Below, piece after piece: positions 1-64,000 of a stretch of DNA of 64,000 nt (the stretch's first letter is position 1; the number at the start of each line of letters is the position of its first letter). The stretch spans positions 1 through 64,000 of the forward strand of contig CAJXXT010000002.1 in NCBI GenBank assembly GCA_913063495.1, given 5' to 3'. The DNA comes from an uncultured Gammaproteobacteria bacterium. GTDB taxonomy: Bacteria; Pseudomonadota; Gammaproteobacteria; Pseudomonadales; Ketobacteraceae. The position numbers and the translations under genes were made by a program. The notes below the pieces were generated by a model. The model searched no databases. It worked only from the letters and a program-made list of their open reading frames with translations, and was not told the DNA's origin.

Positions 1-891
1 TTTTCAATTAATTTCGTCGAAATATGGGCGTGGCAAATAACTGTGCTGGATTTTGTTATTTCTGTGGCGCTAGTGGTTGGTTTGCGAAAATTGACAGGGT
101 TAGTGTCTAACCTTAGTACTACTGAGGAATTAGCAGAAAGAGATAATTTTGCGTTTGGTATTTCTCTCGCCGGTGCGATTTTTGCGCTAAGCCTAATGTT
201 AACGGGTGTGTTAAGCGGTGACGTGGCGACGAGCTTGCTAAATGAAGCAATACTGCTGATTGGTTACGGCGTACTTGGCGTGTTGCTAATTAAAATTGGT
301 CGCTTTGTGCTGGATCGTTGGGTTCTTCGTGGCGTCGCGATTCAGCAAGAAATTAAAAATGCCAATGTACCCGTTGCGTTAATTGATGTGGCAAACGTTG
401 TTGCCACGGGGATTATATTGAGAGCAGTTTTAGGCTGGGTTGAAGGCGACTTGGTACTCAGTATTGTTGCATTGTTAATGGCATTTGTTGTTACTCAGGC
501 TCTACTTTCACTCGTTAGTTATAGCCGTGTCGTTATTTTTTCAAGAAGAAATAAGGGCCGAGACTGGCAAGAAGAAATAGTGAGCGGGAACAGCGCTTTG
601 GCATTGCGTTATATGGGGCATATTATTGGTGTTTCACTCGCGGTAACCGCAGCCTCAGGGTTGGTGGTATATAATGAACAAAATATGCTCTATTCCTTGA
701 TGCTTTGGGCGGTAGCCGCAATTGACCTAGTGGTTATAGCGACTTTGTTTAGTTTTATTGCTCGAAAGTTTATTCTAAATGGTATTGATGTTGTCGAAGA
801 AGTAGATACACAACGTAACATCGGTGTGGCAACCATTGAAGCGGTTATCTTTTTATCAATTGGTTTGTTGTTAATTACCCTGTTAGCGTAA
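1..891 (+). CDS. DUF350 family membrane protein, two tandem DUF350 units (5' end outside window)
   Basis: An integral membrane protein of unknown biochemical function. The reading frame is open to the left edge of the window, and the first in-window start candidate (GTG at 43) would cut the first helix short, so the true start is probably upstream. About eight hydrophobic segments fall in two similar halves, each with the DUF350 pattern of paired helices joined by a short charged loop. E. coli YjfL has a single unit, so this is a duplicated form. It lies 31 bp before the membrane aminopropyltransferase gene on the same strand and is probably co-transcribed with it. DUF350 genes commonly accompany yjfIJK and polyamine-synthase-like genes (family knowledge); a transport or channel role is only inference. 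Confidence 0.8.
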   Translation, partial: FSINFVEIWAWQITVLDFVISVALVVGLRKLTGLVSNLSTTEELAERDNFAFGISLAGAIFALSLMLTGVLSGDVATSLLNEAILLIGYGVLGVLLIKIGRFVLDRWVLRGVAIQQEIKNANVPVALIDVANVVATGIILRAVLGWVEGDLVLSIVALLMAFVVTQALLSLVSYSRVVIFSRRNKGRDWQEEIVSGNSALALRYMGHIIGVSLAVTAASGLVVYNEQNMLYSLMLWAVAAIDLVVIATLFSFIARKFILNGIDVVEEVDTQRNIGVATIEAVIFLSIGLLLITLLA

Positions 892-922
892 ATCCCCTAT
901 TTAAGCGAAGATATTTTTACTT

Positions 923-2650
923 ATGGAGCTCTCTTTAAGTACCGAGGCGCGTTGGACTAAAGCCAAAGATTTTTTACTCATTGTTATCATGGGTGTTTTG
1001 GCAGGGTGCGGTCTTATTTACCAATATATTCTGGCGCATTATGCTGGAAGGGTGTTGGGGAGCTTAGAAACTGCTATATATACAATGATTGGTTTGATGA
1101 TTGTATCTATGGGGGCAGGAGCATTTTTTGCCCGTTATGTAAGGCACCCTTTTAATGGCTTTGTTTGGTTAGAAATCGCGATTGCGGCAGTAGGGGCGTC
1201 CGCGATTTTGTTGATTTCAACAGCTATTGCGATAACGAGTGTATTTCCGCAGTGGCTTTCTATCACGTTTTCACTGCCCGCTGATTTGCTCCCTAATGGT
1301 GGCGTTATTGCGAAGCTACATAACCTTAGTCGAAATTTGCCCTTTGTCATTGGTTGTATTCTTGGATTTCTCATTGGCATGGAAATCCCTCTTATTGCGA
1401 GTGTTAGGCAACGAATTTACAAGAAAAACCTAGTGAATAATGTCGGCACTTTGTACGGTGCTGATTATATTGGCGCCGGTGTTGGAGCAGCGATCTGGGT
1501 TGCTGTTATGTTGCCACTTAATATAGGAGATGTTGCGCTAATAACGGCAGGAGTAAACGTATTTGCCGGGGCACTTTTCCTGGCCACTTTTTGGAAGGAG
1601 TTTACGCGGCCAATGTTGCTACTGTTCGCACACGGTATTGTTGTCATGCTTCTGATATTGATGTTTGTGCTAGGCGCCCCCTGGGTTGAGAAAATGGGGC
1701 AACTGTTGTATCAGGATCAGGTCGTTTACACGCAAAGCACTAGATATCAGCAGATTACCGTAACAGAGCGTCACCTTAAGGGATTGTCTCATCCGGTATA
1801 TAATTTTTATATCAATGGCCGGCTGCAATTTTCGAGTAATGATGAGGTGATCTATCACGAGATGTTGGTAGTGCCAGCCCTTATTGGTAGCGCAAGAACA
1901 GACAACGTTTTAATTATTGGTGGAGGTGATGGGTTGGCGTTGAGGAGAGTTCTTGAATTTTCCCCTAAACATGTGACGCTAATTGATTTGGACGAAGAAT
2001 TGATTGATTTATTTTCAAGGGGCGGATCTAAAGATATTCCACCTCATATCCGTGATGTGCTTACAGATTTAAATCATGATGCGTTTGCTGATGACAGAGT
2101 AAGTGTGGTTATCGGTGATGCATTTATAGAAGTTGAGAACCTCGTAGCAAGTGGTCATCATTTTGATACGATTATTGTGGATCTTCCTGACCCTTCTCAC
2201 CCAGACCTTAACAAGTTATATTCTACTTATTTTTATAATCAATTATCACACTTACTAAGTGCCGATGGTGTTCTGGTAAGTCAGTCCACATCGCCTTATC
2301 ACTCAAAAGAAGCCTTTGTTAGTATTGGCAAAACGCTTAAGGCTGCAGGTTTTGGGCGAGTTGAGCAATATCATACAAACGTTCCTAGCTTTGGTGAATG
2401 GGGATGGTCTCTTGCGATGAAGATTGATATCCCAATGTCAGTACGTATTGAGCGTACACCTCATCTTTGGGAGCAGTCTGCACAGTGGTTAACGAAAGAC
2501 CTGCTATTGAGTTCTTTTCAGTTCTCAAAAAGTTTCTTTGATGATGAAAATACCATTAATATCAATGAGTTAGGTTCCCATCGAATTTATCAATACCATC
2601 AGGCTTCTTGGGTTGGTAGAGAAGGTTTGTTAAATGAGCCAAATAATTAG
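923..2650 (+). CDS. Membrane-anchored polyamine aminopropyltransferase (spermidine synthase-like)
   Basis: This 575-aa protein has an N-terminal half of roughly seven to eight hydrophobic helices (residues about 15-260) and a C-terminal spermine/spermidine synthase domain. The domain shows the decarboxylated-SAM binding loop IIGGGDG near residue 330, the acidic strand LIDLDEE after it, and a catalytic-loop region VDLPDPSHPD near residue 425 followed by a LYSTYFY segment. Family members transfer an aminopropyl group to a polyamine acceptor; the exact acceptor cannot be told. The membrane-fused architecture is a known variant that often sits next to DUF350, YjfI and PspA-like genes, as here. 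The ATG follows a GGAG-like stretch only weakly. Confidence 0.88.
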   Translation: MELSLSTEARWTKAKDFLLIVIMGVLAGCGLIYQYILAHYAGRVLGSLETAIYTMIGLMIVSMGAGAFFARYVRHPFNGFVWLEIAIAAVGASAILLISTAIAITSVFPQWLSITFSLPADLLPNGGVIAKLHNLSRNLPFVIGCILGFLIGMEIPLIASVRQRIYKKNLVNNVGTLYGADYIGAGVGAAIWVAVMLPLNIGDVALITAGVNVFAGALFLATFWKEFTRPMLLLFAHGIVVMLLILMFVLGAPWVEKMGQLLYQDQVVYTQSTRYQQITVTERHLKGLSHPVYNFYINGRLQFSSNDEVIYHEMLVVPALIGSARTDNVLIIGGGDGLALRRVLEFSPKHVTLIDLDEELIDLFSRGGSKDIPPHIRDVLTDLNHDAFADDRVSVVIGDAFIEVENLVASGHHFDTIIVDLPDPSHPDLNKLYSTYFYNQLSHLLSADGVLVSQSTSPYHSKEAFVSIGKTLKAAGFGRVEQYHTNVPSFGEWGWSLAMKIDIPMSVRIERTPHLWEQSAQWLTKDLLLSSFQFSKSFFDDENTININELGSHRIYQYHQASWVGREGLLNEPNN

Positions 2651-2663
2651 ATATTTACCATTT

Positions 2664-2712
2664 GACATATTATGTCCGCAAGGTTAAAGTCTTTCTCAAG
2701 ACATAATATGTC
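2664..2712. promoter_or_regulatory. Pair of identical 13-bp dyads, candidate operator pair
   Basis: GACATATTATGTC at 2664-2676 and its reverse complement GACATAATATGTC at 2700-2712 lie 36 bp apart centre to centre. Each is a perfect 6-bp inverted repeat around one central base, so both are symmetrical sites as well as arms of a larger inverted repeat. No T-run follows, which argues against a simple terminator. They sit in the 111-bp gap upstream of yjfI. A repressor or activator operator pair is the likeliest reading; the protein that binds is unknown. Confidence 0.5.
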
Positions 2713-2761
2713 GAGCAATCAATAATATGACGTTAATTCAACGTTAGGGAGTGTACGTTTG

Positions 2762-3169
2762 ATGAATACGCAAGATATAGCTATTCGGTTCTCGGAGCTT
2801 AATAGCTACCAAGGTTTTAATTTTGATTGTCAGTTGATTCCAGGGGATACGGATGTACTGCAGATTGTTGTGAGCGATTATGAAGAGATTCCCGTTTACA
2901 TATCTATAACGGAAACGCAGATCCTTTGTATTTCGTATTTGTGGTCTGAAGATGAGGTCGTACAGGAAAAGCGAGGCGCGATGATGGAGCTGATGTTAGA
3001 GATTAACATTCCAATGCCATTATCGTCATTTTCAAAAATTGGCGATAAATACGTCATTTTTGGAGCGCTAATGGCCAACTCCAGTTTTGACGATGTGGTA
3101 CACGAGATCATTACTTTGGCAGAGAACTCTGTAGAAGCAATTTCAGCGATGACAGATTATTTAAAGTAA
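2762..3169 (+). CDS. yjfI: YjfI-like DUF2170 family protein
   Basis: A small soluble acidic protein of 135 aa with no signal peptide or membrane segment, matching the length and character of the DUF2170 family (E. coli YjfI, about 133 aa). I chose ATG 2762 over the in-frame TTG one codon earlier because an AGGGAG sequence lies about 10 bases upstream. Its biochemical role is unknown; family members are encoded beside PspA/IM30 homologues, and the PspA-like gene starts 23 bp downstream here. The dyad pair just upstream may control this gene and the one after it. Confidence 0.8.
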   Translation: MNTQDIAIRFSELNSYQGFNFDCQLIPGDTDVLQIVVSDYEEIPVYISITETQILCISYLWSEDEVVQEKRGAMMELMLEINIPMPLSSFSKIGDKYVIFGALMANSSFDDVVHEIITLAENSVEAISAMTDYLK

Positions 3170-3192
3170 GCCGAATCATAAAGAGGTAGGAA

Positions 3193-3876
3193 ATGAGTAT
3201 TCTAAATAAGATTTTAACCGCTTTTCGAGGCGGCGCGCGTGAAGTTGGTGAAGCGATTGTGGACGCGAATGGGACTCGAATATTCGAGCAGGAAATTCAC
3301 GATAGTAGAGAGCATTTGAAAAAAGCCAAGCATGATTTGACGGATGTAATGGCAAAACAAATGCAAACAACAAGAGAAGTTAATCGACTAAAAGAGTCGG
3401 TAAATGAGCATGAGGGTTATGCGGTTCAAGCGTTAAATAAAGGTGATGAAGCACTGGCATTGGAAATTGCTGAAAAAATCGCATCAATGGATGCCGATTT
3501 ATCTCAGCAGGAAGGGGCGCTAACGACGTACTCTGGTCATGTTGAACGTCTTAAAGAGCTTGTTAGAAAAACAGAGCGCCAAATAAAAGACTATGAAAGA
3601 CAGTTGTCCATGGTGAAAACTACTGAAAGTGTGCAGAAAGCGACGGCTGCAATTACTGATAATTTTGCGGGTAGTAATTCTCGGCTACTTGGTGCAAAAG
3701 AGTCACTTGAGCGAATTCAGAAAAAGCAACTGGACTTTGATGACCGACTAAAAGCGGCAGAGCAGCTCCAGGATGAAACGGCTGATAAATCGCTGGAAGA
3801 TAAAATGCAAGCTGCTGGAATTGGTGAAACAAAAGACACCGCTGCGAGTATTTTGGAACGGTTAAAAAAGAAATAA
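3193..3876 (+). CDS. yjfJ: PspA/IM30 family protein (YjfJ-like)
   Basis: This 227-aa protein is almost wholly helical and charged, with long coiled-coil stretches (residues about 25-200) and an amphipathic N-terminal segment beginning SILNKILTAFRGG, the typical membrane-binding end of PspA/IM30/Vipp1 proteins. Such proteins form ESCRT-III-like assemblies on the inner membrane and help keep it intact. The ATG is preceded by a good AGGTAGGA ribosome site. It follows yjfI closely and ends just before a strong terminator, so yjfI-yjfJ probably form one transcript. Placement with DUF350 and DUF2491 genes points to the YjfJ subgroup rather than PspA proper. Confidence 0.9.
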   Translation: MSILNKILTAFRGGAREVGEAIVDANGTRIFEQEIHDSREHLKKAKHDLTDVMAKQMQTTREVNRLKESVNEHEGYAVQALNKGDEALALEIAEKIASMDADLSQQEGALTTYSGHVERLKELVRKTERQIKDYERQLSMVKTTESVQKATAAITDNFAGSNSRLLGAKESLERIQKKQLDFDDRLKAAEQLQDETADKSLEDKMQAAGIGETKDTAASILERLKKK

Positions 3877-3889
3877 ATCGTTCATTTGA

Positions 3890-3922
3890 GAAAGGCCCAG
3901 AATATTCTGGGCCTTTCTTTTT
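3890..3922 (+). terminator. Rho-independent terminator after yjfJ
   Basis: A perfect 14+14-base inverted repeat spans 3890-3917 with a GGCCC core and is followed by five T (3918-3922, after TTTC). This is a textbook intrinsic terminator 13 bp after the yjfJ stop. It also rules out a translation start before it for the next gene. Confidence 0.88.
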
Positions 3923-3963
3923 GTATGGCAGTGTATATAACGGCTTCTTGTATAAGGGTTCAG

Positions 3964-4587
3964 ATGAAATCATTATTTAAAAGTTTTTTTCGAACAGATG
4001 AGCTGAAAAGTGAAAGCGGTCTCTCTCATGTTTCTGATTTGAAGGTCGGTGATATGATTGAGCTTGATAATGATTTTTCACTTCCCAATGTGCTTAGAGG
4101 AAACACCTTTCAGGTTGTGTTACGTGCCCTTTATGAATATGAGGGGGAGGAAGAAGTAGAATGGGTGTTGAAAGGAGACGACGGTACAACGTTTTTTTTA
4201 TCCTATGATAGTGAAGATGGTGATGAGAGCGTTTCGTTTGGCCTTAAACTCACACCCGTAGACGTCGAGAAGATTTTTAATTTGGATGAGTTTTCCACTG
4301 TATTTGATGACGAACATTCTGCGGTGTTAACGGACATTACTGAGGTTGAGGGTTTCTCGGATTGGCTGGGGTCCACGTATTTGCGGACTGAATACGCCGA
4401 ACCGGGGTATTACCATAAGTCAGGAGAGATGGAAGCTCAAGGTGAGCCCTTTGATCACTTTGAGTTGGCAAGTAATTGCGGGAAATTTGGTTTGGATATC
4501 GATGTGTGGGATGGTGGTGAAACTGACGTGTCTATCTCCATGAGTCGGCCTATCAATATCATTAAACATTATTGGGGTCATAAATAG
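3964..4587 (+). CDS. yjfK: YjfK-like DUF2491 family protein
   Basis: A 207-aa acidic, soluble protein with no signal peptide. Its size, its opening (MKSLFKSFFRTDELKSES) and its position after a PspA-like gene match the DUF2491 family (E. coli YjfK, about 219 aa), whose function is unknown. The frame can be read back to 3886, but that start would lie in the upstream terminator hairpin, so ATG 3964 is used. Because the terminator lies between, this gene may need its own promoter or read-through in the roughly 40 bases before it. Confidence 0.75.
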   Translation: MKSLFKSFFRTDELKSESGLSHVSDLKVGDMIELDNDFSLPNVLRGNTFQVVLRALYEYEGEEEVEWVLKGDDGTTFFLSYDSEDGDESVSFGLKLTPVDVEKIFNLDEFSTVFDDEHSAVLTDITEVEGFSDWLGSTYLRTEYAEPGYYHKSGEMEAQGEPFDHFELASNCGKFGLDIDVWDGGETDVSISMSRPINIIKHYWGHK

Positions 4588-4630
4588 GCTCAACGCACAC
4601 TCAAAGTACACCCAGTAGAGGAAGAACATT

Positions 4631-4975
4631 ATGCCTGATTCATCCAAGATTCCTGAGAAATGGAGGGGAGAGCAAAAGGCTGCCAAGGCGGTTCAAGTAG
4701 CATTTGATGTGGGCTTTGAAGTTCAAACTGTTATTAGAAAGGAGGCTTTGGATTGTATGTTAAGCCCATCTGATCGCGTTAGGCAAATTTTAGGGTTGAG
4801 CGTAACGAGCAAACCTAAAAGACCAAGATTGTCGATTTCTCTTACAGCGGATGACTTTGCCGCTTTAAGTGAAGCATACGAGATTAATGTAGATAATCGT
4901 GTCGCGATAAAACAAAAAGCAGCTGAAAACCTAATACAATATGTTGAGTCCAGTAGAGAGAACAAGACTAAGTGA
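4631..4975 (+). CDS. Small hypothetical protein, possible ribbon-helix-helix-like C-terminal half
   Basis: A 114-aa basic protein without membrane segments or signal peptide. I do not recognise the family. Residues about 55-75 read as a strand followed by a helix (RLSISLTADDFAALSEAY), which resembles a ribbon-helix-helix DNA-binding core, but this is weak. It follows yjfK by 43 bp and overlaps the rhomboid gene by four bases (stop TGA inside GTGA), so the two are probably translationally coupled. ATG 4631 is preceded by GAGGAAGAAC. Confidence 0.65.
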   Translation: MPDSSKIPEKWRGEQKAAKAVQVAFDVGFEVQTVIRKEALDCMLSPSDRVRQILGLSVTSKPKRPRLSISLTADDFAALSEAYEINVDNRVAIKQKAAENLIQYVESSRENKTK

Positions 4976-5541
4976 AAGGTATTACTGCGGACTTGGCGCT
5001 TAAGGTCAAAGTCATGCTAGGGTTTGTTAGCATATTGTGGGCGGTTGAGATAGTTAACCTGGTTCTTGGATATGAGTTGAATCGCTTTGGTATTATTCCG
5101 CGGGAGATTACTGGTTTACGTGGCTTGGTATTTTCCCCCTTTCTACACGGTAGTATTAATCACCTAATGTTGAACACCGCTCCATTGTTTGTATTGGGGC
5201 TGTTTGTGATTTCTCGAGGAATACGTTCTTTTTTTATGCTTACTTTTGCGGTTTCGGTAGCAGGCGGGCTTGGTGTTTGGTGTGTAGGGCAACCTAATTC
5301 CGTCCATGTTGGTGCTAGCGGCGTGATTTTTAGCTACTTCGGCTTCCTTCTCTTTAAAGGTATTTTTGATAAGCAGCTGACCGCGTTACTCGTATCCGTT
5401 GGTGTTTTTATTATATACGGAGGAATGATTTGGGGGGTGTTCCCCGGTAGCGCTGGCGTATCGTGGGAAGGTCATTTGTTTGGTTTTTTAGCCGGTATTG
5501 GTTGGGCCTATCTGACACGATATAAACGAGCTAACGCCTAG
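4972..5541 (+). CDS. Rhomboid family intramembrane serine protease
   Basis: A 189-aa protein with about six hydrophobic helices. It carries the rhomboid HxxxN-type loop (HGSINHLMLN, residues 59-68), the catalytic serine in GASG (Ser116) and the partner histidine in EGHLFG (His168). Rhomboids cleave single-pass membrane proteins within or next to the bilayer. The GTG start overlaps the previous gene by four bases. The 3' end overlaps the end of the convergent MscS gene by 11 bp. In this operon it could process an envelope-stress component, but the substrate is unknown. Confidence 0.9.
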   Translation: MKGITADLALKVKVMLGFVSILWAVEIVNLVLGYELNRFGIIPREITGLRGLVFSPFLHGSINHLMLNTAPLFVLGLFVISRGIRSFFMLTFAVSVAGGLGVWCVGQPNSVHVGASGVIFSYFGFLLFKGIFDKQLTALLVSVGVFIIYGGMIWGVFPGSAGVSWEGHLFGFLAGIGWAYLTRYKRANA

Positions 5542-6598
5542 ACAGCTTATTTGGTGTAGGGGCTTTTAACAGTTCATGGGTGAGGGGAGTATTTAGCCCT
5601 ATCCCTTCGTCAATGCTGCAGATATAGGCAGCGCGGTTGATAGTATTTCTAGCCTCTAATAATTTGAATATATTGCTGATATTAAAATACAACCTCCATG
5701 TTACAGCATGATCTCCATTATCAATTATGGTTATTCTTGGTTTTGCTTCACTATTAATGGCGTTTTCGCATTCACATGCTTCTTCCCATATTTTCGTTAA
5801 GAAGGATTCTACTTTTTCAAATTCGAGCCCGTAGCCTATCTTGAAATCAACGTAATCAGATAAACCGGATTTTGGGCTGTTGCTTAGTAGTTCCACTGTC
5901 GTGTTTCTGATTGCAGTGTTAGGCACCAAAATCTCATGTTTCTGTATCAAATCCCGGATTACCGTTTGGGTTAACGTTACCTGGAGGACTACACCAAGGA
6001 TATTCTTGTCCTTAATACGAACAATAGTTCCAGGTTGCAATTGGTCGTTGTATAGTATGATTAGGCCAGCAATCATATCGCCAATCCAATATTCTTTTGT
6101 GAAAAACACCATCACGATGATGCCACCTAATACACTAGTGGTCTGTAGCCAACTTTCAAGACCCCATATATTGAGCGTGGTTAAGACGACAACCATCAAC
6201 AACACGAATCCACCGATTAAGCTGACAGTTTCAGAAGTATAAGTGTCAGAGTGGATTTCTTTGTCTTCTAACTGTTTGATTCTACCGTGTTTCTTGATAG
6301 CCCAATAACTTATTAGCTGATTGGCGACATAAGCAAATAGAAGTAATAGGCCAGTTTGACTGATTTTAGGAACGACTTTTAGCTCAAAAAGAACCGCACA
6401 CACGTATAGCACGAAAAGAAAAAGGTTCAGTGTTCGCAAAAGCCATAAACGCTGGCTTATGGATTGTTGTGGTCGGCCAGCAACAAAAATACTGGCTACG
6501 TGCCTTGATAGAAGAAAAACGATGACATTTATGCTGATGATAAAATAATCAAAAGAGCTAAATGGTAATGGTGCAAGCCAAGACTGTAGGAATTCCAT
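5531..6598 (-). CDS. Mechanosensitive ion channel family protein (MscS-like)
   Basis: This 355-aa inner-membrane protein has four to five hydrophobic helices in its first half. A pore-lining helix and a beta domain follow, with VRIKDKNILGVVLQV and the typical segment VPNTAIRNTTVELLSN near residues 225-240. A mixed alpha-beta cytoplasmic cage lies at the C-terminus. MscS channels open on membrane tension and release solutes on hypo-osmotic shock. It is transcribed against the rhomboid operon and divergently from the exopolysaccharide locus, so it is probably a single-gene unit with a promoter in 6599-6975. Confidence 0.88.
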   Translation of the reverse strand: MEFLQSWLAPLPFSSFDYFIISINVIVFLLSRHVASIFVAGRPQQSISQRLWLLRTLNLFLFVLYVCAVLFELKVVPKISQTGLLLLFAYVANQLISYWAIKKHGRIKQLEDKEIHSDTYTSETVSLIGGFVLLMVVVLTTLNIWGLESWLQTTSVLGGIIVMVFFTKEYWIGDMIAGLIILYNDQLQPGTIVRIKDKNILGVVLQVTLTQTVIRDLIQKHEILVPNTAIRNTTVELLSNSPKSGLSDYVDFKIGYGLEFEKVESFLTKIWEEACECENAINSEAKPRITIIDNGDHAVTWRLYFNISNIFKLLEARNTINRAAYICSIDEGIGLNTPLTHELLKAPTPNKLSRR

Positions 6599-6975
6599 AC
6601 TGTGCTTTTTCCAAATGACTAGCCTGTATTTTGGTTAAGGCTAAAATGCCAACATTGAACAATTAATGATCAAAACAATAAGAGTGTTTGAGCGATGTAG
6701 GGCGCTGGACCATTTCATGGGCTTTACGCCTCAAAATCCCTGCTATTCTTAGAATGTAAGTAACATTATCACGAACTTTAACAATGTGTTACATCGTTAT
6801 GCATGAATAGTACAAATGTAAATATTCACTACCGGTTCCATAACAAACTTTGCTTATTACTGTGCTAACATACGCGCCCTGATCAACCCTTATTGGTTGA
6901 ATGTAGAATATTTAGTAGCGTATCTCAATTTGTTGCTGAATAAATAGTCAAAAAAACGACGATAAGGAACATTGA
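6599..6975. promoter_or_regulatory. Divergent intergenic region before the polysaccharide operon, with two AATGT/ACAT dyads
   Basis: This 377-bp region separates the MscS gene from the first polysaccharide gene and must carry promoters in both directions. It holds AATGTAAGTAACATT (6753-6767) and AATGTGTTACAT (6783-6794), two imperfect symmetrical sites about 29 bp apart. A small hairpin (TCAACC/GGTTGA around 6883-6900) lies close to the start of the operon. A TGCTAACAT extended -10-like element lies near 6863. I found no convincing -35 and no sigma-54 -24/-12 element, so promoter positions remain uncertain. An AAGGAA ribosome site precedes the GTG at 6976. Confidence 0.4.
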
Positions 6976-8388
6976 GTGAGTTATATTCGCTTATTTAACC
7001 ATTACATACATACGCCATATCTGATTTTGGGGATAATTGAGTTTATTGTATTGGTAGTTTCTGTGCATATAGCCGTTGCTGTACGCTTCCCTAATATTAA
7101 TGAACTTTCCTTTAGTGTGTCCGAGCCTATTTTTGCTCAATCGGTTGTATTTAGCCTGTCACTAATAGCTTGTACGTTAGCAATAGGGGTTTATCCTGCT
7201 AAATTGAACGAAGGTCATATTGGGGTTTTAATACGAACAGTGGTTAGCTACTGTTTGCTTGGCGCTAGCTTCCTTACGATTTTGTATTACTTATTTCCTA
7301 CTTTGTTTCTTGGAAGAGGCGTGTTGTCTATAAGTATCTTGATAGGGTATGTTCTTGTTTTTCCTGTAAGAGTGATATTTTTTTGGTTGGTTGATGTTAA
7401 CGCGTTAAAGAGGCGTGTACTTATCTTGGGTACCGGTAGTAGTGCTGCGAGTTTACTTGATATGATTGCGTTTGAGCACGAAAGCATGAGTTTTCATGTA
7501 GTTGGGTGTATCAAGGCAAGCGAGGGGGATGACGAAGTTGGATCTTCCCTTATAATGGATAAATGCAGCAACCTAGCGGAATGCGCTAAAAGCAACAACG
7601 TTGATGAGATTATTGTGGCGTTGGATGAGCGGCGAAAGGCTGAAGGAGGGTGGTTTCCAGTTGACCGTTTACTTGATGCTAAGTTAACTGGTGTAGCGGT
7701 AACTGAGTCGATTGCATTCCTTGAGCGTGAAACGGGGAAAATTGAGTTATCTCTCTTAAACCCCAGTTGGTTGGTCTTCTCACAAGGGTTCTCTTTTAGC
7801 CAGGTTCGAGATGTCTTAAAACGAACTTTTGATTTGGTTATTTGTGCGATACTTTTATGTGTGGCCGCGCCATTTATGGTGTTAACAGCGCTCTTGGTTT
7901 ATCTTGAAGACGGCGCCCCCGTCTTATTTAAGCAAACTCGTGTTGGGATTAACGGTAAATCTTTTACATTGTATAAGTTTCGCAGCATGAGAAAAGATGC
8001 AGAAAAGAATGGTGCAGTGTGGGCGAAAGAGAACGACGATAGAATCACTCGTATAGGTAACTTTATACGAAATACACGATTAGATGAATTGCCCCAGATT
8101 TATAATGTAGTAAAAGGTGATATGAGTTTTGTGGGCCCAAGGCCAGAAAGACCAGAATTTGTTGAAGGTGTATGTCAGGACATCCCGTTCTATAATGAGC
8201 GGCATCGGGTTAAACCTGGTTTGATGGGGTGGGCTCAGCTAAAGTACCCGTATGGTGCGTCGGTTGAAGATGCTGCAAATAAGCTAAAGTATGATTTGTA
8301 TTATACGAAAAATCATAGCTTTATGCTTGATCTACTAATTGTTGTTCAAACGGTTGAAGTTGTATTGTTAGGAAAGGGCGTTCGTTGA
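6976..8388 (+). CDS. XrtA-system priming undecaprenyl-phosphate sugar phosphotransferase
   Basis: This 470-aa enzyme starts sugar-repeat assembly by moving a sugar-1-phosphate onto undecaprenyl phosphate at the inner membrane. Four to five N-terminal helices precede a nucleotide-binding-like middle domain (LILGTGSSAASLL near residue 150). The C-terminal bacterial sugar transferase domain shows a hydrophobic entry helix, the LYKFRSMRKDAE motif near residue 335, LDELPQIYNVVKGDMSFVGP near 370-390 and PRPERPEF. This matches the PEP-CTERM-associated sugar transferase family (TIGR03013-type). The GTG start has AAGGAA upstream. It is the first gene of a plus-strand run that continues to 29316. Confidence 0.93.
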   Translation: MSYIRLFNHYIHTPYLILGIIEFIVLVVSVHIAVAVRFPNINELSFSVSEPIFAQSVVFSLSLIACTLAIGVYPAKLNEGHIGVLIRTVVSYCLLGASFLTILYYLFPTLFLGRGVLSISILIGYVLVFPVRVIFFWLVDVNALKRRVLILGTGSSAASLLDMIAFEHESMSFHVVGCIKASEGDDEVGSSLIMDKCSNLAECAKSNNVDEIIVALDERRKAEGGWFPVDRLLDAKLTGVAVTESIAFLERETGKIELSLLNPSWLVFSQGFSFSQVRDVLKRTFDLVICAILLCVAAPFMVLTALLVYLEDGAPVLFKQTRVGINGKSFTLYKFRSMRKDAEKNGAVWAKENDDRITRIGNFIRNTRLDELPQIYNVVKGDMSFVGPRPERPEFVEGVCQDIPFYNERHRVKPGLMGWAQLKYPYGASVEDAANKLKYDLYYTKNHSFMLDLLIVVQTVEVVLLGKGVR

Positions 8389-8420
8389 TCGCTAACACTT
8401 GGGATAAAAAGGGAAAAATT

Positions 8421-9035
8421 ATGAATGCTAGATACTGGATTACAATTTTGGCGGTGTTAATGCTTGCTGGGTGCGAGACCGCTCGGCTCGTGCCAGCTGA
8501 TATGGAAAGTACTGAAAACGTAACCAATGTAGAGTACAAAATCGGCGTTGGAGATACCTTAGATGTAAAGGTTTGGAAGAATGCTGAGCTGTCTGTTAGC
8601 GTACCTGTGCGACCTGATGGAAATATATCGGTACCTTTGGTCGGTGACATAAAAGCAGAAGGTGCGAGCGCTGAATCGCTGGCAGCTGGTATTACGAAAA
8701 AACTAGAAAGCTTTATTCGTTCACCTCAGGTTACAGTCATTGTTACTAACCCAACTAGTTCAACTTTTTTACGTAGGATACGTTTGACGGGCGCTGTTGC
8801 TAGCCCAACATCAATTCCTTACCAAAAAGGTATGACGGTAATGGACATTGTTCTTCTTGTGGGTGGAGTGACTCCTTTTGCAGATGGCAATGACACAAAA
8901 CTGTATAGGAAAAACGCTAGCGGAACTAAAGTGTACCCCGTTTATTTGGATGACATCCTGAAAAAAGGTGACCTTCAGTCCAATTATACTCTAATGCCGA
9001 ACGATATTATCACTGTGCCTGAGCGTCTTTTTTAG
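8421..9035 (+). CDS. XrtA-system outer-membrane polysaccharide export lipoprotein (Wza-like)
   Basis: A 204-aa lipoprotein with a signal peptide and lipobox (LAVLMLAGC, Cys about 17). It has a polysaccharide-export domain (YKIGVGDTLDVKVWKN, then VRPDGNISVPLVGDI) and an SLBB-like C-terminal part. It should form the periplasmic and outer-membrane export channel for the exopolysaccharide. ATG 8421 gives a proper signal peptide and has GGGAAAA upstream; the frame can be read from 8385, overlapping the previous gene, but that would put a charged tail before the signal sequence. The short length fits the PEP-CTERM-associated export family. Confidence 0.92.
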   Translation: MNARYWITILAVLMLAGCETARLVPADMESTENVTNVEYKIGVGDTLDVKVWKNAELSVSVPVRPDGNISVPLVGDIKAEGASAESLAAGITKKLESFIRSPQVTVIVTNPTSSTFLRRIRLTGAVASPTSIPYQKGMTVMDIVLLVGGVTPFADGNDTKLYRKNASGTKVYPVYLDDILKKGDLQSNYTLMPNDIITVPERLF

Positions 9036-9051
9036 GTTATTGGACATACGA

Positions 9052-10599
9052 ATGAATGCACCGGTAAATCAAGCTACGTTTATATTACAATTCGCTCGCA
9101 CTTTGTGGAAAGAGGTACTTATCCACAAAGGCAAGATTTTGTTTTGTTATGCCATTGTCAGTTTAATTGTTGTGTCTTTTGGATTGGTTTTCCCAAAAAA
9201 ATACGAGACATCAACAACGTTGTATGCGGATCAGCAAAATATTATTAAGCCTTTGTTGTCGGGCAAAGCGGCTATAACCAAAGTTCAAAATCAAGCAAAA
9301 GTTGTTAAGGAAGTTATTTACTCTCCTAGAATTCTTAACCAAGTTGTTGTTGATGCAAAATTGGTCAAAGGTGGTGAGTCGCCGGCTCAAATTGAAACGA
9401 TGACCAATCGGTTGCGATCAAAAATTCAGGTTAAAAATATAGGGTCAAATTTTATCCGGCTGACTTATACGGATAACTCGCCTGACGTTACTTACGATGT
9501 GTTAACTTCGGTTTCAGATCATTTTATCCGAGATACATCTGAGAGGAAACGCAAGGAGAGCAGAGAAGCTTTTCAGTTTATTGCAAGCCAGGTCAAAACC
9601 TACAAAAGTCAACTGCAAGAAGCGGAGCAAAAGCTAAAGCAATTCAAATCATCAAATGTTGATGGTACTGAGGCAGCGGCTAGAGGCCGTATATCTGAAT
9701 TGCAAGCCCTGCTAGAGGAAATGAAGCTTGATATAGCTGATGCTCAAATACGCATGAAGTCTCTTGAAAGAGAACTAAAAGCCGAAAATCAATTTATTAA
9801 TAGACGTTTTCGTTCCGAGGTGTATTTGGAACAGATTCGGAAAAAGCAAAAAATATTGGATACGTTAAAGTTAACCTATACTGACACCTACCCTGATGTT
9901 GTTTCGATCCGTTTACAAATTGAAGACCTTCAAAGAGCGCTATCTGAGTCTGAGCTTGTAGCTGATGATACCAGGAATAGCAGCAGTTCATCTACTCAAA
10001 AAGGGGCTAGCATTAATCCACTTTACGAGGAGTTACGCAGCAAATTGTCAACAGCTAAGGTTGAATTGGCAACGAGACTTCGTAGGCAGCAAGGGACAGA
10101 GAGGTTACTTAATAATGAAGAGATGCGCTTAAAACGAGTTGCAGCTCGTCAGGCGGACTTATCGGAATTAACACGAGACTACGAAGTAACTCGATCGATT
10201 TATGAAGGAATGCTGGGTAGAAAGGAAACGGCTAGACTTTCAATGACGTTAGACATAGAGGGACAGGGGGTTAAGTACAGAATCCAGCAACCTGCCGCCT
10301 ACCCGTTGACGCCCAAAGGTATACGTTTTTTCCATTTTGCACTGGCTGGACCTATAGCAGGCATTGCTGCTCCTATAGCGTTACTTATTATATTCATCCT
10401 TCTGGATCCACGTATTCGATTCGTAGACAAAATAAAATTGACGGTTCCGGTTCCAGTATTGGGCGTGGTGCCTCACATTCATACATCGTTGTCTAAAAGG
10501 ATATTTAAGTCCGACATCATCTTGTTAGGTATATTTGTGATTTTGGTTATGTCTGTTTACGTAGGCATTATTTTGGCGAGGCATAACGGTATTATATGA
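9052..10599 (+). CDS. XrtA-system polysaccharide chain-length determinant (Wzz/GumC-like co-polymerase)
   Basis: An inner-membrane protein of about 515 aa. It has one N-terminal helix (about residues 30-50), a long periplasmic coiled-coil region (about 160-390) and C-terminal hydrophobic helices near 430 and 495. A conserved ARQADLSELTRDYEVTRSIY segment precedes the second membrane region, as in GumC/Wzc-type proteins. No kinase domain is fused; a separate kinase-like gene overlaps its end by four bases. It sets chain length together with that protein. An alternative TTG start lies 12 bases upstream at 9040. Confidence 0.9.
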   Translation: MNAPVNQATFILQFARTLWKEVLIHKGKILFCYAIVSLIVVSFGLVFPKKYETSTTLYADQQNIIKPLLSGKAAITKVQNQAKVVKEVIYSPRILNQVVVDAKLVKGGESPAQIETMTNRLRSKIQVKNIGSNFIRLTYTDNSPDVTYDVLTSVSDHFIRDTSERKRKESREAFQFIASQVKTYKSQLQEAEQKLKQFKSSNVDGTEAAARGRISELQALLEEMKLDIADAQIRMKSLERELKAENQFINRRFRSEVYLEQIRKKQKILDTLKLTYTDTYPDVVSIRLQIEDLQRALSESELVADDTRNSSSSSTQKGASINPLYEELRSKLSTAKVELATRLRRQQGTERLLNNEEMRLKRVAARQADLSELTRDYEVTRSIYEGMLGRKETARLSMTLDIEGQGVKYRIQQPAAYPLTPKGIRFFHFALAGPIAGIAAPIALLIIFILLDPRIRFVDKIKLTVPVPVLGVVPHIHTSLSKRIFKSDIILLGIFVILVMSVYVGIILARHNGII

Positions 10600-11336
10600 C
10601 ATCATCAAACAACCCTTTGGATCCAAATGCACAGCAAAGTAAATCTACATTGCGTAGCGCTAGCCAGATAAAAAAGATGGCGGAGATTACTCCACTTACT
10701 CCTGCAGAACTGGAAGACCAGAAAATAGTTTTTCCTGGCATGGCAAATAGCTCGGTTCTAAACACCTTTAGGGAAATTCGTACGAAGCTTGTTCAAAAAG
10801 CAGATAAAAACAATTTTGTATTGATGATTAGCTCAATCTGTCATGAGGGGGGAGGTAGTTTCGTTGCGCTTAATATGGCTGCAGTATTTGCTCTGGATCA
10901 GACTAAGACAGCACTCTTGATTGATTGCAATTTATATAAGCCTACCGCGAATCGATTACTTGGCGTTGAGCCAGATTTTGGTCTAACTGATTATCTGGTA
11001 AATCCAGATTTGGATATCGACGATATTATATATGCATCTGGCATTGATCGTTTGCGTATTATACCGGTAGGTGGGCATATTGAAGGGGGGGCTGAGTATT
11101 TCACATCTGAAAGAATGACTAAGTTCATTCAATCAGTAAAGACTCGTTACCCAGACAGGTTTATTATCATAGATGCTCCGCCCGTTGGGTTATCAGCCGA
11201 AGGGCAGATATTGTCAGAGCTAAGTGATTATTTGGTGTTAGTCGTACCATATGGGAAAGTAACGGATCAGCAGATTATGTCCAGTGTGAACGCTGCTGGA
11301 AAAGATAAGGTTAGTGGCATTATATTTAACAATTAA
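10596..11336 (+). CDS. BY-kinase/MinD-like protein of the XrtA locus with degenerate P-loop
   Basis: A 246-aa protein that aligns by pattern with the CpsD/Wzc-type tyrosine autokinase domain found next to chain-length proteins. The Walker A position reads HEGGGSFVALNMA (residues 83-95): the invariant lysine of GEGKS is glycine (Gly87). Walker A' reads LLIDCNLYKPT (108-118) rather than LLIDADLRRP, while Walker B (IIIDAPP) is kept. The protein ends shortly after SGIIFNN and lacks the C-terminal tyrosine cluster of true autokinases. It may act as a structural partner for the co-polymerase rather than as a kinase. ATGA overlap links it to the upstream gene. Confidence 0.85.
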   Translation: MTSSNNPLDPNAQQSKSTLRSASQIKKMAEITPLTPAELEDQKIVFPGMANSSVLNTFREIRTKLVQKADKNNFVLMISSICHEGGGSFVALNMAAVFALDQTKTALLIDCNLYKPTANRLLGVEPDFGLTDYLVNPDLDIDDIIYASGIDRLRIIPVGGHIEGGAEYFTSERMTKFIQSVKTRYPDRFIIIDAPPVGLSAEGQILSELSDYLVLVVPYGKVTDQQIMSSVNAAGKDKVSGIIFNN

Positions 11337-11385
11337 ATTCTCATAGGCTATGCGTTTCTTTGCCAATGTGAAAATGGACTTTATT

Positions 11386-12684
11386 ATGCGTTATTCGCGA
11401 ACGTTACATTATATTATAGCATTGACCCTTGGTTTTAGCGCCAGCACCGCTTTTGCTGCAGAGTTTTCTGCCTCTGCTTCGCAAGGTGTGGAGTTAACAG
11501 ATAACGTACATAACACCAAGGATGATGAGGCAAATGAAGCTATTTATACCACATCTTTAGAGACAGATATTAATCACCGATCTCGCTTTGTAGATTTATC
11601 GTTAAACTACACGGTGGGGCATGTGCGGCATGATAGGCACCATTTAGATAATACAAATACGGTTGTTGGGTCGGGTAATGCGACTTGGTACATGGTGCCG
11701 AATCGCATTGAGTGGTTTGTAGCTGAGGTTGAGAATTACGGTGTCGTAGATCGGCGATTAGCAGACACTACTGATAATAAGACGCAATCGAGTACTTTTT
11801 CAACGGGCCCTAAAATATCCATTCCCTTTAACCCAGTTGATTCAGCCACATTTGACGCAACTTATACAAAATCATCAACGGATGATGATAGCGATAATGA
11901 GAGTGTCGTAAGCTCAGGTAGCGTTGGCTGGTCTCATTTATTATCCCAGACAAAGCAGTTTTCCATAGAATACTCAAAATCTAAAACAAACTTTGATGAT
12001 AATGATAAGAATACAGACTCTGGTGGGGTTTCCGGAACTCTTAATGTGGAAACAGCGTCGGGTTCATTTTCCATTGAGCTTGGACGCACTAAGTTAGAAA
12101 TGGACAGCGGCGTAAGTACAAATGTAAATACATTTGATCTGCAATACACCAAAAACTGGTTTTCCTCTGTTTTGACGGCTTCTGCTAAAAGGGAGTTAAC
12201 AGATACTGTTGTTCCTTCAATTTCGAATTCTTTTTCTGCCGCTGGAGCTGCGTTAATCGAAAATGTTGATTCTGAAGATACAGTTGTCCGAAATACACTT
12301 GATGTCGGTTTTAATAGGCCAATTTTTAATGACTTAACAATACTTGATACATCCCTTGCGTATCAGAAACAAGAGTTCCAAACCAGCAGAAATATTCAGC
12401 GCATAAAATCATTTGATATCAATATACAACATAGGCTTACTGAACATATTTCTTTAAATAGCGGGTATAACTTTCAGTGGATCAAGTTCGATTTTACCGA
12501 TACCAACCGTATTGATCGCGAACACACATTTTCGTTGGGAGGTGATTATAATATAAGCGCTGAACTTAGCGTAAGTTTGGATCTTGATGCTAACCTAAGG
12601 CAGGTTGGCAGTGATACAGGTGTTGATCATTCAAATGTGAAAAAAAATAGCCTTACCGGCTCAGTTTCTTATCAATTTTTATAA
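11386..12684 (+). CDS. XrtA-system outer-membrane beta-barrel protein (TIGR03016-type)
   Basis: A secreted protein of about 432 aa with a clear signal peptide (ALTLGFSASTAFA, cleavage before AEF). Many alternating strands rich in Ser, Thr, Asp and aromatic residues follow, and it ends in an aromatic residue pattern (SVSYQFL) typical of outer-membrane barrels. Its place after the chain-length and kinase-like genes matches the PEP-CTERM-associated outer-membrane family. I infer that it is the outer-membrane conduit for the polymer. In-frame ATGs at 11350 and 11374 are possible starts; 11386 gives the best signal peptide. Confidence 0.85.
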   Translation: MRYSRTLHYIIALTLGFSASTAFAAEFSASASQGVELTDNVHNTKDDEANEAIYTTSLETDINHRSRFVDLSLNYTVGHVRHDRHHLDNTNTVVGSGNATWYMVPNRIEWFVAEVENYGVVDRRLADTTDNKTQSSTFSTGPKISIPFNPVDSATFDATYTKSSTDDDSDNESVVSSGSVGWSHLLSQTKQFSIEYSKSKTNFDDNDKNTDSGGVSGTLNVETASGSFSIELGRTKLEMDSGVSTNVNTFDLQYTKNWFSSVLTASAKRELTDTVVPSISNSFSAAGAALIENVDSEDTVVRNTLDVGFNRPIFNDLTILDTSLAYQKQEFQTSRNIQRIKSFDINIQHRLTEHISLNSGYNFQWIKFDFTDTNRIDREHTFSLGGDYNISAELSVSLDLDANLRQVGSDTGVDHSNVKKNSLTGSVSYQFL

Positions 12685-12692
12685 ATAGACGA

Positions 12693-13820
12693 ATGCGAAA
12701 AGCAACCTTAGAAAAGTGTGATCAGCTACGATTTACTATTGAACGATCGGATGATGTCGATAGTATGCGATCACTATGGGTATCATTGGAGTTTAAGGCA
12801 AGCCCAACTTTTTTTATATCTTGGTACTGGATTTCATCTTGGCTTCGTATAATCGGGCCAGATGTTTTTGTATGCAAGGTATATTCCCATGAGTGCTTGG
12901 TTGCACTTGGTCTTTTCGTGAATACATCTTCAACAAGGCATAAAATTCTTAATGTTGAACAGCTAAGGCTGCAAAGTGTCGGCGATGAAAGTAAGGATCA
13001 GATTTGGCCTGAGTACAATAATATGCTCATAGCCAAAGGGTTTGAGAAAGAGGTGTATGAAGGTTTAATTCATTTCCTGTCTCAAAACACCGAAATATCT
13101 TGGGATGAACTTCTGATAGGCCCGATAGACAAAAAGGTTTTAACATTAATTACATCTGACCCTTGTCAGTCAGTAGAGCGATGGAGGGCACCAAGTTATG
13201 GTGTTGATCTTGCCAGCATCAGGCTTGGTGGGCAATGTTATTTGGATTCATTATCTAAAAATACCCGTTACCAAATAAGACGCGCTATTCGTAAATATGG
13301 CAAAGACCTGTCTTTAAACGTAGCCCAAAGTAAATCGCAGGCGCTGTCGTACTTTGAGAAAATTGCCCCTTTACACCTTCGGCGCTGGGAAGCCAGTAGT
13401 GGTTTTAATAACCAGTATTTCACCCGGTTCCATCAAGATTTGATAGAAAGGTGTTTTGATGAGGGGGTTATTGAACTTGTTGAGCTTAATGTAGATGGGG
13501 AGGGTATCGGGTATTTGTATAACTTTGTCTATAATAATAAGGTCTATTTTTATCTAAGTGGCATTAATCTTGACTCAGACGTTAGGCAGAAACCTGGGTT
13601 GGTTTTGCATGCTCTTTGCATTCAATATCATTTGGAACAAGGAGCTGAACTGTATGATTTCCTGGGTGGTGATGCCCGCTACAAGCAAAGCCTAGGAAAG
13701 CAGACAGGTGAGTTATTCGTAGTGTCTTTTCAGAAATCAGTAGTTAAATTACGTATTGAGCAGTTCGCTAGAGGCTTAAAGCATTACATTGAACGTAACA
13801 CGTTAGGTAATGATGTATGA
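12693..13820 (+). CDS. GNAT/FemAB-like acyltransferase
   Basis: A 375-aa soluble protein. Its second half matches the BioF2/FemAB-like GNAT pattern: LSKNTRYQIRRAIRKY near residue 190, LHLRRWEASSGF near 225, GYLYNFVYNNKVYFYLSG near 270 and YDFLGGDARYKQSL near 320. Family members transfer acyl or aminoacyl groups. In XrtA loci FemAB-like proteins are usual and may attach an amino acid or acyl group to the polymer or its precursor. It overlaps xrtA by four bases (ATGA), so the two are coupled. A second, distinct FemAB-type gene lies at 47385-48698. Confidence 0.82.
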   Translation: MRKATLEKCDQLRFTIERSDDVDSMRSLWVSLEFKASPTFFISWYWISSWLRIIGPDVFVCKVYSHECLVALGLFVNTSSTRHKILNVEQLRLQSVGDESKDQIWPEYNNMLIAKGFEKEVYEGLIHFLSQNTEISWDELLIGPIDKKVLTLITSDPCQSVERWRAPSYGVDLASIRLGGQCYLDSLSKNTRYQIRRAIRKYGKDLSLNVAQSKSQALSYFEKIAPLHLRRWEASSGFNNQYFTRFHQDLIERCFDEGVIELVELNVDGEGIGYLYNFVYNNKVYFYLSGINLDSDVRQKPGLVLHALCIQYHLEQGAELYDFLGGDARYKQSLGKQTGELFVVSFQKSVVKLRIEQFARGLKHYIERNTLGNDV

Positions 13821-15316
13821 ATGACGCTTTGAAAAAAAATACCCTTGTTACACTAAAGATGCCTATGGCATTGTGTGTTGCGTGGGTAGTTGTGTGGGGT
13901 GTGGCTTTCAGGGAAACCTTAGGTTCAGCATATTCAGTATGGATGAACTCTAATACCTATACGCATTGTATATTTGTGATACCAGTAGCTCTTTATTTCA
14001 TTTACCAAAATAGGGGGGAGATATTATCTTTACCGCCGCGACCTTTATACATCATGCTAGTACCGATGCTTCTACTTCAGGGTTTATGGCTACTGGGCTA
14101 TGCTGCTGATATAGAACTATTTAAGCACGCTGCTGTATTCGGAATGCTATCGTCCTTTATTATACTGTTTTTTGGTTGGCGCATAGCTAGGGTGATCTGG
14201 TTTTCACTTGTTTTTATCGTTTTTGCCATTCCTGTGGGTGAAGAGCTTGTACCTAGTTTTCAACTAATTACAGCTGATCTTACTGTATTTTTTTTGCAAA
14301 TGTCCGGAGTAGCCGTTTTTCGTGATGGATTGTTTATCAGTATTCCGGCGGGAATGTTTGAGGTCGCTGAAGCCTGTTCTGGTATCCGTTTCTTTGTTGC
14401 TTGTGTAGTTATGGGGGCTCTGATTGCTTACACTAGCTACACTACGGTTTGGAAGCGCATACTTTTTTTTGCTTTTTCAATGGTTTTACCAATTGTTGCC
14501 AATGGATTAAGGGCGTACGGTACGATATTAGTAGCTCACTTAGTCGATATTAAGTATGCATCAGGAGCAGATCACCTGGTTTATGGGTGGGTTTTTTTTG
14601 CATTGGTAGTCTTGATCTTAGTTGCATTCTCTCGCTTGGGCTCAGAACTTTCACAAACATATTCAGGTGATGGTTCGGTTCACCCTGAATGGCTTACCGT
14701 CAGTTGGTATCCCTCTTTAGTTATCGCGTTATTACCGTTATTTGGTTCACTGTTTATTGCCAATAACGCTGAAAAAAGTGCATCATACTTATCTTTAGAT
14801 ACGCGCAGTCAGCCTGGTAATAGTGTATATATCTCAACATATATTGATTGGATCCCTACTTTTAGCGGCCCCAAATTCGAGCATTTGGGTGTTTCAGCTG
14901 AAGGTATTGAATATTATATTGCAGGATATGATTCAAATGAGCCTGGAGCAGAGTTAATATCCGAAAAAAATCGATTATTTGATATCGGGAAATGGCGCTA
15001 TAATGGCAGCCAGTCCCTTGTTGTCGAAACTAATAAAGCGGAACCCTACCAAGTTACTCTTCTCGAGATTGGAGAGAGTGCAGGGGGGAAACGGCTGGTG
15101 TTGTACTGGTATTATTTACCTAATGTATCTACTAGCAACAGTCTTTACATAAAACTTTTCCAGGCATTCAATGTGTTGTTGGGAGAAGGTGCTGTAGGTG
15201 CTGTTATTGCTTTGTCTGTGCCAATCGATACTGATATGCAAGCTGCAAAAAACAAGTTACTTTCTTTTGCTGAATTGAACGCCGAACAGTTAGAGTCGCT
15301 AGTTCTTTTTAATTAA
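13817..15316 (+). CDS. xrtA: Exosortase A fused to EpsI domain (XrtA-EpsI)
   Basis: A 499-aa inner-membrane transpeptidase-like protein that sorts PEP-CTERM proteins. Eight or so helices fill residues 15-275 and carry the exosortase triad: Cys187 in AEACSGIRFF, Arg232 in NGLRAYGT and His253 in GADHLVYGW. A last helix near 305 leads to a periplasmic EpsI (DUF3485) domain (about 320-499). In XrtA systems the two are often fused, as here. The likely substrate in this window is the PEP-CTERM protein at 51285-52046. The ATGA overlap with the upstream gene implies co-translation. Confidence 0.95.
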   Translation: MNDALKKNTLVTLKMPMALCVAWVVVWGVAFRETLGSAYSVWMNSNTYTHCIFVIPVALYFIYQNRGEILSLPPRPLYIMLVPMLLLQGLWLLGYAADIELFKHAAVFGMLSSFIILFFGWRIARVIWFSLVFIVFAIPVGEELVPSFQLITADLTVFFLQMSGVAVFRDGLFISIPAGMFEVAEACSGIRFFVACVVMGALIAYTSYTTVWKRILFFAFSMVLPIVANGLRAYGTILVAHLVDIKYASGADHLVYGWVFFALVVLILVAFSRLGSELSQTYSGDGSVHPEWLTVSWYPSLVIALLPLFGSLFIANNAEKSASYLSLDTRSQPGNSVYISTYIDWIPTFSGPKFEHLGVSAEGIEYYIAGYDSNEPGAELISEKNRLFDIGKWRYNGSQSLVVETNKAEPYQVTLLEIGESAGGKRLVLYWYYLPNVSTSNSLYIKLFQAFNVLLGEGAVGAVIALSVPIDTDMQAAKNKLLSFAELNAEQLESLVLFN

Positions 15317-15353
15317 ATTTATGATTTTTTTCACTTAGGTTATTTTTAGTTAT

Positions 15354-16193
15354 ATGAAAAATGCAATGACGATAGATGTAGAAGACTATTTTCAAGTCTC
15401 TGCATTTGAAAATTTGGTTAACCGTGAAAGCTGGGATGCGATTAGCCCAAGAGTTGAGAAGAATACCCATATACTTCTGGATAAATTTGCGGAGCATGAC
15501 ACCAAGGCTACCTTCTTTACTCTTGGTTGGGTAGCCGATAAATTCCCCCAGTTAGTTCGCGAAATTGTTAGTCAAGGCCATGAGCTTGCAAGTCATGGCA
15601 CCCATCATCAAAGAGCCTCTGACCAAGACAGGCAAACATTTAAATCCGACGTTGGTGATGCAAAAAGGCTTTTGGAAGATATCTCTGGTGTTGAGGTTGT
15701 AGGTTATAGAGCCCCAAGCTTTTCTTTTACCAAACAAAATGAGTGGGTATATGACGTGCTTGCGGAAGAGGGGTACAAGTATAGCTCAAGCGTTTACCCT
15801 GTTGCTCATGATCATTACGGAATACCGGATGCACCGCGTTTTAAATACAGTACACCCTCAGGGGTTGTAGAAATTCCTTTGAGTACTTTGCCTCTATTCG
15901 GAAAAAACATACCAATATCTGGTGGCGGGTATTTTCGACTTTATCCATACATTGTGACTCGCTGGGCAATTTCAAAATTTACAATATCTGAGAAGCAGCC
16001 TTATATATTTTATTTGCATCCTTGGGAGATGGATCCTTCGCAGCCCAGGATGACAGAGGCTTCATTAAAAAGTCGGTTTAGGCACTACCTTAACCTAAAT
16101 AAAGTTGATAAAAGGTTGACCGGGCTATTGCAGGATTTTGAATGGTCTTCTATGGCGGATATTTATGGTTTTAACAATGAATTGAGTGATTAA
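15354..16193 (+). CDS. XrtA-system polysaccharide deacetylase (DUF3473)
   Basis: A 279-aa NodB-fold deacetylase. Motif 1 reads MTIDVEDYFQ (residues 4-13), motif 2 is GHELASHGTHHQRAS (near 76-90) with the metal-binding histidines, and YRAPSFSFT follows near 122. The tail contains the DUF3473 region (FYLHPWEMDPSQPR near 222). This is the form found in nearly every XrtA exopolysaccharide locus and probably removes acetyl groups from the polymer or lipid-linked unit. There is no signal peptide. It starts 37 bp after xrtA. Confidence 0.93.
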   Translation: MKNAMTIDVEDYFQVSAFENLVNRESWDAISPRVEKNTHILLDKFAEHDTKATFFTLGWVADKFPQLVREIVSQGHELASHGTHHQRASDQDRQTFKSDVGDAKRLLEDISGVEVVGYRAPSFSFTKQNEWVYDVLAEEGYKYSSSVYPVAHDHYGIPDAPRFKYSTPSGVVEIPLSTLPLFGKNIPISGGGYFRLYPYIVTRWAISKFTISEKQPYIFYLHPWEMDPSQPRMTEASLKSRFRHYLNLNKVDKRLTGLLQDFEWSSMADIYGFNNELSD

Positions 16194-16199
16194 TATCTT

Positions 16200-17021
16200 A
16201 TGGAATTTTCAGCAATTATTTTGACATTTAATTCAGAGCAATACATTGAGAAATGTCTGCGGTCACTAGTGTCTAGCTTTAATGCGATTGACGCGAGTTA
16301 TGAGGTTTTTGTCATTGATAATGGGTCGATGGATAAGACAAGGGCGTTTATTCGGAAAGTTACTGATGAAATGGATGCAAACATTCAACTTATCCCATTT
16401 GATTATAATACAGGGACTACATTTTCGAGAAATCAGGGGCTAAAGAGAGCCGTGGGCAAAAGGATTGTGATTTTGGATTCAGATGCCTATGTCACACCAG
16501 AGGTGATAAAAGAATTAGGCAGCTATTTGGATGAAAATATTGAATGTGGAATGGTTGTTCCAAAACTTACCTACCCAGATGGACGTTTTCAGATCAGTAC
16601 CGACCATTTTCCAACATTGTGGCACAAAATCCGCCGATTCTTCTTTTTGAAAAAAATGGAGGGAGGTGAAAGCTCTGAGGCTCTCGAACAATCGCCTGTC
16701 GATTATGCAATATCTGCATTTTGGATGTTCACTAAGAATGTGCTTGATGATATTGGTCACTTGGACGAGAAGATATTTTACTCGCCGGAAGATGTCGATT
16801 ATTGTATTCGCGTTTGGCTGTCAGGTAAGGAGATTCATTACTTGCCCCAATATTCCATGATTCACGATGCCCAAGAAATATCTCGAGCGAAAGGCATAAA
16901 AATAAATAAATTTACGATTTCTCATGCCAAAGGTCTAATTTATCTTTTTCTAAAGCATAGATACTTTTTTGGACTTAATGGTTTGTATAAACGTATAGAA
17001 AGTAAAAAGGCGGTACGTTAG
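16200..17021 (+). CDS. Glycosyltransferase family 2
   Basis: A 273-aa GT-A fold enzyme. It opens with AIILTFNSEQYIEKCLRSL, continues with VIDNGSMDKT and RNQGLKRA, and has the metal and donor site VILDSDAYVTPEV (about residues 88-100). A YSPEDVDYCIRVW acceptor segment follows near 195. It should transfer a sugar to the lipid-linked repeat at the cytoplasmic face. The start is seven bases after the deacetylase stop and the end overlaps the next gene (TAGTG), so it is tightly coupled in the operon. Linkage and sugar cannot be read from sequence. Confidence 0.92.
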   Translation: MEFSAIILTFNSEQYIEKCLRSLVSSFNAIDASYEVFVIDNGSMDKTRAFIRKVTDEMDANIQLIPFDYNTGTTFSRNQGLKRAVGKRIVILDSDAYVTPEVIKELGSYLDENIECGMVVPKLTYPDGRFQISTDHFPTLWHKIRRFFFLKKMEGGESSEALEQSPVDYAISAFWMFTKNVLDDIGHLDEKIFYSPEDVDYCIRVWLSGKEIHYLPQYSMIHDAQEISRAKGIKINKFTISHAKGLIYLFLKHRYFFGLNGLYKRIESKKAVR

Positions 17022-18160
17022 TGGACATAATATACCTACATAGGATCGCGTCAAAAGATGGTCAATATGTCCATGTTGAAGAGCTTACGAATGCGATTTT
17101 GGAACAGGGACATGATATTCGTTTTATAGCGCCCCAGTTTACTGATGATTCAGAATTCGGCTCAGATGGAGGTTTTGTCTCAAAACTTAAAGAAAAGCTT
17201 CCGCAGTTTATTTATGAGGTTCTTGAATTATCATATTCTTTACTTATAGCGCTTAAACTAGTCATTGCAATTTTACAAAAACGGCCGGATTTCATTTATG
17301 AACGGTATAACTTGTATCAGCCTGCTGGAGTTATTATCGCTAAAATATTTCGATTGCCTTTGATATTAGAAGTAAACGCTCCATTGTTCGATGAACGACA
17401 AAAGTATAGTGGAATAGCTATCCCGTGGCTGGCAAAAGCGATAGAAAACTTCACTTGGAAGCAGGCTACCAAAGTACTGCCGGTTACGCAGGTATTGGCC
17501 GACATAGTGATGGCTCGAGGTGTACCTAAAGCTCGGATTGAAGTTGTTCATAATGGTATTAATGAGCATGTTTATGAAAAATTCGATTTAAAACCAAAAA
17601 CTACGGATAACCCTGAAATAGTGGTCGGTTTTGTAGGTTTCTTAAATCCCTGGCACCGGTTGGACCTTGCCGTTGAAGCTATAGGAGAATTAAAACACCT
17701 AAATATTAGATTGCTATGTGTAGGAGACGGCAATGATAATATTAGGGAAACCCTTTTGGCTCAATCTCATGAGCTGGGTATTCCTGATAGAGTTGAATTT
17801 ACTGGCTTAAAGGCACGAGATGAAGTTTTTGATTATGTAAAACAATTTGATATTGCGCTGCAACCAGCCGTTACACCATATGCGTCACCTTTAAAATTGT
17901 TTGAGTATTTAGCTGCTGGCAGCGTTATTGTTGCACCTAATTCACCGAATATATTGGAAATTATTGATGATGACACCGCAATTGTTTTTGAAAATGAAGA
18001 TTTGCAGTCATTCAAAGAGCAACTTAAATATGCGATCAACCATTTCAACGAGCTGTTTGCGTTACGAGAACGCGCTAGGAAAATGATTCTAGATAAAGGC
18101 TTTACCTGGCAAGGGAATGCGAGGCGCGTGGTTGATATAGCTGAGCGTATAGGGGATTAA
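17021..18160 (+). CDS. Glycosyltransferase family 4
   Basis: A 379-aa GT-B fold enzyme. The N-terminal domain opens IIYLHRIASKDGQYVHVEEL. The C-terminal donor domain shows VVHNGINEHVYE, VGFVGFLNPWHRLD, LLCVGDGND and the retaining-GT4 signature YASPLKLFEYLAAGSVIVAP (about residues 286-305). The GTG start shares a base with the stop of the preceding gene. It probably adds one sugar of the repeat unit. About 157 bp without a gene follow, holding an 8-bp inverted repeat (GGCTTTGA/TCAAAGCC) of unclear meaning. Confidence 0.92.
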   Translation: MDIIYLHRIASKDGQYVHVEELTNAILEQGHDIRFIAPQFTDDSEFGSDGGFVSKLKEKLPQFIYEVLELSYSLLIALKLVIAILQKRPDFIYERYNLYQPAGVIIAKIFRLPLILEVNAPLFDERQKYSGIAIPWLAKAIENFTWKQATKVLPVTQVLADIVMARGVPKARIEVVHNGINEHVYEKFDLKPKTTDNPEIVVGFVGFLNPWHRLDLAVEAIGELKHLNIRLLCVGDGNDNIRETLLAQSHELGIPDRVEFTGLKARDEVFDYVKQFDIALQPAVTPYASPLKLFEYLAAGSVIVAPNSPNILEIIDDDTAIVFENEDLQSFKEQLKYAINHFNELFALRERARKMILDKGFTWQGNARRVVDIAERIGD

Positions 18161-18317
18161 GAAATGGAAGAGTGCATCCCTAGATATTAAATGTGCCGAA
18201 AAGGGCTTTGATACCAAGAGCTTTTATAAATGGATGAACTATTTTCAAAGCCAGTTTTGTAGAATGAATATGATCATTTGAATGTTTTTCAAGTTTACAG
18301 TTTTTAAGGTGAAGAGT

Positions 18318-19673
18318 ATGACAAAGAAAGTAATCCTTCTTGAGTTTAACGAGTTGACTCATGAATTAATGGAAAAGTATTTTTCTGAAGGTGAATTACC
18401 TAACTTCAAAGAGTTACATCAAAAATCTCAGGTTTATATTACAGATGCCAATGCGTCAGGAGATGATCTCAATCCATGGATACAATGGGTGTCTGTTCAC
18501 ACAGGGTTGCGACCAAGCGAACACAAAGTATATAGATTAAACGATATGGATAAATTTGACGGTGACTTTGTTTGGGATTCGCTTTCTCGAAAAGGAATAA
18601 AATCCTGGGTGTGTGGCAGCATGAATACAAAATTCAAAAGTAACTTCAAAGGATTGTTTATTCATGACCCGTGGGCCACGACGAATGCGCTGTATCCGGC
18701 GGGTCAATTTGATACGTATATGAACTTTGTAAAACAATCTGTTCAAGGTCATTCTTCTCAAGAAAAAGTACCTGCATTAAGTTTTCTTTTATATATGCTG
18801 CGTTCGGGATTGTCATTTAAAACAATTTATCAAGCTGGTAGGCAATTGATTACAGAGCAATTGGATAAAACTTCCAAGTGGGGACGAGCGATGATATTGG
18901 ATATGTTTCAATATGATGTGTTTAGACACTATTATCGAAAAGAGAGACCTGAGTTTGCCACCTTTTTCCTGAACAGTACTGCGCATTACCAACATCATTA
19001 TTGGAAGGATGCAGACCCTGTAGCATTTGGATTAGAAAGGGCTGGAGAAAATAAAAGGAAAAGTAAAGCAATACTTTCTGGGTACAAGAATATGGATAAC
19101 CTCTTAGGTGAATTTATGGAGCTTGCTGACGAGGATACGACAATAATGTTTTGTACCGCGTTGAGCCAACAGCCTTATTTAGATGAGGAACGAAGCTATT
19201 ACCGTATTATAAATGAGAAGGTTTTTTTCGATAAGATAGGGCTGAAGACGAAAGTCAAATATTCCCCTGTTATGGCTGAACAATTTCACCTCGAATGTAA
19301 TTCTGTTGAAGAGGCAAAAGCGTTGAGTGAATGGTTCCAAAATTTTGAAATGGAAAGTGAAAAGTACTTTTACGTTGGAAGTAAAAAAGTATTTTCAACC
19401 TCTATAGATAACCTCAGGGTAAATGTTCAGTGTCGGTGTGCGAAGGCAGTTGAAGATACTGCGGTTATTCTTGACAAAAACGAGAATAGAAAGATTTCTT
19501 TTTATGATGTATTTCTAAAAATGGATGATACAAAAACAGGTGTCCATAACCCACATGGCATGTTTTGGGTTTACGATAGGAGCAAGGTACATAAAGTTTA
19601 CGATAAGCCTATGCATTTGGAAGAGATTCAACCAATGATTCTTGACCAATTAGGCGTTGGCGATGTTAGATAG
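18318..19673 (+). CDS. Alkaline-phosphatase-superfamily-like protein lacking an obvious DHG metal motif
   Basis: A 451-aa soluble protein. The opening (KVILLEFNELTHELME, then LPNFKEL) and the WVSVHTG segment (57-63) resemble the phosphodiesterase/alkaline phosphatase fold. There, an acidic residue near the start binds metal and a Ser or Thr in that loop is the nucleophile. Where a VSDHG metal motif is expected, the protein reads MFCTALSQQPY (near 280), so that site appears altered; TAHYQHHYW and HNPHGMFWV supply other histidines. A role in modifying the polymer is inferred from the operon only. ATG 18318 with GGTGAAGAG upstream is preferred over 18282. Confidence 0.7.
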   Translation: MTKKVILLEFNELTHELMEKYFSEGELPNFKELHQKSQVYITDANASGDDLNPWIQWVSVHTGLRPSEHKVYRLNDMDKFDGDFVWDSLSRKGIKSWVCGSMNTKFKSNFKGLFIHDPWATTNALYPAGQFDTYMNFVKQSVQGHSSQEKVPALSFLLYMLRSGLSFKTIYQAGRQLITEQLDKTSKWGRAMILDMFQYDVFRHYYRKERPEFATFFLNSTAHYQHHYWKDADPVAFGLERAGENKRKSKAILSGYKNMDNLLGEFMELADEDTTIMFCTALSQQPYLDEERSYYRIINEKVFFDKIGLKTKVKYSPVMAEQFHLECNSVEEAKALSEWFQNFEMESEKYFYVGSKKVFSTSIDNLRVNVQCRCAKAVEDTAVILDKNENRKISFYDVFLKMDDTKTGVHNPHGMFWVYDRSKVHKVYDKPMHLEEIQPMILDQLGVGDVR

Positions 19674-19712
19674 CCGAGAACGCACATGATGCTAAGATGG
19701 CTCAGGAACGAG

Positions 19713-19742
19713 AGACTTCATCTTTTACTATAGATGAAGTCT
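19713..19742 (+). terminator. Intergenic hairpin, possible attenuator or weak terminator
   Basis: An 11-bp perfect inverted repeat (AGACTTCATCT / AGATGAAGTCT) with an 8-base loop lies between two operon genes. Only a short mixed T/A tail follows, so it may slow or partly stop transcription, or shield mRNA ends, rather than end the operon. Confidence 0.45.
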
Positions 19743-19781
19743 TATATTGTCAACGAGAGGCGAGTGACGTAACGAACTGTG

Positions 19782-20786
19782 ATGATATCCAAACGAATAA
19801 TTGCTAAAATAGATAGCCACAAACAGTTGTTGTCGAATGGTCTTCTTCACCTAATTCTTACGTTATGTTCAAATAGAATTGCAGGTAATAATCGCTTAAA
19901 TATTATTGTTTATCATAGAGTGCTTCCTGAACTGGATCCTTTACAACCCGACTACATTACAGTTGACCAGTTTCAACGTGAAATTCAATGGCTTTCTAAG
20001 CATTGTAACGTGCTATCTCTGTCTCAATCGGTGACTTTGTTAAAAACTAATAGCCTTCCTCCTAGAGCAGTAGCGATTACATTTGATGATGGCTATGCGG
20101 ATAATTATATTGATGCGCTACCAATATTGAATTTTTTGAATGTACCTGCGACCTTTTTTGTTACTACGGGTTATCTTGGTCAATATTCTATGTGGGATTT
20201 GTTTGTTGAAAGTGTGCGCAAAACAACATTAAAGGAGATTGTTATTAACCGAAAGGTTTACGTCCTGAAAACTATTAAGGACAAGCTTCGCTTCCTAAAA
20301 GATGCAACTACCTATCTAAAGGAGATTGAATACGACCTTTCTGCGATACAGTTAGCGGAGATGATAGGACAGCTTGGGGAAGCAGATATTAGTGATCTTA
20401 TGATGGATGAAGGTATGTTAAAGTCTCTTTCAAATACGGAAAGAGTTGAAATTGGTGCGCATGGCGTCGACCATAAAATATTAACTCGAGTATCTACGGT
20501 AGCAGCAACGGCAGAAGTTTTTGAAAGTAAAAAAACTTTGGAGAAAATATTATTTCGAACGATTTCTGGGCAAGCTTACCCTAATGGTTTTTACCCTGAT
20601 GATTTTGACGATTCGCATGTAAAGCTGGTAAGAGACGCAGGTTATGAATATGCGGTGAGTACCAATTTAGGAAGTGTTGGATTTGGAGACGATCTGTTTC
20701 GTATGAAACGGATCGGGCCATGGCGAAGAGATAAGGTTGGCTTTCTTCTTGGCTTGGCTGTTAACTATTGGCGGGGAGGTAGTTAA
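19782..20786 (+). CDS. Polysaccharide deacetylase family protein
   Basis: A 334-aa NodB-fold enzyme distinct from the DUF3473 deacetylase at 15354. It shows VYHRVLPELDP near residue 45, the catalytic and metal motif ITFDDGYADNY (about 96-106), ATFFVTTGYLG, and a second metal motif EIGAHGVDHKILT near 228. A long insert lies between the motifs. There is no signal peptide. ATG 19782 directly follows an in-frame GTG at 19779. The stop overlaps the next start (TAATG). It may deacetylate a precursor or the polymer; the substrate is unknown. Confidence 0.88.
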   Translation: MISKRIIAKIDSHKQLLSNGLLHLILTLCSNRIAGNNRLNIIVYHRVLPELDPLQPDYITVDQFQREIQWLSKHCNVLSLSQSVTLLKTNSLPPRAVAITFDDGYADNYIDALPILNFLNVPATFFVTTGYLGQYSMWDLFVESVRKTTLKEIVINRKVYVLKTIKDKLRFLKDATTYLKEIEYDLSAIQLAEMIGQLGEADISDLMMDEGMLKSLSNTERVEIGAHGVDHKILTRVSTVAATAEVFESKKTLEKILFRTISGQAYPNGFYPDDFDDSHVKLVRDAGYEYAVSTNLGSVGFGDDLFRMKRIGPWRRDKVGFLLGLAVNYWRGGS

Positions 20787-22129
20787 TGTCCTTAACAGCA
20801 CTAGGTTTTGTCCTATTATTCTTTTTTGGAATCATAAAAGCGTTGATGGGGCGACCGATTTTCGGGCTTTACTCATACATCTTGTCAATATACATGTATG
20901 CTCCCGGCAGCTGGTGGGGCGCAGGCTTGCCTGACCTTCGTTGGTCCCTTTTTTCTGCATTGGCCACTTTGATCTCAATATGGATGGCAGGCAATAAAGC
21001 GAATGCACTTACTTTTACAAATGGTGGGTGGGCAAACGATGGAATCGTTAAATTTTTGATTTGTTTTGTGTTATGGGTTTGGTTACAAAATCTATGGGCT
21101 ATAGCTCCCGTGAGACATTTTGAATTTTCCGTTATGGTAACAAAATTTTTGTTGTTAATATATTTGATAAAAAAATCTGTTCATAGTGAGAGGGATCTTT
21201 ATAGTATACTAATAGCTCATTTGCTAGGGGGTATGTATTTTGGTTATCTTGGATTAACGCAGCATACAGGAGGAAGGTTTGAAAGTGCCCCAACCCCAGG
21301 GATGAGCGATGGAAATTTGCTGTCTATTCATATGCTCTCTATTTTGATAGCTGGAAGTTACCTTGTTCTCTGTAACTTCGACAAAAGGAAGTTTCTTCTC
21401 GGCTTACCAATAGTTTTAACACTTAATGCGATTTTTCTTACTGAAAGTAGAGGGGCGTTAGTTGGTATCGTGTTATCAGCTTTGCTGGCAATGTTTTTCG
21501 TACCAGCACACCTGAAAAAAGTGTTCCGAAGGTATATGGTGCTAGCTGTTTTGGGGGTTAGCTTAATGGTAGGGCAAAATCTTGTTGATCGGATTAATAG
21601 TATTTCTGAACCAAATGCTCAAGGTGAGGTTGATAAAAGCGCCGCTTCCAGAGTCGTTTTTATTGAGGCTCAAACTGAGATGTTTAAGGAAAAACCGTAT
21701 ATTGGTCAGGGTCATAAGGGCACTATGTATTTGAGCCCTGATTTTATTCCAATTGAATTTATGACGAATTCAGGAGGAGGAACTATGCTCAGGGCTTCAC
21801 ATAACTTAACTATGAGCTATCTAATTGATCATGGTGTGATAGGTTCGTTATTGTATTTTGGGTCAGTTTCGATTGCGTTCTTGCGTTTGATTAGACTGAG
21901 ATCGAATATAATTCACGTCAGGTCAAACTTGAATTTGGTTTATGTTGGGTGTTGTGTAGCCCTTTTTTCTATTCTTGTTACAAGTCAATTTTCAAATAGC
22001 ATACGCCTAGAAATTGCTATATGGTTTCTCGCATTACTTAGCTTAATTTATGAACGTATTAAGTTTGTAGAAATGCAAGCTACAAAGTTGAAAGAAGAGA
22101 GTGCCCAAGAGCCCAGCCAACTAAACTAA
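20786..22129 (+). CDS. O-antigen ligase/polymerase-like protein of the XrtA system (Wzy-like)
   Basis: A 447-aa membrane protein with about ten to eleven hydrophobic helices and a larger periplasmic loop (about residues 270-350) typical of Wzy/WaaL-like proteins. Notable segments are the TESRGALVGIVLSA motif near 218 and the conserved GQGHKG and RASHNLTMSYLIDHG segments in the loop. It resembles the exosortase A-associated O-antigen-ligase-like family (TIGR03097-type). It is the only polymerase candidate in the window and so the likely exopolysaccharide polymerase, although the named family was suggested to be an O-glycosylation ligase. Start and stop are tightly spaced with its neighbours. 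Confidence 0.87.
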   Translation: MSLTALGFVLLFFFGIIKALMGRPIFGLYSYILSIYMYAPGSWWGAGLPDLRWSLFSALATLISIWMAGNKANALTFTNGGWANDGIVKFLICFVLWVWLQNLWAIAPVRHFEFSVMVTKFLLLIYLIKKSVHSERDLYSILIAHLLGGMYFGYLGLTQHTGGRFESAPTPGMSDGNLLSIHMLSILIAGSYLVLCNFDKRKFLLGLPIVLTLNAIFLTESRGALVGIVLSALLAMFFVPAHLKKVFRRYMVLAVLGVSLMVGQNLVDRINSISEPNAQGEVDKSAASRVVFIEAQTEMFKEKPYIGQGHKGTMYLSPDFIPIEFMTNSGGGTMLRASHNLTMSYLIDHGVIGSLLYFGSVSIAFLRLIRLRSNIIHVRSNLNLVYVGCCVALFSILVTSQFSNSIRLEIAIWFLALLSLIYERIKFVEMQATKLKEESAQEPSQLN

Positions 22130-22168
22130 TTTGGCACAAAAGGATATTATTTAAGGTTAGATGAATTT

Positions 22169-23419
22169 ATGAATAAGGTGTTAATGGTTGCTCTTGATTT
22201 TCCTCCATGCCAAAGCGCGGGGGTTCAACGAACGCTACATTTTAAATCGTACATTGAACAAAATGGTTGGCACCCATTGGTTTTGACGTCTAAGCCATTT
22301 ATATACGATAAAGTAAATGTAGATCAGCTTACGCAACAGGAATACTTTAATGCTGATATTTATCGTGCCTTTGGGCTTAATGCCTTTAAACATCTATCAT
22401 TTAAAGGGAAACACTTTGAATTTACGACGTTCCCAGATAAGTATGCAACCTGGTTTTGGGACGCTGTTAGGGTGGGTCGGAAGGTAATTCGTCAACGGAA
22501 ACCTGATATCATTTGGAGTACGTTTCCATGCTCAACATCTGTGCGTATTGGGCTAAGCCTAAAGAAAACAAGTGGATTGCCATGGGTAGCTGATTTCAGG
22601 GATCCTTTTTCAGGAACAAATCCCTATGTGAGAGCAAAGAACCCATTAGGTAAGATCATTGATGAGGAAGGCGTTAAACATGCTGATGCACTGATTTTTA
22701 CTACGAAAAATGCCGCTGACGTATACCTAAATGAATATGCCTTTATAGATAAAGAAAAAGTACATATTATTCCAAACGGGTTTAGCGAAAAAGCATTTGA
22801 TCAGTTGGGAGTGCTGAGTACTAAAAAGGTAAATGTAGAGGATAAAGATGTAGTTACGGTACTACACAGTGGCTTTCTTTACCCTGGCGGGCGTGATATA
22901 GGCACCTTAGTTGATGCGTTGATTGAACTGAAAATTGAGGCGCCAGAACTGTTCCGTAATTATCGGTTTGTTTTTAGAGGAAGCGTAATCCCAGAAGGCA
23001 TCCAGCAAACCTTAGCTAACTCCGACATGGAAGATAAAGTCATTTTTTTGCCAACAATATCTTTTAATGAATCACTGAGAGAAATGTTTGAGGCGGATGT
23101 GTTGTTAGTTTTGCAAGGTGAAATGTTTAACAACCAAATTCCTGGCAAGGTGTATGAGTATATAAGAGCTAAAAGGTTGATATTGGCGTTAACTCATCAT
23201 AAAGGAGCAACGGCCGAATTATTAAGTGCGGTGCCCCATGCATGTACGGCAGATATGGAAATTAAAGTTGAAATTAAAAAAGCCCTTGAAACTCTTTCAA
23301 CTCAAGAGGTATCAACTGACTTTGATCCATCTCCATATAATCGAGATGTCGGTGCGAAAATATTGGATGACGTCCTTAATAAGGTATTGAGGCAATTTAC
23401 TAACGGAAAGGTAAGCTAA
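22169..23419 (+). CDS. Glycosyltransferase family 4
   Basis: A 416-aa GT-B enzyme. The N-terminus reads VLMVALDFPPCQSAGVQRTL with a glycine-poor acceptor loop, and PDIIWSTFPCSTSVRIGLSL follows near residue 112. The donor domain carries IIPNGFSEKAFD, VLHSGFLYPGGRD and PGKVYEYIRAKRLILALT (near 330). It probably extends the lipid-linked repeat. It starts 39 bp after the polymerase gene and ends four bases before the first asparagine synthase gene. Confidence 0.9.
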   Translation: MNKVLMVALDFPPCQSAGVQRTLHFKSYIEQNGWHPLVLTSKPFIYDKVNVDQLTQQEYFNADIYRAFGLNAFKHLSFKGKHFEFTTFPDKYATWFWDAVRVGRKVIRQRKPDIIWSTFPCSTSVRIGLSLKKTSGLPWVADFRDPFSGTNPYVRAKNPLGKIIDEEGVKHADALIFTTKNAADVYLNEYAFIDKEKVHIIPNGFSEKAFDQLGVLSTKKVNVEDKDVVTVLHSGFLYPGGRDIGTLVDALIELKIEAPELFRNYRFVFRGSVIPEGIQQTLANSDMEDKVIFLPTISFNESLREMFEADVLLVLQGEMFNNQIPGKVYEYIRAKRLILALTHHKGATAELLSAVPHACTADMEIKVEIKKALETLSTQEVSTDFDPSPYNRDVGAKILDDVLNKVLRQFTNGKVS

Positions 23420-23423
23420 GACG

Positions 23424-25343
23424 ATGTGTGGAATATCTGGAGCGATTTCACCCGGATTTTGGGTCGGGAAATCGCACGCAGAAAATATTACCAAACGCAT
23501 GTCCGATGCTATTGCACATCGAGGGCCAGACGGCTCAGGGTGTTTTGTGGATATGGTTAACGGTGTGACTCTGGGTCATAGAAGGTTAGCGATCATCGAT
23601 GCTGAACATGGTCATCAACCAATGATTCACAGTGATACCGGTGTGGTGTTGGTTTTTAACGGTGAAATATACAATTTTAAAGACCTGAAAGCTGAGCTCC
23701 TTTCGTTAGGGCACCGTTTTATAACCGAATCAGACACAGAGGTTTTACTATTAAGTTATATCCAGTGGGGGGATAAGTGTTTTGAACGGCTGCTTGGAAT
23801 GTTTTCCTGTGCCATTTGGGACCCTAAAAATAGCAAATTAGTTTGCGCTAGAGATCGGATTGGAATCAAGCCGTTTTATTTTTTCTATGATGGCGTGAAT
23901 TTCATCTTTGCTTCGGAAATTAAAAGCATCAGTTGTCACCCTGCGTATAAGAAAGATATAAATTCCGAAGGAGTTTTCGACTACACCAGGTATGGTTATA
24001 TACCGGGTGAACATACCGTTTATAAGGACACCTACAAATTAACTCCAGGCTCAGTTTTAACAGTAGCTCTTAAAGGTGCGGGCTCTTTAGCGGTGTCTAA
24101 AGATCGCTATTGGATATTAACATGTAATAATTCAGAGGTTATTGAGCGGCCTGAAGACTCAGTAAAAATCAAAGATAAGCTGGGGTCATTATTAGAGACG
24201 GCAGTTTCATCACACATGGTAAGTGATGTCGGCGTTGGAGCGCTTCTTAGTGGGGGAGTCGATTCTACGTTGGTGGTTGATCTCATGGCTAGAACAACCA
24301 CCGCAGTCTCTGTGCACAATGTACAATTTGGACAACAAGAATTCGATGAATCAACTCATGCAGCTCAGGTGTCTAACCAGTTAGGTGTGAGTTACACTCA
24401 GGACAACGTCCCTTCTGATATGTGCAATGATATAGAAAAGATCATTTGCCATTTTGACGAGCCTTTTGCTGATGCGTCGTCAATCGCCATGTATTACTTG
24501 AGCAAAAGTGCTAGTGAGCGTTATAAAGTGTGCCTTTCTGGTGACGGTGGCGATGAGCTTTTTGCAGGTTATAATTGGTATGCAGAGTTACTTCGATTTG
24601 AGGCTATGGATGCGAAGTATCCACGCTGGATTCGTTCTGCAGTATCTATGGCCAGTCGTCAGATATTGAGCCCGTCCAGAAGAGGCAGTCTTTTGGCATC
24701 TAACCTTGGGGCAAGCCCATCAACAAGGCACGAAGCCTTGGTGTCAGTTTTTCAGCGTAGCTGGGCAGAAAAATTATTATCAGATGAGGTGCTGTTCAGC
24801 TTAAAGGGCCCTGATTCCGCTCTACCTGCTCCTAATCAAATTAGTGGTAGGCACCTTGAAAGCCCGTTTGGCGATGACTTGATAACAAATGCTCAATATG
24901 CAGACCTAACATCCTATTTAGTTGATGATGTGTTGGTAAAAGTAGACCGAATGAGTATGGCTCATGGCTTAGAAGTAAGGGTACCCTTGTTAGATCATCG
25001 TGTAGTAGAATCTGCGTTTTCCATACCAGTAGGTATGAAAATCAATTCAACCCAACGAAAAATCCTATTAAAAGACCTTCTTAAAGATAAGTATGGTTTG
25101 GATTTTGTGAATAGACCAAAACAGGGATTCTCAGTTCCATTGGCTGAGTGGTTAAGAAAGGATCTGTTTCCTCTGGTGGATCGCTATTTATTAATAAGTG
25201 GTTTGACCACTCGAAGTGGTTTTTTTAAGACGAGTGAAGTTAAAAAGTTATGGTTTGAGTTTACGTCGGGTCGAGGGCGAATTGATTTGTCCAATAATAT
25301 ATGGCTGTTGGTTTGTTTTGAAGTTTGGCATAACAATTTGTGA
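23424..25343 (+). CDS. asnB: XrtA-system amidotransferase (asparagine synthase, glutamine-hydrolysing type)
   Basis: A 639-aa class II amidotransferase. The glutaminase domain begins MCGISGAI with catalytic Cys2 and keeps HRGPDGSG, HRRLAIID and FNGEIYNF. The synthetase domain has the ATP pyrophosphatase loop LLSGGVDST (about residues 270-278) and LSGDGGDELFAGY (about 372-384). It matches the exosortase A system-associated amidotransferase family (TIGR03108-type). In polysaccharide loci such enzymes probably amidate a uronic acid or other carboxyl group. Sequential genes for UDP-glucuronate and UDP-ManNAcA in the window supply acidic sugars, which fits. Confidence 0.93.
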   Translation: MCGISGAISPGFWVGKSHAENITKRMSDAIAHRGPDGSGCFVDMVNGVTLGHRRLAIIDAEHGHQPMIHSDTGVVLVFNGEIYNFKDLKAELLSLGHRFITESDTEVLLLSYIQWGDKCFERLLGMFSCAIWDPKNSKLVCARDRIGIKPFYFFYDGVNFIFASEIKSISCHPAYKKDINSEGVFDYTRYGYIPGEHTVYKDTYKLTPGSVLTVALKGAGSLAVSKDRYWILTCNNSEVIERPEDSVKIKDKLGSLLETAVSSHMVSDVGVGALLSGGVDSTLVVDLMARTTTAVSVHNVQFGQQEFDESTHAAQVSNQLGVSYTQDNVPSDMCNDIEKIICHFDEPFADASSIAMYYLSKSASERYKVCLSGDGGDELFAGYNWYAELLRFEAMDAKYPRWIRSAVSMASRQILSPSRRGSLLASNLGASPSTRHEALVSVFQRSWAEKLLSDEVLFSLKGPDSALPAPNQISGRHLESPFGDDLITNAQYADLTSYLVDDVLVKVDRMSMAHGLEVRVPLLDHRVVESAFSIPVGMKINSTQRKILLKDLLKDKYGLDFVNRPKQGFSVPLAEWLRKDLFPLVDRYLLISGLTTRSGFFKTSEVKKLWFEFTSGRGRIDLSNNIWLLVCFEVWHNNL

Positions 25344-25389
25344 GCTTAGTAAATGTTTAATGTTTCGATAATAGGGTGGGGAATTTAAC

Positions 25390-27336
25390 GTGTGTGGAAT
25401 AGCAGGAGTTGTGGGGCCTAGTGCCACATACGTGGACGAGACAATTGTCCAGACAATGATTGATACTTTTGGTTATCGAGGCCCAAATGATGATGGGACA
25501 TGGGTATCATCAAGTGATTATGTTGCTCTCGCCCACAAACGTTTGAGTATTATTGATACAAGCCACGCAGGGCACCAACCCATGCATAGTTATACAGTGA
25601 GTGGTGAAAGTGGTGAAAGTGGAGTAGGTGGTGAAGTCGATTGTACGATTGTTTTTAATGGTGAAATCTACAATTACATCGAAATACGGGATGAGCTGAA
25701 ATTACAGGGAGTTATTTTTGACACTGAGTCGGATACAGAAGTCATCCTCAAGTCCTATCGTTTCTACGGAAAATCCTGTTTAGATAAATTTAATGGTATG
25801 TTTGCTTTCGCAATCTGGGATGCTTCTGCAAAAGAACTTTTTATTGCTAGGGATAGGTTAGGAATTAAACCTTTCTATTATCATGTGTCTGATGAGGGGG
25901 GGTTTATATTTGCTTCTGAAGTAAAAGGGATTCTTGCTGTTCTTGATAAGCCTTGGCAAACAAAGATGAGTTTGGTCGATCAGTATATGAGCTTCGGTTA
26001 TGTGCCTGGTGAAGAAACGTTACACGTGGGTATAAAGCGATTGCTTCCGGGGCATTGTGCGACCTTGCGTGAAGGTGTGTTGGATATTGGCGAATATTGG
26101 GCTCTTAACTTTAGTGATAATCCTGAAGATAAGGGGTTGGATTACTACGCGGCAGAAACTTCAAGGCTGTTAAAAAGCGCAATAGATCTACGCCTAAGAA
26201 GCGATGTTCCACTAGGTATCTTCCTGAGTGGGGGTATTGATTCTAGTGCCGTTGTTGCATTGCTTAGCGAGAAGACGGAGTCTCAATTAAATACATTTTC
26301 GGTGGGTTATGATTTTGGGGCTCAATTTGACGAGTCGCAGTTTGCCAGACAAGTTTCTGCGGAGTTTAATACCAATCACCATGAAATTAAGGTCGACCCA
26401 AAAGAGTTTAAATCCTTTATTGATCGGTATATTAGATTGATGGATGAACCTGTCACAGAGGCAGCGGCAATATCATTACATTATGTTTCACAACTGGCTA
26501 AAGAGAATGTAACTGTAGTGCTTTCTGGTGAGGGCTCTGATGAGATATTTGGAGGGTACGACTTTTATCAATATATGAGTGTTATAGAAAAAATTCGATC
26601 CATATTTGGAGTGACGATGTCTGGCGTGTTGGGGCGCTTAGGAGGAGCTGTCGATAAGTTTCTCCCCAAAATTGCTAAGTACCTGATGCTTACCAGCCAA
26701 ACCTTCGAACAAAGATACAGAGGTATATCATCCTACGGAGAGGCCTATAAAAAGCATCTTTACAAAGCTGATGTGAAAAAATCCTTGCTATTGATGAAGT
26801 CATCGAAGGTACAAACGTTTATTGATAGCTTGTTTGATAAAACCCGAGGTCTCGATTTACTTTCTCGAATGCTATATTTTGATACAAAAACATGGCTTGT
26901 CGATGACTTGTTAATAAAAGCTGACAGGATGAGTATGGCCTCGTCGTTGGAATTACGAGTGCCATTTTTGGACTATCGGCTGGTGGAGTTTGCAGCCACG
27001 ATTCCATCAAAGTACAAAATCAACAATGGTACTAGTAAATTTATATTGAAACATATAATGAAGGACTTGCTCCCAGATTCCATTATCAATCGTAAGAAAA
27101 TGGGGTTCCCAACACCATTGAAATTGATGTTTCAAAATGAACTATCGGGATATGTCGTAGATGTTTTGCTCGCAGATGATGCCTGTATTCATCAGATATT
27201 GTCTGTTGATGCCATAAAGAAATTAATTGACGATCATTATCAAGATAAGGTGGATAACCATCGCGTACTTTGGCAGTTAATAGTGTTGGAATGTTGGCTA
27301 AAAAAGAACAAAGTAGAGATATTAATTAATGAATAA
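25390..27336 (+). CDS. asnB: Second asparagine synthase (glutamine-hydrolysing) type amidotransferase
   Basis: A 648-aa homologue of the preceding gene with GTG as start, so that Cys2 (MCGIAGVVG) is exposed. It has YRGPNDDG, HKRLSIID, FNGEIYNY, the PP-loop LSGGIDSS (near residue 280) and LSGEGSDEIFGGYDF (near 380). An insert near residues 75-85 has a small tandem repeat (GESGESGVGGE) that its sister lacks. Two diverged amidotransferases in one operon suggest amidation of two different carboxyl groups. It overlaps the next glycosyltransferase gene by eight bases. Confidence 0.92.
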   Translation: MCGIAGVVGPSATYVDETIVQTMIDTFGYRGPNDDGTWVSSSDYVALAHKRLSIIDTSHAGHQPMHSYTVSGESGESGVGGEVDCTIVFNGEIYNYIEIRDELKLQGVIFDTESDTEVILKSYRFYGKSCLDKFNGMFAFAIWDASAKELFIARDRLGIKPFYYHVSDEGGFIFASEVKGILAVLDKPWQTKMSLVDQYMSFGYVPGEETLHVGIKRLLPGHCATLREGVLDIGEYWALNFSDNPEDKGLDYYAAETSRLLKSAIDLRLRSDVPLGIFLSGGIDSSAVVALLSEKTESQLNTFSVGYDFGAQFDESQFARQVSAEFNTNHHEIKVDPKEFKSFIDRYIRLMDEPVTEAAAISLHYVSQLAKENVTVVLSGEGSDEIFGGYDFYQYMSVIEKIRSIFGVTMSGVLGRLGGAVDKFLPKIAKYLMLTSQTFEQRYRGISSYGEAYKKHLYKADVKKSLLLMKSSKVQTFIDSLFDKTRGLDLLSRMLYFDTKTWLVDDLLIKADRMSMASSLELRVPFLDYRLVEFAATIPSKYKINNGTSKFILKHIMKDLLPDSIINRKKMGFPTPLKLMFQNELSGYVVDVLLADDACIHQILSVDAIKKLIDDHYQDKVDNHRVLWQLIVLECWLKKNKVEILINE

Positions 27337-28543
27337 TGGTGAAAACCCTAATGTACTCGTACTTAGCTATCTATATCCTAATTCAGAATTCCCTAATCAC
27401 GGGATTTTTGTGCACAATAGGGTTAAAGCCGTTTCGAAGAAAGTCAATGTCACGGTAATAAACCCCATCCCATGGTCACCTTTATATCGTTTCTTTGGAC
27501 ACTACAAGCGATATGCGTTGATACCAAAGGAAGAAGTTATTGATGGGGTTAAGGTTTACCATCCGCGTTTCTTGTCGATACCTAAGTTCTTTAAGTTCTT
27601 TGAAGTGAACAGATATAAAAAGGCGGTGGATTCGATCGTCAGCACTAAATTATCAGAGAATGTTATTGATATTGTTGATTTGCACTGGACCTTTCCCGAT
27701 TTGCCGACCGGAGTTCACTTAAAGCAACGTTTAGGAGCAAAGCTGATAACGACGATTAGAGGCAATGAAGCTTTACACTTGGGAGAAGATAATTATAGCG
27801 AAAAGTGTGTCGCTGAGTACTTGGGGCATACGGATGGGTTAGTTGGGGTTAGTAAAGATTTAGAAACGTTGGCATCAGCCCATGCAAAGAGCGCATTTGT
27901 TTCTACGGCAATTAGAAATGGTGTTGATACTGATAGATTTACATATATAGATCAAAACGCAAGTCGTTCCAAACTTGGCCTAGCTAAAGATAAAAAGATT
28001 ATATTTTCAGTCGGATCTATTATTCACCGAAAAGGATTCGATCTAACTATTCGAGCGCTTAATGATATAAAGCAAAATCAGGGGCTAGATGGGCTTAAGT
28101 TTTATATCGGTGGCTCTGTTGGACACGAGGGTGATTATACTCAGGAGCTAATGGCACTAATTGCTAAGTATAGTCTAGAAGAAACGGTTATATTCCCTGG
28201 TCAAATAAGTAACTCTGATTTACCTCTTTGGTATAATGCTGCTGACATTTTTGTTTTGTCCAGTCGTGGTGAGGGGAGCCCCAATGTGTTAACTGAGGCA
28301 TTGGCATGCGGTACTCCGTCAGTTGTTACTGATGTTGGGGCATCGAAGGAGGTTCTTGATTCCGAAAAGGGGCAAGGTATTTGTGTTCCCCCTGATGACT
28401 ATGAGGCAATTAGGGACGGTATTCTTATGTTGCTTAAGGGGGGGGCAAACAGAAAGTTGCTTTCCGATAACTTTTCAAAATACACCTGGGATTGGTGTGC
28501 AGAAAAGGTTATTGACGTTTATGAACAAGTTCTAGGTCGTTAA
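27329..28543 (+). CDS. Glycosyltransferase family 4
   Basis: A 404-aa GT-B enzyme. The acceptor domain opens VLVLSYLYPNSEFPNHGIFV. The donor domain shows IRNGVDTDRFT, FSVGSIIHRKGFDL, FYIGGSVGHEG, FPGQISNSDLPLWYNAADIF and the nucleotide-sugar signature SSRGEGSPNVLTEALACGTP (about residues 310-329). Its reading frame overlaps the end of the amidotransferase gene and runs to two bases before the next start, so it is part of the same transcript. Donor and acceptor are unknown. Confidence 0.92.
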   Translation: MNNGENPNVLVLSYLYPNSEFPNHGIFVHNRVKAVSKKVNVTVINPIPWSPLYRFFGHYKRYALIPKEEVIDGVKVYHPRFLSIPKFFKFFEVNRYKKAVDSIVSTKLSENVIDIVDLHWTFPDLPTGVHLKQRLGAKLITTIRGNEALHLGEDNYSEKCVAEYLGHTDGLVGVSKDLETLASAHAKSAFVSTAIRNGVDTDRFTYIDQNASRSKLGLAKDKKIIFSVGSIIHRKGFDLTIRALNDIKQNQGLDGLKFYIGGSVGHEGDYTQELMALIAKYSLEETVIFPGQISNSDLPLWYNAADIFVLSSRGEGSPNVLTEALACGTPSVVTDVGASKEVLDSEKGQGICVPPDDYEAIRDGILMLLKGGANRKLLSDNFSKYTWDWCAEKVIDVYEQVLGR

Positions 28544-28545
28544 AG

Positions 28546-29316
28546 GTGGATAAGGGCTTTTCTCTTCGAACTGTAGCTTATGTAATAAAACGAAAGCTAA
28601 GTTATTGGAAACAGGTGGTATCTCTATGTTTCCCGAGTCAAAGGGCTGCCTTGAAGGGTATATACCAAGAGTTAGATCATCTTATTGATCCCGACGTTTC
28701 TGATTTTAGAAACACAACAACTGTCCGAAACTGGGTTAATGAAAATAGTGTGCACCTTATTGATGATGAACATGATAGTTATGCATTTGATTTGGCTAAA
28801 GTTGTAGTTAAAGTTTGGCAGTATTTTTTAACTAAAGACTCGAAACCTCACTTATCTTGTGGTCCTAGAGCGTATTTGTTGAAGCAGCTGTTAGATCATT
28901 TGGGTTTTGCAACCAGGATTATTGATATATTAGAGATTGTTAAGGGAGAGCCACGGTCTCATACGTTATTAGAATATTATGATACGTCATGTAATAAATG
29001 GGTGATGCAGGATCCTGATTTTAACGTTAGCTATGTCAATACCGCAACAGGAGCACCTTTAGGTGCAGCGGAAGCTTTAGTATGTGAGAAAAGTCTTATT
29101 ACAGGCGATGCTTCTGGTTATACGGTAGAGAATAGAGTAAACCTGGATGGTACAATAGAAGACTATTTTTGGGTTGTGGTAGTTTATCGATATTGTTATG
29201 AGGGAGGTAAAGCAGACATATTGTTTTCGGACGGATGTGCAGAGTACGGGTTCGTAAACGGCATGGCTATTGAGAGTTTTCGATCCTATCTTTTAGATAA
29301 GTATTCTTTTAGTTAA
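28546..29316 (+). CDS. Transglutaminase-like (Cys-His-Asp) protein, last gene of the core polysaccharide operon
   Basis: A 256-aa soluble protein with no signal peptide. The middle third has the transglutaminase-like order of catalytic residues: Cys105 in LSCGPRAYLLKQLLDHLGF, His139 in SHTLLEYY and Asp156 in VMQDPDFN. The spacing and strand pattern fit the papain/transglutaminase-like fold. The reaction could be an acyl transfer or amide cleavage rather than protein cross-linking. GTG 28546 starts two bases after the upstream stop, so it belongs to the operon. The exact family is not recognised. Confidence 0.72.
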   Translation: MDKGFSLRTVAYVIKRKLSYWKQVVSLCFPSQRAALKGIYQELDHLIDPDVSDFRNTTTVRNWVNENSVHLIDDEHDSYAFDLAKVVVKVWQYFLTKDSKPHLSCGPRAYLLKQLLDHLGFATRIIDILEIVKGEPRSHTLLEYYDTSCNKWVMQDPDFNVSYVNTATGAPLGAAEALVCEKSLITGDASGYTVENRVNLDGTIEDYFWVVVVYRYCYEGGKADILFSDGCAEYGFVNGMAIESFRSYLLDKYSFS

Positions 29317-29324
29317 TGACAATA

Positions 29325-29354
29325 CTTGAGGTGGTCTAATTAGACCACCTCAAG
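29325..29354. terminator. Perfect 30-bp palindrome at the end of the core operon
   Basis: A fully self-complementary 30-base stretch (arms CTTGAGGTGGTCTA and its reverse complement around AT) begins eight bases after the stop at 29316. It would form a 14-bp stem. There is no T-run on either side, so intrinsic termination is uncertain; a Rho-dependent or processing hairpin, or a protein site, is also possible. Confidence 0.55.
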
Positions 29355-29451
29355 GTTAAATATAGTTGCGGCTGGTTATGCCTTTCAAGTTATGGAGCAA
29401 CAGGTGGAGTTAATCATAAATTCAATGGTCGCTATCCACCGCTCTATGATT

Positions 29452-29699
29452 TTAGGCACACGTTAAAATGAGATAATTAACCGAATACCATTGTATTATA
29501 AAAGGCCTGATGGCGTTTTCTGGCAAAATATTGCTCATGTGCAAACGCCCGTCTTGGCAATAGGCAATTAATCGAGGCCACTGATCGAGCGTGTATGTCA
29601 TCGCCTTTCGGGTCAGGCAGTCTTTCTCTATTTTGGCGATATTGTTCCGGGGATCGGATCCTTCAGACGCTATTTTGAGACATAATATATGATAGAATT
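29452..29699 (-). pseudogene. IS66-family transposase remnant (C-terminal catalytic fragment)
   Basis: On the minus strand one frame reads without a stop from about 29699 to 29452. It contains YTLDQWPRLIAYCQDGRL followed by NILPENAIRPFII, an unmistakable match to the IS66 TnpC signature (YTLNQWP..L..YL.DGRL.IDNN.AENAIRPF). The DNN of the family is altered to SNI and the protein stops soon after IRPF, before the usual GRKNWLF segment, so it is dead. The rest of the 554-bp gap (29317-29870) holds no gene I can support, only the palindrome at 29325 and the leader of the next gene. Confidence 0.75.
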
Positions 29700-29870
29700 C
29701 TCACTCCTAATATATAGGCTAAGTTTTGAGTGATGTAAGGTAGATTCTAAAATGAACTGAGAGTAGGCTTAATATACATTTAGTTAAATTAGCATGTTTT
29801 CGCTGGTTCTAGCGAGACTGAATAAGAACTGTGTATTTTTCATGAAATCCAATCATACGAAGGTATACCC

Positions 29871-31019
29871 ATGTCACACGTTAAAGTTAAAAAATCTATA
29901 GTTTCGATATTGGCAGTTATATTGCTGTTTGTAGGGGTTGGAGCATCTAATGCTGATTCACTAACGTTTGGTGACTTTGAAACGTCGATTCCCGTAATAA
30001 ACCCAGCTGGGGATACGGATAGCACGAGTAAGCTTTGGAGTCAATATTCTGGCGGTGATTTTACAGGAACTTATTCGGAGACTGGTGATGTAGCAATATC
30101 TACCGAAAAAAGCAACCTTTTAGAGCATAGCGCCAAGGTCGGTGTAGATGACGGTGGAGCATACTTTCAGTTTTATCCTTACAAAGGTTATGAGTGGCAC
30201 TACCTTCGGGAAATTATTAAAGAGGACATGAATGTTGGTGAATGGAAGCTAAATACTTTCAATCGAATGGAGTTTTTCGTATATGTGCCGTCTGGGTTGA
30301 CACCAAGTGGTCCTGGACAATTCAATATGGCGGTTGGAACTTACGTGCGATCTACCACTGGTGATAGAGCAAGTGCGGAGGCTGGAGGAAATCACTACTA
30401 TCACCGTTACAACCTTCCTGCATCTGAAGGGTGGCATAAAGTTGTGGTCGATATGCATCCAACTCATGAAAGAGGTGAGAATGGTGGAAAAGAGCATGGC
30501 TTACAGGAGCACCCTACTGGAGAAGATGCATATAACTATTTTGATACACTAACCAGATTTTATGTGGATTTTGAGGGTAGCCATGTGCCCAGCGGCAGCT
30601 CCGCATGGTTTTTTGACGGCTTTCGGGTATACAATGAAACCGCTCTTGAAAATGTTCAGCAGGTCTACAGTTTACATGGCTCCTATACCGCTGGTGAAAC
30701 CCCGCGTTTAATTGTTGGTTGGAATCGCAATAAAGATGAGAATAGTGTGAGCCACGAAGTGCGTTATTCTTTTGAGGATATTCATAATGTTGGCTGGGAT
30801 AACGCTACAGTTGCACCAGGCACGCCACTTAGTCCGCAGGGCTGGCAGGGTTATAATGGCATGCTGTATGAGACTTCGGCTATCAACGCTGCAGGAAATG
30901 ACGTTATTTATGTGGCCATTAAGCCGGAGAATTCTAGTTTATTTCGTCAAATTTCTATCCCAGTGGGTCAGGGGTCGTTGCTTAACCCTCCAAAACAAAC
31001 AACGCTTTTTTTTAAGTGA
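29871..31019 (+). CDS. Secreted protein of unknown function
   Basis: A 382-aa exported protein with a signal peptide (VSILAVILLFVGVGASNA, cleavage before DSLTF) and no lipobox, membrane anchor or PEP-CTERM tail. The body is rich in Gly, aromatic and beta-strand-like segments (FNRMEFFVYVPSGL; GWHKVVVDMHPTHERG; SSAWFFDGFRVYNE), which suggests a jelly-roll, carbohydrate-binding-like fold. That is inference from composition only. GAAGG precedes the ATG. It follows the IS66 remnant and precedes another unknown gene and a flippase, so a role at the surface polymer is plausible. Confidence 0.7.
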   Translation: MSHVKVKKSIVSILAVILLFVGVGASNADSLTFGDFETSIPVINPAGDTDSTSKLWSQYSGGDFTGTYSETGDVAISTEKSNLLEHSAKVGVDDGGAYFQFYPYKGYEWHYLREIIKEDMNVGEWKLNTFNRMEFFVYVPSGLTPSGPGQFNMAVGTYVRSTTGDRASAEAGGNHYYHRYNLPASEGWHKVVVDMHPTHERGENGGKEHGLQEHPTGEDAYNYFDTLTRFYVDFEGSHVPSGSSAWFFDGFRVYNETALENVQQVYSLHGSYTAGETPRLIVGWNRNKDENSVSHEVRYSFEDIHNVGWDNATVAPGTPLSPQGWQGYNGMLYETSAINAAGNDVIYVAIKPENSSLFRQISIPVGQGSLLNPPKQTTLFFK

Positions 31020-31077
31020 TATATTAAAAGGAATTACTTCTTGAGATGGAAATAGATGCTTAAATGACGGCCTAAAA

Positions 31078-31989
31078 ATGTTACCCTTTATGCGCGTTTT
31101 TGTTAGATTTGCAAATAAGGGTTTGGGCATGGAAATTGATGAGAAAATAAGAGCTACTTCAGGGATGGGGAATTGGAGTGGCTTTTTACAATCTGGGGTG
31201 ACGGTCGAGAACGTACTAGAGGCTGCAAAGGGTTGGGAAAAGGCCATTTTGGGTGTTGATAAACCTTGGTTATGCTGGAACATCAATCCGGACTGGGCAA
31301 TCGTCCAGCAGCGTTTAGTGGAATCTGTTGGTTGGGTACCTGTTGTTGGCTATGATCCAAGAGTGGGTCCCCCACCTCTTACTAAGAATGCTATTCTTGT
31401 AGACTTCAATAAAGGGCTGGATTTCCCAGTGATGTACCCCCATTTTCCTTTAGAATTTGCGTTCGCATTCGCGCCGAGATTGGCTTTTTGGCACTCCGAC
31501 TTGTTGTTACGTGTTGAAAAAATGGCACAGTATTCTGAAATGTTTGAACTTTTGCAAGACGGGGAACTTTCAGCGACACAAGAAAGCACGGGGCTTTTTC
31601 AGCGATTAGATAAACAAAAACTTCGTTATTGGGAGTTGCTTGGATGTGTTACCAGGGGGGCGTCAAAATCCAACTTTGAAAATGGTTGTGGTTGGTGGTT
31701 GAATTTTTCTAAACACCCAAGTTGCACTGATATTGATGAGCAAGCGATTAGAAGTAAGTATCATTGGGAGTGCGGCGTTGGAATACGCTATTGGGCGAAA
31801 AAATATAAGCAAAAAGTGAAAATAATACCTGAAGATAATATCAATGAGGGGCATTTCACCCGAATTAATAATCAAAGTTACGTGAGTTCTTCCCCTAACG
31901 ATTGGCGGCGTGACGTTTCCAAAGATTTGGTCAATAATTTTGAGCTACTTGCTGCATGTCGATCTTTGAAATTGGAGCATTTGTTGTGA
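31078..31989 (+). CDS. Hypothetical protein between secreted protein and flippase genes
   Basis: A protein of up to 303 aa, rich in Trp and Phe, with no signal peptide and no strong membrane helix. I do not recognise the family. Segments such as KPWLCWNINPDWAIVQQRL, FAFAPRLAFWHSDLLLRVEK and FENGCGWWLNFSKHPSC, with several cysteines and conserved-looking Trp and His residues, suggest an enzyme. Starts at 31078, 31087 or 31129 are all possible; no strong ribosome site decides. Placement between polysaccharide genes suggests a role in polymer synthesis or modification. Confidence 0.6.
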   Translation: MLPFMRVFVRFANKGLGMEIDEKIRATSGMGNWSGFLQSGVTVENVLEAAKGWEKAILGVDKPWLCWNINPDWAIVQQRLVESVGWVPVVGYDPRVGPPPLTKNAILVDFNKGLDFPVMYPHFPLEFAFAFAPRLAFWHSDLLLRVEKMAQYSEMFELLQDGELSATQESTGLFQRLDKQKLRYWELLGCVTRGASKSNFENGCGWWLNFSKHPSCTDIDEQAIRSKYHWECGVGIRYWAKKYKQKVKIIPEDNINEGHFTRINNQSYVSSSPNDWRRDVSKDLVNNFELLAACRSLKLEHLL

Positions 31990-32070
31990 TGCCAAGTTTG
32001 TTTGGATGGCTCCGTAAGTGCAATTTATAGCCATCAGGTATAACTAACGAAATTATTTTCCGGAGTATAT

Positions 32071-33543
32071 GTGTCAAAACAGGTAAAAGAGCTCAAACGG
32101 GCCATGGCAGTCGGAGCTGCTTGGATGATGGCTTTGAGGGTTTCCTACAGGCTCATTGGTCTCGTGAGTACGGTTATATTGGCAAGGTTGCTTACGCCTG
32201 ATGATTTTGGTGTTGCAGCAATAGCAATGTCTGTGTTTGCGCTCGTCAATATTTTCACTCAATTTGGCTTCGAAACAGTACTCATACAAAGGAAAAAGTT
32301 TAATGTCGATGACTACAACACCGCGTGGACTTATAATTTACTGTTTGGTTTTGCTTCTGCATTAGTTTTGTTTTTTTCTTCTGAATATATCGGGCAATTT
32401 TATGATAATAAGGATATTGAGCACGTAACTATTGCCACCTCAATTCTTTTTATATTACACGGATTGAGAAATATTGGTGTTGTAGATTTCCAAAAGAACC
32501 TAACTTTCGATAAGGAATTTAAGCTACAGATTGTTCCGAAATTCATTAGTTTCTTTGTGATCATTTGCCTTGCATTTTATCTAAGGAACTTTTGGGCACT
32601 TGTTATTGGAGGTATCGTTTTGAAAGCTATGGAAGTGGTTAGCTCATACTTAATGCACCCATTCCGCCCCTCATTTAGCCTAAGGAAAAGTAAGGACCTT
32701 TTTGGTTTTTCTAAATGGTTGTTCGTAAATAATGTACTTGCTTTCATAGATACTAAATCTCCAGAACTCATACTTGGCAAACTAATGTCTCCTCACGCGG
32801 TCGCAATTTATAGTCTGGCTTCCGAGATAGGAAAGCTAACAACTGGAGAAGTCATAGCTAACCTTAACAGAGCAATTTATCCTGGTTACGCGAAAGTGTC
32901 TTCTGATTTGCAAAAACTTCGTGATCTTTATATGGACTCTGTACGTGTGATTGCCCTGATAGCTATGCCATTAGGAACCGGGGTTGCGTTGGTGTCGGCG
33001 TACATTGTTCCTATAATGTTAGGAGATCAATGGTTGGTTGCTATTGAACCAGTCGTATATATAGCCTTGGGTGGATCTGTTACCGCATTAAAATCGAATA
33101 GTAATTATGTTTATCTGGCACTGGGGAAGCCTCAAATTGGAACTGCAGAGCTTTTTATAAGAGGAATGATATTTGTTCCTCTTATGGTTTATTTAATGGA
33201 TATTAATGGTGTGGTAGGTGTGGCTCAAAGCTTTTTGATTACCTCAATATTAATGTTTTTTGTGTCGATTTTTATCCTTAAGGCCGTGCTACATATCTCT
33301 GTATATACACAGTTAAAATTATACGTGAAGCCGTTAGTCGCAACATTAGTGATGGCTCTTTTTGTAGGTATGTTTACTACTCAATTTGCTGCTGGCAATC
33401 AACTCATTAGTTTGCTGTTTGCTGTGGTTATTGGCGTAGTAAGTTATGTTGGAACAGTGCTACTTGTGTGGTTGATTCTGGGTAAGGCTGACGGTTTTGA
33501 AAAACAAGCAATGGATGTGTGTATGGCCAGGCTTAGGCGTTGA
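32071..33543 (+). CDS. Lipopolysaccharide/exopolysaccharide flippase (Wzx/WzxC-like)
   Basis: A 490-aa membrane protein with about 13-14 hydrophobic helices. It begins GAAWMMALRVSYRLIGLVSTVILARLLTPDDFG, the typical start of WzxC-like MOP-superfamily flippases, followed by MSVFALVNIFTQFGFETVLIQ. It should turn the lipid-linked repeat to the periplasmic face for polymerisation. GTG 32071 has CGGAG upstream. It is the only flippase in the window and so is needed to link the cytoplasmic glycosyltransferases with the Wzy-like protein at 20786. Confidence 0.92.
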   Translation: MSKQVKELKRAMAVGAAWMMALRVSYRLIGLVSTVILARLLTPDDFGVAAIAMSVFALVNIFTQFGFETVLIQRKKFNVDDYNTAWTYNLLFGFASALVLFFSSEYIGQFYDNKDIEHVTIATSILFILHGLRNIGVVDFQKNLTFDKEFKLQIVPKFISFFVIICLAFYLRNFWALVIGGIVLKAMEVVSSYLMHPFRPSFSLRKSKDLFGFSKWLFVNNVLAFIDTKSPELILGKLMSPHAVAIYSLASEIGKLTTGEVIANLNRAIYPGYAKVSSDLQKLRDLYMDSVRVIALIAMPLGTGVALVSAYIVPIMLGDQWLVAIEPVVYIALGGSVTALKSNSNYVYLALGKPQIGTAELFIRGMIFVPLMVYLMDINGVVGVAQSFLITSILMFFVSIFILKAVLHISVYTQLKLYVKPLVATLVMALFVGMFTTQFAAGNQLISLLFAVVIGVVSYVGTVLLVWLILGKADGFEKQAMDVCMARLRR

Positions 33544-33579
33544 AGCTATTTGCAATACATGTGAGGCGATTGGTTATAA

Positions 33580-33870
33580 GTCAGCGCATCCTATTGGATA
33601 GCTAGAAATCAAGCTAGTTTGCTCGAACCAGAAAATACAACTCCCTCGGAATACTATTTTAGTAGAAATAGTTACATTCTTAATAAGTTGGATTTACTGT
33701 CCTATGGCGAGAATCTACATGCAATAAAGCCTTACGAGTTACTATGCAGCTCCCTTTATTGTTCAGCAGTGAATAACGGTAAGGCGCTCTATTTTGACGA
33801 CGACCACTTAATTTTTTTTGGTGCTAAAAAGCTTATAGAGAACAGCGAAATAGTGAAATCGTTACGTTAA
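33580..33870 (+). pseudogene. Remnant of an OafA-type acyltransferase (C-terminal SGNH end)
   Basis: A frame open from 33580 to 33870 ends with LLCSSLYCSAVNNGKALYFDDDHLIFFGAKKL. This is the characteristic C-terminus of the SGNH domain of OafA/YrhL-type membrane acyltransferases, including the catalytic Asp-His in DDDHL. The ten-helix acyltransferase-3 part and the rest of the SGNH domain are missing; only about 95 codons remain and no good start or ribosome site is present. I read it as the stump of a deleted polysaccharide O-acetyltransferase. Confidence 0.65.
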
Positions 33871-33909
33871 GGGGTATTGTTTGGAGCGGGGTCCTGATTG
33901 AGCTAAGGT

Positions 33910-34563
33910 TCATAACGTTATTTTTCTAGCGTAGAACGCTTCAGCGAAGCCACTTTGGGCGTTTGACTCAATTCCTCGAATACGCATTATGCTTTCAAAT
34001 GTATTTTCTGTGAACCACTGCTTATTGTTTTGACTAGGAAAGTAGGTAAGTAAGCTCTCGATTTTTTTGTTCTTATTTTCAATAGTAAGTGGGATAAAAA
34101 GATTTGGATTTCCAATGTCCCCATCGTATTTGGGGATTTCGTATTCAAATATCAAATTATCTCGAAATGTGTTCCAGCAAAGATCTGAAATACAGCGGTG
34201 ATCCTGGTGACGGTCATCTCTGTAGTGTGTGAAAATCAAGTCGGGCGATATGTCCTTTTTTATTACTTCAAAGAAATCTTTGATTTCCGCACCAACAAAT
34301 GGGAAATAACCATTTCGAAATGACTTGATGACAATTTTCTTTTTTGTGGCTTTGGATAAAAAATGCTCTGCGCTTTTTCTTGCTTCAAGTTCTCTAACAG
34401 GGTTGGAGCTAAAAACTACCCAATGAACTTCCTCAACATTATAGTTGCTTAGCAAATGAAGTAATGCGCCACCGCACCCAATTTCAATATCATCACAATG
34501 GGCGCCCAATGCCAATATCTTTAGAGGTCGGTTGTTTCCAAAAAACTGGTTTAGGTTTGTCAT
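33910..34563 (-). CDS. PIG-L/LmbE family deacetylase
   Basis: A 217-aa enzyme with the zinc motif AHCDDIEIGCGG (near residue 19), FSSNPVRELEARKSAE near 50, and the second motif THYRDDRHQDHR near 110. The family hydrolyses N-acetyl groups from sugars such as GlcNAc linked to lipid or nucleotide. ATG 34563 gives a standard N-terminus; the frame reads on to 34638, but the extra residues look non-coding. It is the only minus-strand gene in its neighbourhood and abuts the acyltransferase remnant. It may deacetylate an amino sugar before transfer or re-acylation. Confidence 0.85.
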   Translation of the reverse strand: MTNLNQFFGNNRPLKILALGAHCDDIEIGCGGALLHLLSNYNVEEVHWVVFSSNPVRELEARKSAEHFLSKATKKKIVIKSFRNGYFPFVGAEIKDFFEVIKKDISPDLIFTHYRDDRHQDHRCISDLCWNTFRDNLIFEYEIPKYDGDIGNPNLFIPLTIENKNKKIESLLTYFPSQNNKQWFTENTFESIMRIRGIESNAQSGFAEAFYARKITL

Positions 34564-34761
34564 AGGTCTGGTTCCACTGTGGTAGGGGTCTGTTGTTTTA
34601 GGAGTCAAGAATAGTAATAAAATAGAGGATAAAATCAATAGTCGATACTTCTAAATATAAACAGTTAATATTCACACCGATAAATATGGGATTTAGCGGA
34701 ATGGAGGGGGTCAGGTGGTCAGATTTATGATAAAGTCCCGCTCTAAAGTAACTGTATGTTC

Positions 34762-34828
34762 TTGACATTGGTAAATGAATGAACGTTATGGTTAATAATT
34801 GACAACTTGTCTACACTAAACACAATAT
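34762..34828 (+). promoter_or_regulatory. Two tandem sigma-70-type promoters before the nucleotide-sugar cassette
   Basis: TTGACA at 34799-34804 is followed after 18 bases by CAATAT (34823-34828), or after 17 by ACAATA, about 30 bases before the glycosyltransferase start at 34856. A second TTGACA at 34762-34767 has GTTATG 17 bases on (34785-34790). Both -35 boxes are perfect. The 292-bp gap 34564-34855 otherwise shows nothing I can name; it must also hold the PIG-L promoter. Confidence 0.6.
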
Positions 34829-34855
34829 GTTTACCTTAATCAAAGGAAAAGGTTC

Positions 34856-35755
34856 ATGGATAAGTCTTCCTTAATACCTCGGGTTGGCATCGGTATGCCT
34901 GTTTATAACGGAGAGAGGTATCTAGAAGAAACACTTAAAGCAACTCTTTCCCAGACCTACGAAGACTTTGAGTTAATTATTGCAGATAATGCGTCAACTG
35001 ATCGAACTGAAGAGATTTGCAGAGAGTATCAGGCTAAGGACTCTCGGATCCGTTATATACGGAACCCTGTCAACCTGGGTGCATCTAAGAATTATAGCGT
35101 TTGCTTCGAACCATCTAGAAGTGAATACTTTAGATGGGCAAATGCGGACGACTTGCCTGAGCTAGACCTTGTTGAGAAATGCTTAAAAGAGCTTGATGCA
35201 AATCCAAGCGCCGTTTTGGTTTATGGTAGAACCAAGATTATTGATGAGAATGGCGTGTTACTTGATCAATATGCAGACAATTTGGATTTAAGAGAGCCTA
35301 CAGCGTCTTCTCGCTTTATTCGTTGTTTAACTGATATTGGTTTGAGTAATGTTCTCTATGGGCTTATGAGAAGAGAGCCTCTAAGCCATACAGCCTTATT
35401 CGGTAATTATCTTGCGTCTGATATTAATCTTATCGCAGAGCTTACTTTGTATGGTACTTATCATGAGTTACCAGACTATCTATTTTCTAGGCGTATGCAC
35501 CCTGATTGCAGTAGCTGGGATAGATCTGATGAGGATAGGCAAAAAAACTTTTGGGATCCTTCAAAATCAAAATTACTAATGCAAGCCTGGCGATCAGCAT
35601 ACGAATATTGTAGTGCTGTTGCCCGAGCGCCTCTGTCGTTATCTGAAAAAAGGAAGTTATTCTATTATCTTTGCAAGCATACATATTGGCGGCGAGATAA
35701 TATGGTGAAAGATCTAGAATATTTTATTAAATTTAAGCTTAACAAAACAAGTTGA
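34856..35755 (+). CDS. Glycosyltransferase family 2
   Basis: A 299-aa GT-A enzyme. It shows VGIGMPVYNGERYLEETLKA, LIIADNASTDRTEEIC, NLGASKNYSVCF and the donor and metal site FRWANADDLPELDLV (about residues 92-106). A SSWDRSDEDRQKNFW stretch near 222 may contact the acceptor. An AAAGGAAAAGG ribosome site precedes the ATG. It heads the plus-strand cassette that runs to 39644, with the next gene 13 bp on, so it may transfer the sugar that this cassette makes. Confidence 0.9.
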   Translation: MDKSSLIPRVGIGMPVYNGERYLEETLKATLSQTYEDFELIIADNASTDRTEEICREYQAKDSRIRYIRNPVNLGASKNYSVCFEPSRSEYFRWANADDLPELDLVEKCLKELDANPSAVLVYGRTKIIDENGVLLDQYADNLDLREPTASSRFIRCLTDIGLSNVLYGLMRREPLSHTALFGNYLASDINLIAELTLYGTYHELPDYLFSRRMHPDCSSWDRSDEDRQKNFWDPSKSKLLMQAWRSAYEYCSAVARAPLSLSEKRKLFYYLCKHTYWRRDNMVKDLEYFIKFKLNKTS

Positions 35756-35768
35756 TACTGGAGGAATT

Positions 35769-36797
35769 ATGAGAGTTCTTGTAACTGGACATAGAGGGTT
35801 TATCGGAACTGTAATGGTTCCGATGTTACTTAAAGAAGGGTTTGATGTCGTTGGTTTAGATACGGATCTATATCGATACTGTACATATGGTGATGAGGCG
35901 GTCCAAATTCCGTCAATTATCAAGGATGTTCGTGATGTAGAAAAAGAAGATTTGGAAGGTTTTGATGCAATAATTCACCTTGCAGCACTTTCTAATGACC
36001 CACTAGGAAATATCAATCCCGATCTAACCTATGATATTAACTATCGTGCATCCGTACGTTTAGCCGAAATAGCCAAAGAAGTTGGTGTCGGTCGCTTCCT
36101 ATTTGCATCTTCTTGCAGCATGTACGGCAAAGCAGGGGAGGACGATATTTTGGATGAGACTGCAGACTTTAATCCAGTGACTCCTTATGCTGAATCAAAA
36201 GTACTTGTAGAGCGTGACGTACGCGAAATGGCTTCTGATACATTTAGTCCTGTTTTTCTTCGTAATGCTACTGCTTACGGCGTATCTCCTAGAATACGCT
36301 TTGACCTTGTTATCAACAACTTGGTGGCATGGGCTCATACAACAGGTGAAATCTTTATGAAAAGTGATGGTACGCCATGGCGACCACTAGTTCATATTGA
36401 AGACATCACTCAAGCCAACATTTGTGCACTTAAAGCGCCGCGAGAAGTTATTCATAATCTGGCTGTTAATGTAGGTGATAACGGTCAGAACTATCAGATG
36501 CGTGATTTAGCTCAGTTTGTAATGGATACCGTACCAGATTGTAAAATTGGTTACGCTGATGACGCTGGCCCAGACACTCGTTGTTATCGAGTTAACTTCG
36601 ATAAAATTCATGCTACTTTTCCTGAGTTCAAAACCAAGTGGACTGCTAAGATGGGCGTTGAAGAGTGCTATCAGTCATATCTTAAGTATGGGCTTCAGAA
36701 GGGTGAGTATGAGGGTATCAAATATAAGCGAATAGCTCATATTGAAAACCTAATTGCAGAAGGCAAGCTGGATACCAACTTGCGCTGGCAGTTCTAG
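35769..36797 (+). CDS. NAD-dependent epimerase/dehydratase (extended SDR family)
   Basis: A 342-aa extended short-chain dehydrogenase. It has the nucleotide-binding TGHRGFIG (residues 6-13), LAALSNDPLG, SSCSMYGKAG with the catalytic Ser/Tyr context, and YAESK (about 138-142) with the active Tyr-Lys. RPLVHIEDI near 205 is the sugar-nucleotide-site region. It acts on a nucleotide sugar, possibly a CDP- or dTDP-linked one given its neighbours (cytidylyltransferase and 3,5-epimerase). No Thr-Asp-Glu 4,6-dehydratase signature is evident, so the exact reaction is open. GAGGAATT precedes the ATG. Confidence 0.88.
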   Translation: MRVLVTGHRGFIGTVMVPMLLKEGFDVVGLDTDLYRYCTYGDEAVQIPSIIKDVRDVEKEDLEGFDAIIHLAALSNDPLGNINPDLTYDINYRASVRLAEIAKEVGVGRFLFASSCSMYGKAGEDDILDETADFNPVTPYAESKVLVERDVREMASDTFSPVFLRNATAYGVSPRIRFDLVINNLVAWAHTTGEIFMKSDGTPWRPLVHIEDITQANICALKAPREVIHNLAVNVGDNGQNYQMRDLAQFVMDTVPDCKIGYADDAGPDTRCYRVNFDKIHATFPEFKTKWTAKMGVEECYQSYLKYGLQKGEYEGIKYKRIAHIENLIAEGKLDTNLRWQF

Positions 36798-36838
36798 GTA
36801 ATTTATATGACTCACTGAGTCACATGGCTTTACCTTAT

Positions 36839-36865
36839 AGCCTGTTGCTGTAGTGGCAGCGGGCT
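36839..36865 (+). terminator. Hairpin in the gap before the rfbC-like gene
   Basis: AGCCTGTTGC and GCAGCGGGCT can pair over ten positions (two G-U pairs) around a 7-base loop and are followed by GTTTATTATA. A separate 15-bp dyad, TGACTCACTGAGTCA, lies at 36808-36822. The pair could partly terminate or process the message inside the cassette. Confidence 0.45.
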
Positions 36866-36894
36866 GTTTATTATAAAAATATTGAGATAAAACA

Positions 36895-37425
36895 ATGAAA
36901 TTTACCGAAGCTCCTATTAAAGGCGCCTATATTATCGATGTTAATCGAATTGGAGATGATAGAGGGTATTTTGGGCGGTTGTGGTGTCAAAAAGAGTTTG
37001 AGGATCATGGTTTGGTTGCCAATATTACCCAATCTAATATTGGAGTAAGTCAGTCAGCTGGAACATTAAGAGGGCTGCACTATCAGGTTGCACCTCATCA
37101 AGAGGTCAAAATCGTAAGATGCTCTCGTGGTGCGATGTTTGATGTTATTCTAGATTTGAGGCCTGAGTCGCCAACCTATAAAGAATGGTTTGGTATGGAG
37201 CTCAATGAAGATAATGCAACTATGCTTTATGTGCCGGAAGGTTGTGCAACTGGTTACTTAACTTTAAAAGACAATACAGAAATGTATTATCATGCAACAG
37301 AGTTTTATCATCCTGAGTCTGCTACAGGAGTACGTCATGATGACCCGGCTTTTGGTATTGAATGGCCAGGTGAAATTACAACAATGTCAGAAAATGATGT
37401 TTCCTGGCCAGATTATAAAGGTTAG
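36895..37425 (+). CDS. rfbC: dTDP-4-dehydrorhamnose 3,5-epimerase family protein
   Basis: A 176-aa cupin-fold epimerase. It shows the DDRGYFGRLW opening, the catalytic histidine in LRGLHYQVAPHQEVK (near residue 62), VFDVILDLR-like MFDVILDLRPESPTY, VPEGCATGYLTL and the FYHPESATGVRHDDPAFGI tail. Family members epimerise C3 and C5 of 4-keto-6-deoxy nucleotide sugars. With a cytidylyltransferase rather than RmlA nearby, the substrate may be CDP-linked, so the symbol marks the family, not rhamnose synthesis. No rmlA, rmlB or rmlD is present in the window. Confidence 0.88.
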   Translation: MKFTEAPIKGAYIIDVNRIGDDRGYFGRLWCQKEFEDHGLVANITQSNIGVSQSAGTLRGLHYQVAPHQEVKIVRCSRGAMFDVILDLRPESPTYKEWFGMELNEDNATMLYVPEGCATGYLTLKDNTEMYYHATEFYHPESATGVRHDDPAFGIEWPGEITTMSENDVSWPDYKG

Positions 37426-37518
37426 TTCTTCATTTTATACTGCATATAAATAAGCGCTCTGAACAAGAGTAGATATTAAAAACATAAACAGCGAGTCTCT
37501 ATAAGGGGATGGTTTACC

Positions 37519-38805
37519 ATGATTATTGTAGATACAGAAATAGCAAAACGAATTGCGGAAGATAGACCTATTCGTGTTGGAATGATCGGTGCTGGGTATA
37601 GCGCCAAGCATATAGCATCTCAAATAATTAGCTCTTTTCCAGGGATGCATTTAGTGGCAATAGCCAATAGAACGGTATCTAACGCGGTTAATGTTTTTAA
37701 TCTTGCCGGGGTCGATGACGTTAAGGAAGTAAAGTCTAGCAATGCACTAGAAGATGTTATTAAAAAACGTGGTTACGCGGTAACTGATAACGCGGAAGTC
37801 TTGTTTCAGTCCGAAAGTATCGATGCCATTATAGAGACAACAGGTGAGGTCGAATATGGTGCTTGGGCTGCATTCAATTCCATTAAAGCTGGTAAGCACA
37901 CTGTTGTACTCAATTGTGAAATGGATGCTACCGTAGGTCCAATTCTGAAAACCTATGCAGATAAACAAGGTGTGATTTATACCAATACCGATGGTGATGA
38001 GCCAGGCGTTGCTAGAAACTTAAGCAGACACGTTACAACTATGGGCTTAGAGGTTGTTGGGGCTGGAAACCTGAAAGGTTTCTATGATGTGCATCGCACA
38101 CCGGAAACTCAGCGTGAATTTGCTGAAGCCAACAACCAAAAACCACATATGATGACTTCATTTGTTGATGGAACTAAGCTTTCTATGGAGCTTGCGTGTT
38201 TAGCCAATGCTTCAGGTTTTGGTGTAGGAAAAAGAGGGATGCACGGGCCTGCGTGCGATGATGTGCGTACGTGTTTAGAGCATTTCCCGAAGGATGCGTT
38301 TACGCCAGGTAAAGGAATTGTCGATTTCTTGTTGGGCGCATCTCCTTATACAGGCGCTTTTGTCGTTGGGCATACTGAGCAGCCGATGAAACAAGAGTAT
38401 TTGAAATATCTTAAAATGGGAGAAGGTCCATTTTATGTGTTTTATACACCTTTCCATTTGCCTCAATTAGAAATCCCGATTACCGTCTCGCGTGCTGTGT
38501 TATGTGGTGACGCTGCCGTAACACCATTTGGTAAACCTTATGCAGATGCAATCACTGTAGCTAAGAAAGATTTAAAAGCAGGGGAGACTCTTGATGGGAT
38601 TGGAGGTTTTACGGCCTATACTTTGATCGATAATTATGAAACGTGTCGCAAAGAAAACTTATTGCCAATGGGGTTATCTGGCGATTGTGTGTTAACTCGC
38701 GATGTGGCGATTGATACGCCTATTACCTATGACGATGTGAAGCTTCCTGAAGGTCGTATTGTTGATAAATTACGCGTAGAAACTAGCGAAGTTTTTCCAG
38801 TATAG
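37519..38805 (+). CDS. NAD(P)-dependent oxidoreductase with C-terminal SAF domain
   Basis: A 428-aa protein. The Rossmann domain opens RVGMIGAGYSAKHIASQII and has VVLNCEMDATVGP and NTDGDEPGVARNL. It resembles homoserine-dehydrogenase-like and Gfo/Idh-type folds. The C-terminal SAF-like part (about 345-428) contains VAKKDLKAGETLDGIGG and LTRDVAIDTPI, as in sialic-acid-synthase-associated antifreeze-like domains. It probably reduces or oxidises an intermediate in nucleotide-sugar synthesis. It sits between the 3,5-epimerase and the cytidylyltransferase genes and has a GGGGATGG-type site upstream. Confidence 0.82.
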   Translation: MIIVDTEIAKRIAEDRPIRVGMIGAGYSAKHIASQIISSFPGMHLVAIANRTVSNAVNVFNLAGVDDVKEVKSSNALEDVIKKRGYAVTDNAEVLFQSESIDAIIETTGEVEYGAWAAFNSIKAGKHTVVLNCEMDATVGPILKTYADKQGVIYTNTDGDEPGVARNLSRHVTTMGLEVVGAGNLKGFYDVHRTPETQREFAEANNQKPHMMTSFVDGTKLSMELACLANASGFGVGKRGMHGPACDDVRTCLEHFPKDAFTPGKGIVDFLLGASPYTGAFVVGHTEQPMKQEYLKYLKMGEGPFYVFYTPFHLPQLEIPITVSRAVLCGDAAVTPFGKPYADAITVAKKDLKAGETLDGIGGFTAYTLIDNYETCRKENLLPMGLSGDCVLTRDVAIDTPITYDDVKLPEGRIVDKLRVETSEVFPV

Positions 38806-38861
38806 CACTCTAATCCTAACAAAATAGCCAGGTGGTGTTCCTGCTTGGCTAAGGTGAAATT

Positions 38862-39644
38862 ATGAAAGTAGTGATCTTTTGTGGCGGTCTTGGTATGCGG
38901 TTAAGAGAATATTCAGAAAATATTCCAAAGCCTATGGTTCCAATCGGCAATCGACCGTTGGTTTGGCAATTAATGAAGTATTACGCTCATTTTGGTCATA
39001 AGGAATTTATCCTGTGTTTAGGCCACAATGCGCATGTTGTTAAAGACTATTTCATAAATTATGATGAATGTGTAACTAACGACTTTGTGCTTGAAGGAAA
39101 TGAAGCCCCTAAATTATTGAAAACTGATATAGCGGACTGGAAGATTACATTTGCTGATACCGGGCTAAACTCAAATATTGGTGAGCGCCTAAAAGCAGTT
39201 GAAAAGTATCTTGAAGACGATGAAATGTTTCTTGCAAACTATGCCGACGGGCTTTCTGACTTACCTCTTCCAGAGATGATAGATTTCTTTAAGGCAAGCG
39301 ATAAAACTGCCTGTTTGTTGTGCGTTCAGCCTAATCAAACGTTTCATTATTTACACCTTAATAATGAAGAAACGGCCGTTACCTCAATCCAAGACACAAC
39401 GGATACAGGGCTTCTTACTAATGGCGGTTACTTTATCTTTAAGCGTGAGATCTTCGATTACATGCGAGAAGGAGAAGAGTTGGTTCATGAGCCATTTAGT
39501 CGCCTAATCGAAGACGATCAGCTTGCGGCTTATAAGTTTGATGGGTTCTGGAGCTGCATGGACACGTTCAAAGATAAGCAGAAGTTTGATGAGCTTCATG
39601 CCAAAGGTGAGTCACCTTGGCAGGTCTGGAAAGATAGGAAGTAA
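38862..39644 (+). CDS. rfbF: Sugar-1-phosphate cytidylyltransferase (glucose-1-phosphate cytidylyltransferase-like)
   Basis: A 260-aa nucleotidyltransferase with the family opening FCGGLGMRLREYSENIPKPMVPIGNRPL (residues 5-32, shown in part), where GGxGxRL binds the nucleotide and the PKPM lysine the phosphate. HFGHKEFILCLGH and NYADGLSDL (metal-binding Asp) follow. It most resembles RfbF/AscA enzymes that make CDP-glucose, the first step to CDP-linked deoxy or branched sugars. It ends the plus-strand cassette. A small hairpin (TAGCCA/TGGCTA) lies in the 56-bp gap upstream. Confidence 0.88.
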   Translation: MKVVIFCGGLGMRLREYSENIPKPMVPIGNRPLVWQLMKYYAHFGHKEFILCLGHNAHVVKDYFINYDECVTNDFVLEGNEAPKLLKTDIADWKITFADTGLNSNIGERLKAVEKYLEDDEMFLANYADGLSDLPLPEMIDFFKASDKTACLLCVQPNQTFHYLHLNNEETAVTSIQDTTDTGLLTNGGYFIFKREIFDYMREGEELVHEPFSRLIEDDQLAAYKFDGFWSCMDTFKDKQKFDELHAKGESPWQVWKDRK

Positions 39645-39659
39645 ATATAGCGTGATGTA

Positions 39660-39700
39660 TAACCCCCTCTCTTTAGATTTATAGGTATTGAGAGGGGTTA
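39660..39700. terminator. Candidate bidirectional terminator between convergent genes
   Basis: TAACCCCCTCTC (39660-39671) and GAGAGGGGTTA (39690-39700) form an 11-bp stem with one bulged C and an 18-base loop. It lies between the cytidylyltransferase gene and the convergent MBOAT gene and overlaps the last bases of the latter. There is no T-run, so confidence is moderate. Confidence 0.5.
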
Positions 39701-41095
39701 GAATTGAAAGTAGATAAAAGCTTGAACTTCTGTGCGCATAAACACGAGTGCTATAGCGAAAATGACGGAAGATATACAAGCCAGCATCAGTGGGTTTTGT
39801 TTGTTAAGTGCTTCTATTCGTCGTGATGGTTTAATTAGGGTGTCGATGAGTAATGGAGCTATCAGTAGTGCCCATGGGATGATTGTTAGCTCGCCCGTGT
39901 TCTTATTAAATGGAAAGAAGGCAGTCAGTATCACCCACACGTCTATGAAATTCTCCGACCGAAATGGAATCCAGCATAGCAGTACAAAAAATTGGGTGAC
40001 AAACCAATAGGCTGAAAGGGTAAGCCAGAAATCGGGCATTTTTTTGCCGATATGGGCGCTCCAAAAATGGTTAATAGTGAGAGCTATTCCGTGTAAAGTC
40101 CCCCATAAAACAAATGCCCAGCTAGCGCCATGCCAAAGCCCTCCCAATATCATCGTAATAAATAGGTTTCTGTAACGCATTAATTCGCCTCCACGATTTC
40201 CGCCGACAGCGATGTAAAGGTAGTCCTTAAGCCAGCTCGAAAGGGACATGTGCCACCTTCGCCAGAAATCTACTATTGAGAACGAGGCGTACGGGTAGTT
40301 AAAATTGTCGCATAAGCTATAACCAAAAAGGTAAGCAATGCCAATAGCCATCGTCGAATATCCGGCAAAGTCAAAGTATATTTGAGCATAGAAGCCGATT
40401 GTTCCAGCGATGACAACTGAGCTATCGAATTTCTCAGGGCTTGAAAATACTAGGTCGACGAATGGGGCAATGTTATCTGATATGACCGCTTTATAAACAA
40501 AGCCGAGTACAAATAGGCCGATCCCCTTTGTTATAATATCAGCCTGAAATATTCTCGATCGGTCTAGTTGGGGAATGAAATCAACTGCACGTACAATGGG
40601 CCCAGCGACCAATTGCGGGAAGAATGCTATGTAGAGTGATACAGCTAAAAGGTTTGTATCATTTGCAATATGCTTACGGTTGGTGTCGACAATGAATGAA
40701 ATTGCCTGGAATGTGAAAAAGGAAATACCTACAGGTAATACAATAGAGAGAGTCGTTGTACTCGTATCAATTCCAAATGCTATTAGTAGTGATTCAAAGC
40801 TTTCTATAAAAAAATTGAAATATTTAAACACGGCGAGCTGAGCAAGCAATAATATGATGCTTGATGTAAGTACTTTTACTTTTCTATCTGGATATTTATC
40901 ACATAAGCGTGGGGTTCCCCAGGAGATAAGTATTACAAAAATCAGAAGCGACAAAAACCTCCAGTCCCAGTAGCCATAAAAAAAGAAGGAGGCTGCAAGC
41001 AGAAATGCTTGTCGTAGTCTGTTGCTTTTTAATGTCCAGTAAATGACCAGGCAGATGGCGAGGAAAATTGGAAATATTGCTTGTGTAAAAATCAT
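39698..41095 (-). CDS. MBOAT family membrane O-acyltransferase (AlgI-like)
   Basis: A 465-aa inner-membrane protein with about eleven helices. It shows the MBOAT signatures FRQA-like LRQAFLLAASFFFYGYWDW, IDFWRRWHMSLSSWLKDYLY (near residue 285) and the catalytic-histidine region GGLWHGASWAFVLWGTLHG (near 318-336). With AlgI-type proteins it passes acyl groups across the membrane to acetylate polysaccharide in the periplasm. Its start overlaps the stop of the SGNH-like gene by four bases (ATGA), the usual pairing of an MBOAT with a periplasmic transferase. Confidence 0.92.
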   Translation of the reverse strand: MIFTQAIFPIFLAICLVIYWTLKSNRLRQAFLLAASFFFYGYWDWRFLSLLIFVILISWGTPRLCDKYPDRKVKVLTSSIILLLAQLAVFKYFNFFIESFESLLIAFGIDTSTTTLSIVLPVGISFFTFQAISFIVDTNRKHIANDTNLLAVSLYIAFFPQLVAGPIVRAVDFIPQLDRSRIFQADIITKGIGLFVLGFVYKAVISDNIAPFVDLVFSSPEKFDSSVVIAGTIGFYAQIYFDFAGYSTMAIGIAYLFGYSLCDNFNYPYASFSIVDFWRRWHMSLSSWLKDYLYIAVGGNRGGELMRYRNLFITMILGGLWHGASWAFVLWGTLHGIALTINHFWSAHIGKKMPDFWLTLSAYWFVTQFFVLLCWIPFRSENFIDVWVILTAFFPFNKNTGELTIIPWALLIAPLLIDTLIKPSRRIEALNKQNPLMLACISSVIFAIALVFMRTEVQAFIYFQF

Positions 41096-42210
41096 TTAAG
41101 AGCATTCTGTGATATTAGGGATGCCGCCAACCAAGATGTAGATAGTTTTGCACCCTTTTGTAGTAGGTGTTCTCCGCCATCGTACCAATACCCATTATCT
41201 TCCAATCTTTTGATTGTGGCAGCTAAAGTATCGTCGTTTAGACAGGGTATGTCGGTGGAATCGCAGATAGCGAAAAAGTACGTTAATGCTGCGTTATGCA
41301 AAGTTGGCGTAATAAAATTTAAAACGACGTCATATACAGGTTTATTAGTTGGTTGGTATGTATATTTATGCACCCAGTCCGGTATGGCCTTAATCTCATG
41401 TTGTGTGTTTGATGTGAGTTCTAATGCGTGTTGTACCTGATCCTTTGATACTGGAATGTGCTCAATAGGCTCAGAGAGAGGTGTATATCCATTATATATC
41501 TCACCGTTAAAATTATATCGATCTACAAGCCCAATATGAGAGAGATTCATAGTGGAAGACCGTATTACTCCGATGATGTGTGATGCTGTGGTTTTATATT
41601 TTTCGTTATCGATATCTACAGTTAGTCCCGTGATGATGGCGTTTGCGGAGTTATATAAGTCCATATACGCGATCGTTCGTTGGTCCGGATGGTTTTTTAG
41701 TTGCGCGAGCGGCACGCTGTCATAGTACCGTGAGGCTTCTCTTAAAAAAACAATATTTACTTTTCTCGATAACTTTGTTGTGAGTGAATTTTCTGCGTAG
41801 TCTAGAATGTTTGTACGTTCAAAATGATTGGCGCCAGGTAGACATATTTGGATTACTAGGCTCTTGTATTGTTTTTCTTGCAACTCATTTTCTAGTTGTT
41901 CTGGATCAAGCCCTCTGTTGCAGAGACTACCTCCGCTTATGACAATAATGTTTTTAAATTGTGTGGAATTGTTGAATCTTTTGACCTGGAGATTAACGTT
42001 GTTATATAAGCCGGACACTCTAGTCTCAATGCTTACTTTTTGCTGATCAGGCACAGCAAGCTTTACTAGTATCAGTCCAAAAGCGAAGAAAGCCGTTGGA
42101 TATATAAGTAAGCCAACGAGCCGTGGTGATGAGGATTTGGGTAATGGCAGAAGGTATAATGCAAACAAACAGGATGCGGCAATTGCTATGATCGTTGCTT
42201 TATCCGCCAC
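41092..42210 (-). CDS. Membrane-anchored SGNH-like acyltransferase partner of MBOAT
   Basis: A 372-aa protein with two N-terminal hydrophobic segments (residues about 5-22 and 32-52) and a periplasmic domain. That domain begins with IIVISGGSLCNRGLD, where GGS stands in the place of the GDS nucleophile motif, and ends with DGGEHLLQKGAKL, which supplies an Asp-x-x-His pair. This is the SGNH layout of AlgJ/AlgX-type O-acetyltransferases, although overall similarity is low. It probably takes acyl groups from the MBOAT and moves them to the polymer. GTG 42210 has AAAGGAA upstream. Confidence 0.72.
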   Translation of the reverse strand: MADKATIIAIAASCLFALYLLPLPKSSSPRLVGLLIYPTAFFAFGLILVKLAVPDQQKVSIETRVSGLYNNVNLQVKRFNNSTQFKNIIVISGGSLCNRGLDPEQLENELQEKQYKSLVIQICLPGANHFERTNILDYAENSLTTKLSRKVNIVFLREASRYYDSVPLAQLKNHPDQRTIAYMDLYNSANAIITGLTVDIDNEKYKTTASHIIGVIRSSTMNLSHIGLVDRYNFNGEIYNGYTPLSEPIEHIPVSKDQVQHALELTSNTQHEIKAIPDWVHKYTYQPTNKPVYDVVLNFITPTLHNAALTYFFAICDSTDIPCLNDDTLAATIKRLEDNGYWYDGGEHLLQKGAKLSTSWLAASLISQNALK

Positions 42211-42278
42211 TAGGAATTCCTTTAGTTTGTAGTGTTTAGTGGGCGCGGATTCTATCAGGGAGGTATAGCTACATCAAC

Positions 42279-42326
42279 TTTATGTCGTATTTATGTCGCA
42301 TTTATATGATATTTGTGTCGTATTTA
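42279..42326. repeat. 11-bp tandem repeat, about 4.4 copies, upstream of the acyltransferase pair
   Basis: Four units of exactly 11 bp (42279-42289, 42290-42300, 42301-42311, 42312-42322; consensus TTTATGTCGTA) and a final TTTA follow without gaps in the 129-bp space between the FG-GAP gene and the acyltransferase operon. The third unit is the most diverged. The period is close to one helical turn, so the copies lie on one DNA face. It could be an array of protein sites for the minus-strand promoter of the acyltransferase pair, or a slippage-prone repeat. Confidence 0.7.
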
Positions 42327-42339
42327 CCGTGGCAAATGT

Positions 42340-44703
42340 TCATTGAATTTGTCTGTTTTCGTAAAGTAAAACGCGGCCATGGGTCCAGCCAATTGATATG
42401 ACGTCATTGTCACCGTCATTGTCAATGTCTATAGTGATTGCCCCATTATGATGTTCATCACCTTGGAATATAAGGTGGCTTTCCCATGACGTAGCAAGGC
42501 CATTTGTGTTTTCAAACCACATCAATCTCGCTTTCTCAGGGGCTTTTAAGCTGTGTTCTCCAATGATAATGTCGATGTCGTCATCGTTGTCCATGTCAGC
42601 GATACTTAAACTCATTGGGCCAGTAACTGATCCGACAATATGTTCCTCCCATAAAGCCCCTTTGTTTTGTTTATACCAGGCGACTAACCCCGATTTACTG
42701 ATTGCCTCGTACCCGATAACAGCATCGAGAAGTCCGTCTTTATTCATGTCTTTGAGGAGACTTCTGTCTGGCTTTTTATTCGTGTTATGTAATGTATGTA
42801 ATGCCCATACCCCTTGAGTATTTTCAAGCCATTGGGTGCCTAGTAATAGGTCTGCATCACCATCGTTATCAATGTCTCCCGATGTGAGTTGTTCGTCCTG
42901 GGACGCTGGTGATATTGTTTGCCACACCCATTGCTGCTCCGTTGGCTGCGATGGTATGGTGAAAAGTTGGATGCCCTGGTCAGCTTTGTGCCACGAAAGA
43001 GCTATATTTGATGAGTGATTAAGCGATAGCAGGGTGGATCCTTGCAATAGGTCGCCATTGGCGCGGTCGATATTGTTAAAAATTTTGAAATTGCCCGAGC
43101 CATCGTTTTGACCCCATACAAATTCTTCTCCATTAGCATGATAATTATGTTTTTTGATGTTGAGTCTGTTTTTTATTCGGGTGAGTAGGTTTGGGTGAGA
43201 ACTTACGTTTTCCCAGCGCGATGCCAAAACATCAATATCTCCATCATTATCATAGTCTGATATATGGGCGATATTGTTCGCATGCTTGCCAATAGAGTGT
43301 CTAGTCCAGTGCTTGGACAGCATTCCAGGATTCTTATACCACCATCCCCCTGTTATAATATCGGTTAGGTTGTCTCCGTCGATATCTTGAGCAACTATAA
43401 AAATAGATTTCCACGGTTTCTTGGGATCGATTACATGACGAACCCAGTTTTTTTGTTTTATATCGCTAGTCTGGTTTTTCCATAAATGGACGGGGTATTT
43501 TCCTTTGTATTTTTTGATCTCCCAATGCGTGCCAAAGAAGTCCATGTCCAAGTCGTTATCTACGTCGCCAGATTGAATATTATGAGAGCCCGAATTTGAA
43601 ATTACTTGTTTTTCCCAGGCAGGTGTTGCTTTTGGTTTGTTAAGATAAATTTTTATTTCGTCAGGATTTGTACCTTGGTTCATTTCCGAGGTTAAAATGT
43701 CGATGTTCCCATCTTTGTCATAATCACGCGCTTGGATTGCGTGATGAATGGCTTCTACGCGAGAGTCAATGACATTTTCCAACCATACTTTGGTTGGGTT
43801 TTTTGGAGCAGCAAACCATGAAATGCGGTAATGCTGCCCTTCTTTTTCCGATGGAGTTAAAATAATATCGTTCCGTGTATCATTGTTAATGTCAGCCACG
43901 TCAATACTGACATCTTGCCATGTCCAGGAGTCAGTATATTGGTGCTGGGTCCACGATGCCTCTTTGGATTTTCCTGGGTTTCTAAGCCAGACCTGATTCA
44001 CAACAATGTCAGGGTATGCGTCTTTATTTATATTGCTAACTTTTAACCCTTCTCCGTGATTTATCTGAATGATGGATTTTTTCCATTTTTCATTAGGTTT
44101 TGTTGTAGTGGCATTTTGGTAATATAGATTTACGGTGTTGCCATCATTGTGGCGAAACAAGCTCTGGTTTCGTGCGATAAGATCTAAGTGTCCATCCAAA
44201 TCTAAATCGCTAATCACAACATCGTGATATTTATTTGCATCAATAGAGTGTGCTATCCACTCTTTTGATTGGTAGTTAGTGCCTGGGTTCTCGAACCAGA
44301 TTAACCCTTTGTCCGTAGTCGCGACAATGTCGTTGAATTTGTCATTGTTGAGATCCCCGACATTTATGCTGGTTCTAATATAGAATTTGTTTGAAATTAG
44401 GCGTTTTTTCCAGGTAGGAGCTTGATACCAAACGAGGTCACCCATTATGTTCTTGTTATCCCATAAGCCAAGTTTACGTAATATTTTTTGTGCAACAGTT
44501 GGGATGTTTGTTTTGTGACCGCCGACTATGAGATCAGTAAGGCCATCATTGTCCAGATCACCCATCGTTTTCCCCCATGGTGACCTGGGCCCATCTTGAT
44601 CAACTACTACATGATCAAAACTGAGCTCTGAGTAATTTGGGGCGGCTAAAAGGCTGGATGACATTGCCAGTAAAAAAATGAGAAATTTACTTTGTTGATT
44701 CAT
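42340..44703 (-). CDS. Secreted FG-GAP/VCBS repeat protein (beta-propeller-like)
   Basis: An exported protein of about 787 aa with a signal peptide (FLIFLLAMSSSLLAAP). More than ten repeats carry a calcium-loop pattern such as DLDNDGLTDLIVGG, DLNNDKFNDIVA, DIDGDNLTDIITGG and DIDNDGDNDVIS, alternating with Trp-rich strands. These form FG-GAP/VCBS blades as in integrin-like propellers. No enzyme motif is seen. It may bind calcium and a surface sugar or protein. ATG 44715 is an alternative start four codons upstream. It is divergent from the pyruvyltransferase and unique in the locus. Confidence 0.85.
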   Translation of the reverse strand: MNQQSKFLIFLLAMSSSLLAAPNYSELSFDHVVVDQDGPRSPWGKTMGDLDNDGLTDLIVGGHKTNIPTVAQKILRKLGLWDNKNIMGDLVWYQAPTWKKRLISNKFYIRTSINVGDLNNDKFNDIVATTDKGLIWFENPGTNYQSKEWIAHSIDANKYHDVVISDLDLDGHLDLIARNQSLFRHNDGNTVNLYYQNATTTKPNEKWKKSIIQINHGEGLKVSNINKDAYPDIVVNQVWLRNPGKSKEASWTQHQYTDSWTWQDVSIDVADINNDTRNDIILTPSEKEGQHYRISWFAAPKNPTKVWLENVIDSRVEAIHHAIQARDYDKDGNIDILTSEMNQGTNPDEIKIYLNKPKATPAWEKQVISNSGSHNIQSGDVDNDLDMDFFGTHWEIKKYKGKYPVHLWKNQTSDIKQKNWVRHVIDPKKPWKSIFIVAQDIDGDNLTDIITGGWWYKNPGMLSKHWTRHSIGKHANNIAHISDYDNDGDIDVLASRWENVSSHPNLLTRIKNRLNIKKHNYHANGEEFVWGQNDGSGNFKIFNNIDRANGDLLQGSTLLSLNHSSNIALSWHKADQGIQLFTIPSQPTEQQWVWQTISPASQDEQLTSGDIDNDGDADLLLGTQWLENTQGVWALHTLHNTNKKPDRSLLKDMNKDGLLDAVIGYEAISKSGLVAWYKQNKGALWEEHIVGSVTGPMSLSIADMDNDDDIDIIIGEHSLKAPEKARLMWFENTNGLATSWESHLIFQGDEHHNGAITIDIDNDGDNDVISIGWTHGRVLLYENRQIQ

Positions 44704-44803
44704 TAGTTGATACATGTAGTTGAAGTTAGTTTACGATTGATGCCCACAGAACGCCGGATGCTATCGTATTATGGCGGGTGATTATATAGTAGGTAGATAA
44801 TTT

Positions 44804-44908
44804 ATGGTTTTGATTTATGCTTCGCCTGCCAATGTTAATACTGGTAGAATTAGCTCAGATGAAGGTCGCCAAGCCGATCTTCAGGCAATGGTTGTAATTA
44901 CAGGGTAG
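44804..44908 (+). CDS. Possible 34-codon leader ORF before the pyruvyltransferase gene
   Basis: An ATG at 44804, with AGGTAG about eight bases upstream, opens a 34-aa frame that stops at 44908, six bases before the ATG at 44915. Its stop codon lies within the GGGTAGGG ribosome site of the next gene, an arrangement seen in translationally coupled leader peptides. Coding character is weak and there is no recognised motif, so it may be chance. Confidence 0.3.
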   Translation: MVLIYASPANVNTGRISSDEGRQADLQAMVVITG

Positions 44909-44914
44909 GGATTT

Positions 44915-46249
44915 ATGAAAATTGGTGTATTTGGGCATTATGGTAATCAGAATTTGGGTGATGAGGCTATTACCACTGCGACGATACAAAATATTCAGCG
45001 TCACTTCCCTGATGCAGAAATAGTAGGGCTTTCCGTAAAGCCAGACGATACTGCTGAGCGTTATGGCATAGATACTTATCCTATTCGGAATATCAAGCGA
45101 TCTGTGCCTGACTCTAATGAACAGCAGTCAGAGCAAGATTTAGAGCAGCAGAAATCAACGCCAGTTAGCATTAACAGTGGAGCACCTTCAGGTCTTAAGC
45201 ATCAGTTGAAAAGACTACCTGTGGTAGGCCAAGCTATCAGCGTTATTGGACGTACACTAGACCTAATGAGAAAGTGGCGCCAAGAGTTTGGGTTCTTGGC
45301 AAGTTCGAAGCGCTATCTAAAGGATATCGACCTTATTATTGTTGCTGGGTCCAATCAGTTTCTTGATAATTTTGGGGGAACCTGGGGGTTTCCTTATACA
45401 CTCTTAAAATGGAGCATTCTCTGTAAACTGACCAACACCAGAATTGCTTTCACATCTATTGGGGCAGGGCCTCTTGAGGCTCCCTTAAGTAAGTTTTTGG
45501 TGCGAGTCGCACTGCTGTTTGCTGATTATTTATCGTATCGCGATGTAGCCTCAAAAAAACTGGTTGAAAATACCATTTTCCCAATAGATGGAAAGGTTTA
45601 CCCGGACCTTGCCCATAGTTTATCGTTTGTAAAAGAAGTAGCGAACTCACCAAGTGATGTTGCGCCCTCAGATAAGACAATCGTTGCCATAAACCCAATG
45701 CCTATCTATGACAGTCGTTATTGGTGTGAGCATGATGATGGTAGGTACAAAGCTTACGTAGGGAAAATGTCAAAATTTTGTGAGTTACTCATTGAGGAGG
45801 GGTATCAGGTCCAATTCTTCAGTACTCAACCTACAGATGAAAATGTAATTACTGATATCCTTGATGGCATCGATCAGCACTTATTGAGCGACATAGATCG
45901 GAGCTCAGTGACGCAATGCAACAGGCAGGTAGATCAGCTGATGACATATCTAGATTCAGTCGACATTGTTGTGGCAACACGTTTGCACGGCACTATTTTA
46001 TCATTGCTTGCAGAGAAGCCTGTCTTTGGTGTGATTTATCATAGAAAGTCATCTGACGTTCTTACTGATATGGAGCAGGGCGAATACTTTGTTCCATTGG
46101 ATAATTTTGATACTAAAACTTTAAAATCAAAATTTGATATCTTAGCAGCGAATGTTGAGTCAGAAAAAAAGAAAATAATTCAATATGGGCAAGAATATCG
46201 CCAAAAGCTGGATAAGCAATACAACGAGATATTTGATTTGATTAGATAA
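44915..46249 (+). CDS. Polysaccharide pyruvyl transferase family protein
   Basis: A 444-aa protein of the WcaK/CsaB-type pyruvyltransferase family. It opens IGVFGHYGNQNLGDEAITTA, carries FTSIGAGPLEAPLSK near residue 180 and ends with the conserved VATRLHGTILSLLAEKPVFGVIYHRKSSDV (about 350-379, shown in part), whose Arg, His and Lys bind the donor. The family adds ketal-linked pyruvate from phosphoenolpyruvate to sugars, giving acidic polymers. It lies on the plus strand, convergent with the minus-strand module that begins at 46261; the 11-bp gap has no strong terminator. Confidence 0.9.
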   Translation: MKIGVFGHYGNQNLGDEAITTATIQNIQRHFPDAEIVGLSVKPDDTAERYGIDTYPIRNIKRSVPDSNEQQSEQDLEQQKSTPVSINSGAPSGLKHQLKRLPVVGQAISVIGRTLDLMRKWRQEFGFLASSKRYLKDIDLIIVAGSNQFLDNFGGTWGFPYTLLKWSILCKLTNTRIAFTSIGAGPLEAPLSKFLVRVALLFADYLSYRDVASKKLVENTIFPIDGKVYPDLAHSLSFVKEVANSPSDVAPSDKTIVAINPMPIYDSRYWCEHDDGRYKAYVGKMSKFCELLIEEGYQVQFFSTQPTDENVITDILDGIDQHLLSDIDRSSVTQCNRQVDQLMTYLDSVDIVVATRLHGTILSLLAEKPVFGVIYHRKSSDVLTDMEQGEYFVPLDNFDTKTLKSKFDILAANVESEKKKIIQYGQEYRQKLDKQYNEIFDLIR

Positions 46250-46260
46250 TTAAACATAAA

Positions 46261-47388
46261 TCATAAATGTTTATATAAAGCGTTATATCTATCGCACATT
46301 TTTTCAATTGTGTAATTTTCGTTTACAAGTTGCAGCCCATTTTCCGCCCTGCGATTGCTTTCTGCAGGGTTGGAGTAGGCAAATAGAAAAGTATTTGCCA
46401 GTTCTGTTTCATTGTTACTCTCTACAAGCCAGCCCTCTTTATCACTCAGCAGATAAGGTGTTCCTCCAACGTTGGTTGCGATTACGGGAAGTTTGCAAGC
46501 CATTGCTTCAAGGATTGTCATTGGCATCGCCTCATAATTAGAGGAGAGGACAAAAATATCGGAGTTCTGCATGATTGTTGGAATGTCATCCTGGTATCCG
46601 AGCAGCTCTACACAATCATTAAGCCCTAACTGAAGTACTAAAGACTTCAATTCAGATAAAGATGGACCATCCCCTGCGATCACGAGTTTTGAATTGCTCA
46701 TTTCTGGATTTGCATCTAATGCGGAGGCGTAGGCCCGTATTAAAAAGGTCTGATTTTTTACTGGGTCAGCTCTACCAACAGTGCAAATAGTATAGATGTT
46801 TTTGTTGGTGGTTTTAGGGGCTGGCTTGAATCCTGAAGTATTGATGCCGTTATGTATTAATTCCACTTTTCTCTGTGAAATGTTAACAGTGTCTAGAGCC
46901 CATGATTTTAGGTCCGGAGAAACTGTTATGTACTTGTTTAGGATTAGAGATATGATTTTTGTGAGAGCGTTTCGCTTATTACTGGTTCCTCCTGAATCGT
47001 CACCTCCGTATCCGTGCGCGCTATGAATTCTATTTTTGACACCAGCAAATAAAGCTGTGAGTTGGTACTCCAATGTTCCAAAATTGTAAGTGTTAAGGGT
47101 ATCTACTTTGAGTGATTTTAATAACTTAAATAAATGGAGGTGTGACTTAATGTCATTACCAGGATTCTTGTAAAGGCAGTGAATATCCGCTTTGTCTTTT
47201 ACTTTGTAATATAAGGCTAGGTCATCTGTGAGGCTAATAATGGAGTGCGTGATAGAAGGATCATTCGTGTTGTTGATAAGGTTCGCAATTACTTGCTCCA
47301 ATCCGCCAAACCCAAAGCTATAAACCAGGTGGCAAACATGGGTGGTTTTGGTAGGGGATGTTTTATTCATCTGGGGTGACCTGTTCAT
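46261..47388 (-). CDS. Glycosyltransferase family 4 (XrtA-associated type)
   Basis: A GT-B enzyme of about 375 aa. The start VCHLVYSFGFGGLEQVIANLIN and IHSAHGYGGDD are typical of the exosortase-associated GT4 group. The donor domain has LIHNGINTSGF, CTVGRADPVKNQTFL, VIAGDGPSLSELK, LLGYQDDIP and LSSNYEAMPMTILEAMACKL (about residues 280-300). ATG 47388 overlaps the stop of the FemAB gene (ATGA). ATG 47370, with an AGG about nine bases before it, is an alternative. It is the last gene of a wecC-wecB-FemAB-GT transcript and may transfer ManNAcA. Confidence 0.9.
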   Translation of the reverse strand: MNRSPQMNKTSPTKTTHVCHLVYSFGFGGLEQVIANLINNTNDPSITHSIISLTDDLALYYKVKDKADIHCLYKNPGNDIKSHLHLFKLLKSLKVDTLNTYNFGTLEYQLTALFAGVKNRIHSAHGYGGDDSGGTSNKRNALTKIISLILNKYITVSPDLKSWALDTVNISQRKVELIHNGINTSGFKPAPKTTNKNIYTICTVGRADPVKNQTFLIRAYASALDANPEMSNSKLVIAGDGPSLSELKSLVLQLGLNDCVELLGYQDDIPTIMQNSDIFVLSSNYEAMPMTILEAMACKLPVIATNVGGTPYLLSDKEGWLVESNNETELANTFLFAYSNPAESNRRAENGLQLVNENYTIEKMCDRYNALYKHL

Positions 47389-48698
47389 GGCAATGATCGG
47401 GCTAGGAATGGTCCCAGTGCATTTGCGACAAATAGCGGAAGTTTGGTCCAGCACCAAATTACGAGCTTTAGCTTTGGATTATTAGGATTTAAGTTAGGCA
47501 AGGTTTCACCTTCAGGCAACAGATAGTGCCAATGCAGTTGAGACGGCTTGGCTCCCCATTGTTTTTTAAACTTAAATGTTGACGCGTCTTTAGATGAGCG
47601 ACCAAAATCAAAATATTGATATTTATTGTCGCAAGCAAACTTTAGAATGTTCCAGTATAGAACCATATTGGAGTCCAATTTATTTGCAGAGCGAAGTGTT
47701 GAAGCCCATGGGATTTCAAGGCATCCCTTATACCCTATCAAAAAAGCGCAAGAAACTGGTGTGCCTTGATGGTATTGAACGGCTATTGTTGTATCGAGTG
47801 GGCTAGAAAGAATATGATCAAAAAAAGATATTGAATATACCGGTGTACCAAGGTCTCGCATGTTAATAGAGAATATTTTATAGAAATCCTTTAACAGCTC
47901 CTGCTTGCCTGTTTTGAACACTAGCTCATTCTTCAAGCCTTTTTTGATTTGTGCTCTGACTTTTGTGCCAATGTCATTCCAGAGCGTCTCGCTTGAGTTA
48001 GGGAGAGCTAAAAACATACTCATTTTATCCGTTTTACACGGAGCGCCAGGTCTGGAGTTGGTTTCTCTGATTTCTATGTGAGAAGCCTCAAGTGTTTTAG
48101 ATAACTGGTCTGCGTGCTGTATAAGTTGAGATTCAACGGATAGGTTGTCTGTGAGAGGGCCACCATAATTGAAGTAAGGGATTGATGTCATGTATGAGCC
48201 AAAAATACGGCTTTTTGTATGAACTAATGGGAGTACGCCTACGATGCGTTGCTGACCGTCATATGCAGCTAAATAACATGCTTTGTGGCCAAAGCTCTGC
48301 TCAATAATAGACTTAAAATCCAATGAGTGATAAACGCAGCTAGCCTTGTGGTTTTTTACGTACTTATTCCATTCTGTTAAGTCGGAATTTGTTGCTTCCT
48401 TTATAAGGTACGATGTTTGTGTTGGTGATGTTGAGAGGGTTGCAGAGGCTGTTATGTGGTTGGGGAAAGGAGGTTTTTGTTCTGTCTTGGCGCTGTTTGT
48501 TTGTTTTTTTTGGGCCTTGAGCTCTTGTTCGATGGATTTTATTTCGATGCTTAAGGTTTTCATGTCGGCTAGGGTTTTATCAAAAGGTTCACCTGCTTTT
48601 TTTAGCTGCCCAATTTGGCGAGAAAGCTTACCTTTTGTGATGCCTAGCTGCTTTAATTGCTCTTTTAGTTCGGCATGTATGGGTGTCTTGTCGGACAT
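47385..48698 (-). CDS. FemAB family protein with N-terminal coiled coil (XrtA-associated)
   Basis: A 437-aa protein. Residues 1-70 are a charged coiled coil (LKEQLKQLGITKGKLSRQIG and so on). Residues about 100-420 form a FemAB/GNAT-like domain with VYHSLDFKSIIEQSFGHKACYL, VGVLPLVHTKSRIFG, YFNYGG, VSCAFLIGYKGCLEIPWAST and FDFGRSSKDASTFKFKKQWG. The domain matches the PEP-CTERM-associated FemAB family (TIGR03019-type); the coiled-coil extension recalls the tRNA-binding arm of some FemAB proteins but may be unrelated. It probably attaches an amino acid or acyl group to a sugar. It lies nine bases downstream of wecB. Confidence 0.85.
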   Translation of the reverse strand: MSDKTPIHAELKEQLKQLGITKGKLSRQIGQLKKAGEPFDKTLADMKTLSIEIKSIEQELKAQKKQTNSAKTEQKPPFPNHITASATLSTSPTQTSYLIKEATNSDLTEWNKYVKNHKASCVYHSLDFKSIIEQSFGHKACYLAAYDGQQRIVGVLPLVHTKSRIFGSYMTSIPYFNYGGPLTDNLSVESQLIQHADQLSKTLEASHIEIRETNSRPGAPCKTDKMSMFLALPNSSETLWNDIGTKVRAQIKKGLKNELVFKTGKQELLKDFYKIFSINMRDLGTPVYSISFFDHILSSPLDTTIAVQYHQGTPVSCAFLIGYKGCLEIPWASTLRSANKLDSNMVLYWNILKFACDNKYQYFDFGRSSKDASTFKFKKQWGAKPSQLHWHYLLPEGETLPNLNPNNPKLKLVIWCWTKLPLFVANALGPFLARSLP

Positions 48699-48707
48699 AA
48701 TTCGAGT

Positions 48708-49865
48708 TTACACCTTTTTCATGCCAAGGATGACATCTACTATCCGCTGGGCTGCTTGGCCATCGCCATAGGGGTTATGTGCTTCTGACATTGCCGAATA
48801 TATTTTAGTGTCTGTTAAAATCGACAAAGCATTCTCTACAATTTTCTTAGGGCTCGTACCCACAAGCTTAACCGTGCCTGCGGTAACCGCTTCGGGGCGC
48901 TCCGTAACCTCTCGTGTAACAAGAACAGGCTTACCTAGAGATGGAGCTTCTTCTTGGATGCCCCCCGAATCGGTTATAACCAGGTCACATTTATCCAGAA
49001 GCCAAACAAAAGGCAAGTAATCTTGCGGGGCGATTAGGTGAATATTGCTGGAGTTTTGTAGCATCTCAAACACGGGTTTTTGAACGTTAGGGTTCAAGTG
49101 TACAGGGTAAATCAATAACCAATTTGGGTTGTGTTGTGCGATTTCTTGTAGTGCTGTACAAAAATCAATAAACCCTTGGCCAAAATTTTCTCTGCGATGC
49201 CCGGTAATGAGGATTAGTTTCTGAGGGTTGCTTTGTATGGCCGATGTTGTTTTGTCGGGTAAACTTGGCCAATCAGTAACAGAGTAGTCATTGATAGTAG
49301 ATTGAACTTTAAGCAAAGCATCAATGACGGTATTCCCTGTTACATGTATTGTGCTTTCGCTGATATTCTCGGCAAGTAAATTGTTTTTTGAACCTTCCGT
49401 CGGGGCAAAATGAAATTGTGCAAGCCTTCCCACTAAGCTTCTGTTGGCTTCCTCTGGAAATGGCGCCTTCATGTTACCTGTTCGAAGGCCGGCTTCTACG
49501 TGGCCAACAGGTATTCCTAGGTAAAATGCTGCCAGGCTTGCGGTAAAGCATGTTGTGGTATCGCCATGAACCAATACAATGTCTGGCTTGCATTCGTTTA
49601 AAACAGTCCGAAGCCCTATTAGTATTCGAGAAGTGACATCAAACAGATCTTGGTTTGCCTTCATTATATCGAGGTCGAAATCTGGTTTTATATCGAAAAG
49701 GGTAAGGACCTGATCTAACATTTCTCTGTGTTGGGCTGTCACCGCAACTTTGCTATCAATCCCTTCGGCCGCTTCAAGGGCCTTTACTACTGGAGCCATT
49801 TTTATTGCTTCAGGGCGGGTTCCGAAAATCGAAAGAACTTTAATAGGGCTTTGAGGCGATGACAT
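48708..49865 (-). CDS. wecB: UDP-N-acetylglucosamine 2-epimerase (non-hydrolysing)
   Basis: A 385-aa GT-B-fold enzyme that interconverts UDP-GlcNAc and UDP-ManNAc. It shows [17 protein letters not shown], the loop [20 protein letters not shown] with [10 protein letters not shown] (catalytic Glu, His and Arg), [16 protein letters not shown] (near residue 210) and [20 protein letters not shown] (near 285). Length is normal. With wecC 38 bp upstream on the same strand it makes UDP-ManNAcA, an acidic sugar for the polymer. Confidence 0.95.
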
Positions 49866-49903
49866 ATTAATACCTTATTTCAACAACAGTAATTATCTGG
49901 GTG

Positions 49904-51109
49904 CTATTTGGTAATGCCGCGGGTGTCTACAACCATCTTTTCTATAAATACCGTTGGTTTGATTGTCTTGAACTCCTTGTGATCAACAAGTACCAGTAAA
50001 ATATCGGCTTTATCAATTGCTTCATTATATTCTGTTAATTCGAATTCTGGGTGTGTTTTGATATTAGGTTCGCAGATTAATAAGTCCGCAATATTTTTAG
50101 CTTGAAGCGCTTTAACTATTTCGTGGGCTGGTGATTCTCTTAAATCATCTACATTAGCTTTGAAAGCGAGGCCAAGGCACGCAATTACAGGCCGTCTAAA
50201 TTTGCTTGCCTTTTCGGTAACTTTGTCGATAACCCATTGAGGTTTGCTGTCGTTGACCTCTCGTGCGGCACGAATAAGCTTCGCTTTTTCACCTGCTCTA
50301 TCGATGATAAACCAAGGGTCAACAGCGATGCAATGTCCGCCAACACCCGGTCCCGGTTGAAGTACGTCTACACGAGGGTGCCTGTTTGCGAGCGATATGA
50401 GCTCCCATACATCAATATGTTCATGATCGCAAATGATTGAAAGTTCATTTGCAAAGGCGATGTTGACGTCTCTAAATGAGTTTTCGGTTAGTTTTGACAT
50501 TTCTGCGGTTTTTGCGTTAGTCCGTAAAACTTCACCGTTTACAAACTCCTCATAAAATGATGCTGCCATTTCGGTGGCTGCTTGGGAAGTGCCACCTACA
50601 ATCCGATCATTTTGAATAAGTTCTATTAATATTCGTCCAGGTAACACTCGTTCCGGGCAGTGTGCGACGTGTACCTCGTTGTTTGTGTCAAAACCCTCTT
50701 CTTTAAGGATCTTTGCAACAACATCGTCGGTTGTGCCGACAGGGCTTGTTGATTCAAGAATAATAAGATTGCCAGTTTTAATGTGAGGCACAATCGCTCG
50801 GGTGGCCGACTCTACATAGGATAAATCAGGTTTATGATTTTCTTTAAAAGGGGTTGGAACGGCAATGATAAATATATCAGCGGGGGATGGAGAGGTTGAC
50901 GCTTTAAGTTTTCCGCTATTAACAGCCGATTTTACGAGAAGGTCTAGGTCAGGTTCTACAATATGTATCTCGCCACGGTTGATGGTGTCGACAACTTCTT
51001 GGGAAACATCAACTCCAACAACGTCGTATCCCTTCGTTCCTAGTAGCGATGCTGTGGGTAGGCCTATGTACCCTAGCCCCAATACACAAACAGAATTGAA
51101 CTTACCCAT
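49904..51109 (-). CDS. wecC: UDP-N-acetyl-D-mannosamine dehydrogenase
   Basis: A 401-aa NAD-dependent dehydrogenase that oxidises UDP-ManNAc to UDP-ManNAcA. It has VLGLGYIGLPTASLLGTKG (Rossmann loop), VPTPFKENHKPDLS, ESTSPVGTTD, HCPERVLPGRILIELI, the lysine helix MSKLTENSFRDVNIAFANEL and the catalytic cysteine in GPGVGGHCIAVDPWF (near residue 252). LAFKANVDDLRESPA marks the UDP-binding domain. It starts the minus-strand operon wecC-wecB-FemAB-GT. Confidence 0.95.
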   Translation of the reverse strand: MGKFNSVCVLGLGYIGLPTASLLGTKGYDVVGVDVSQEVVDTINRGEIHIVEPDLDLLVKSAVNSGKLKASTSPSPADIFIIAVPTPFKENHKPDLSYVESATRAIVPHIKTGNLIILESTSPVGTTDDVVAKILKEEGFDTNNEVHVAHCPERVLPGRILIELIQNDRIVGGTSQAATEMAASFYEEFVNGEVLRTNAKTAEMSKLTENSFRDVNIAFANELSIICDHEHIDVWELISLANRHPRVDVLQPGPGVGGHCIAVDPWFIIDRAGEKAKLIRAAREVNDSKPQWVIDKVTEKASKFRRPVIACLGLAFKANVDDLRESPAHEIVKALQAKNIADLLICEPNIKTHPEFELTEYNEAIDKADILLVLVDHKEFKTIKPTVFIEKMVVDTRGITK

Positions 51110-51232
51110 GCTTATCCCTTTGATTTTATAGTAATTGATATTAAAAATTGGAGCGACTTTACCATTTTTCTGGCAGGATTTCTTTAAATAATAGACAAAG
51201 AATGATGGGGATCTAGGGACTTTCTAAAAATC

Positions 51233-51275
51233 AAAAAAAAGGGCGAATCCTCAATGAGGATTCGCCCTTTTTTTT
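51233..51275. terminator. Strong bidirectional terminator downstream of the PEP-CTERM gene
   Basis: A perfect 13-bp stem (GGGCGAATCCTCA / TGAGGATTCGCCC) around a single A at 51254 is flanked by eight A on the left and eight T on the right. On the minus strand it ends the PEP-CTERM gene 10 bp past its stop. It also insulates the wecC operon, whose promoter must then lie in 51110-51232. Confidence 0.92.
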
Positions 51276-51284
51276 GATTAGGTA

Positions 51285-52046
51285 TTAAGCATTTTTTTGC
51301 TTTTTACGAGCCATTCCAAGGCCAGCCAATCCTAAACCGAATAGTGCGATAGTACCTGGCTCCGAGACTGGAACAAAGGACGTTACCATAACAACCATGT
51401 CACTGTAATCTTTGTCGGACGAGTCGAATTTCAAGTCTTCCCACGCAAGAATAAAATTGTCATCATTGAACTGAAAGTAGTTTCCATCTCCATTTGAATC
51501 TAAATATTCCTGACCATTACCTTGGAAAGTTGCCAAGTGATCATCAGCTTCACCATCATTGTCATGGTCGCCGTTTAATGCTGCCTGTGAATAGAAGGTG
51601 TTGCCCTCTGGGGTATCTAGATAAAAACCGAATGAGGTGCTGCCACCGAAATCTGCAGTGTTTTGACCTAGAAAAGTGAAGTTATCATCGAAAAGTACCG
51701 TTGTAAACGTGCTGCCATTCAAGTTTAGGTAAACCTTAGAACCTTCTGCAGCAGTCCCACTGAATAGTTCCAGTTTTGTTCCAGAGTCTAAATCATATAT
51801 ACCCATGGTGTTTGAGTTTGCAAATTGAGCGTATTCAAACATCATAACAGCACTTCCTGTTCCTGCTGCGTTAAATGTCCACATTTCGTCAGGGGTTTGC
51901 TGATCAAGGTTAAGGTCGTAAGAGAAATTATTGTCTTGCGTCGACAAATCTAGACCTTGCTGAAGCCCCGTAGTATTAACGATTTCTGCTGCGTTAACCG
52001 TTGTGCATATAGCTGCTAAACCTAACGCGAGTAGAGTCTTTTTCAT
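51285..52046 (-). CDS. PEP-CTERM sorting domain protein (DUF4114-like), probable XrtA substrate
   Basis: A 253-aa exported protein. It has a signal peptide (LLALGLAAICTTVNA), an acidic Asn/Asp-rich beta body and a DUF4114-like segment (NFILAWEDLKF...DYSDMVVMVTSF) near residues 195-225. The tail is the classical exosortase signal: VSEPGTIALFGLGLAGLG, then ARKKQ, with Ser in the first place of PEP. Exosortase A should cleave at the motif and release or transfer the protein across the envelope. It is the only such tail in the window. Upstream is a sigma-54 promoter and downstream a strong terminator, so it is a single-gene unit under likely PrsR control. Confidence 0.93.
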   Translation of the reverse strand: MKKTLLALGLAAICTTVNAAEIVNTTGLQQGLDLSTQDNNFSYDLNLDQQTPDEMWTFNAAGTGSAVMMFEYAQFANSNTMGIYDLDSGTKLELFSGTAAEGSKVYLNLNGSTFTTVLFDDNFTFLGQNTADFGGSTSFGFYLDTPEGNTFYSQAALNGDHDNDGEADDHLATFQGNGQEYLDSNGDGNYFQFNDDNFILAWEDLKFDSSDKDYSDMVVMVTSFVPVSEPGTIALFGLGLAGLGMARKKQKNA

Positions 52047-52137
52047 TTTCTACCTATCTCCTATTGCAGGGCGTATTGCCATCACCCTAGATATGTTACA
52101 GCTTGATTCGTAACAAATGATTGTTGCATTGATATAA

Positions 52138-52152
52138 GCATGTACTGTGCCA
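52138..52152 (-). promoter_or_regulatory. Sigma-54 (-24/-12) promoter of the PEP-CTERM gene
   Basis: On the minus strand TGGCACAGTACATGC matches the RpoN consensus TGGCAC-N5-TTGC with one mismatch. Its downstream edge is about 91 bp before the ATG at 52046. PrsR (57419-58780) is a sigma-54 activator, so this is the expected target. The rest of the 266-bp gap 52047-52312 should hold the activator site farther upstream; I cannot single it out. Confidence 0.75.
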
Positions 52153-52312
52153 ATGCTAATTTTATCAATAAAATCAGGGTGTTGAGGGTAACGAATATGT
52201 TGGTTGTTTTGTGATCGTAAAAAAAATCGACACTTGAGTTTAGAGGGGGGTGCGCCCGACAAACGTTGTGTTGGGTCGAACGCACGGCTTTGGTAGATTG
52301 ATAAAAGGTGGG

Positions 52313-54955
52313 TTACTGCTTTTTCGCTTGCGCTAAATGTTCTTTTATCTCGCCGTTGTTGGGGTCGAGCTTTAACGCTCCCTCTAACAAGCTAATAGCT
52401 TCCGCCTTTTGGCCATTTAAGGACAGGATCCAGCCATAAGTGTCCTTTATCGCTGCGTTGTTTGGTGCAATGCCATGAGCCTTTTTAGCCGTTGTTATTG
52501 CGCGTTTATCGTTTTGTTGCTGATAAAGCCAGGCTAGGTTGTTGAGGGAAACAGCGTCGCTTGGGTTTAGTTGTGATGCTTTTTCAAATAATACTGTAGC
52601 TCTTTCATATTGTTTGTTTGTAAGTTCAATAGTGCCTTTTTTACGAAGTGGTTCGGCCGATGTTGGGATAGCTAACGCCCACTCATCTAAGAATAATACT
52701 GCTCTCGCTTTGTCTGACCTAGCTAGGATAGCAAATCTCTTTCGAGCAATCGCATCGGTTTCAATTAGGTTCCAAGCTTGACTGATAAAATCCATCGCTA
52801 CATCAGGCATTCCCTCTGCAGATGCAATATCAGAATTCAAAGCGAACGATAGTGCTGATTTAGGCGCTAATGTATCAACTTGCCCTGCTAGTTTTTTTGC
52901 TTCTTGAATGTTGCCGGCTTTAATTTCAACGTTTATTAGTTCTGATAGGAACATTAGGTTGTTAGGCGTTACCTTTAATGCTTCGACTATCTGGTTTCGC
53001 GCTAGGTTTAGCTTGTTATTTGCAAGATATTGTTGCGTCTTAATATTGTGTACTTTTAATATTTGATTCCTAGATGAGAGTAGCGTCGGGTTTCGTTTGT
53101 AGGCTATTTGTGCGCTTTCCAATGCTTTTTGGATTTCTTTTTTCCTTAAATATAGCTCACTAAGTACCTCGGATGGACCGCTGCTGTCTAAATACTTATC
53201 ATGAAATTTCTGCATAAGAGGCTCTATCTCGGCGGTATCTCCCTGCTGGGACTTCGATTGACTAAGGCCTTTGTACCCTTGGGAGGTTTGTGGTGATAGC
53301 TCGATTATTTGCAAAAATAATATTTCGGCTTCTTTGGGCTTTTTATCGGATAATTTGGCTAGTGCGAGGGCATACAAAGCATCGATATTAGTTTTATCGC
53401 TCATAAGTGCTTTTTCTAGTTTTTCTGTCGCTTGCTTCTTGTCCCCATGTTTTAGCTGGAGTGCTCCTACGAGAAAATTTAACCGGGAGTCTGACGGGGA
53501 TTTTATTAGTGCTGAATAAAAAGCCGTACTATTTACAGGGGCCTCTATTTGGAGATATTGCTTTAATAATCGTTGTTGGATATCAATTGTGTCAGGGTAT
53601 GCGTTATAAGCTTTTTCGAGATGCTCTAAGGCTAGGCTAGATTTGTTAATTGATTCGTAATAATCGGCTAACGCAATGCGTAGACGGTGTTTTTCTGGCG
53701 ATATTTTGAGTGCTTGATTGAGTGCTTTGATACCTTCCTGTTCGTCATTTGATGCGAGAGATGCAAGCCCGTAAAGGGCCAATATTTCGGAGTCGCTGCT
53801 TCGCGCCTTAACTTCTTCTCTCAGCATGGCGATAACTTTTTCGGGCTGTTTTAACTGTAATTGCGTGCGCGCTAGCAGAGATATCGATCTGGTGTTTGCT
53901 GTTTCTGGGTCAAAGCCTTCTGATAGATAGCTTTCTGCGTCAGCTATATTTCCTTTTTTTATATTTAATAGCCCAAGTAGCTGACGGCTTTTTGCGTTGG
54001 GTGTGTTCTTATTTATTTCCATTAGCAGGGTCTCTGCTTGCTCATAGTCCCCTGAGGTATAAAGATCGACCGCTTCTTTGAGTTTGATCTTGATTTCGTT
54101 AGCCTCAGGGTTGTTCTTTGCGAGTAGCTTTGTGTAGATATAAGCTTCACTAGAGCGACCTTGTGATGATAGGACGTCAATCAGGGCATTTAGGACTTTA
54201 ACTTTTTTCGGGAGAAGAAGATCCGAGTCTCCAAGAGCAAGCAGAGCGGTTGTTAGGGTGTCTTCACTTTGTTCTAGGTTATTCTTTTTGTATGAGATCG
54301 CAGACTTCATAAGGAGAGCGTCTATATGTTCGCCATTGAAGGTAAGGGCCTTGTCTAGCGCCTCGCCGACCTTTTTTGGGCGGTTTTGTTTAAAGAACAG
54401 GGTTGCTTTGAGGTACTGATAGTCGGCATTTTCATTGTTGGTGCTTGAAAGGTTTTTTACGCGCTCAAGCTCCTCAGCGGAGTCTGCAAAGTTACCAAGT
54501 GAAATATTGGATTTGAATTTGATGCTGTGCAGTGTTAGTTCCTGCAGCTTGGTAATAGCGCGTGAGGGTGTATACGGTAAGTTCAGATAATTAAGTGAAC
54601 TCCGAAATTTACCTCTATTTAGATACGTTTCCGCCAGGAGTAGTCGGATTTCCGGGTCATTGGAGTCTTTATGTGGTTCAAGTAGCTGAAGGGCGCTGTT
54701 AGATTGACCTAACTCGATGTTGATGCGCGCAGCAAGTGTTATGGCTTCGGTAGAGTTTGGGGATGTTCTCAGGGCGTTTTTCGTTTCGATGATGGCTGCT
54801 TTGTACTGCCCCTGATCAACGTACGCTTGAGCCCTATTAAGGATTGGAGAGATAGACTTTACTTTGTCTGCTTGTTCGGGCTCACACCCTGATATGAAAA
54901 TACTTAATATAATTAACAGGGGGAGCAGGAGTGGTCGAGCACTAACAGGTCGCAT
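52313..54955 (-). CDS. prsT: PEP-CTERM system TPR-repeat lipoprotein
   Basis: An 880-aa lipoprotein with a signal peptide and lipobox (IILSIFISGC, Cys24) and about 20 or more tetratricopeptide repeats covering the whole mature part. Repeats near the end include NPSDAVSLNNLAWLYQQQ and DPNNGEIKEHLAQA. Size, lipobox and place match the PrsT family (TIGR02917-type) that accompanies PrsK/PrsR. It is thought to act in the periplasm as a scaffold for the XrtA polysaccharide or sorting machinery; the exact role is unproven. It is preceded by CTTTAGGAGG-like purines, a good ribosome site. Confidence 0.93.
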   Translation of the reverse strand: MRPVSARPLLLPLLIILSIFISGCEPEQADKVKSISPILNRAQAYVDQGQYKAAIIETKNALRTSPNSTEAITLAARINIELGQSNSALQLLEPHKDSNDPEIRLLLAETYLNRGKFRSSLNYLNLPYTPSRAITKLQELTLHSIKFKSNISLGNFADSAEELERVKNLSSTNNENADYQYLKATLFFKQNRPKKVGEALDKALTFNGEHIDALLMKSAISYKKNNLEQSEDTLTTALLALGDSDLLLPKKVKVLNALIDVLSSQGRSSEAYIYTKLLAKNNPEANEIKIKLKEAVDLYTSGDYEQAETLLMEINKNTPNAKSRQLLGLLNIKKGNIADAESYLSEGFDPETANTRSISLLARTQLQLKQPEKVIAMLREEVKARSSDSEILALYGLASLASNDEQEGIKALNQALKISPEKHRLRIALADYYESINKSSLALEHLEKAYNAYPDTIDIQQRLLKQYLQIEAPVNSTAFYSALIKSPSDSRLNFLVGALQLKHGDKKQATEKLEKALMSDKTNIDALYALALAKLSDKKPKEAEILFLQIIELSPQTSQGYKGLSQSKSQQGDTAEIEPLMQKFHDKYLDSSGPSEVLSELYLRKKEIQKALESAQIAYKRNPTLLSSRNQILKVHNIKTQQYLANNKLNLARNQIVEALKVTPNNLMFLSELINVEIKAGNIQEAKKLAGQVDTLAPKSALSFALNSDIASAEGMPDVAMDFISQAWNLIETDAIARKRFAILARSDKARAVLFLDEWALAIPTSAEPLRKKGTIELTNKQYERATVLFEKASQLNPSDAVSLNNLAWLYQQQNDKRAITTAKKAHGIAPNNAAIKDTYGWILSLNGQKAEAISLLEGALKLDPNNGEIKEHLAQAKKQ

Positions 54956-55075
54956 GTTAAGTCCCTTTAGGAGGTTTCGGTTGAGTTCGTATCGATGTTA
55001 ATCCTGCAACTTAGCAAAATTGTTTACCGCAATGCAACCTGAAACCTCTATTTCAGCTCTGTCTAGTATTTTTTG

Positions 55076-55726
55076 TTAGTTGAACTCCTTGTAAATAGCA
55101 TCGCTATAACTACCTTGGAGGCCATCAGTATCAACGGTGGATACTTGGAATTTCCAGTTACCTTGAGCGAGGTTTTCCAATGTTACTTCAGAGGTTGAGG
55201 CTGAATCCACGCTGTAACTATATTCGTCACCGGTTGTCTCGTTCGAGTATAGGATGTTATAGCCTTGAATTTCACCCGTCGGTAAGAAATCACCATTATC
55301 TCGTTGTGTCGGGATATCCCAGCCGATTGTTGCGTTGTTAACTACAGGCTCTGGCTCAGGAGTTGGCTCAGGCTCAGGAGTTGGCTCAGGCTCAGGAGTT
55401 GGCTCAGGCTCAGGAGTTGGCTCAGGCTCAGGAGTTGGCTCTGGCTCAGGAGTTGGCTCTGGCTCAGGAGTTGGCTCAGGATCTGGAGTTGGCTCTGGCT
55501 CAGGAGTTGGCTCTGGCTCAGGAGTTGGCTCAGGATCTGGAGTTGGCTCAGGATCTGGTGTTGGTTCTGGCTCAGGAGTTGGGGTTGGGTCGGTAGGACT
55601 CGGATCGTCTGTATCCGTTTCTATATTTGCAGGTCTGGCTCCATCGGTTCCGCTCTCCGAAGCTCCACAGCCTGATAAAAAACTAACCAGACAAATAACT
55701 ATAAATAGATTCTTCAGTAACACCAT
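55076..55726 (-). CDS. Lipoprotein with PEPEPT repeats and a fibronectin-III-like domain
   Basis: A 216-aa lipoprotein. A signal peptide ends in LVSFLSGC (Cys20), a low-complexity Pro-Glu spacer (residues about 51-127) follows, and a beta domain (about 130-216) reads [28 protein letters not shown] and [14 protein letters not shown], a fibronectin type III pattern. I chose ATG 55726 because GGAG lies six bases upstream. The Pro-rich arm may span periplasm or polymer mesh to present the domain. The gene lies between prsT and ugd; the 253-bp gap upstream (55751-56003) holds only promoters, with a 7-bp inverted repeat (TTGAGCG/CGCTCAA). Confidence 0.82.
55346..55576. repeat. 18-bp coding tandem repeat, about 12.8 copies
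   Basis: Units of 18 bp encode PEPEPT or PDPEPT on the minus strand, twelve full and one partial. Neighbouring copies are nearly identical at the DNA level (GGCTCAGG/CTCAGGAGTT), so the array is likely to vary in copy number by slippage without frameshift. It leaves frames open on the other strand too, but those are artefacts of the repeat. Confidence 0.9.
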
Positions 55727-56003
55727 GAGCTGCTCCAGCGCAAATATCATTTTCTTACTTACAATCGTAGAAAGATGGGGAGCTTAACTCAAGCAAATTC
55801 AGCAGTAAATGGTTGATTTGTGAGGGGCTTCACAGGCAATGATGCGATTGTGTCTTGCTCAATATGTGCGTTTAATAACATTATCAATTTGAGTTGTGAT
55901 TTTTCAATGAATTCTACAGTGAATTTGAGCGCGTTCAGTAATATACTACGCTCAAGTTTTTGAATTGTTAATGTGTTTTTTATAAGGATAGGGGATAAGG
56001 TCA

Positions 56004-57332
56004 GTGAAAGTATCTATATACGGTTCTGGTTATGTTGGACTGGTAACAGGGGCTTGTTTTTCAGAAATGGGTCATGACGTGTTATGTGCAGACGTCGATG
56101 CAAGAAAAGTAGAAATGTTATTAGCAGGTGATATTCCGATATATGAGCCTGGGTTGTCTGATATGGTGCTTAAAGGCATTAGTGCAGGAACGCTAGATTT
56201 TACTACTGATTTAAAGAGAGCTGCCAAACATGGGGAGTGTATTTTTATTGCGGTAGGTACCCCTCCTGACGAAGATGGATCAGCAGATTTGAAGTATGTG
56301 CTGTCAGTAGCAGACAGTGTCGGTTCTTATATAGATGAGTACACGGTAGTTGTTGATAAATCTACAGTACCCGTCGGGACAGCAAAAAAAGTTGAATCAG
56401 CAATTCAACAAGCGCTAAGTAAGCGAGGTTCTAGCGTTTCGTTCGATGTTGTTTCCAATCCCGAGTTTCTCAAAGAAGGCGCTGCTGTGTCAGACTTTAT
56501 GAAGCCAGATAGAATTGTTATTGGCTCTGAAAGTGAGAAGGCAACAGTCCTGCTACGAGAGCTGTACGCTCCCTTTAACCGTAATCACGACCGTATGTTA
56601 GTAATGGACACTATCTCTGCTGAGCTCACCAAGTATGCGGCTAACTCAATGTTGGCGACAAAAATCAGCTTTATGAATGAAATGTCAAACATTGCAGATG
56701 CTGTGGGTGCAGATATTGAGCAGGTTAGATTGGGTATCGGCTCAGATCCGCGTATCGGGTTTCAGTTTATCTACCCGGGTGCTGGTTACGGAGGTAGTTG
56801 TTTTCCTAAGGATATAACTGCGCTTCATCGGACCGCAGGAGACTTTGGTTATACCGCCCAAATGCTAAAGGCAGTTGATGATATTAATAACGCACAAAAA
56901 GAAGTGATTTTCAGCAAAATCCACAAGCATTTTGATGGCGAGCTTGCTGGTAAGCGAATTGCCTTATGGGGGCTTTCGTTTAAACCTAATACCGATGATA
57001 TGCGAGAGGCTCCAAGTCGCGTATTAATGGAAGCTTTGTGGGAAGCAGGGGCGAGTGTTACGGCATATGACCCTAAAGCAATGGAAGAGACGGCTCGCAT
57101 TTACGGTGATCGTGAAGACCTTTCATTGGTTGATACAAAAGAGGCTGCGACAGTAAATGCTGATGCCTTGGTCATTATGACTGAATGGAATAGCTTTCGA
57201 GCTCTGGATTTTAAACGACTCGAAGAAAAATTGTCTCACAATGTGTTATTTGATGGTCGTAATATATTTGACCCTGAGATGGTTGAGGCGAAAGGTTTCG
57301 CTTATTACGGCATAGGTCGAGGAAGGAGGTAG
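56004..57332 (+). CDS. ugd: UDP-glucose 6-dehydrogenase
   Basis: A 442-aa NAD-dependent enzyme that makes UDP-glucuronate from UDP-glucose. It has [61 protein letters not shown], the lysine helix [21 protein letters not shown] and the catalytic cysteine in [12 protein letters not shown] (near residue 260). The GTG start has GGATAGGGG upstream. It is the only plus-strand gene in this right-hand module and provides an acidic sugar precursor for the polymer and for a possible amidation step. Confidence 0.95.
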
Positions 57333-57354
57333 TTGTAAGCGGGTAGTCATTAGC

Positions 57355-57390
57355 GGGGGTATCCTTATACTTTTATAGAAGGGTGCCCCC
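57355..57390. terminator. Hairpin between convergent ugd and prsR
   Basis: GGGGGTATCCTT (57355-57366) pairs with AAGGGTGCCCCC (57379-57390) over 12 positions with two G-U pairs around a 12-base loop. A T-rich stretch (GTAGTTTTCATTTTTG) follows on the plus strand. It should end ugd transcripts and perhaps prsR transcripts as well. Confidence 0.7.
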
Positions 57391-57418
57391 ATTGTAGTTT
57401 TCATTTTTGTTTCAGTCC

Positions 57419-58780
57419 CTACTGGTCGCTAATATTTATTTCATACTTCTTAATTAAATCATAAAGAGTGGGCCTGGTTACTCCTAAATATTTAGCCGCA
57501 GACGATATTTGGCCGCCTGTAAGGTTTATCGCTTTGATAATGGCGGTTTTCTCGGCTTCTTGACGAACTTGGCGAAGGTTGATGGAAAGGTCTTCATGGT
57601 GCGGTAGAGCCAAGTCTTCTACCGAAAGAGTTTTTTCGTCTGCCATAATAACGGCGCGTTTGATTTTGTTTTCAAGCTCTCTAACGTTGCCCGGCCATTC
57701 GTAACTTTCAATCGCACTGGCTGCTTCGGCGGAGAACCCTTTGATTTTTCTATTTTGGGCATCACAATATTTTGACAGTATATGGCGAGCCAATAGGATT
57801 TTGTCTCCCTCTCTTTTTCGAAGCGGTGGTAGCTCTACAACAATCTCACTAATTCTGTAATACAAATCTTCTCGGAACGTTTTTTCTGCAACCATTTCCA
57901 TTAGGTTTTTGTTGGTTGCACATACCACTCTTACATCAACATCAATCTCATCTCGCCCGCCCAGACGCTCTATCGTGCGTTCTTGCAAAAAACGCAAAAG
58001 CTTAGCTTGAAGTGAAAGAGGCATGTCACCGATTTCGTCTAGGAAAAGGGTGCCGCCATTGGCAACTTCAACTTTGCCGAGAGTCCTTTTGGTAGCGCCA
58101 GTAAAGGCCCCCTTTTCGTAACCAAATAGCTCGCTTTCCATTAGGTTTTCTGGCACTGCAGCACAGTTGATGGCTACGAACCGTTTGTTAGCTCGTGGGC
58201 TTAGATTGTGTATCGCTTTAGCAATAACTTCTTTTCCTGTTCCGGACTCACCGAGCACAAGGCAGGTAACGTCGACAGGGGCGACTTTTTCTACCGTTCG
58301 GCAAACTGCTAGCATTTTTGTGTCGGATGCAATAATTCCACTTAAAGGCGATTGAGCGGTGGCTTGTAAACGCCGGTTCTCCTCTTCGAGTGCCGCCATT
58401 TGGTGGGCGCGTTGTACTATTAAGTCTAAGGTATCTGTGTTTACGGGCTTTTGATAAAAGTCGTAGGCACCAAGTGCTACCGCTCGTAGGGCATTGTTGT
58501 AGTCGTGGTAGCCTGTAACTACAATTATTTTGGTGTTGGGAGCCAGATTAAGAGTGTCTTGAATTGTTTTAAAACCTTCTTCTACACCTTCTTCATCAGG
58601 GGGGAGGCCTAAATCTTGTATGACGACGGGCGGTTCGTCTCTACGGATTGCAGCGATAGCATCTTCTCTGTCGCCCGCGATAATTACTTCGTATTGGTCG
58701 AAATGCCAGCGAAGTTGGCTTTGAAGGCCTGGATCATCTTCAACGATTAAAAGTTTCGGTTTTTTTTGGGTTTGATTCAT
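57419..58780 (-). CDS. prsR: PEP-CTERM-box response regulator, sigma-54 activator
   Basis: A 453-aa NtrC-type regulator. The receiver domain (1-125) has LIVEDD and the phospho-acceptor Asp56 in VIQDLGLP. The AAA+ domain has GESGTGKE (near residue 178), GYEKGAFTGA (the sigma-54 contact GAFTGA) and GGTLFLDEIGDMP. The C-terminal Fis-type helix-turn-helix reads GGQISSAAKYLGVTRPTLYDLI. It matches PrsR (TIGR02915-type), which turns on PEP-CTERM genes with RpoN. The sigma-54 promoter at 52138-52152 is a likely target. It is 30 bp downstream of prsK, forming the operon prsK-prsR. Confidence 0.95.
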   Translation of the reverse strand: MNQTQKKPKLLIVEDDPGLQSQLRWHFDQYEVIIAGDREDAIAAIRRDEPPVVIQDLGLPPDEEGVEEGFKTIQDTLNLAPNTKIIVVTGYHDYNNALRAVALGAYDFYQKPVNTDTLDLIVQRAHQMAALEEENRRLQATAQSPLSGIIASDTKMLAVCRTVEKVAPVDVTCLVLGESGTGKEVIAKAIHNLSPRANKRFVAINCAAVPENLMESELFGYEKGAFTGATKRTLGKVEVANGGTLFLDEIGDMPLSLQAKLLRFLQERTIERLGGRDEIDVDVRVVCATNKNLMEMVAEKTFREDLYYRISEIVVELPPLRKREGDKILLARHILSKYCDAQNRKIKGFSAEAASAIESYEWPGNVRELENKIKRAVIMADEKTLSVEDLALPHHEDLSINLRQVRQEAEKTAIIKAINLTGGQISSAAKYLGVTRPTLYDLIKKYEINISDQ

Positions 58781-58810
58781 TGGGTAGTTTCGGTATCAGA
58801 ATGTTTAATG

Positions 58811-60919
58811 TTATGCGGGCTGCTTTAGAGGTATTTGAAGGGTGAAAAGTGACCCTTCACCTGGCGTGCTCTCGACGGAAAACTCCCCTCCAAGAGCCTT
58901 TATGAACTCTCTGGTTTGGTATACTCCAATCCCCATACCTTTACCAGACTTTGTTGTGTCAAAAGGTTTGAAAAGGCGCTCCTTTATAAATTGCTGCGAC
59001 ATGCCTTCGCCGTTATCTTCAACCTCGATCTTTGCGGAACTTTCAGTGAGGGAAAGGGTAATGTCGATGAAACCGTCTTTACTGGTTGCTTCTTGAGCAT
59101 TTTTTATAAGGTGTATCATCACCATTTCAAAGTGATCTCTGTCGACAGTTACTTTGGGGGCAGCATCAGCTAATCGAAGGGAGGGGATTGGGTGGCGGTC
59201 GTGGCATTTTTTGCAAGCATCGACAAGTATCTTGTTCAGGTCGATTTTGCCAACAGTAGTGCTTACAGCTTGATCTTTTTGTTGAAGTTTTTGTAGTAAA
59301 TTATTCATGCGTTTAACAGAGTTGTCGATCGTATCAATTGCATCCTCAATAAACGCTGGATTTTCCTTGTGCTTCGCTGCATTTTCGACAACCAGTGCCT
59401 GTTGTGCGATAAGGTTTTTTAAATCATGCATAACAAATGCGGTGAGTTTGTTATAAGCGTCAAATTGTTTTGATTCCACAAGTTGTTCTGCAGATGCATG
59501 TCTCGCAATATAGCTAGACACCTGGCGACCAACCGTTTTAAGTAAATCTAGATCCTCCCAGGTAAGCTGGGTTTCGAGGGGAGGGTTTGCTAACCCCATA
59601 AAGCCAATTAACTCATCATCGTTTAACAGAGGGAGTATTATCCAAAGGTTGGGGATTTCGTACACCCACCCAGGGAGCATTTCGTTCATATTACTCGTTT
59701 GGTTGTCGCTGTCAGCGCCAGGAGAAAACACCCACTCTTGGTCTCTTAGTGCACAACAAAATTCGGTGCCTTTTTGTTCTGTTATATCCATGTTGGGCAA
59801 TTCTAAGTTATGTGTTGCCACGGGCCAATACCCGCCACTGTCATTATCAGCCCAAATACAACCACCCGGGCTCTTAAACGTAGATGCAACGGCTTTTATA
59901 GCGCGTTTATGGAAATCACCTTCATCAGAGGGTAACGATAGGTAATGAATGAGCCTCAGCCATTCTGTGCGGTAATCGTATTTATGATGGAAAAAGTTTT
60001 TATCTATAACTACGCTGAGCCGCGTTCTGATTGTTCTAGATACAAAGATTACAACGATGGCGACGCACGCAGAGAATATGAGCACCACCTGTAAAATGAT
60101 ACCCCAGGTGCCTCCGTAGAGCTTGATGTAATAGCCGCCCGCTGCCATTAAGGACAAGAAAAAGCCAGCGGTTGTTAGGCTTGTTGTGTAAAAAACAATA
60201 GGGCGAGAGATCGATAGGCTGGTGCGTTGCACTGGGCTGTTAAGAAAAGTGATCAGCCCGATAGTCAATAGAAGCGCACTTGTTCCACTGATTGCCCCAC
60301 GAGCATACCAAAGATCATAATCAACCTGTTTGAACACTAATCCATGGGCGAATAAGTAAAGATCATAAAGGAAAATGGAACCTACTGAAATGCACAGAAG
60401 TTTGACGTGCCTTTCTTGATCTGTGTTTCTGTACAGTTGTTCTACTGATACCAAGCCGAGAATTGCCAGTAGAAGCCCGTTCCAGATGTATATCGGATTG
60501 GTTGACAGGTCTAGTGACTGTGATTTTGGAAATAGCAATAGATTAAGTGTAAGTAAGGCGAGCCATAGCCCATGAATGAGCCAATAAAAGCGCTTTGGAA
60601 TGGGAGTTGATGAGCCGATCTTTAATGAACTTAGTATCGCAGCAAACCAGGCGCCGTTTTTAAAAATCTCAAGCAACGGGATGTATTGTAGGTGCTTAGG
60701 GTTGGCATATGCATAGCTGACAAAGAAATTGAATAAAGCATTGACGAGTACAGCGAAAGATAAAAGGACGTGGGTTTGGCGTTTGCGTAGAGTATAAAGG
60801 GAAACTAAAAATAGAACGCTAAATAGTATCGCGCCACCGCTGTAGCTTAGGCTGCTAATATGCTGAGAAAACACGTTGTTTTGTATACTCCATTTTAATG
60901 AGGGTAATCCGCATGCCAC
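58811..60919 (-). CDS. prsK: PEP-CTERM system sensor histidine kinase
   Basis: A kinase of up to 702 aa. Nine or so membrane helices fill residues 25-310, a GAF-like domain follows (about 330-480), then the phospho-acceptor helix FVMHDLKNLIAQQALVVENA (His near residue 500) and a HATPase_c domain with NAQEAT, VEDNGEGM and GKGMGIGVYQTREFI. This matches PrsK (TIGR02916-type), the partner of PrsR. The signal it senses is unknown; the membrane part suggests an envelope or lipid-linked cue. GTG 60919 is a poor start and a later GTG near 60874 is possible. Confidence 0.93.
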   Translation of the reverse strand: MACGLPSLKWSIQNNVFSQHISSLSYSGGAILFSVLFLVSLYTLRKRQTHVLLSFAVLVNALFNFFVSYAYANPKHLQYIPLLEIFKNGAWFAAILSSLKIGSSTPIPKRFYWLIHGLWLALLTLNLLLFPKSQSLDLSTNPIYIWNGLLLAILGLVSVEQLYRNTDQERHVKLLCISVGSIFLYDLYLFAHGLVFKQVDYDLWYARGAISGTSALLLTIGLITFLNSPVQRTSLSISRPIVFYTTSLTTAGFFLSLMAAGGYYIKLYGGTWGIILQVVLIFSACVAIVVIFVSRTIRTRLSVVIDKNFFHHKYDYRTEWLRLIHYLSLPSDEGDFHKRAIKAVASTFKSPGGCIWADNDSGGYWPVATHNLELPNMDITEQKGTEFCCALRDQEWVFSPGADSDNQTSNMNEMLPGWVYEIPNLWIILPLLNDDELIGFMGLANPPLETQLTWEDLDLLKTVGRQVSSYIARHASAEQLVESKQFDAYNKLTAFVMHDLKNLIAQQALVVENAAKHKENPAFIEDAIDTIDNSVKRMNNLLQKLQQKDQAVSTTVGKIDLNKILVDACKKCHDRHPIPSLRLADAAPKVTVDRDHFEMVMIHLIKNAQEATSKDGFIDITLSLTESSAKIEVEDNGEGMSQQFIKERLFKPFDTTKSGKGMGIGVYQTREFIKALGGEFSVESTPGEGSLFTLQIPLKQPA

Positions 60920-60935
60920 TTGAGTGTAGCAGTGA

Positions 60936-63233
60936 TTATGATGGCATTGCCTCAGGTTTTCTCAGTGTGGAGGTGATGCGGTTCATTGCTCGTTCAAATA
61001 ATAGACCGGGCTCTAGAATGGTTAGATACTCTTTTTGAATAGACATGGCTACGTCTTTTTTATCTCTTTCAAGCGTTTTTATGCCAAACCGATTAACAAA
61101 GACGTAGGAATCAGTTTCGGTTAGTTTTGCACTTAGTTTACACCGAACGCTTTTTGTATTTGGTTCTTTTAATATGACCCAGGTGCCAATGGGTAAGCTT
61201 TCTGCTTTTTGTAGCGACTCAAACTGCAGTGCATTTTGTTTTGCTTGCTGCCTTTCGAGAGCTGTCATGTTCTGCCAGGATTTGTCAGGTTTGGTCTTGG
61301 ATATTCCTAGAGCCTCTTTTTGTGATTCATTCAGCTGTTTTTGCAGTATTTCTTGCGACCGACCGCCACAAGATAGCTCAAGGTCTTTGAGGAGTGTTGG
61401 CAGCAACGCATTCCACTCCTCGTTTTGAGCATTGGCTTTTTTTATGCCGCTTTGAATTCTATTTGTCAGGTGCGGGACTAGCTTCATCGCCCTTTGTTGA
61501 GACTTGCTATCCGTGTGCGGCTGGATTACCCATATAATATCGTCGATAACTTGTACGGAATCCAACCATTCGGGCGACTGGATGCCGTGGCGTAAATGGT
61601 TGCTCAATAGGAATTTGTGCCAATGTTTAACAAGAAGTTCTGAGACGCTAGGGGGCAAAGGCGCATCCTTGATGCGCTCGCTGATTGTTTCACGAACAAC
61701 ACTTCGTGCTTTTTCGGTTTTTGCCTGCCCTAAAGCCGCCTCGCTTGTCCGCCTTTCTATGACTTTTGCTCTACGCTGCTCAGTTGCAAGCTGAGATTCA
61801 AGTAGTGTGAGCTGTTCTTTAAATATGCCCAAACTGCCGTCATATTTGTCGTGAATTTCTTGGACAATGAGCTGGATTAGAGAGAGTAGGGTGTCTTGTT
61901 TTTCTTTGTCTTGGCTGTCTAGTCCAACACTGGATTCAGCCAGTTTGTTAATGAGCAGCCGTGCGGGGTGATTAGTGTCTTCAAAAAACGTTTTATCTTT
62001 TAATGCAACTTTAAGAATGGGGATTTGAAGGCGCCCAATAAGCGCCTGTACTGTAACGGGCAGGTTTTGGTCATCTAAAACAAAATCGAAAAACATCGCA
62101 ACTAAATTAATAACATTCTCATCGGGCTCTTCTAACGATTTCCCCTCTTTGTCAGGACTAGAAGGTCGTAGAATGGTTTGAACTATATCTCTTATATAGT
62201 TTCTACCAGAGTCCGAATCGTACGGCCTTTGCACTTGCGCATACGTTAGGCCTTGAATAAGTTGATCTTGTTCAATTGGCGGCCCATTAAACTGGAAACG
62301 AGAGAGTAGCCCTGGGCTTGGGTTCTCAGTCGATTGGAAGGAGGATAGAAGCTGAGAAAGTTCGCTAAAACCAGGCGTCGCTCTTGCTGCGGCAGCAGAT
62401 ATTTGAGATTCCATTAACTGGTTGTTTGCGTGACCAACTTGGTTTGAATGCGATGTTTCTTTTGGATTGCTTGGCTGTGCCGCTACGTTTTTTTTGTCTT
62501 GAGGTGTAGCTTGTTGAACGCGAGCGTTAGGCTTTATCTGAGGTAGAATACCCGCATTTATAAGAAATTCATTTGCGAGGTTGACTATTTTGTTGAGTTT
62601 GCGAGCAACAATACGATCAAATTGCTTAAAAAATATAATGCGATTTTGCAAGGTGAGGTCAATAAAGTCCGTTGATTTACTGAATGCCTCGCAAATCTGG
62701 GCAGGGTCTAGGGGGTTGTTTGATTCGTTGATGTCTATATTTGACATCAGAAAATCTAGACGTAAAACCAGATGATATAGGCTTTCTTGGCAATCATTAC
62801 GTGCTTTACTAATAGTGCTTGAAAGCGCAACGCTTTTTTCCATCTCATCGTTGCCAACTAAACCAAGCCCCTCGAATGCTGACTGTGTTGAGGCTTCTTG
62901 GTGTGAAAAGACAGGAGTTTGAGTCGCGCTGGGCAATGTGGAAAACAATAGTTCAAAATGCTGCTTGAACTGAGCTATGCATTGTTTTTTGCTGAGTCTG
63001 ATTTCTCTCATGGTATCAAAGAAATCGTTTTGTTCTTTATTTGTACCAGCCTTTCCGGCTAGCTCAAAAAACAGGTCATCGCAAGAAACAAAAAACTCTG
63101 TAAGTTGGTTGATAAGAATGCTTAGGCTGTTATCTCGAACCTGTTTGACAATAGGAGGGAGCGCTCGAGTCACTTGACTTGCTCCTATGGAGCCGGTTGT
63201 TGGTTGTGACTGTTTGCGAGGGTCAATACTCAT
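60936..63233 (-). CDS. DUF1631 family protein
   Basis: A 765-aa soluble, largely helical protein. The C-terminal region (about 670-765) contains a beta-rich stretch, LPIGTWVILKEPNTKSVRCKL through SYVFVNRFGIKTLERD, as in PilZ-like small barrels. The whole matches the DUF1631 family of Gammaproteobacteria, of unknown function and possibly linked to c-di-GMP through that C-terminal part (inference). A Gln- and Pro-rich linker lies near 230-300. It ends 17 bp before prsK on the same strand, so read-through is possible, but the gene probably has its own promoter in 63234-63309. Confidence 0.85.
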   Translation of the reverse strand: MSIDPRKQSQPTTGSIGASQVTRALPPIVKQVRDNSLSILINQLTEFFVSCDDLFFELAGKAGTNKEQNDFFDTMREIRLSKKQCIAQFKQHFELLFSTLPSATQTPVFSHQEASTQSAFEGLGLVGNDEMEKSVALSSTISKARNDCQESLYHLVLRLDFLMSNIDINESNNPLDPAQICEAFSKSTDFIDLTLQNRIIFFKQFDRIVARKLNKIVNLANEFLINAGILPQIKPNARVQQATPQDKKNVAAQPSNPKETSHSNQVGHANNQLMESQISAAAARATPGFSELSQLLSSFQSTENPSPGLLSRFQFNGPPIEQDQLIQGLTYAQVQRPYDSDSGRNYIRDIVQTILRPSSPDKEGKSLEEPDENVINLVAMFFDFVLDDQNLPVTVQALIGRLQIPILKVALKDKTFFEDTNHPARLLINKLAESSVGLDSQDKEKQDTLLSLIQLIVQEIHDKYDGSLGIFKEQLTLLESQLATEQRRAKVIERRTSEAALGQAKTEKARSVVRETISERIKDAPLPPSVSELLVKHWHKFLLSNHLRHGIQSPEWLDSVQVIDDIIWVIQPHTDSKSQQRAMKLVPHLTNRIQSGIKKANAQNEEWNALLPTLLKDLELSCGGRSQEILQKQLNESQKEALGISKTKPDKSWQNMTALERQQAKQNALQFESLQKAESLPIGTWVILKEPNTKSVRCKLSAKLTETDSYVFVNRFGIKTLERDKKDVAMSIQKEYLTILEPGLLFERAMNRITSTLRKPEAMPS

Positions 63234-63309
63234 AACGTTCTCGTAATCTCAAATAAAACGGATACAGATAAAGCTATTTTTTCATACTTACGATATTTAG
63301 CCAATAAAA

Positions 63310-63350
63310 AATAAGCCATATAGTATAGATTCTATACTATATGGCTTATT
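63310..63350 (-). terminator. Terminator of the MeaB gene, perfect 20-bp inverted repeat
   Basis: A 41-base perfect inverted repeat (20-bp arms around T63330), AT-rich with a GGCTTATT end, begins six bases past the MeaB stop. On the minus strand it is followed by TTTTTATTGG. It is an unusually long stem for a terminator and separates MeaB from the DUF1631 gene. Confidence 0.75.
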
Positions 63351-63356
63351 GAGACG

Positions 63357-64000
63357 TTATTTCGGCCGAAATAATGTCTCAATAAGCGCGGTGGCGGCAT
63401 TTAACGGGGTGGTTTCTCCCATGCTAACTCGCTGAAACAGCTCACCTTTCAGGGTTTCACAGGTTGGATCCTTACTTAGCCTAAGGTCTAGCAACTCATG
63501 TATGAGTGACTGCGTCCATTCAATGTTTTGGGATTTACGTTTGTTATCTCGAAATATTTGAAGGTCGTTGTCTTCAAAATAACTAGCAATGAGTTGCCAA
63601 ATACTATCAATGTTCTTTTTTTCTAAGGCTGAACAAGTAAGTACTGACGGTTGCCATTTCTCATGTGATTTCACTAGGTGCAGAGCATTTTCGTAATGGG
63701 CTTTTGCCTGTTTTGCAAGCATTTGGCTTTCCCCATCGGCCTTGTTGACGATGATTGAGTCCGCAAGTTCCAATATCCCTTTTTTTATGCCTTGAAGCTC
63801 GTCACCAGCATTTGGAAGCATAAGTATCAAGAAAAAATCAACCATGCCAGATACTTGGTACTCTGATTGGCCAACGCCAACGGTCTCAACAATAATAACG
63901 TCATATCCAGCCGCTTCACATAGCAACATGGCTTCACGGGTTTTTTGCGCCACGCCACCAAGGGATCCTGAGGTTGGGGAGGGGCGTATGAATGCGTCAT
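63357..64000 (-). CDS. meaB: Methylmalonyl-CoA mutase-associated GTPase MeaB (N-terminal part outside window)
   Basis: The C-terminal 214 or so codons of a G3E-type GTPase (MeaB/ArgK). The frame is open to the right edge and reads [16 protein letters not shown] before the first in-window start candidate, so the P-loop half lies beyond the window. Visible motifs are [15 protein letters not shown] (Walker B/switch II), [22 protein letters not shown] and the guanine-specificity motif NKAD. MeaB protects and loads the B12-dependent mutase. The protein ends normally near 63357 and is followed by a long hairpin. Confidence 0.93.

Follow-up and report, generated by a model that had tools for sequence, protein, structure and literature searches.

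What would a protein with the catalytic residues of a transglutaminase do in an XrtA polysaccharide operon? The question is raised by a gene at positions 28546-29316 of the window, by which we mean the whole 64,000-nucleotide stretch of DNA from an uncultured gammaproteobacterium that was analyzed. The gene, the codons of its presumptive catalytic residues and a repeat behind it are located as follows.

28546-29316, forward strand: gene for the predicted transglutaminase-fold protein, 256 amino acids, GTG start, no hydrophobic N-terminal segment
28858-28860, forward strand: codon of Cys-105, the predicted nucleophile, in HLSCGPRA at the start of model helix 105-118; invariant in 6/6 family members and aligned to the transglutaminase Cys
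28960-28962, forward strand: codon of His-139, in SHTLLEY on model strand 135-146
29011-29013, forward strand: codon of Asp-156, in KWVMQDPDFN on model strand 151-156
29325-29354, no strand assigned: perfect 13-bp inverted repeat with a 4-base loop, immediately behind the gene's stop; the forward strand lacks a T run

A GT4 glycosyltransferase gene (27329-28543) ends 2 nucleotides before 28546-29316 begins. The same gene order is kept in two other members of the genus (genomes G674 and G640) with gaps of 3 and 2 nucleotides, bearing out the first-pass annotation, which had described the reading frame as coupled to the glycosyltransferase gene. The orthologous proteins are 63% and 53% identical to the window protein. 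Pairwise differences between genus members amount to 0.23-0.34 per nonsynonymous site as against 0.75-0.79 per synonymous site, the latter being near saturation. Because nonsynonymous differences are far below synonymous ones, the reading frame is judged to be under purifying selection and, on this sequence comparison, 28546-29316 is a real gene. The further claim that it is the last gene of its operon holds in the window, where 554 bases without an ORF of at least 80 amino acids follow and the next ORF begins at 29871, but does not carry over to the relatives: the next same-strand gene begins 232 bases past the transglutaminase-like gene in G674, and a Wzy-like gene lies 71 bases past it in G640. 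The product of this G640 gene (L016:7033-8367) is 40% identical to the Wzy-like protein of the window, and its position behind the transglutaminase-like gene therefore indicates that the polymerase gene was replaced or moved and that the asnB-GT4-transglutaminase block remained in place. G674 has a third, divergent asnB-like gene (L014:1907-3604, 565 amino acids, Asn_synthase domain only) next to a Wzx-like gene, downstream of its transglutaminase-like copy.

The XrtA operon upstream of and including the gene spans 6976-29316. The members that bear on the argument are these.

12693-13820, forward strand: GNAT-type acyltransferase (PF13480; no NCBIfam match)
13817-15316, forward strand: exosortase A (XrtA) with an EpsI domain (TIGR03109, 303.7 bits, cut-off 208; TIGR02914 above cut-off)
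15354-16193, forward strand: XrtA-system polysaccharide deacetylase, Deac (TIGR03006, 419 bits, cut-off 276.2)
19779-20786, forward strand: second polysaccharide deacetylase, Deac2 (PF01522, 1.8e-20)
20786-22129, forward strand: polymerase of the Wzy/O-antigen-ligase-like type (PF04932, 3.5e-18)
22169-23419, forward strand: GT4-like glycosyltransferase (PF13439, 2.2e-09)
23424-25343, forward strand: asnB1, glutamine amidotransferase with an MCGI start (PF00733, 2e-83; TIGR03108, 524.7 bits; TIGR01536 above cut-off)
25390-27336, forward strand: asnB2, glutamine amidotransferase with an MCGI start (PF00733, 9.1e-99; TIGR03108, 531.0 bits; TIGR01536 above cut-off)
27329-28543, forward strand: GT4 glycosyltransferase (PF00534, 2.9e-35), with an orthologue directly upstream of the gene in 3/3 carrier genomes of the genus

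Models of the XrtA system matched above their cut-offs for XrtA itself, the initiating transferase, export, chain length and the deacetylase (TIGR03109, TIGR03013, TIGR03027, TIGR03007 and TIGR03006, respectively), and the tyrosine autokinase and outer-membrane protein models (TIGR03018 and TIGR03016) gave matches below theirs. By these profile matches, the locus is an XrtA/PEP-CTERM polysaccharide locus. The two amidotransferases reported for it are likewise present: both asnB proteins match the Asn_synthase and GATase profiles and begin Met-Cys-Gly. Their best family is TIGR03108, yet both fall under its cut-off of 816.9. The PF13480 protein, which we take to be FemAB-like by classification, has no TIGR03019 match. 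No uronate-forming dehydrogenase was found among the ORFs that were profile-scanned, 28 of the 50 window ORFs of at least 150 amino acids. The operon also encodes a type I phosphodiesterase-like protein (PF01663, 18282-19673), with no BLAST match among the G674 and G640 ORFs of at least 120 amino acids.

The window protein has no match in Pfam, NCBIfam or the PDB sequences. Six proteins of its family were compared, with identities down to 22%: those of the window, G674 and G640, two copies from a distant gammaproteobacterium (G983) and one from a Micavibrio genome. Family profiles found no credible match among PDB sequences; the single match, to a fluorescent sensor at E 1.1, was taken as chance, as were Retrotrans_gag and PB1-F2 matches of family members. 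PF01841, the core transglutaminase family, does not match the window protein at E ≤10 (gathering cut-off 23 bits) and matches two of the six members weakly, at E 0.0074 (17 bits) and 0.15, both below the gathering score.

Cys-105, His-139 and Asp-156, named in advance by the first-pass annotation as a triad in transglutaminase order, are invariant in all six members. The alignment has 25 invariant columns, and by a simple count the chance that three pre-named positions of 256 would all fall in them is about 8e-4. When a family profile was aligned with 30 PF01841 proteins from relatives, 98 columns were paired with the Cys, His and Asp in register. The six-row profile scored 29.4, a value reached by none of 300 column shuffles (maximum 25.8); the reversed alignment scored 17.8. 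The three genus members scored 21.1 by themselves and the three distant members 33.2. Because the genus-only score was reached by 3/300 six-row shuffles, it is the distant members that carry the profile evidence. Against the PF01841 proteins, hhalign gave all six members a probability of 23% and the three distant ones 52%; the transglutaminase assignment is based instead on the shuffles, the register of the triad residues and the fold.

An AlphaFold2 model built from the six sequences had a pLDDT of 75.5 and a pTM of 0.76, with pLDDT below 50 at residues 1-4, 73-79, 191-203 and 217-220. An earlier model from three close sequences (pLDDT 48.7) was too poor for fold search. With VIA-align, the model matched transglutaminases 3 and 2 and factor XIII best (Z 10-11.3, rmsd about 4.0 over about 177 residues), at 11-16% identity in the alignments with transglutaminases. 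The next matches were LapG (Z 9.3), PNGase (Z 8.8-9.0), the amide synthase GdmF, CPR-C4 and arylamine N-acetyltransferase. The best 50 matches listed are presumably all transglutaminase- or papain-like by classification, and families missing from these 50 may match as well. Foldseek gave a weaker result, with three matches at E ≤0.001: a microtubule (flagellar) doublet entry came first (2.4e-4), followed by two chains of the putative cysteine protease 3isr (8.8e-4), and pseudomurein endoisopeptidases are among the matches listed. Foldseek TM-scores by query were 0.18-0.43 among the 50 matches listed, and the structural match therefore covers the core rather than the whole protein.

A transglutaminase fold with the matching catalytic residues is thus predicted for the product of 28546-29316. 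Neither of the outcomes that the first-pass annotation had named as refuting its proposal was observed: the predicted fold is not unrelated to the papain/transglutaminase group, and the triad is not poorly conserved among the relatives found. The protein resembles the PF01841 core family (TG2, TG3 and factor XIII) in its predicted fold, in its Cys-His-Asp order and in a W...D context after the His strand. Unlike that family, it is much smaller and lacks a PF01841 match, and its activity is a putative one.

The family is rare in the genomes sampled, as far as sequence searches reach. When 390 genomes of the order were searched with the single protein, three matches were credible (six rows at E ≤0.01; three at E ~0.005 in same-order genomes were dropped, two of them having internal stop codons). 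In the phylum sample 1/398 genomes matched, namely that of the window itself. Credible matches were found in 3/15 genomes of the taxonomic family, or 4/15 when any row at E ≤10 is counted; three rows of that search at E 0.17-0.83 were dropped. A three-row profile matched 2/369 genomes of the class sample, and a six-row profile 1/398 of the phylum sample and 3/341 in the order; the phylum, class, order and taxonomic-family samples overlap. Scanning genome_contigs with a five-row alignment, within the peptide patterns used, recovered four loci, the Gammaproteobacterium and Micavibrio MAGs among them. No further relatives were found in viral contigs, in plasmids, in genome_contigs with the single protein or in three other genomes of the order of G983.

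The first-pass annotation had proposed a survey for co-occurrence with asnB-type genes. All three carrier loci of the genus (window, G674 and G640) have Deac2, asnB1, asnB2 and the GT4 gene. They were compared with six XrtA loci that lack the gene, all from within the taxonomic family (G527, G658, G621, G584, G566 and G451; one locus per genome), drawn from 12 further exosortase matches in eight genomes, with 9.8-18 kb downstream of XrtA covered. None of the six has Deac2 (E ≤1e-8) or two asnB genes; four have one asnB gene and two have none, the counts for G658 being minima because its contig ends there. Deac2 was therefore matched in 3/9 of the compared XrtA loci, which are exactly the carriers of the transglutaminase-like gene. 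The three carriers are sister species with one inheritance, so that this strict co-occurrence counts about once, and it may be due to chance. PF01841 matches and exosortase matches never shared a contig in the genomes compared (all apart from G566 and G602), except in the one-contig genome G451, where they are about 200 kb apart.

The one independent case of co-occurrence is G983, where two tandem copies, 32-33% identical to the window protein over 127 amino acids, lie in a polysaccharide locus. This locus has two intact asnB genes (in L013, with an MCGL start, and at L085:11872, with an MCGF start) and a PF01522 deacetylase that is closer to Deac2 (27% identity, E 2e-15) than to Deac (21% over 70 residues). 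It also has FnlA- and WecB-like genes, a phosphonate module and two nucleotide-sugar dehydrogenases, which could be a source of uronic acids. The Micavibrio copy lies between coaX-like and fabF-like genes, named from their translations; in the 13 kb read there its neighbors are housekeeping genes, and neither the asnB pair nor the deacetylase nor any polysaccharide gene was noticed. A polysaccharide locus is therefore present in one distant context out of two; the survey was positive for G983 and for the three non-independent loci of the genus but negative for Micavibrio. The gene, its predicted fold, its triad, its operon position and its occurrence together with two asnB genes and an additional deacetylase are the supported parts of the account.

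Several other features of the G983 locus were observed. Directly before an intact asnB gene, L085:10002-11864 encodes an asnB-like protein without the N-terminal Met-Cys, which may be a pseudo-amidotransferase. The phosphonate module (contig C79, L085:2259-5930) adjoins nonulosonic-acid-type genes and comprises a PEP mutase, a cytidylyltransferase-like protein whose tail looks by eye like an aminotransferase, and a TPP enzyme similar to phosphonopyruvate decarboxylase. The module hints at a substituent of the aminoethylphosphonate type, which is itself a primary amine. At a distance of about 22 kb from the transglutaminase-like pair, L086:14018-14806 encodes a secreted protein that has a motif of the zinc-protease type and whose C-terminal tail by eye resembles a PEP-CTERM/VPxPA-type sorting signal. 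No exosortase was noticed by eye in the translations of the G983 stretches read.

The genus members and the distant relatives differ in their predicted location. Within the first 60 residues, the highest Kyte-Doolittle mean over a 19-residue segment is 0.44 for the window protein and 1.7-2.2 for the three distant relatives, in agreement with the first-pass annotation, which had reported no signal peptide; none of the three genus members has a hydrophobic N-terminal stretch, as judged from hydropathy. The N-termini of the G983 pair and the Micavibrio protein, read from sequence, resemble a membrane anchor and a signal peptide. These three proteins share four cysteines (CX5C and CX6C) that are absent from the genus members. 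The distant relatives thus look extracytoplasmic, and the genus clade, lacking the hydrophobic N-terminus and the four cysteines, is probably cytoplasmic, the window protein included. On the simplest reading this is an extracytoplasmic family with one cytoplasmic clade, or vice versa. A substrate that occurs on either face of the membrane would fit, for example a glycan that is polymerized or linked to a lipid.

We propose that the protein would be a cytoplasmic cysteine acyltransferase of the transglutaminase fold that tailors the repeat unit of the XrtA-operon polysaccharide before export. Cys-105, activated by His-139 and Asp-156, would attack an acyl donor, most likely a uronic-acid carboxamide formed by asnB1 or asnB2. 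With ammonia released, the thioester would pass to a primary amine, giving a substituted amide; the acceptor could be an amino acid, a small amine or an amino sugar that a deacetylase has uncovered. The reaction of transglutaminases couples a carboxamide with an amine, and transamidation on the repeat unit is our best guess because the operon is expected to make both. In 2007 work by Fortin, a transglutaminase homologue reportedly served as a condensation catalyst in biosynthesis. Transglutaminase-fold enzymes are known to act mostly on proteins, peptides or carrier-bound acyl groups. AdmF of andrimid biosynthesis acts on carrier-bound aminoacyl thioesters; unlike in that system, no carrier protein was noticed in the window.

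Acyl transfer on a glycan in general, tailoring the repeat unit, is a tentative reading to which we give somewhat less than an even chance. Its specific form, with asnB-made uronamides as donors and a deacetylated amino sugar or amino acid as the amine acceptor, is improbable as it stands. In that form the protein would be a glycan transamidase producing substituted amides or amide cross-links in the polysaccharide, possibly in the sugar that accepts PEP-CTERM proteins. We infer the cytoplasmic site (from sequence), the glycan substrate, the preference for acyl transfer over hydrolysis and the identities of donor and acceptor. The first-pass annotation had suggested a step that forms or cleaves an amide on the sugar carboxyls, or an acyl transfer; its interpretation is supported in part, and the chemistry is a conjecture. 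As regards the donor, WbpS and the homologous WbqG, which are asnB-type enzymes of this sort, make sugar uronamides (PMC7468200).

A hydrolase of the same fold (a deamidase, an amidase or a PNGase-like enzyme) could instead cleave an amide carried by the glycan or by a sugar bound to a nucleotide or lipid, trimming or reversing the products of the asnB enzymes. The triad and the gene context fit such an enzyme equally well, and PNGase (Z 8.8-9.0) and the pseudomurein endoisopeptidases are among the structural matches. We consider it unlikely, on the argument that to make and then remove the same amide within one operon would be wasteful unless regulated.

Similarly unlikely is a cytoplasmic cysteine protease or transamidase directed at a protein, which would regulate polymer synthesis as HvyA does in switching off a capsule or as LapG does in releasing an adhesin. 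LapG, a periplasmic protein, is among the structural matches (Z 9.3). PF06035, which we take to be the accession of the BTLCP family, matched 0/6 members at E ≤10 with the HMMER filters on. The likeness to Caulobacter HvyA, a BTLCP protein, is that of a transglutaminase-like protein in a surface-polysaccharide locus: a capsule export locus encodes HvyA, and its Cys, His and Asp are required for its effect (PMC4241560). Unlike the window protein, HvyA is described there as periplasmic, cell-cycle-regulated and a negative factor (PMC4241560), whereas the genus clade lacks a signal peptide by hydropathy and a PF06035 match; the part of that report consulted names no protein target of HvyA.

The gene might also be a passenger, its product having the transglutaminase fold but an unrelated job of no relevance to the polymer. 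It is rare, and in the two orthologous loci its product is less conserved (63/53% identity) than asnB2 (79/74%) and GT4 (76/66%), with Deac2 at 54/54%; the Micavibrio relative has no polysaccharide context. We hold this, too, to be improbable, since position and coupling are kept in 3/3 carriers of the genus and an independent polysaccharide locus, that of G983, has two copies. A lasso-peptide-like pair, in which a transglutaminase-like leader peptidase and an asnB isopeptide cyclase would act on a small peptide, is very improbable: lasso leader peptidases have a transglutaminase-like fold and the asnB proteins match the lasso cyclase model (285.7 and 221.3 bits, far under the cut-off of 525), but both score far higher against TIGR03108 and TIGR01536, PF13471 matched 0/6 members at E ≤10 and nothing in the genome of the window (G000) at E ≤0.01, and the surrounding operon is a dense array of sugar-polymer genes.

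Acyl transfer on the glycan, the reading that we prefer, can be set beside a known gene set. In Porphyromonas, an asnB-type amidotransferase (WbpS), a CE4-type deacetylase (VimE) and an N-acyltransferase/FemAB-like protein (VimA) act on a linking sugar; VimE and VimA are proposed to complete the sugar that is amide-bonded to sorted proteins, and the authors point out similar gene sets in PEP-CTERM loci (PMC7468200). The window operon has a comparable set in its asnB pair, two deacetylases, PF13480 protein and XrtA. The likeness has limits: the product of 12693 lacks a TIGR03019 match, the asnB pair is under the TIGR03108 cut-off, and the available part of the Wbp/Vim account names no transglutaminase-like protein (PMC7468200).

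In the open-access literature searched, no paper pairing a transglutaminase with an exosortase was found, and transglutaminase and PEP-CTERM were co-mentioned only through a reference list. The words "transglutaminase" and "amidotransferase" are absent from the main text of the 2006 PEP-CTERM paper. Transglutaminase-like genes of B. cenocepacia are grouped with nitrogen metabolism (PMC5491218). HvyA is the nearest, and the sole relevant, precedent picked out in the open-access literature. The suggestion that the gene would be a new use of this fold in exosortase loci therefore stands to the extent that no open-access report was found, but a transglutaminase-like protein in a capsule locus was already known from HvyA (PMC4241560).

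The polymer-tailoring interpretation is plausible, and the gene is a candidate for tailoring a sugar polymer. Leaving the proposal aside, this is a rare, unassigned family with a well-supported predicted fold, in a setting for which no prior report was found in the open-access literature searched. If it is true, action on glycan carboxamides would be an added route to amide-substituted sugars, and one family would work on both sides of the inner membrane. The molecule to which exosortases attach proteins is called unidentified in one account, whose authors suggest a sugar modified with an amino acid, by analogy with the type IX system (PMC7468200). A glycan role for this protein would bear on what molecule exosortases attach PEP-CTERM proteins to.
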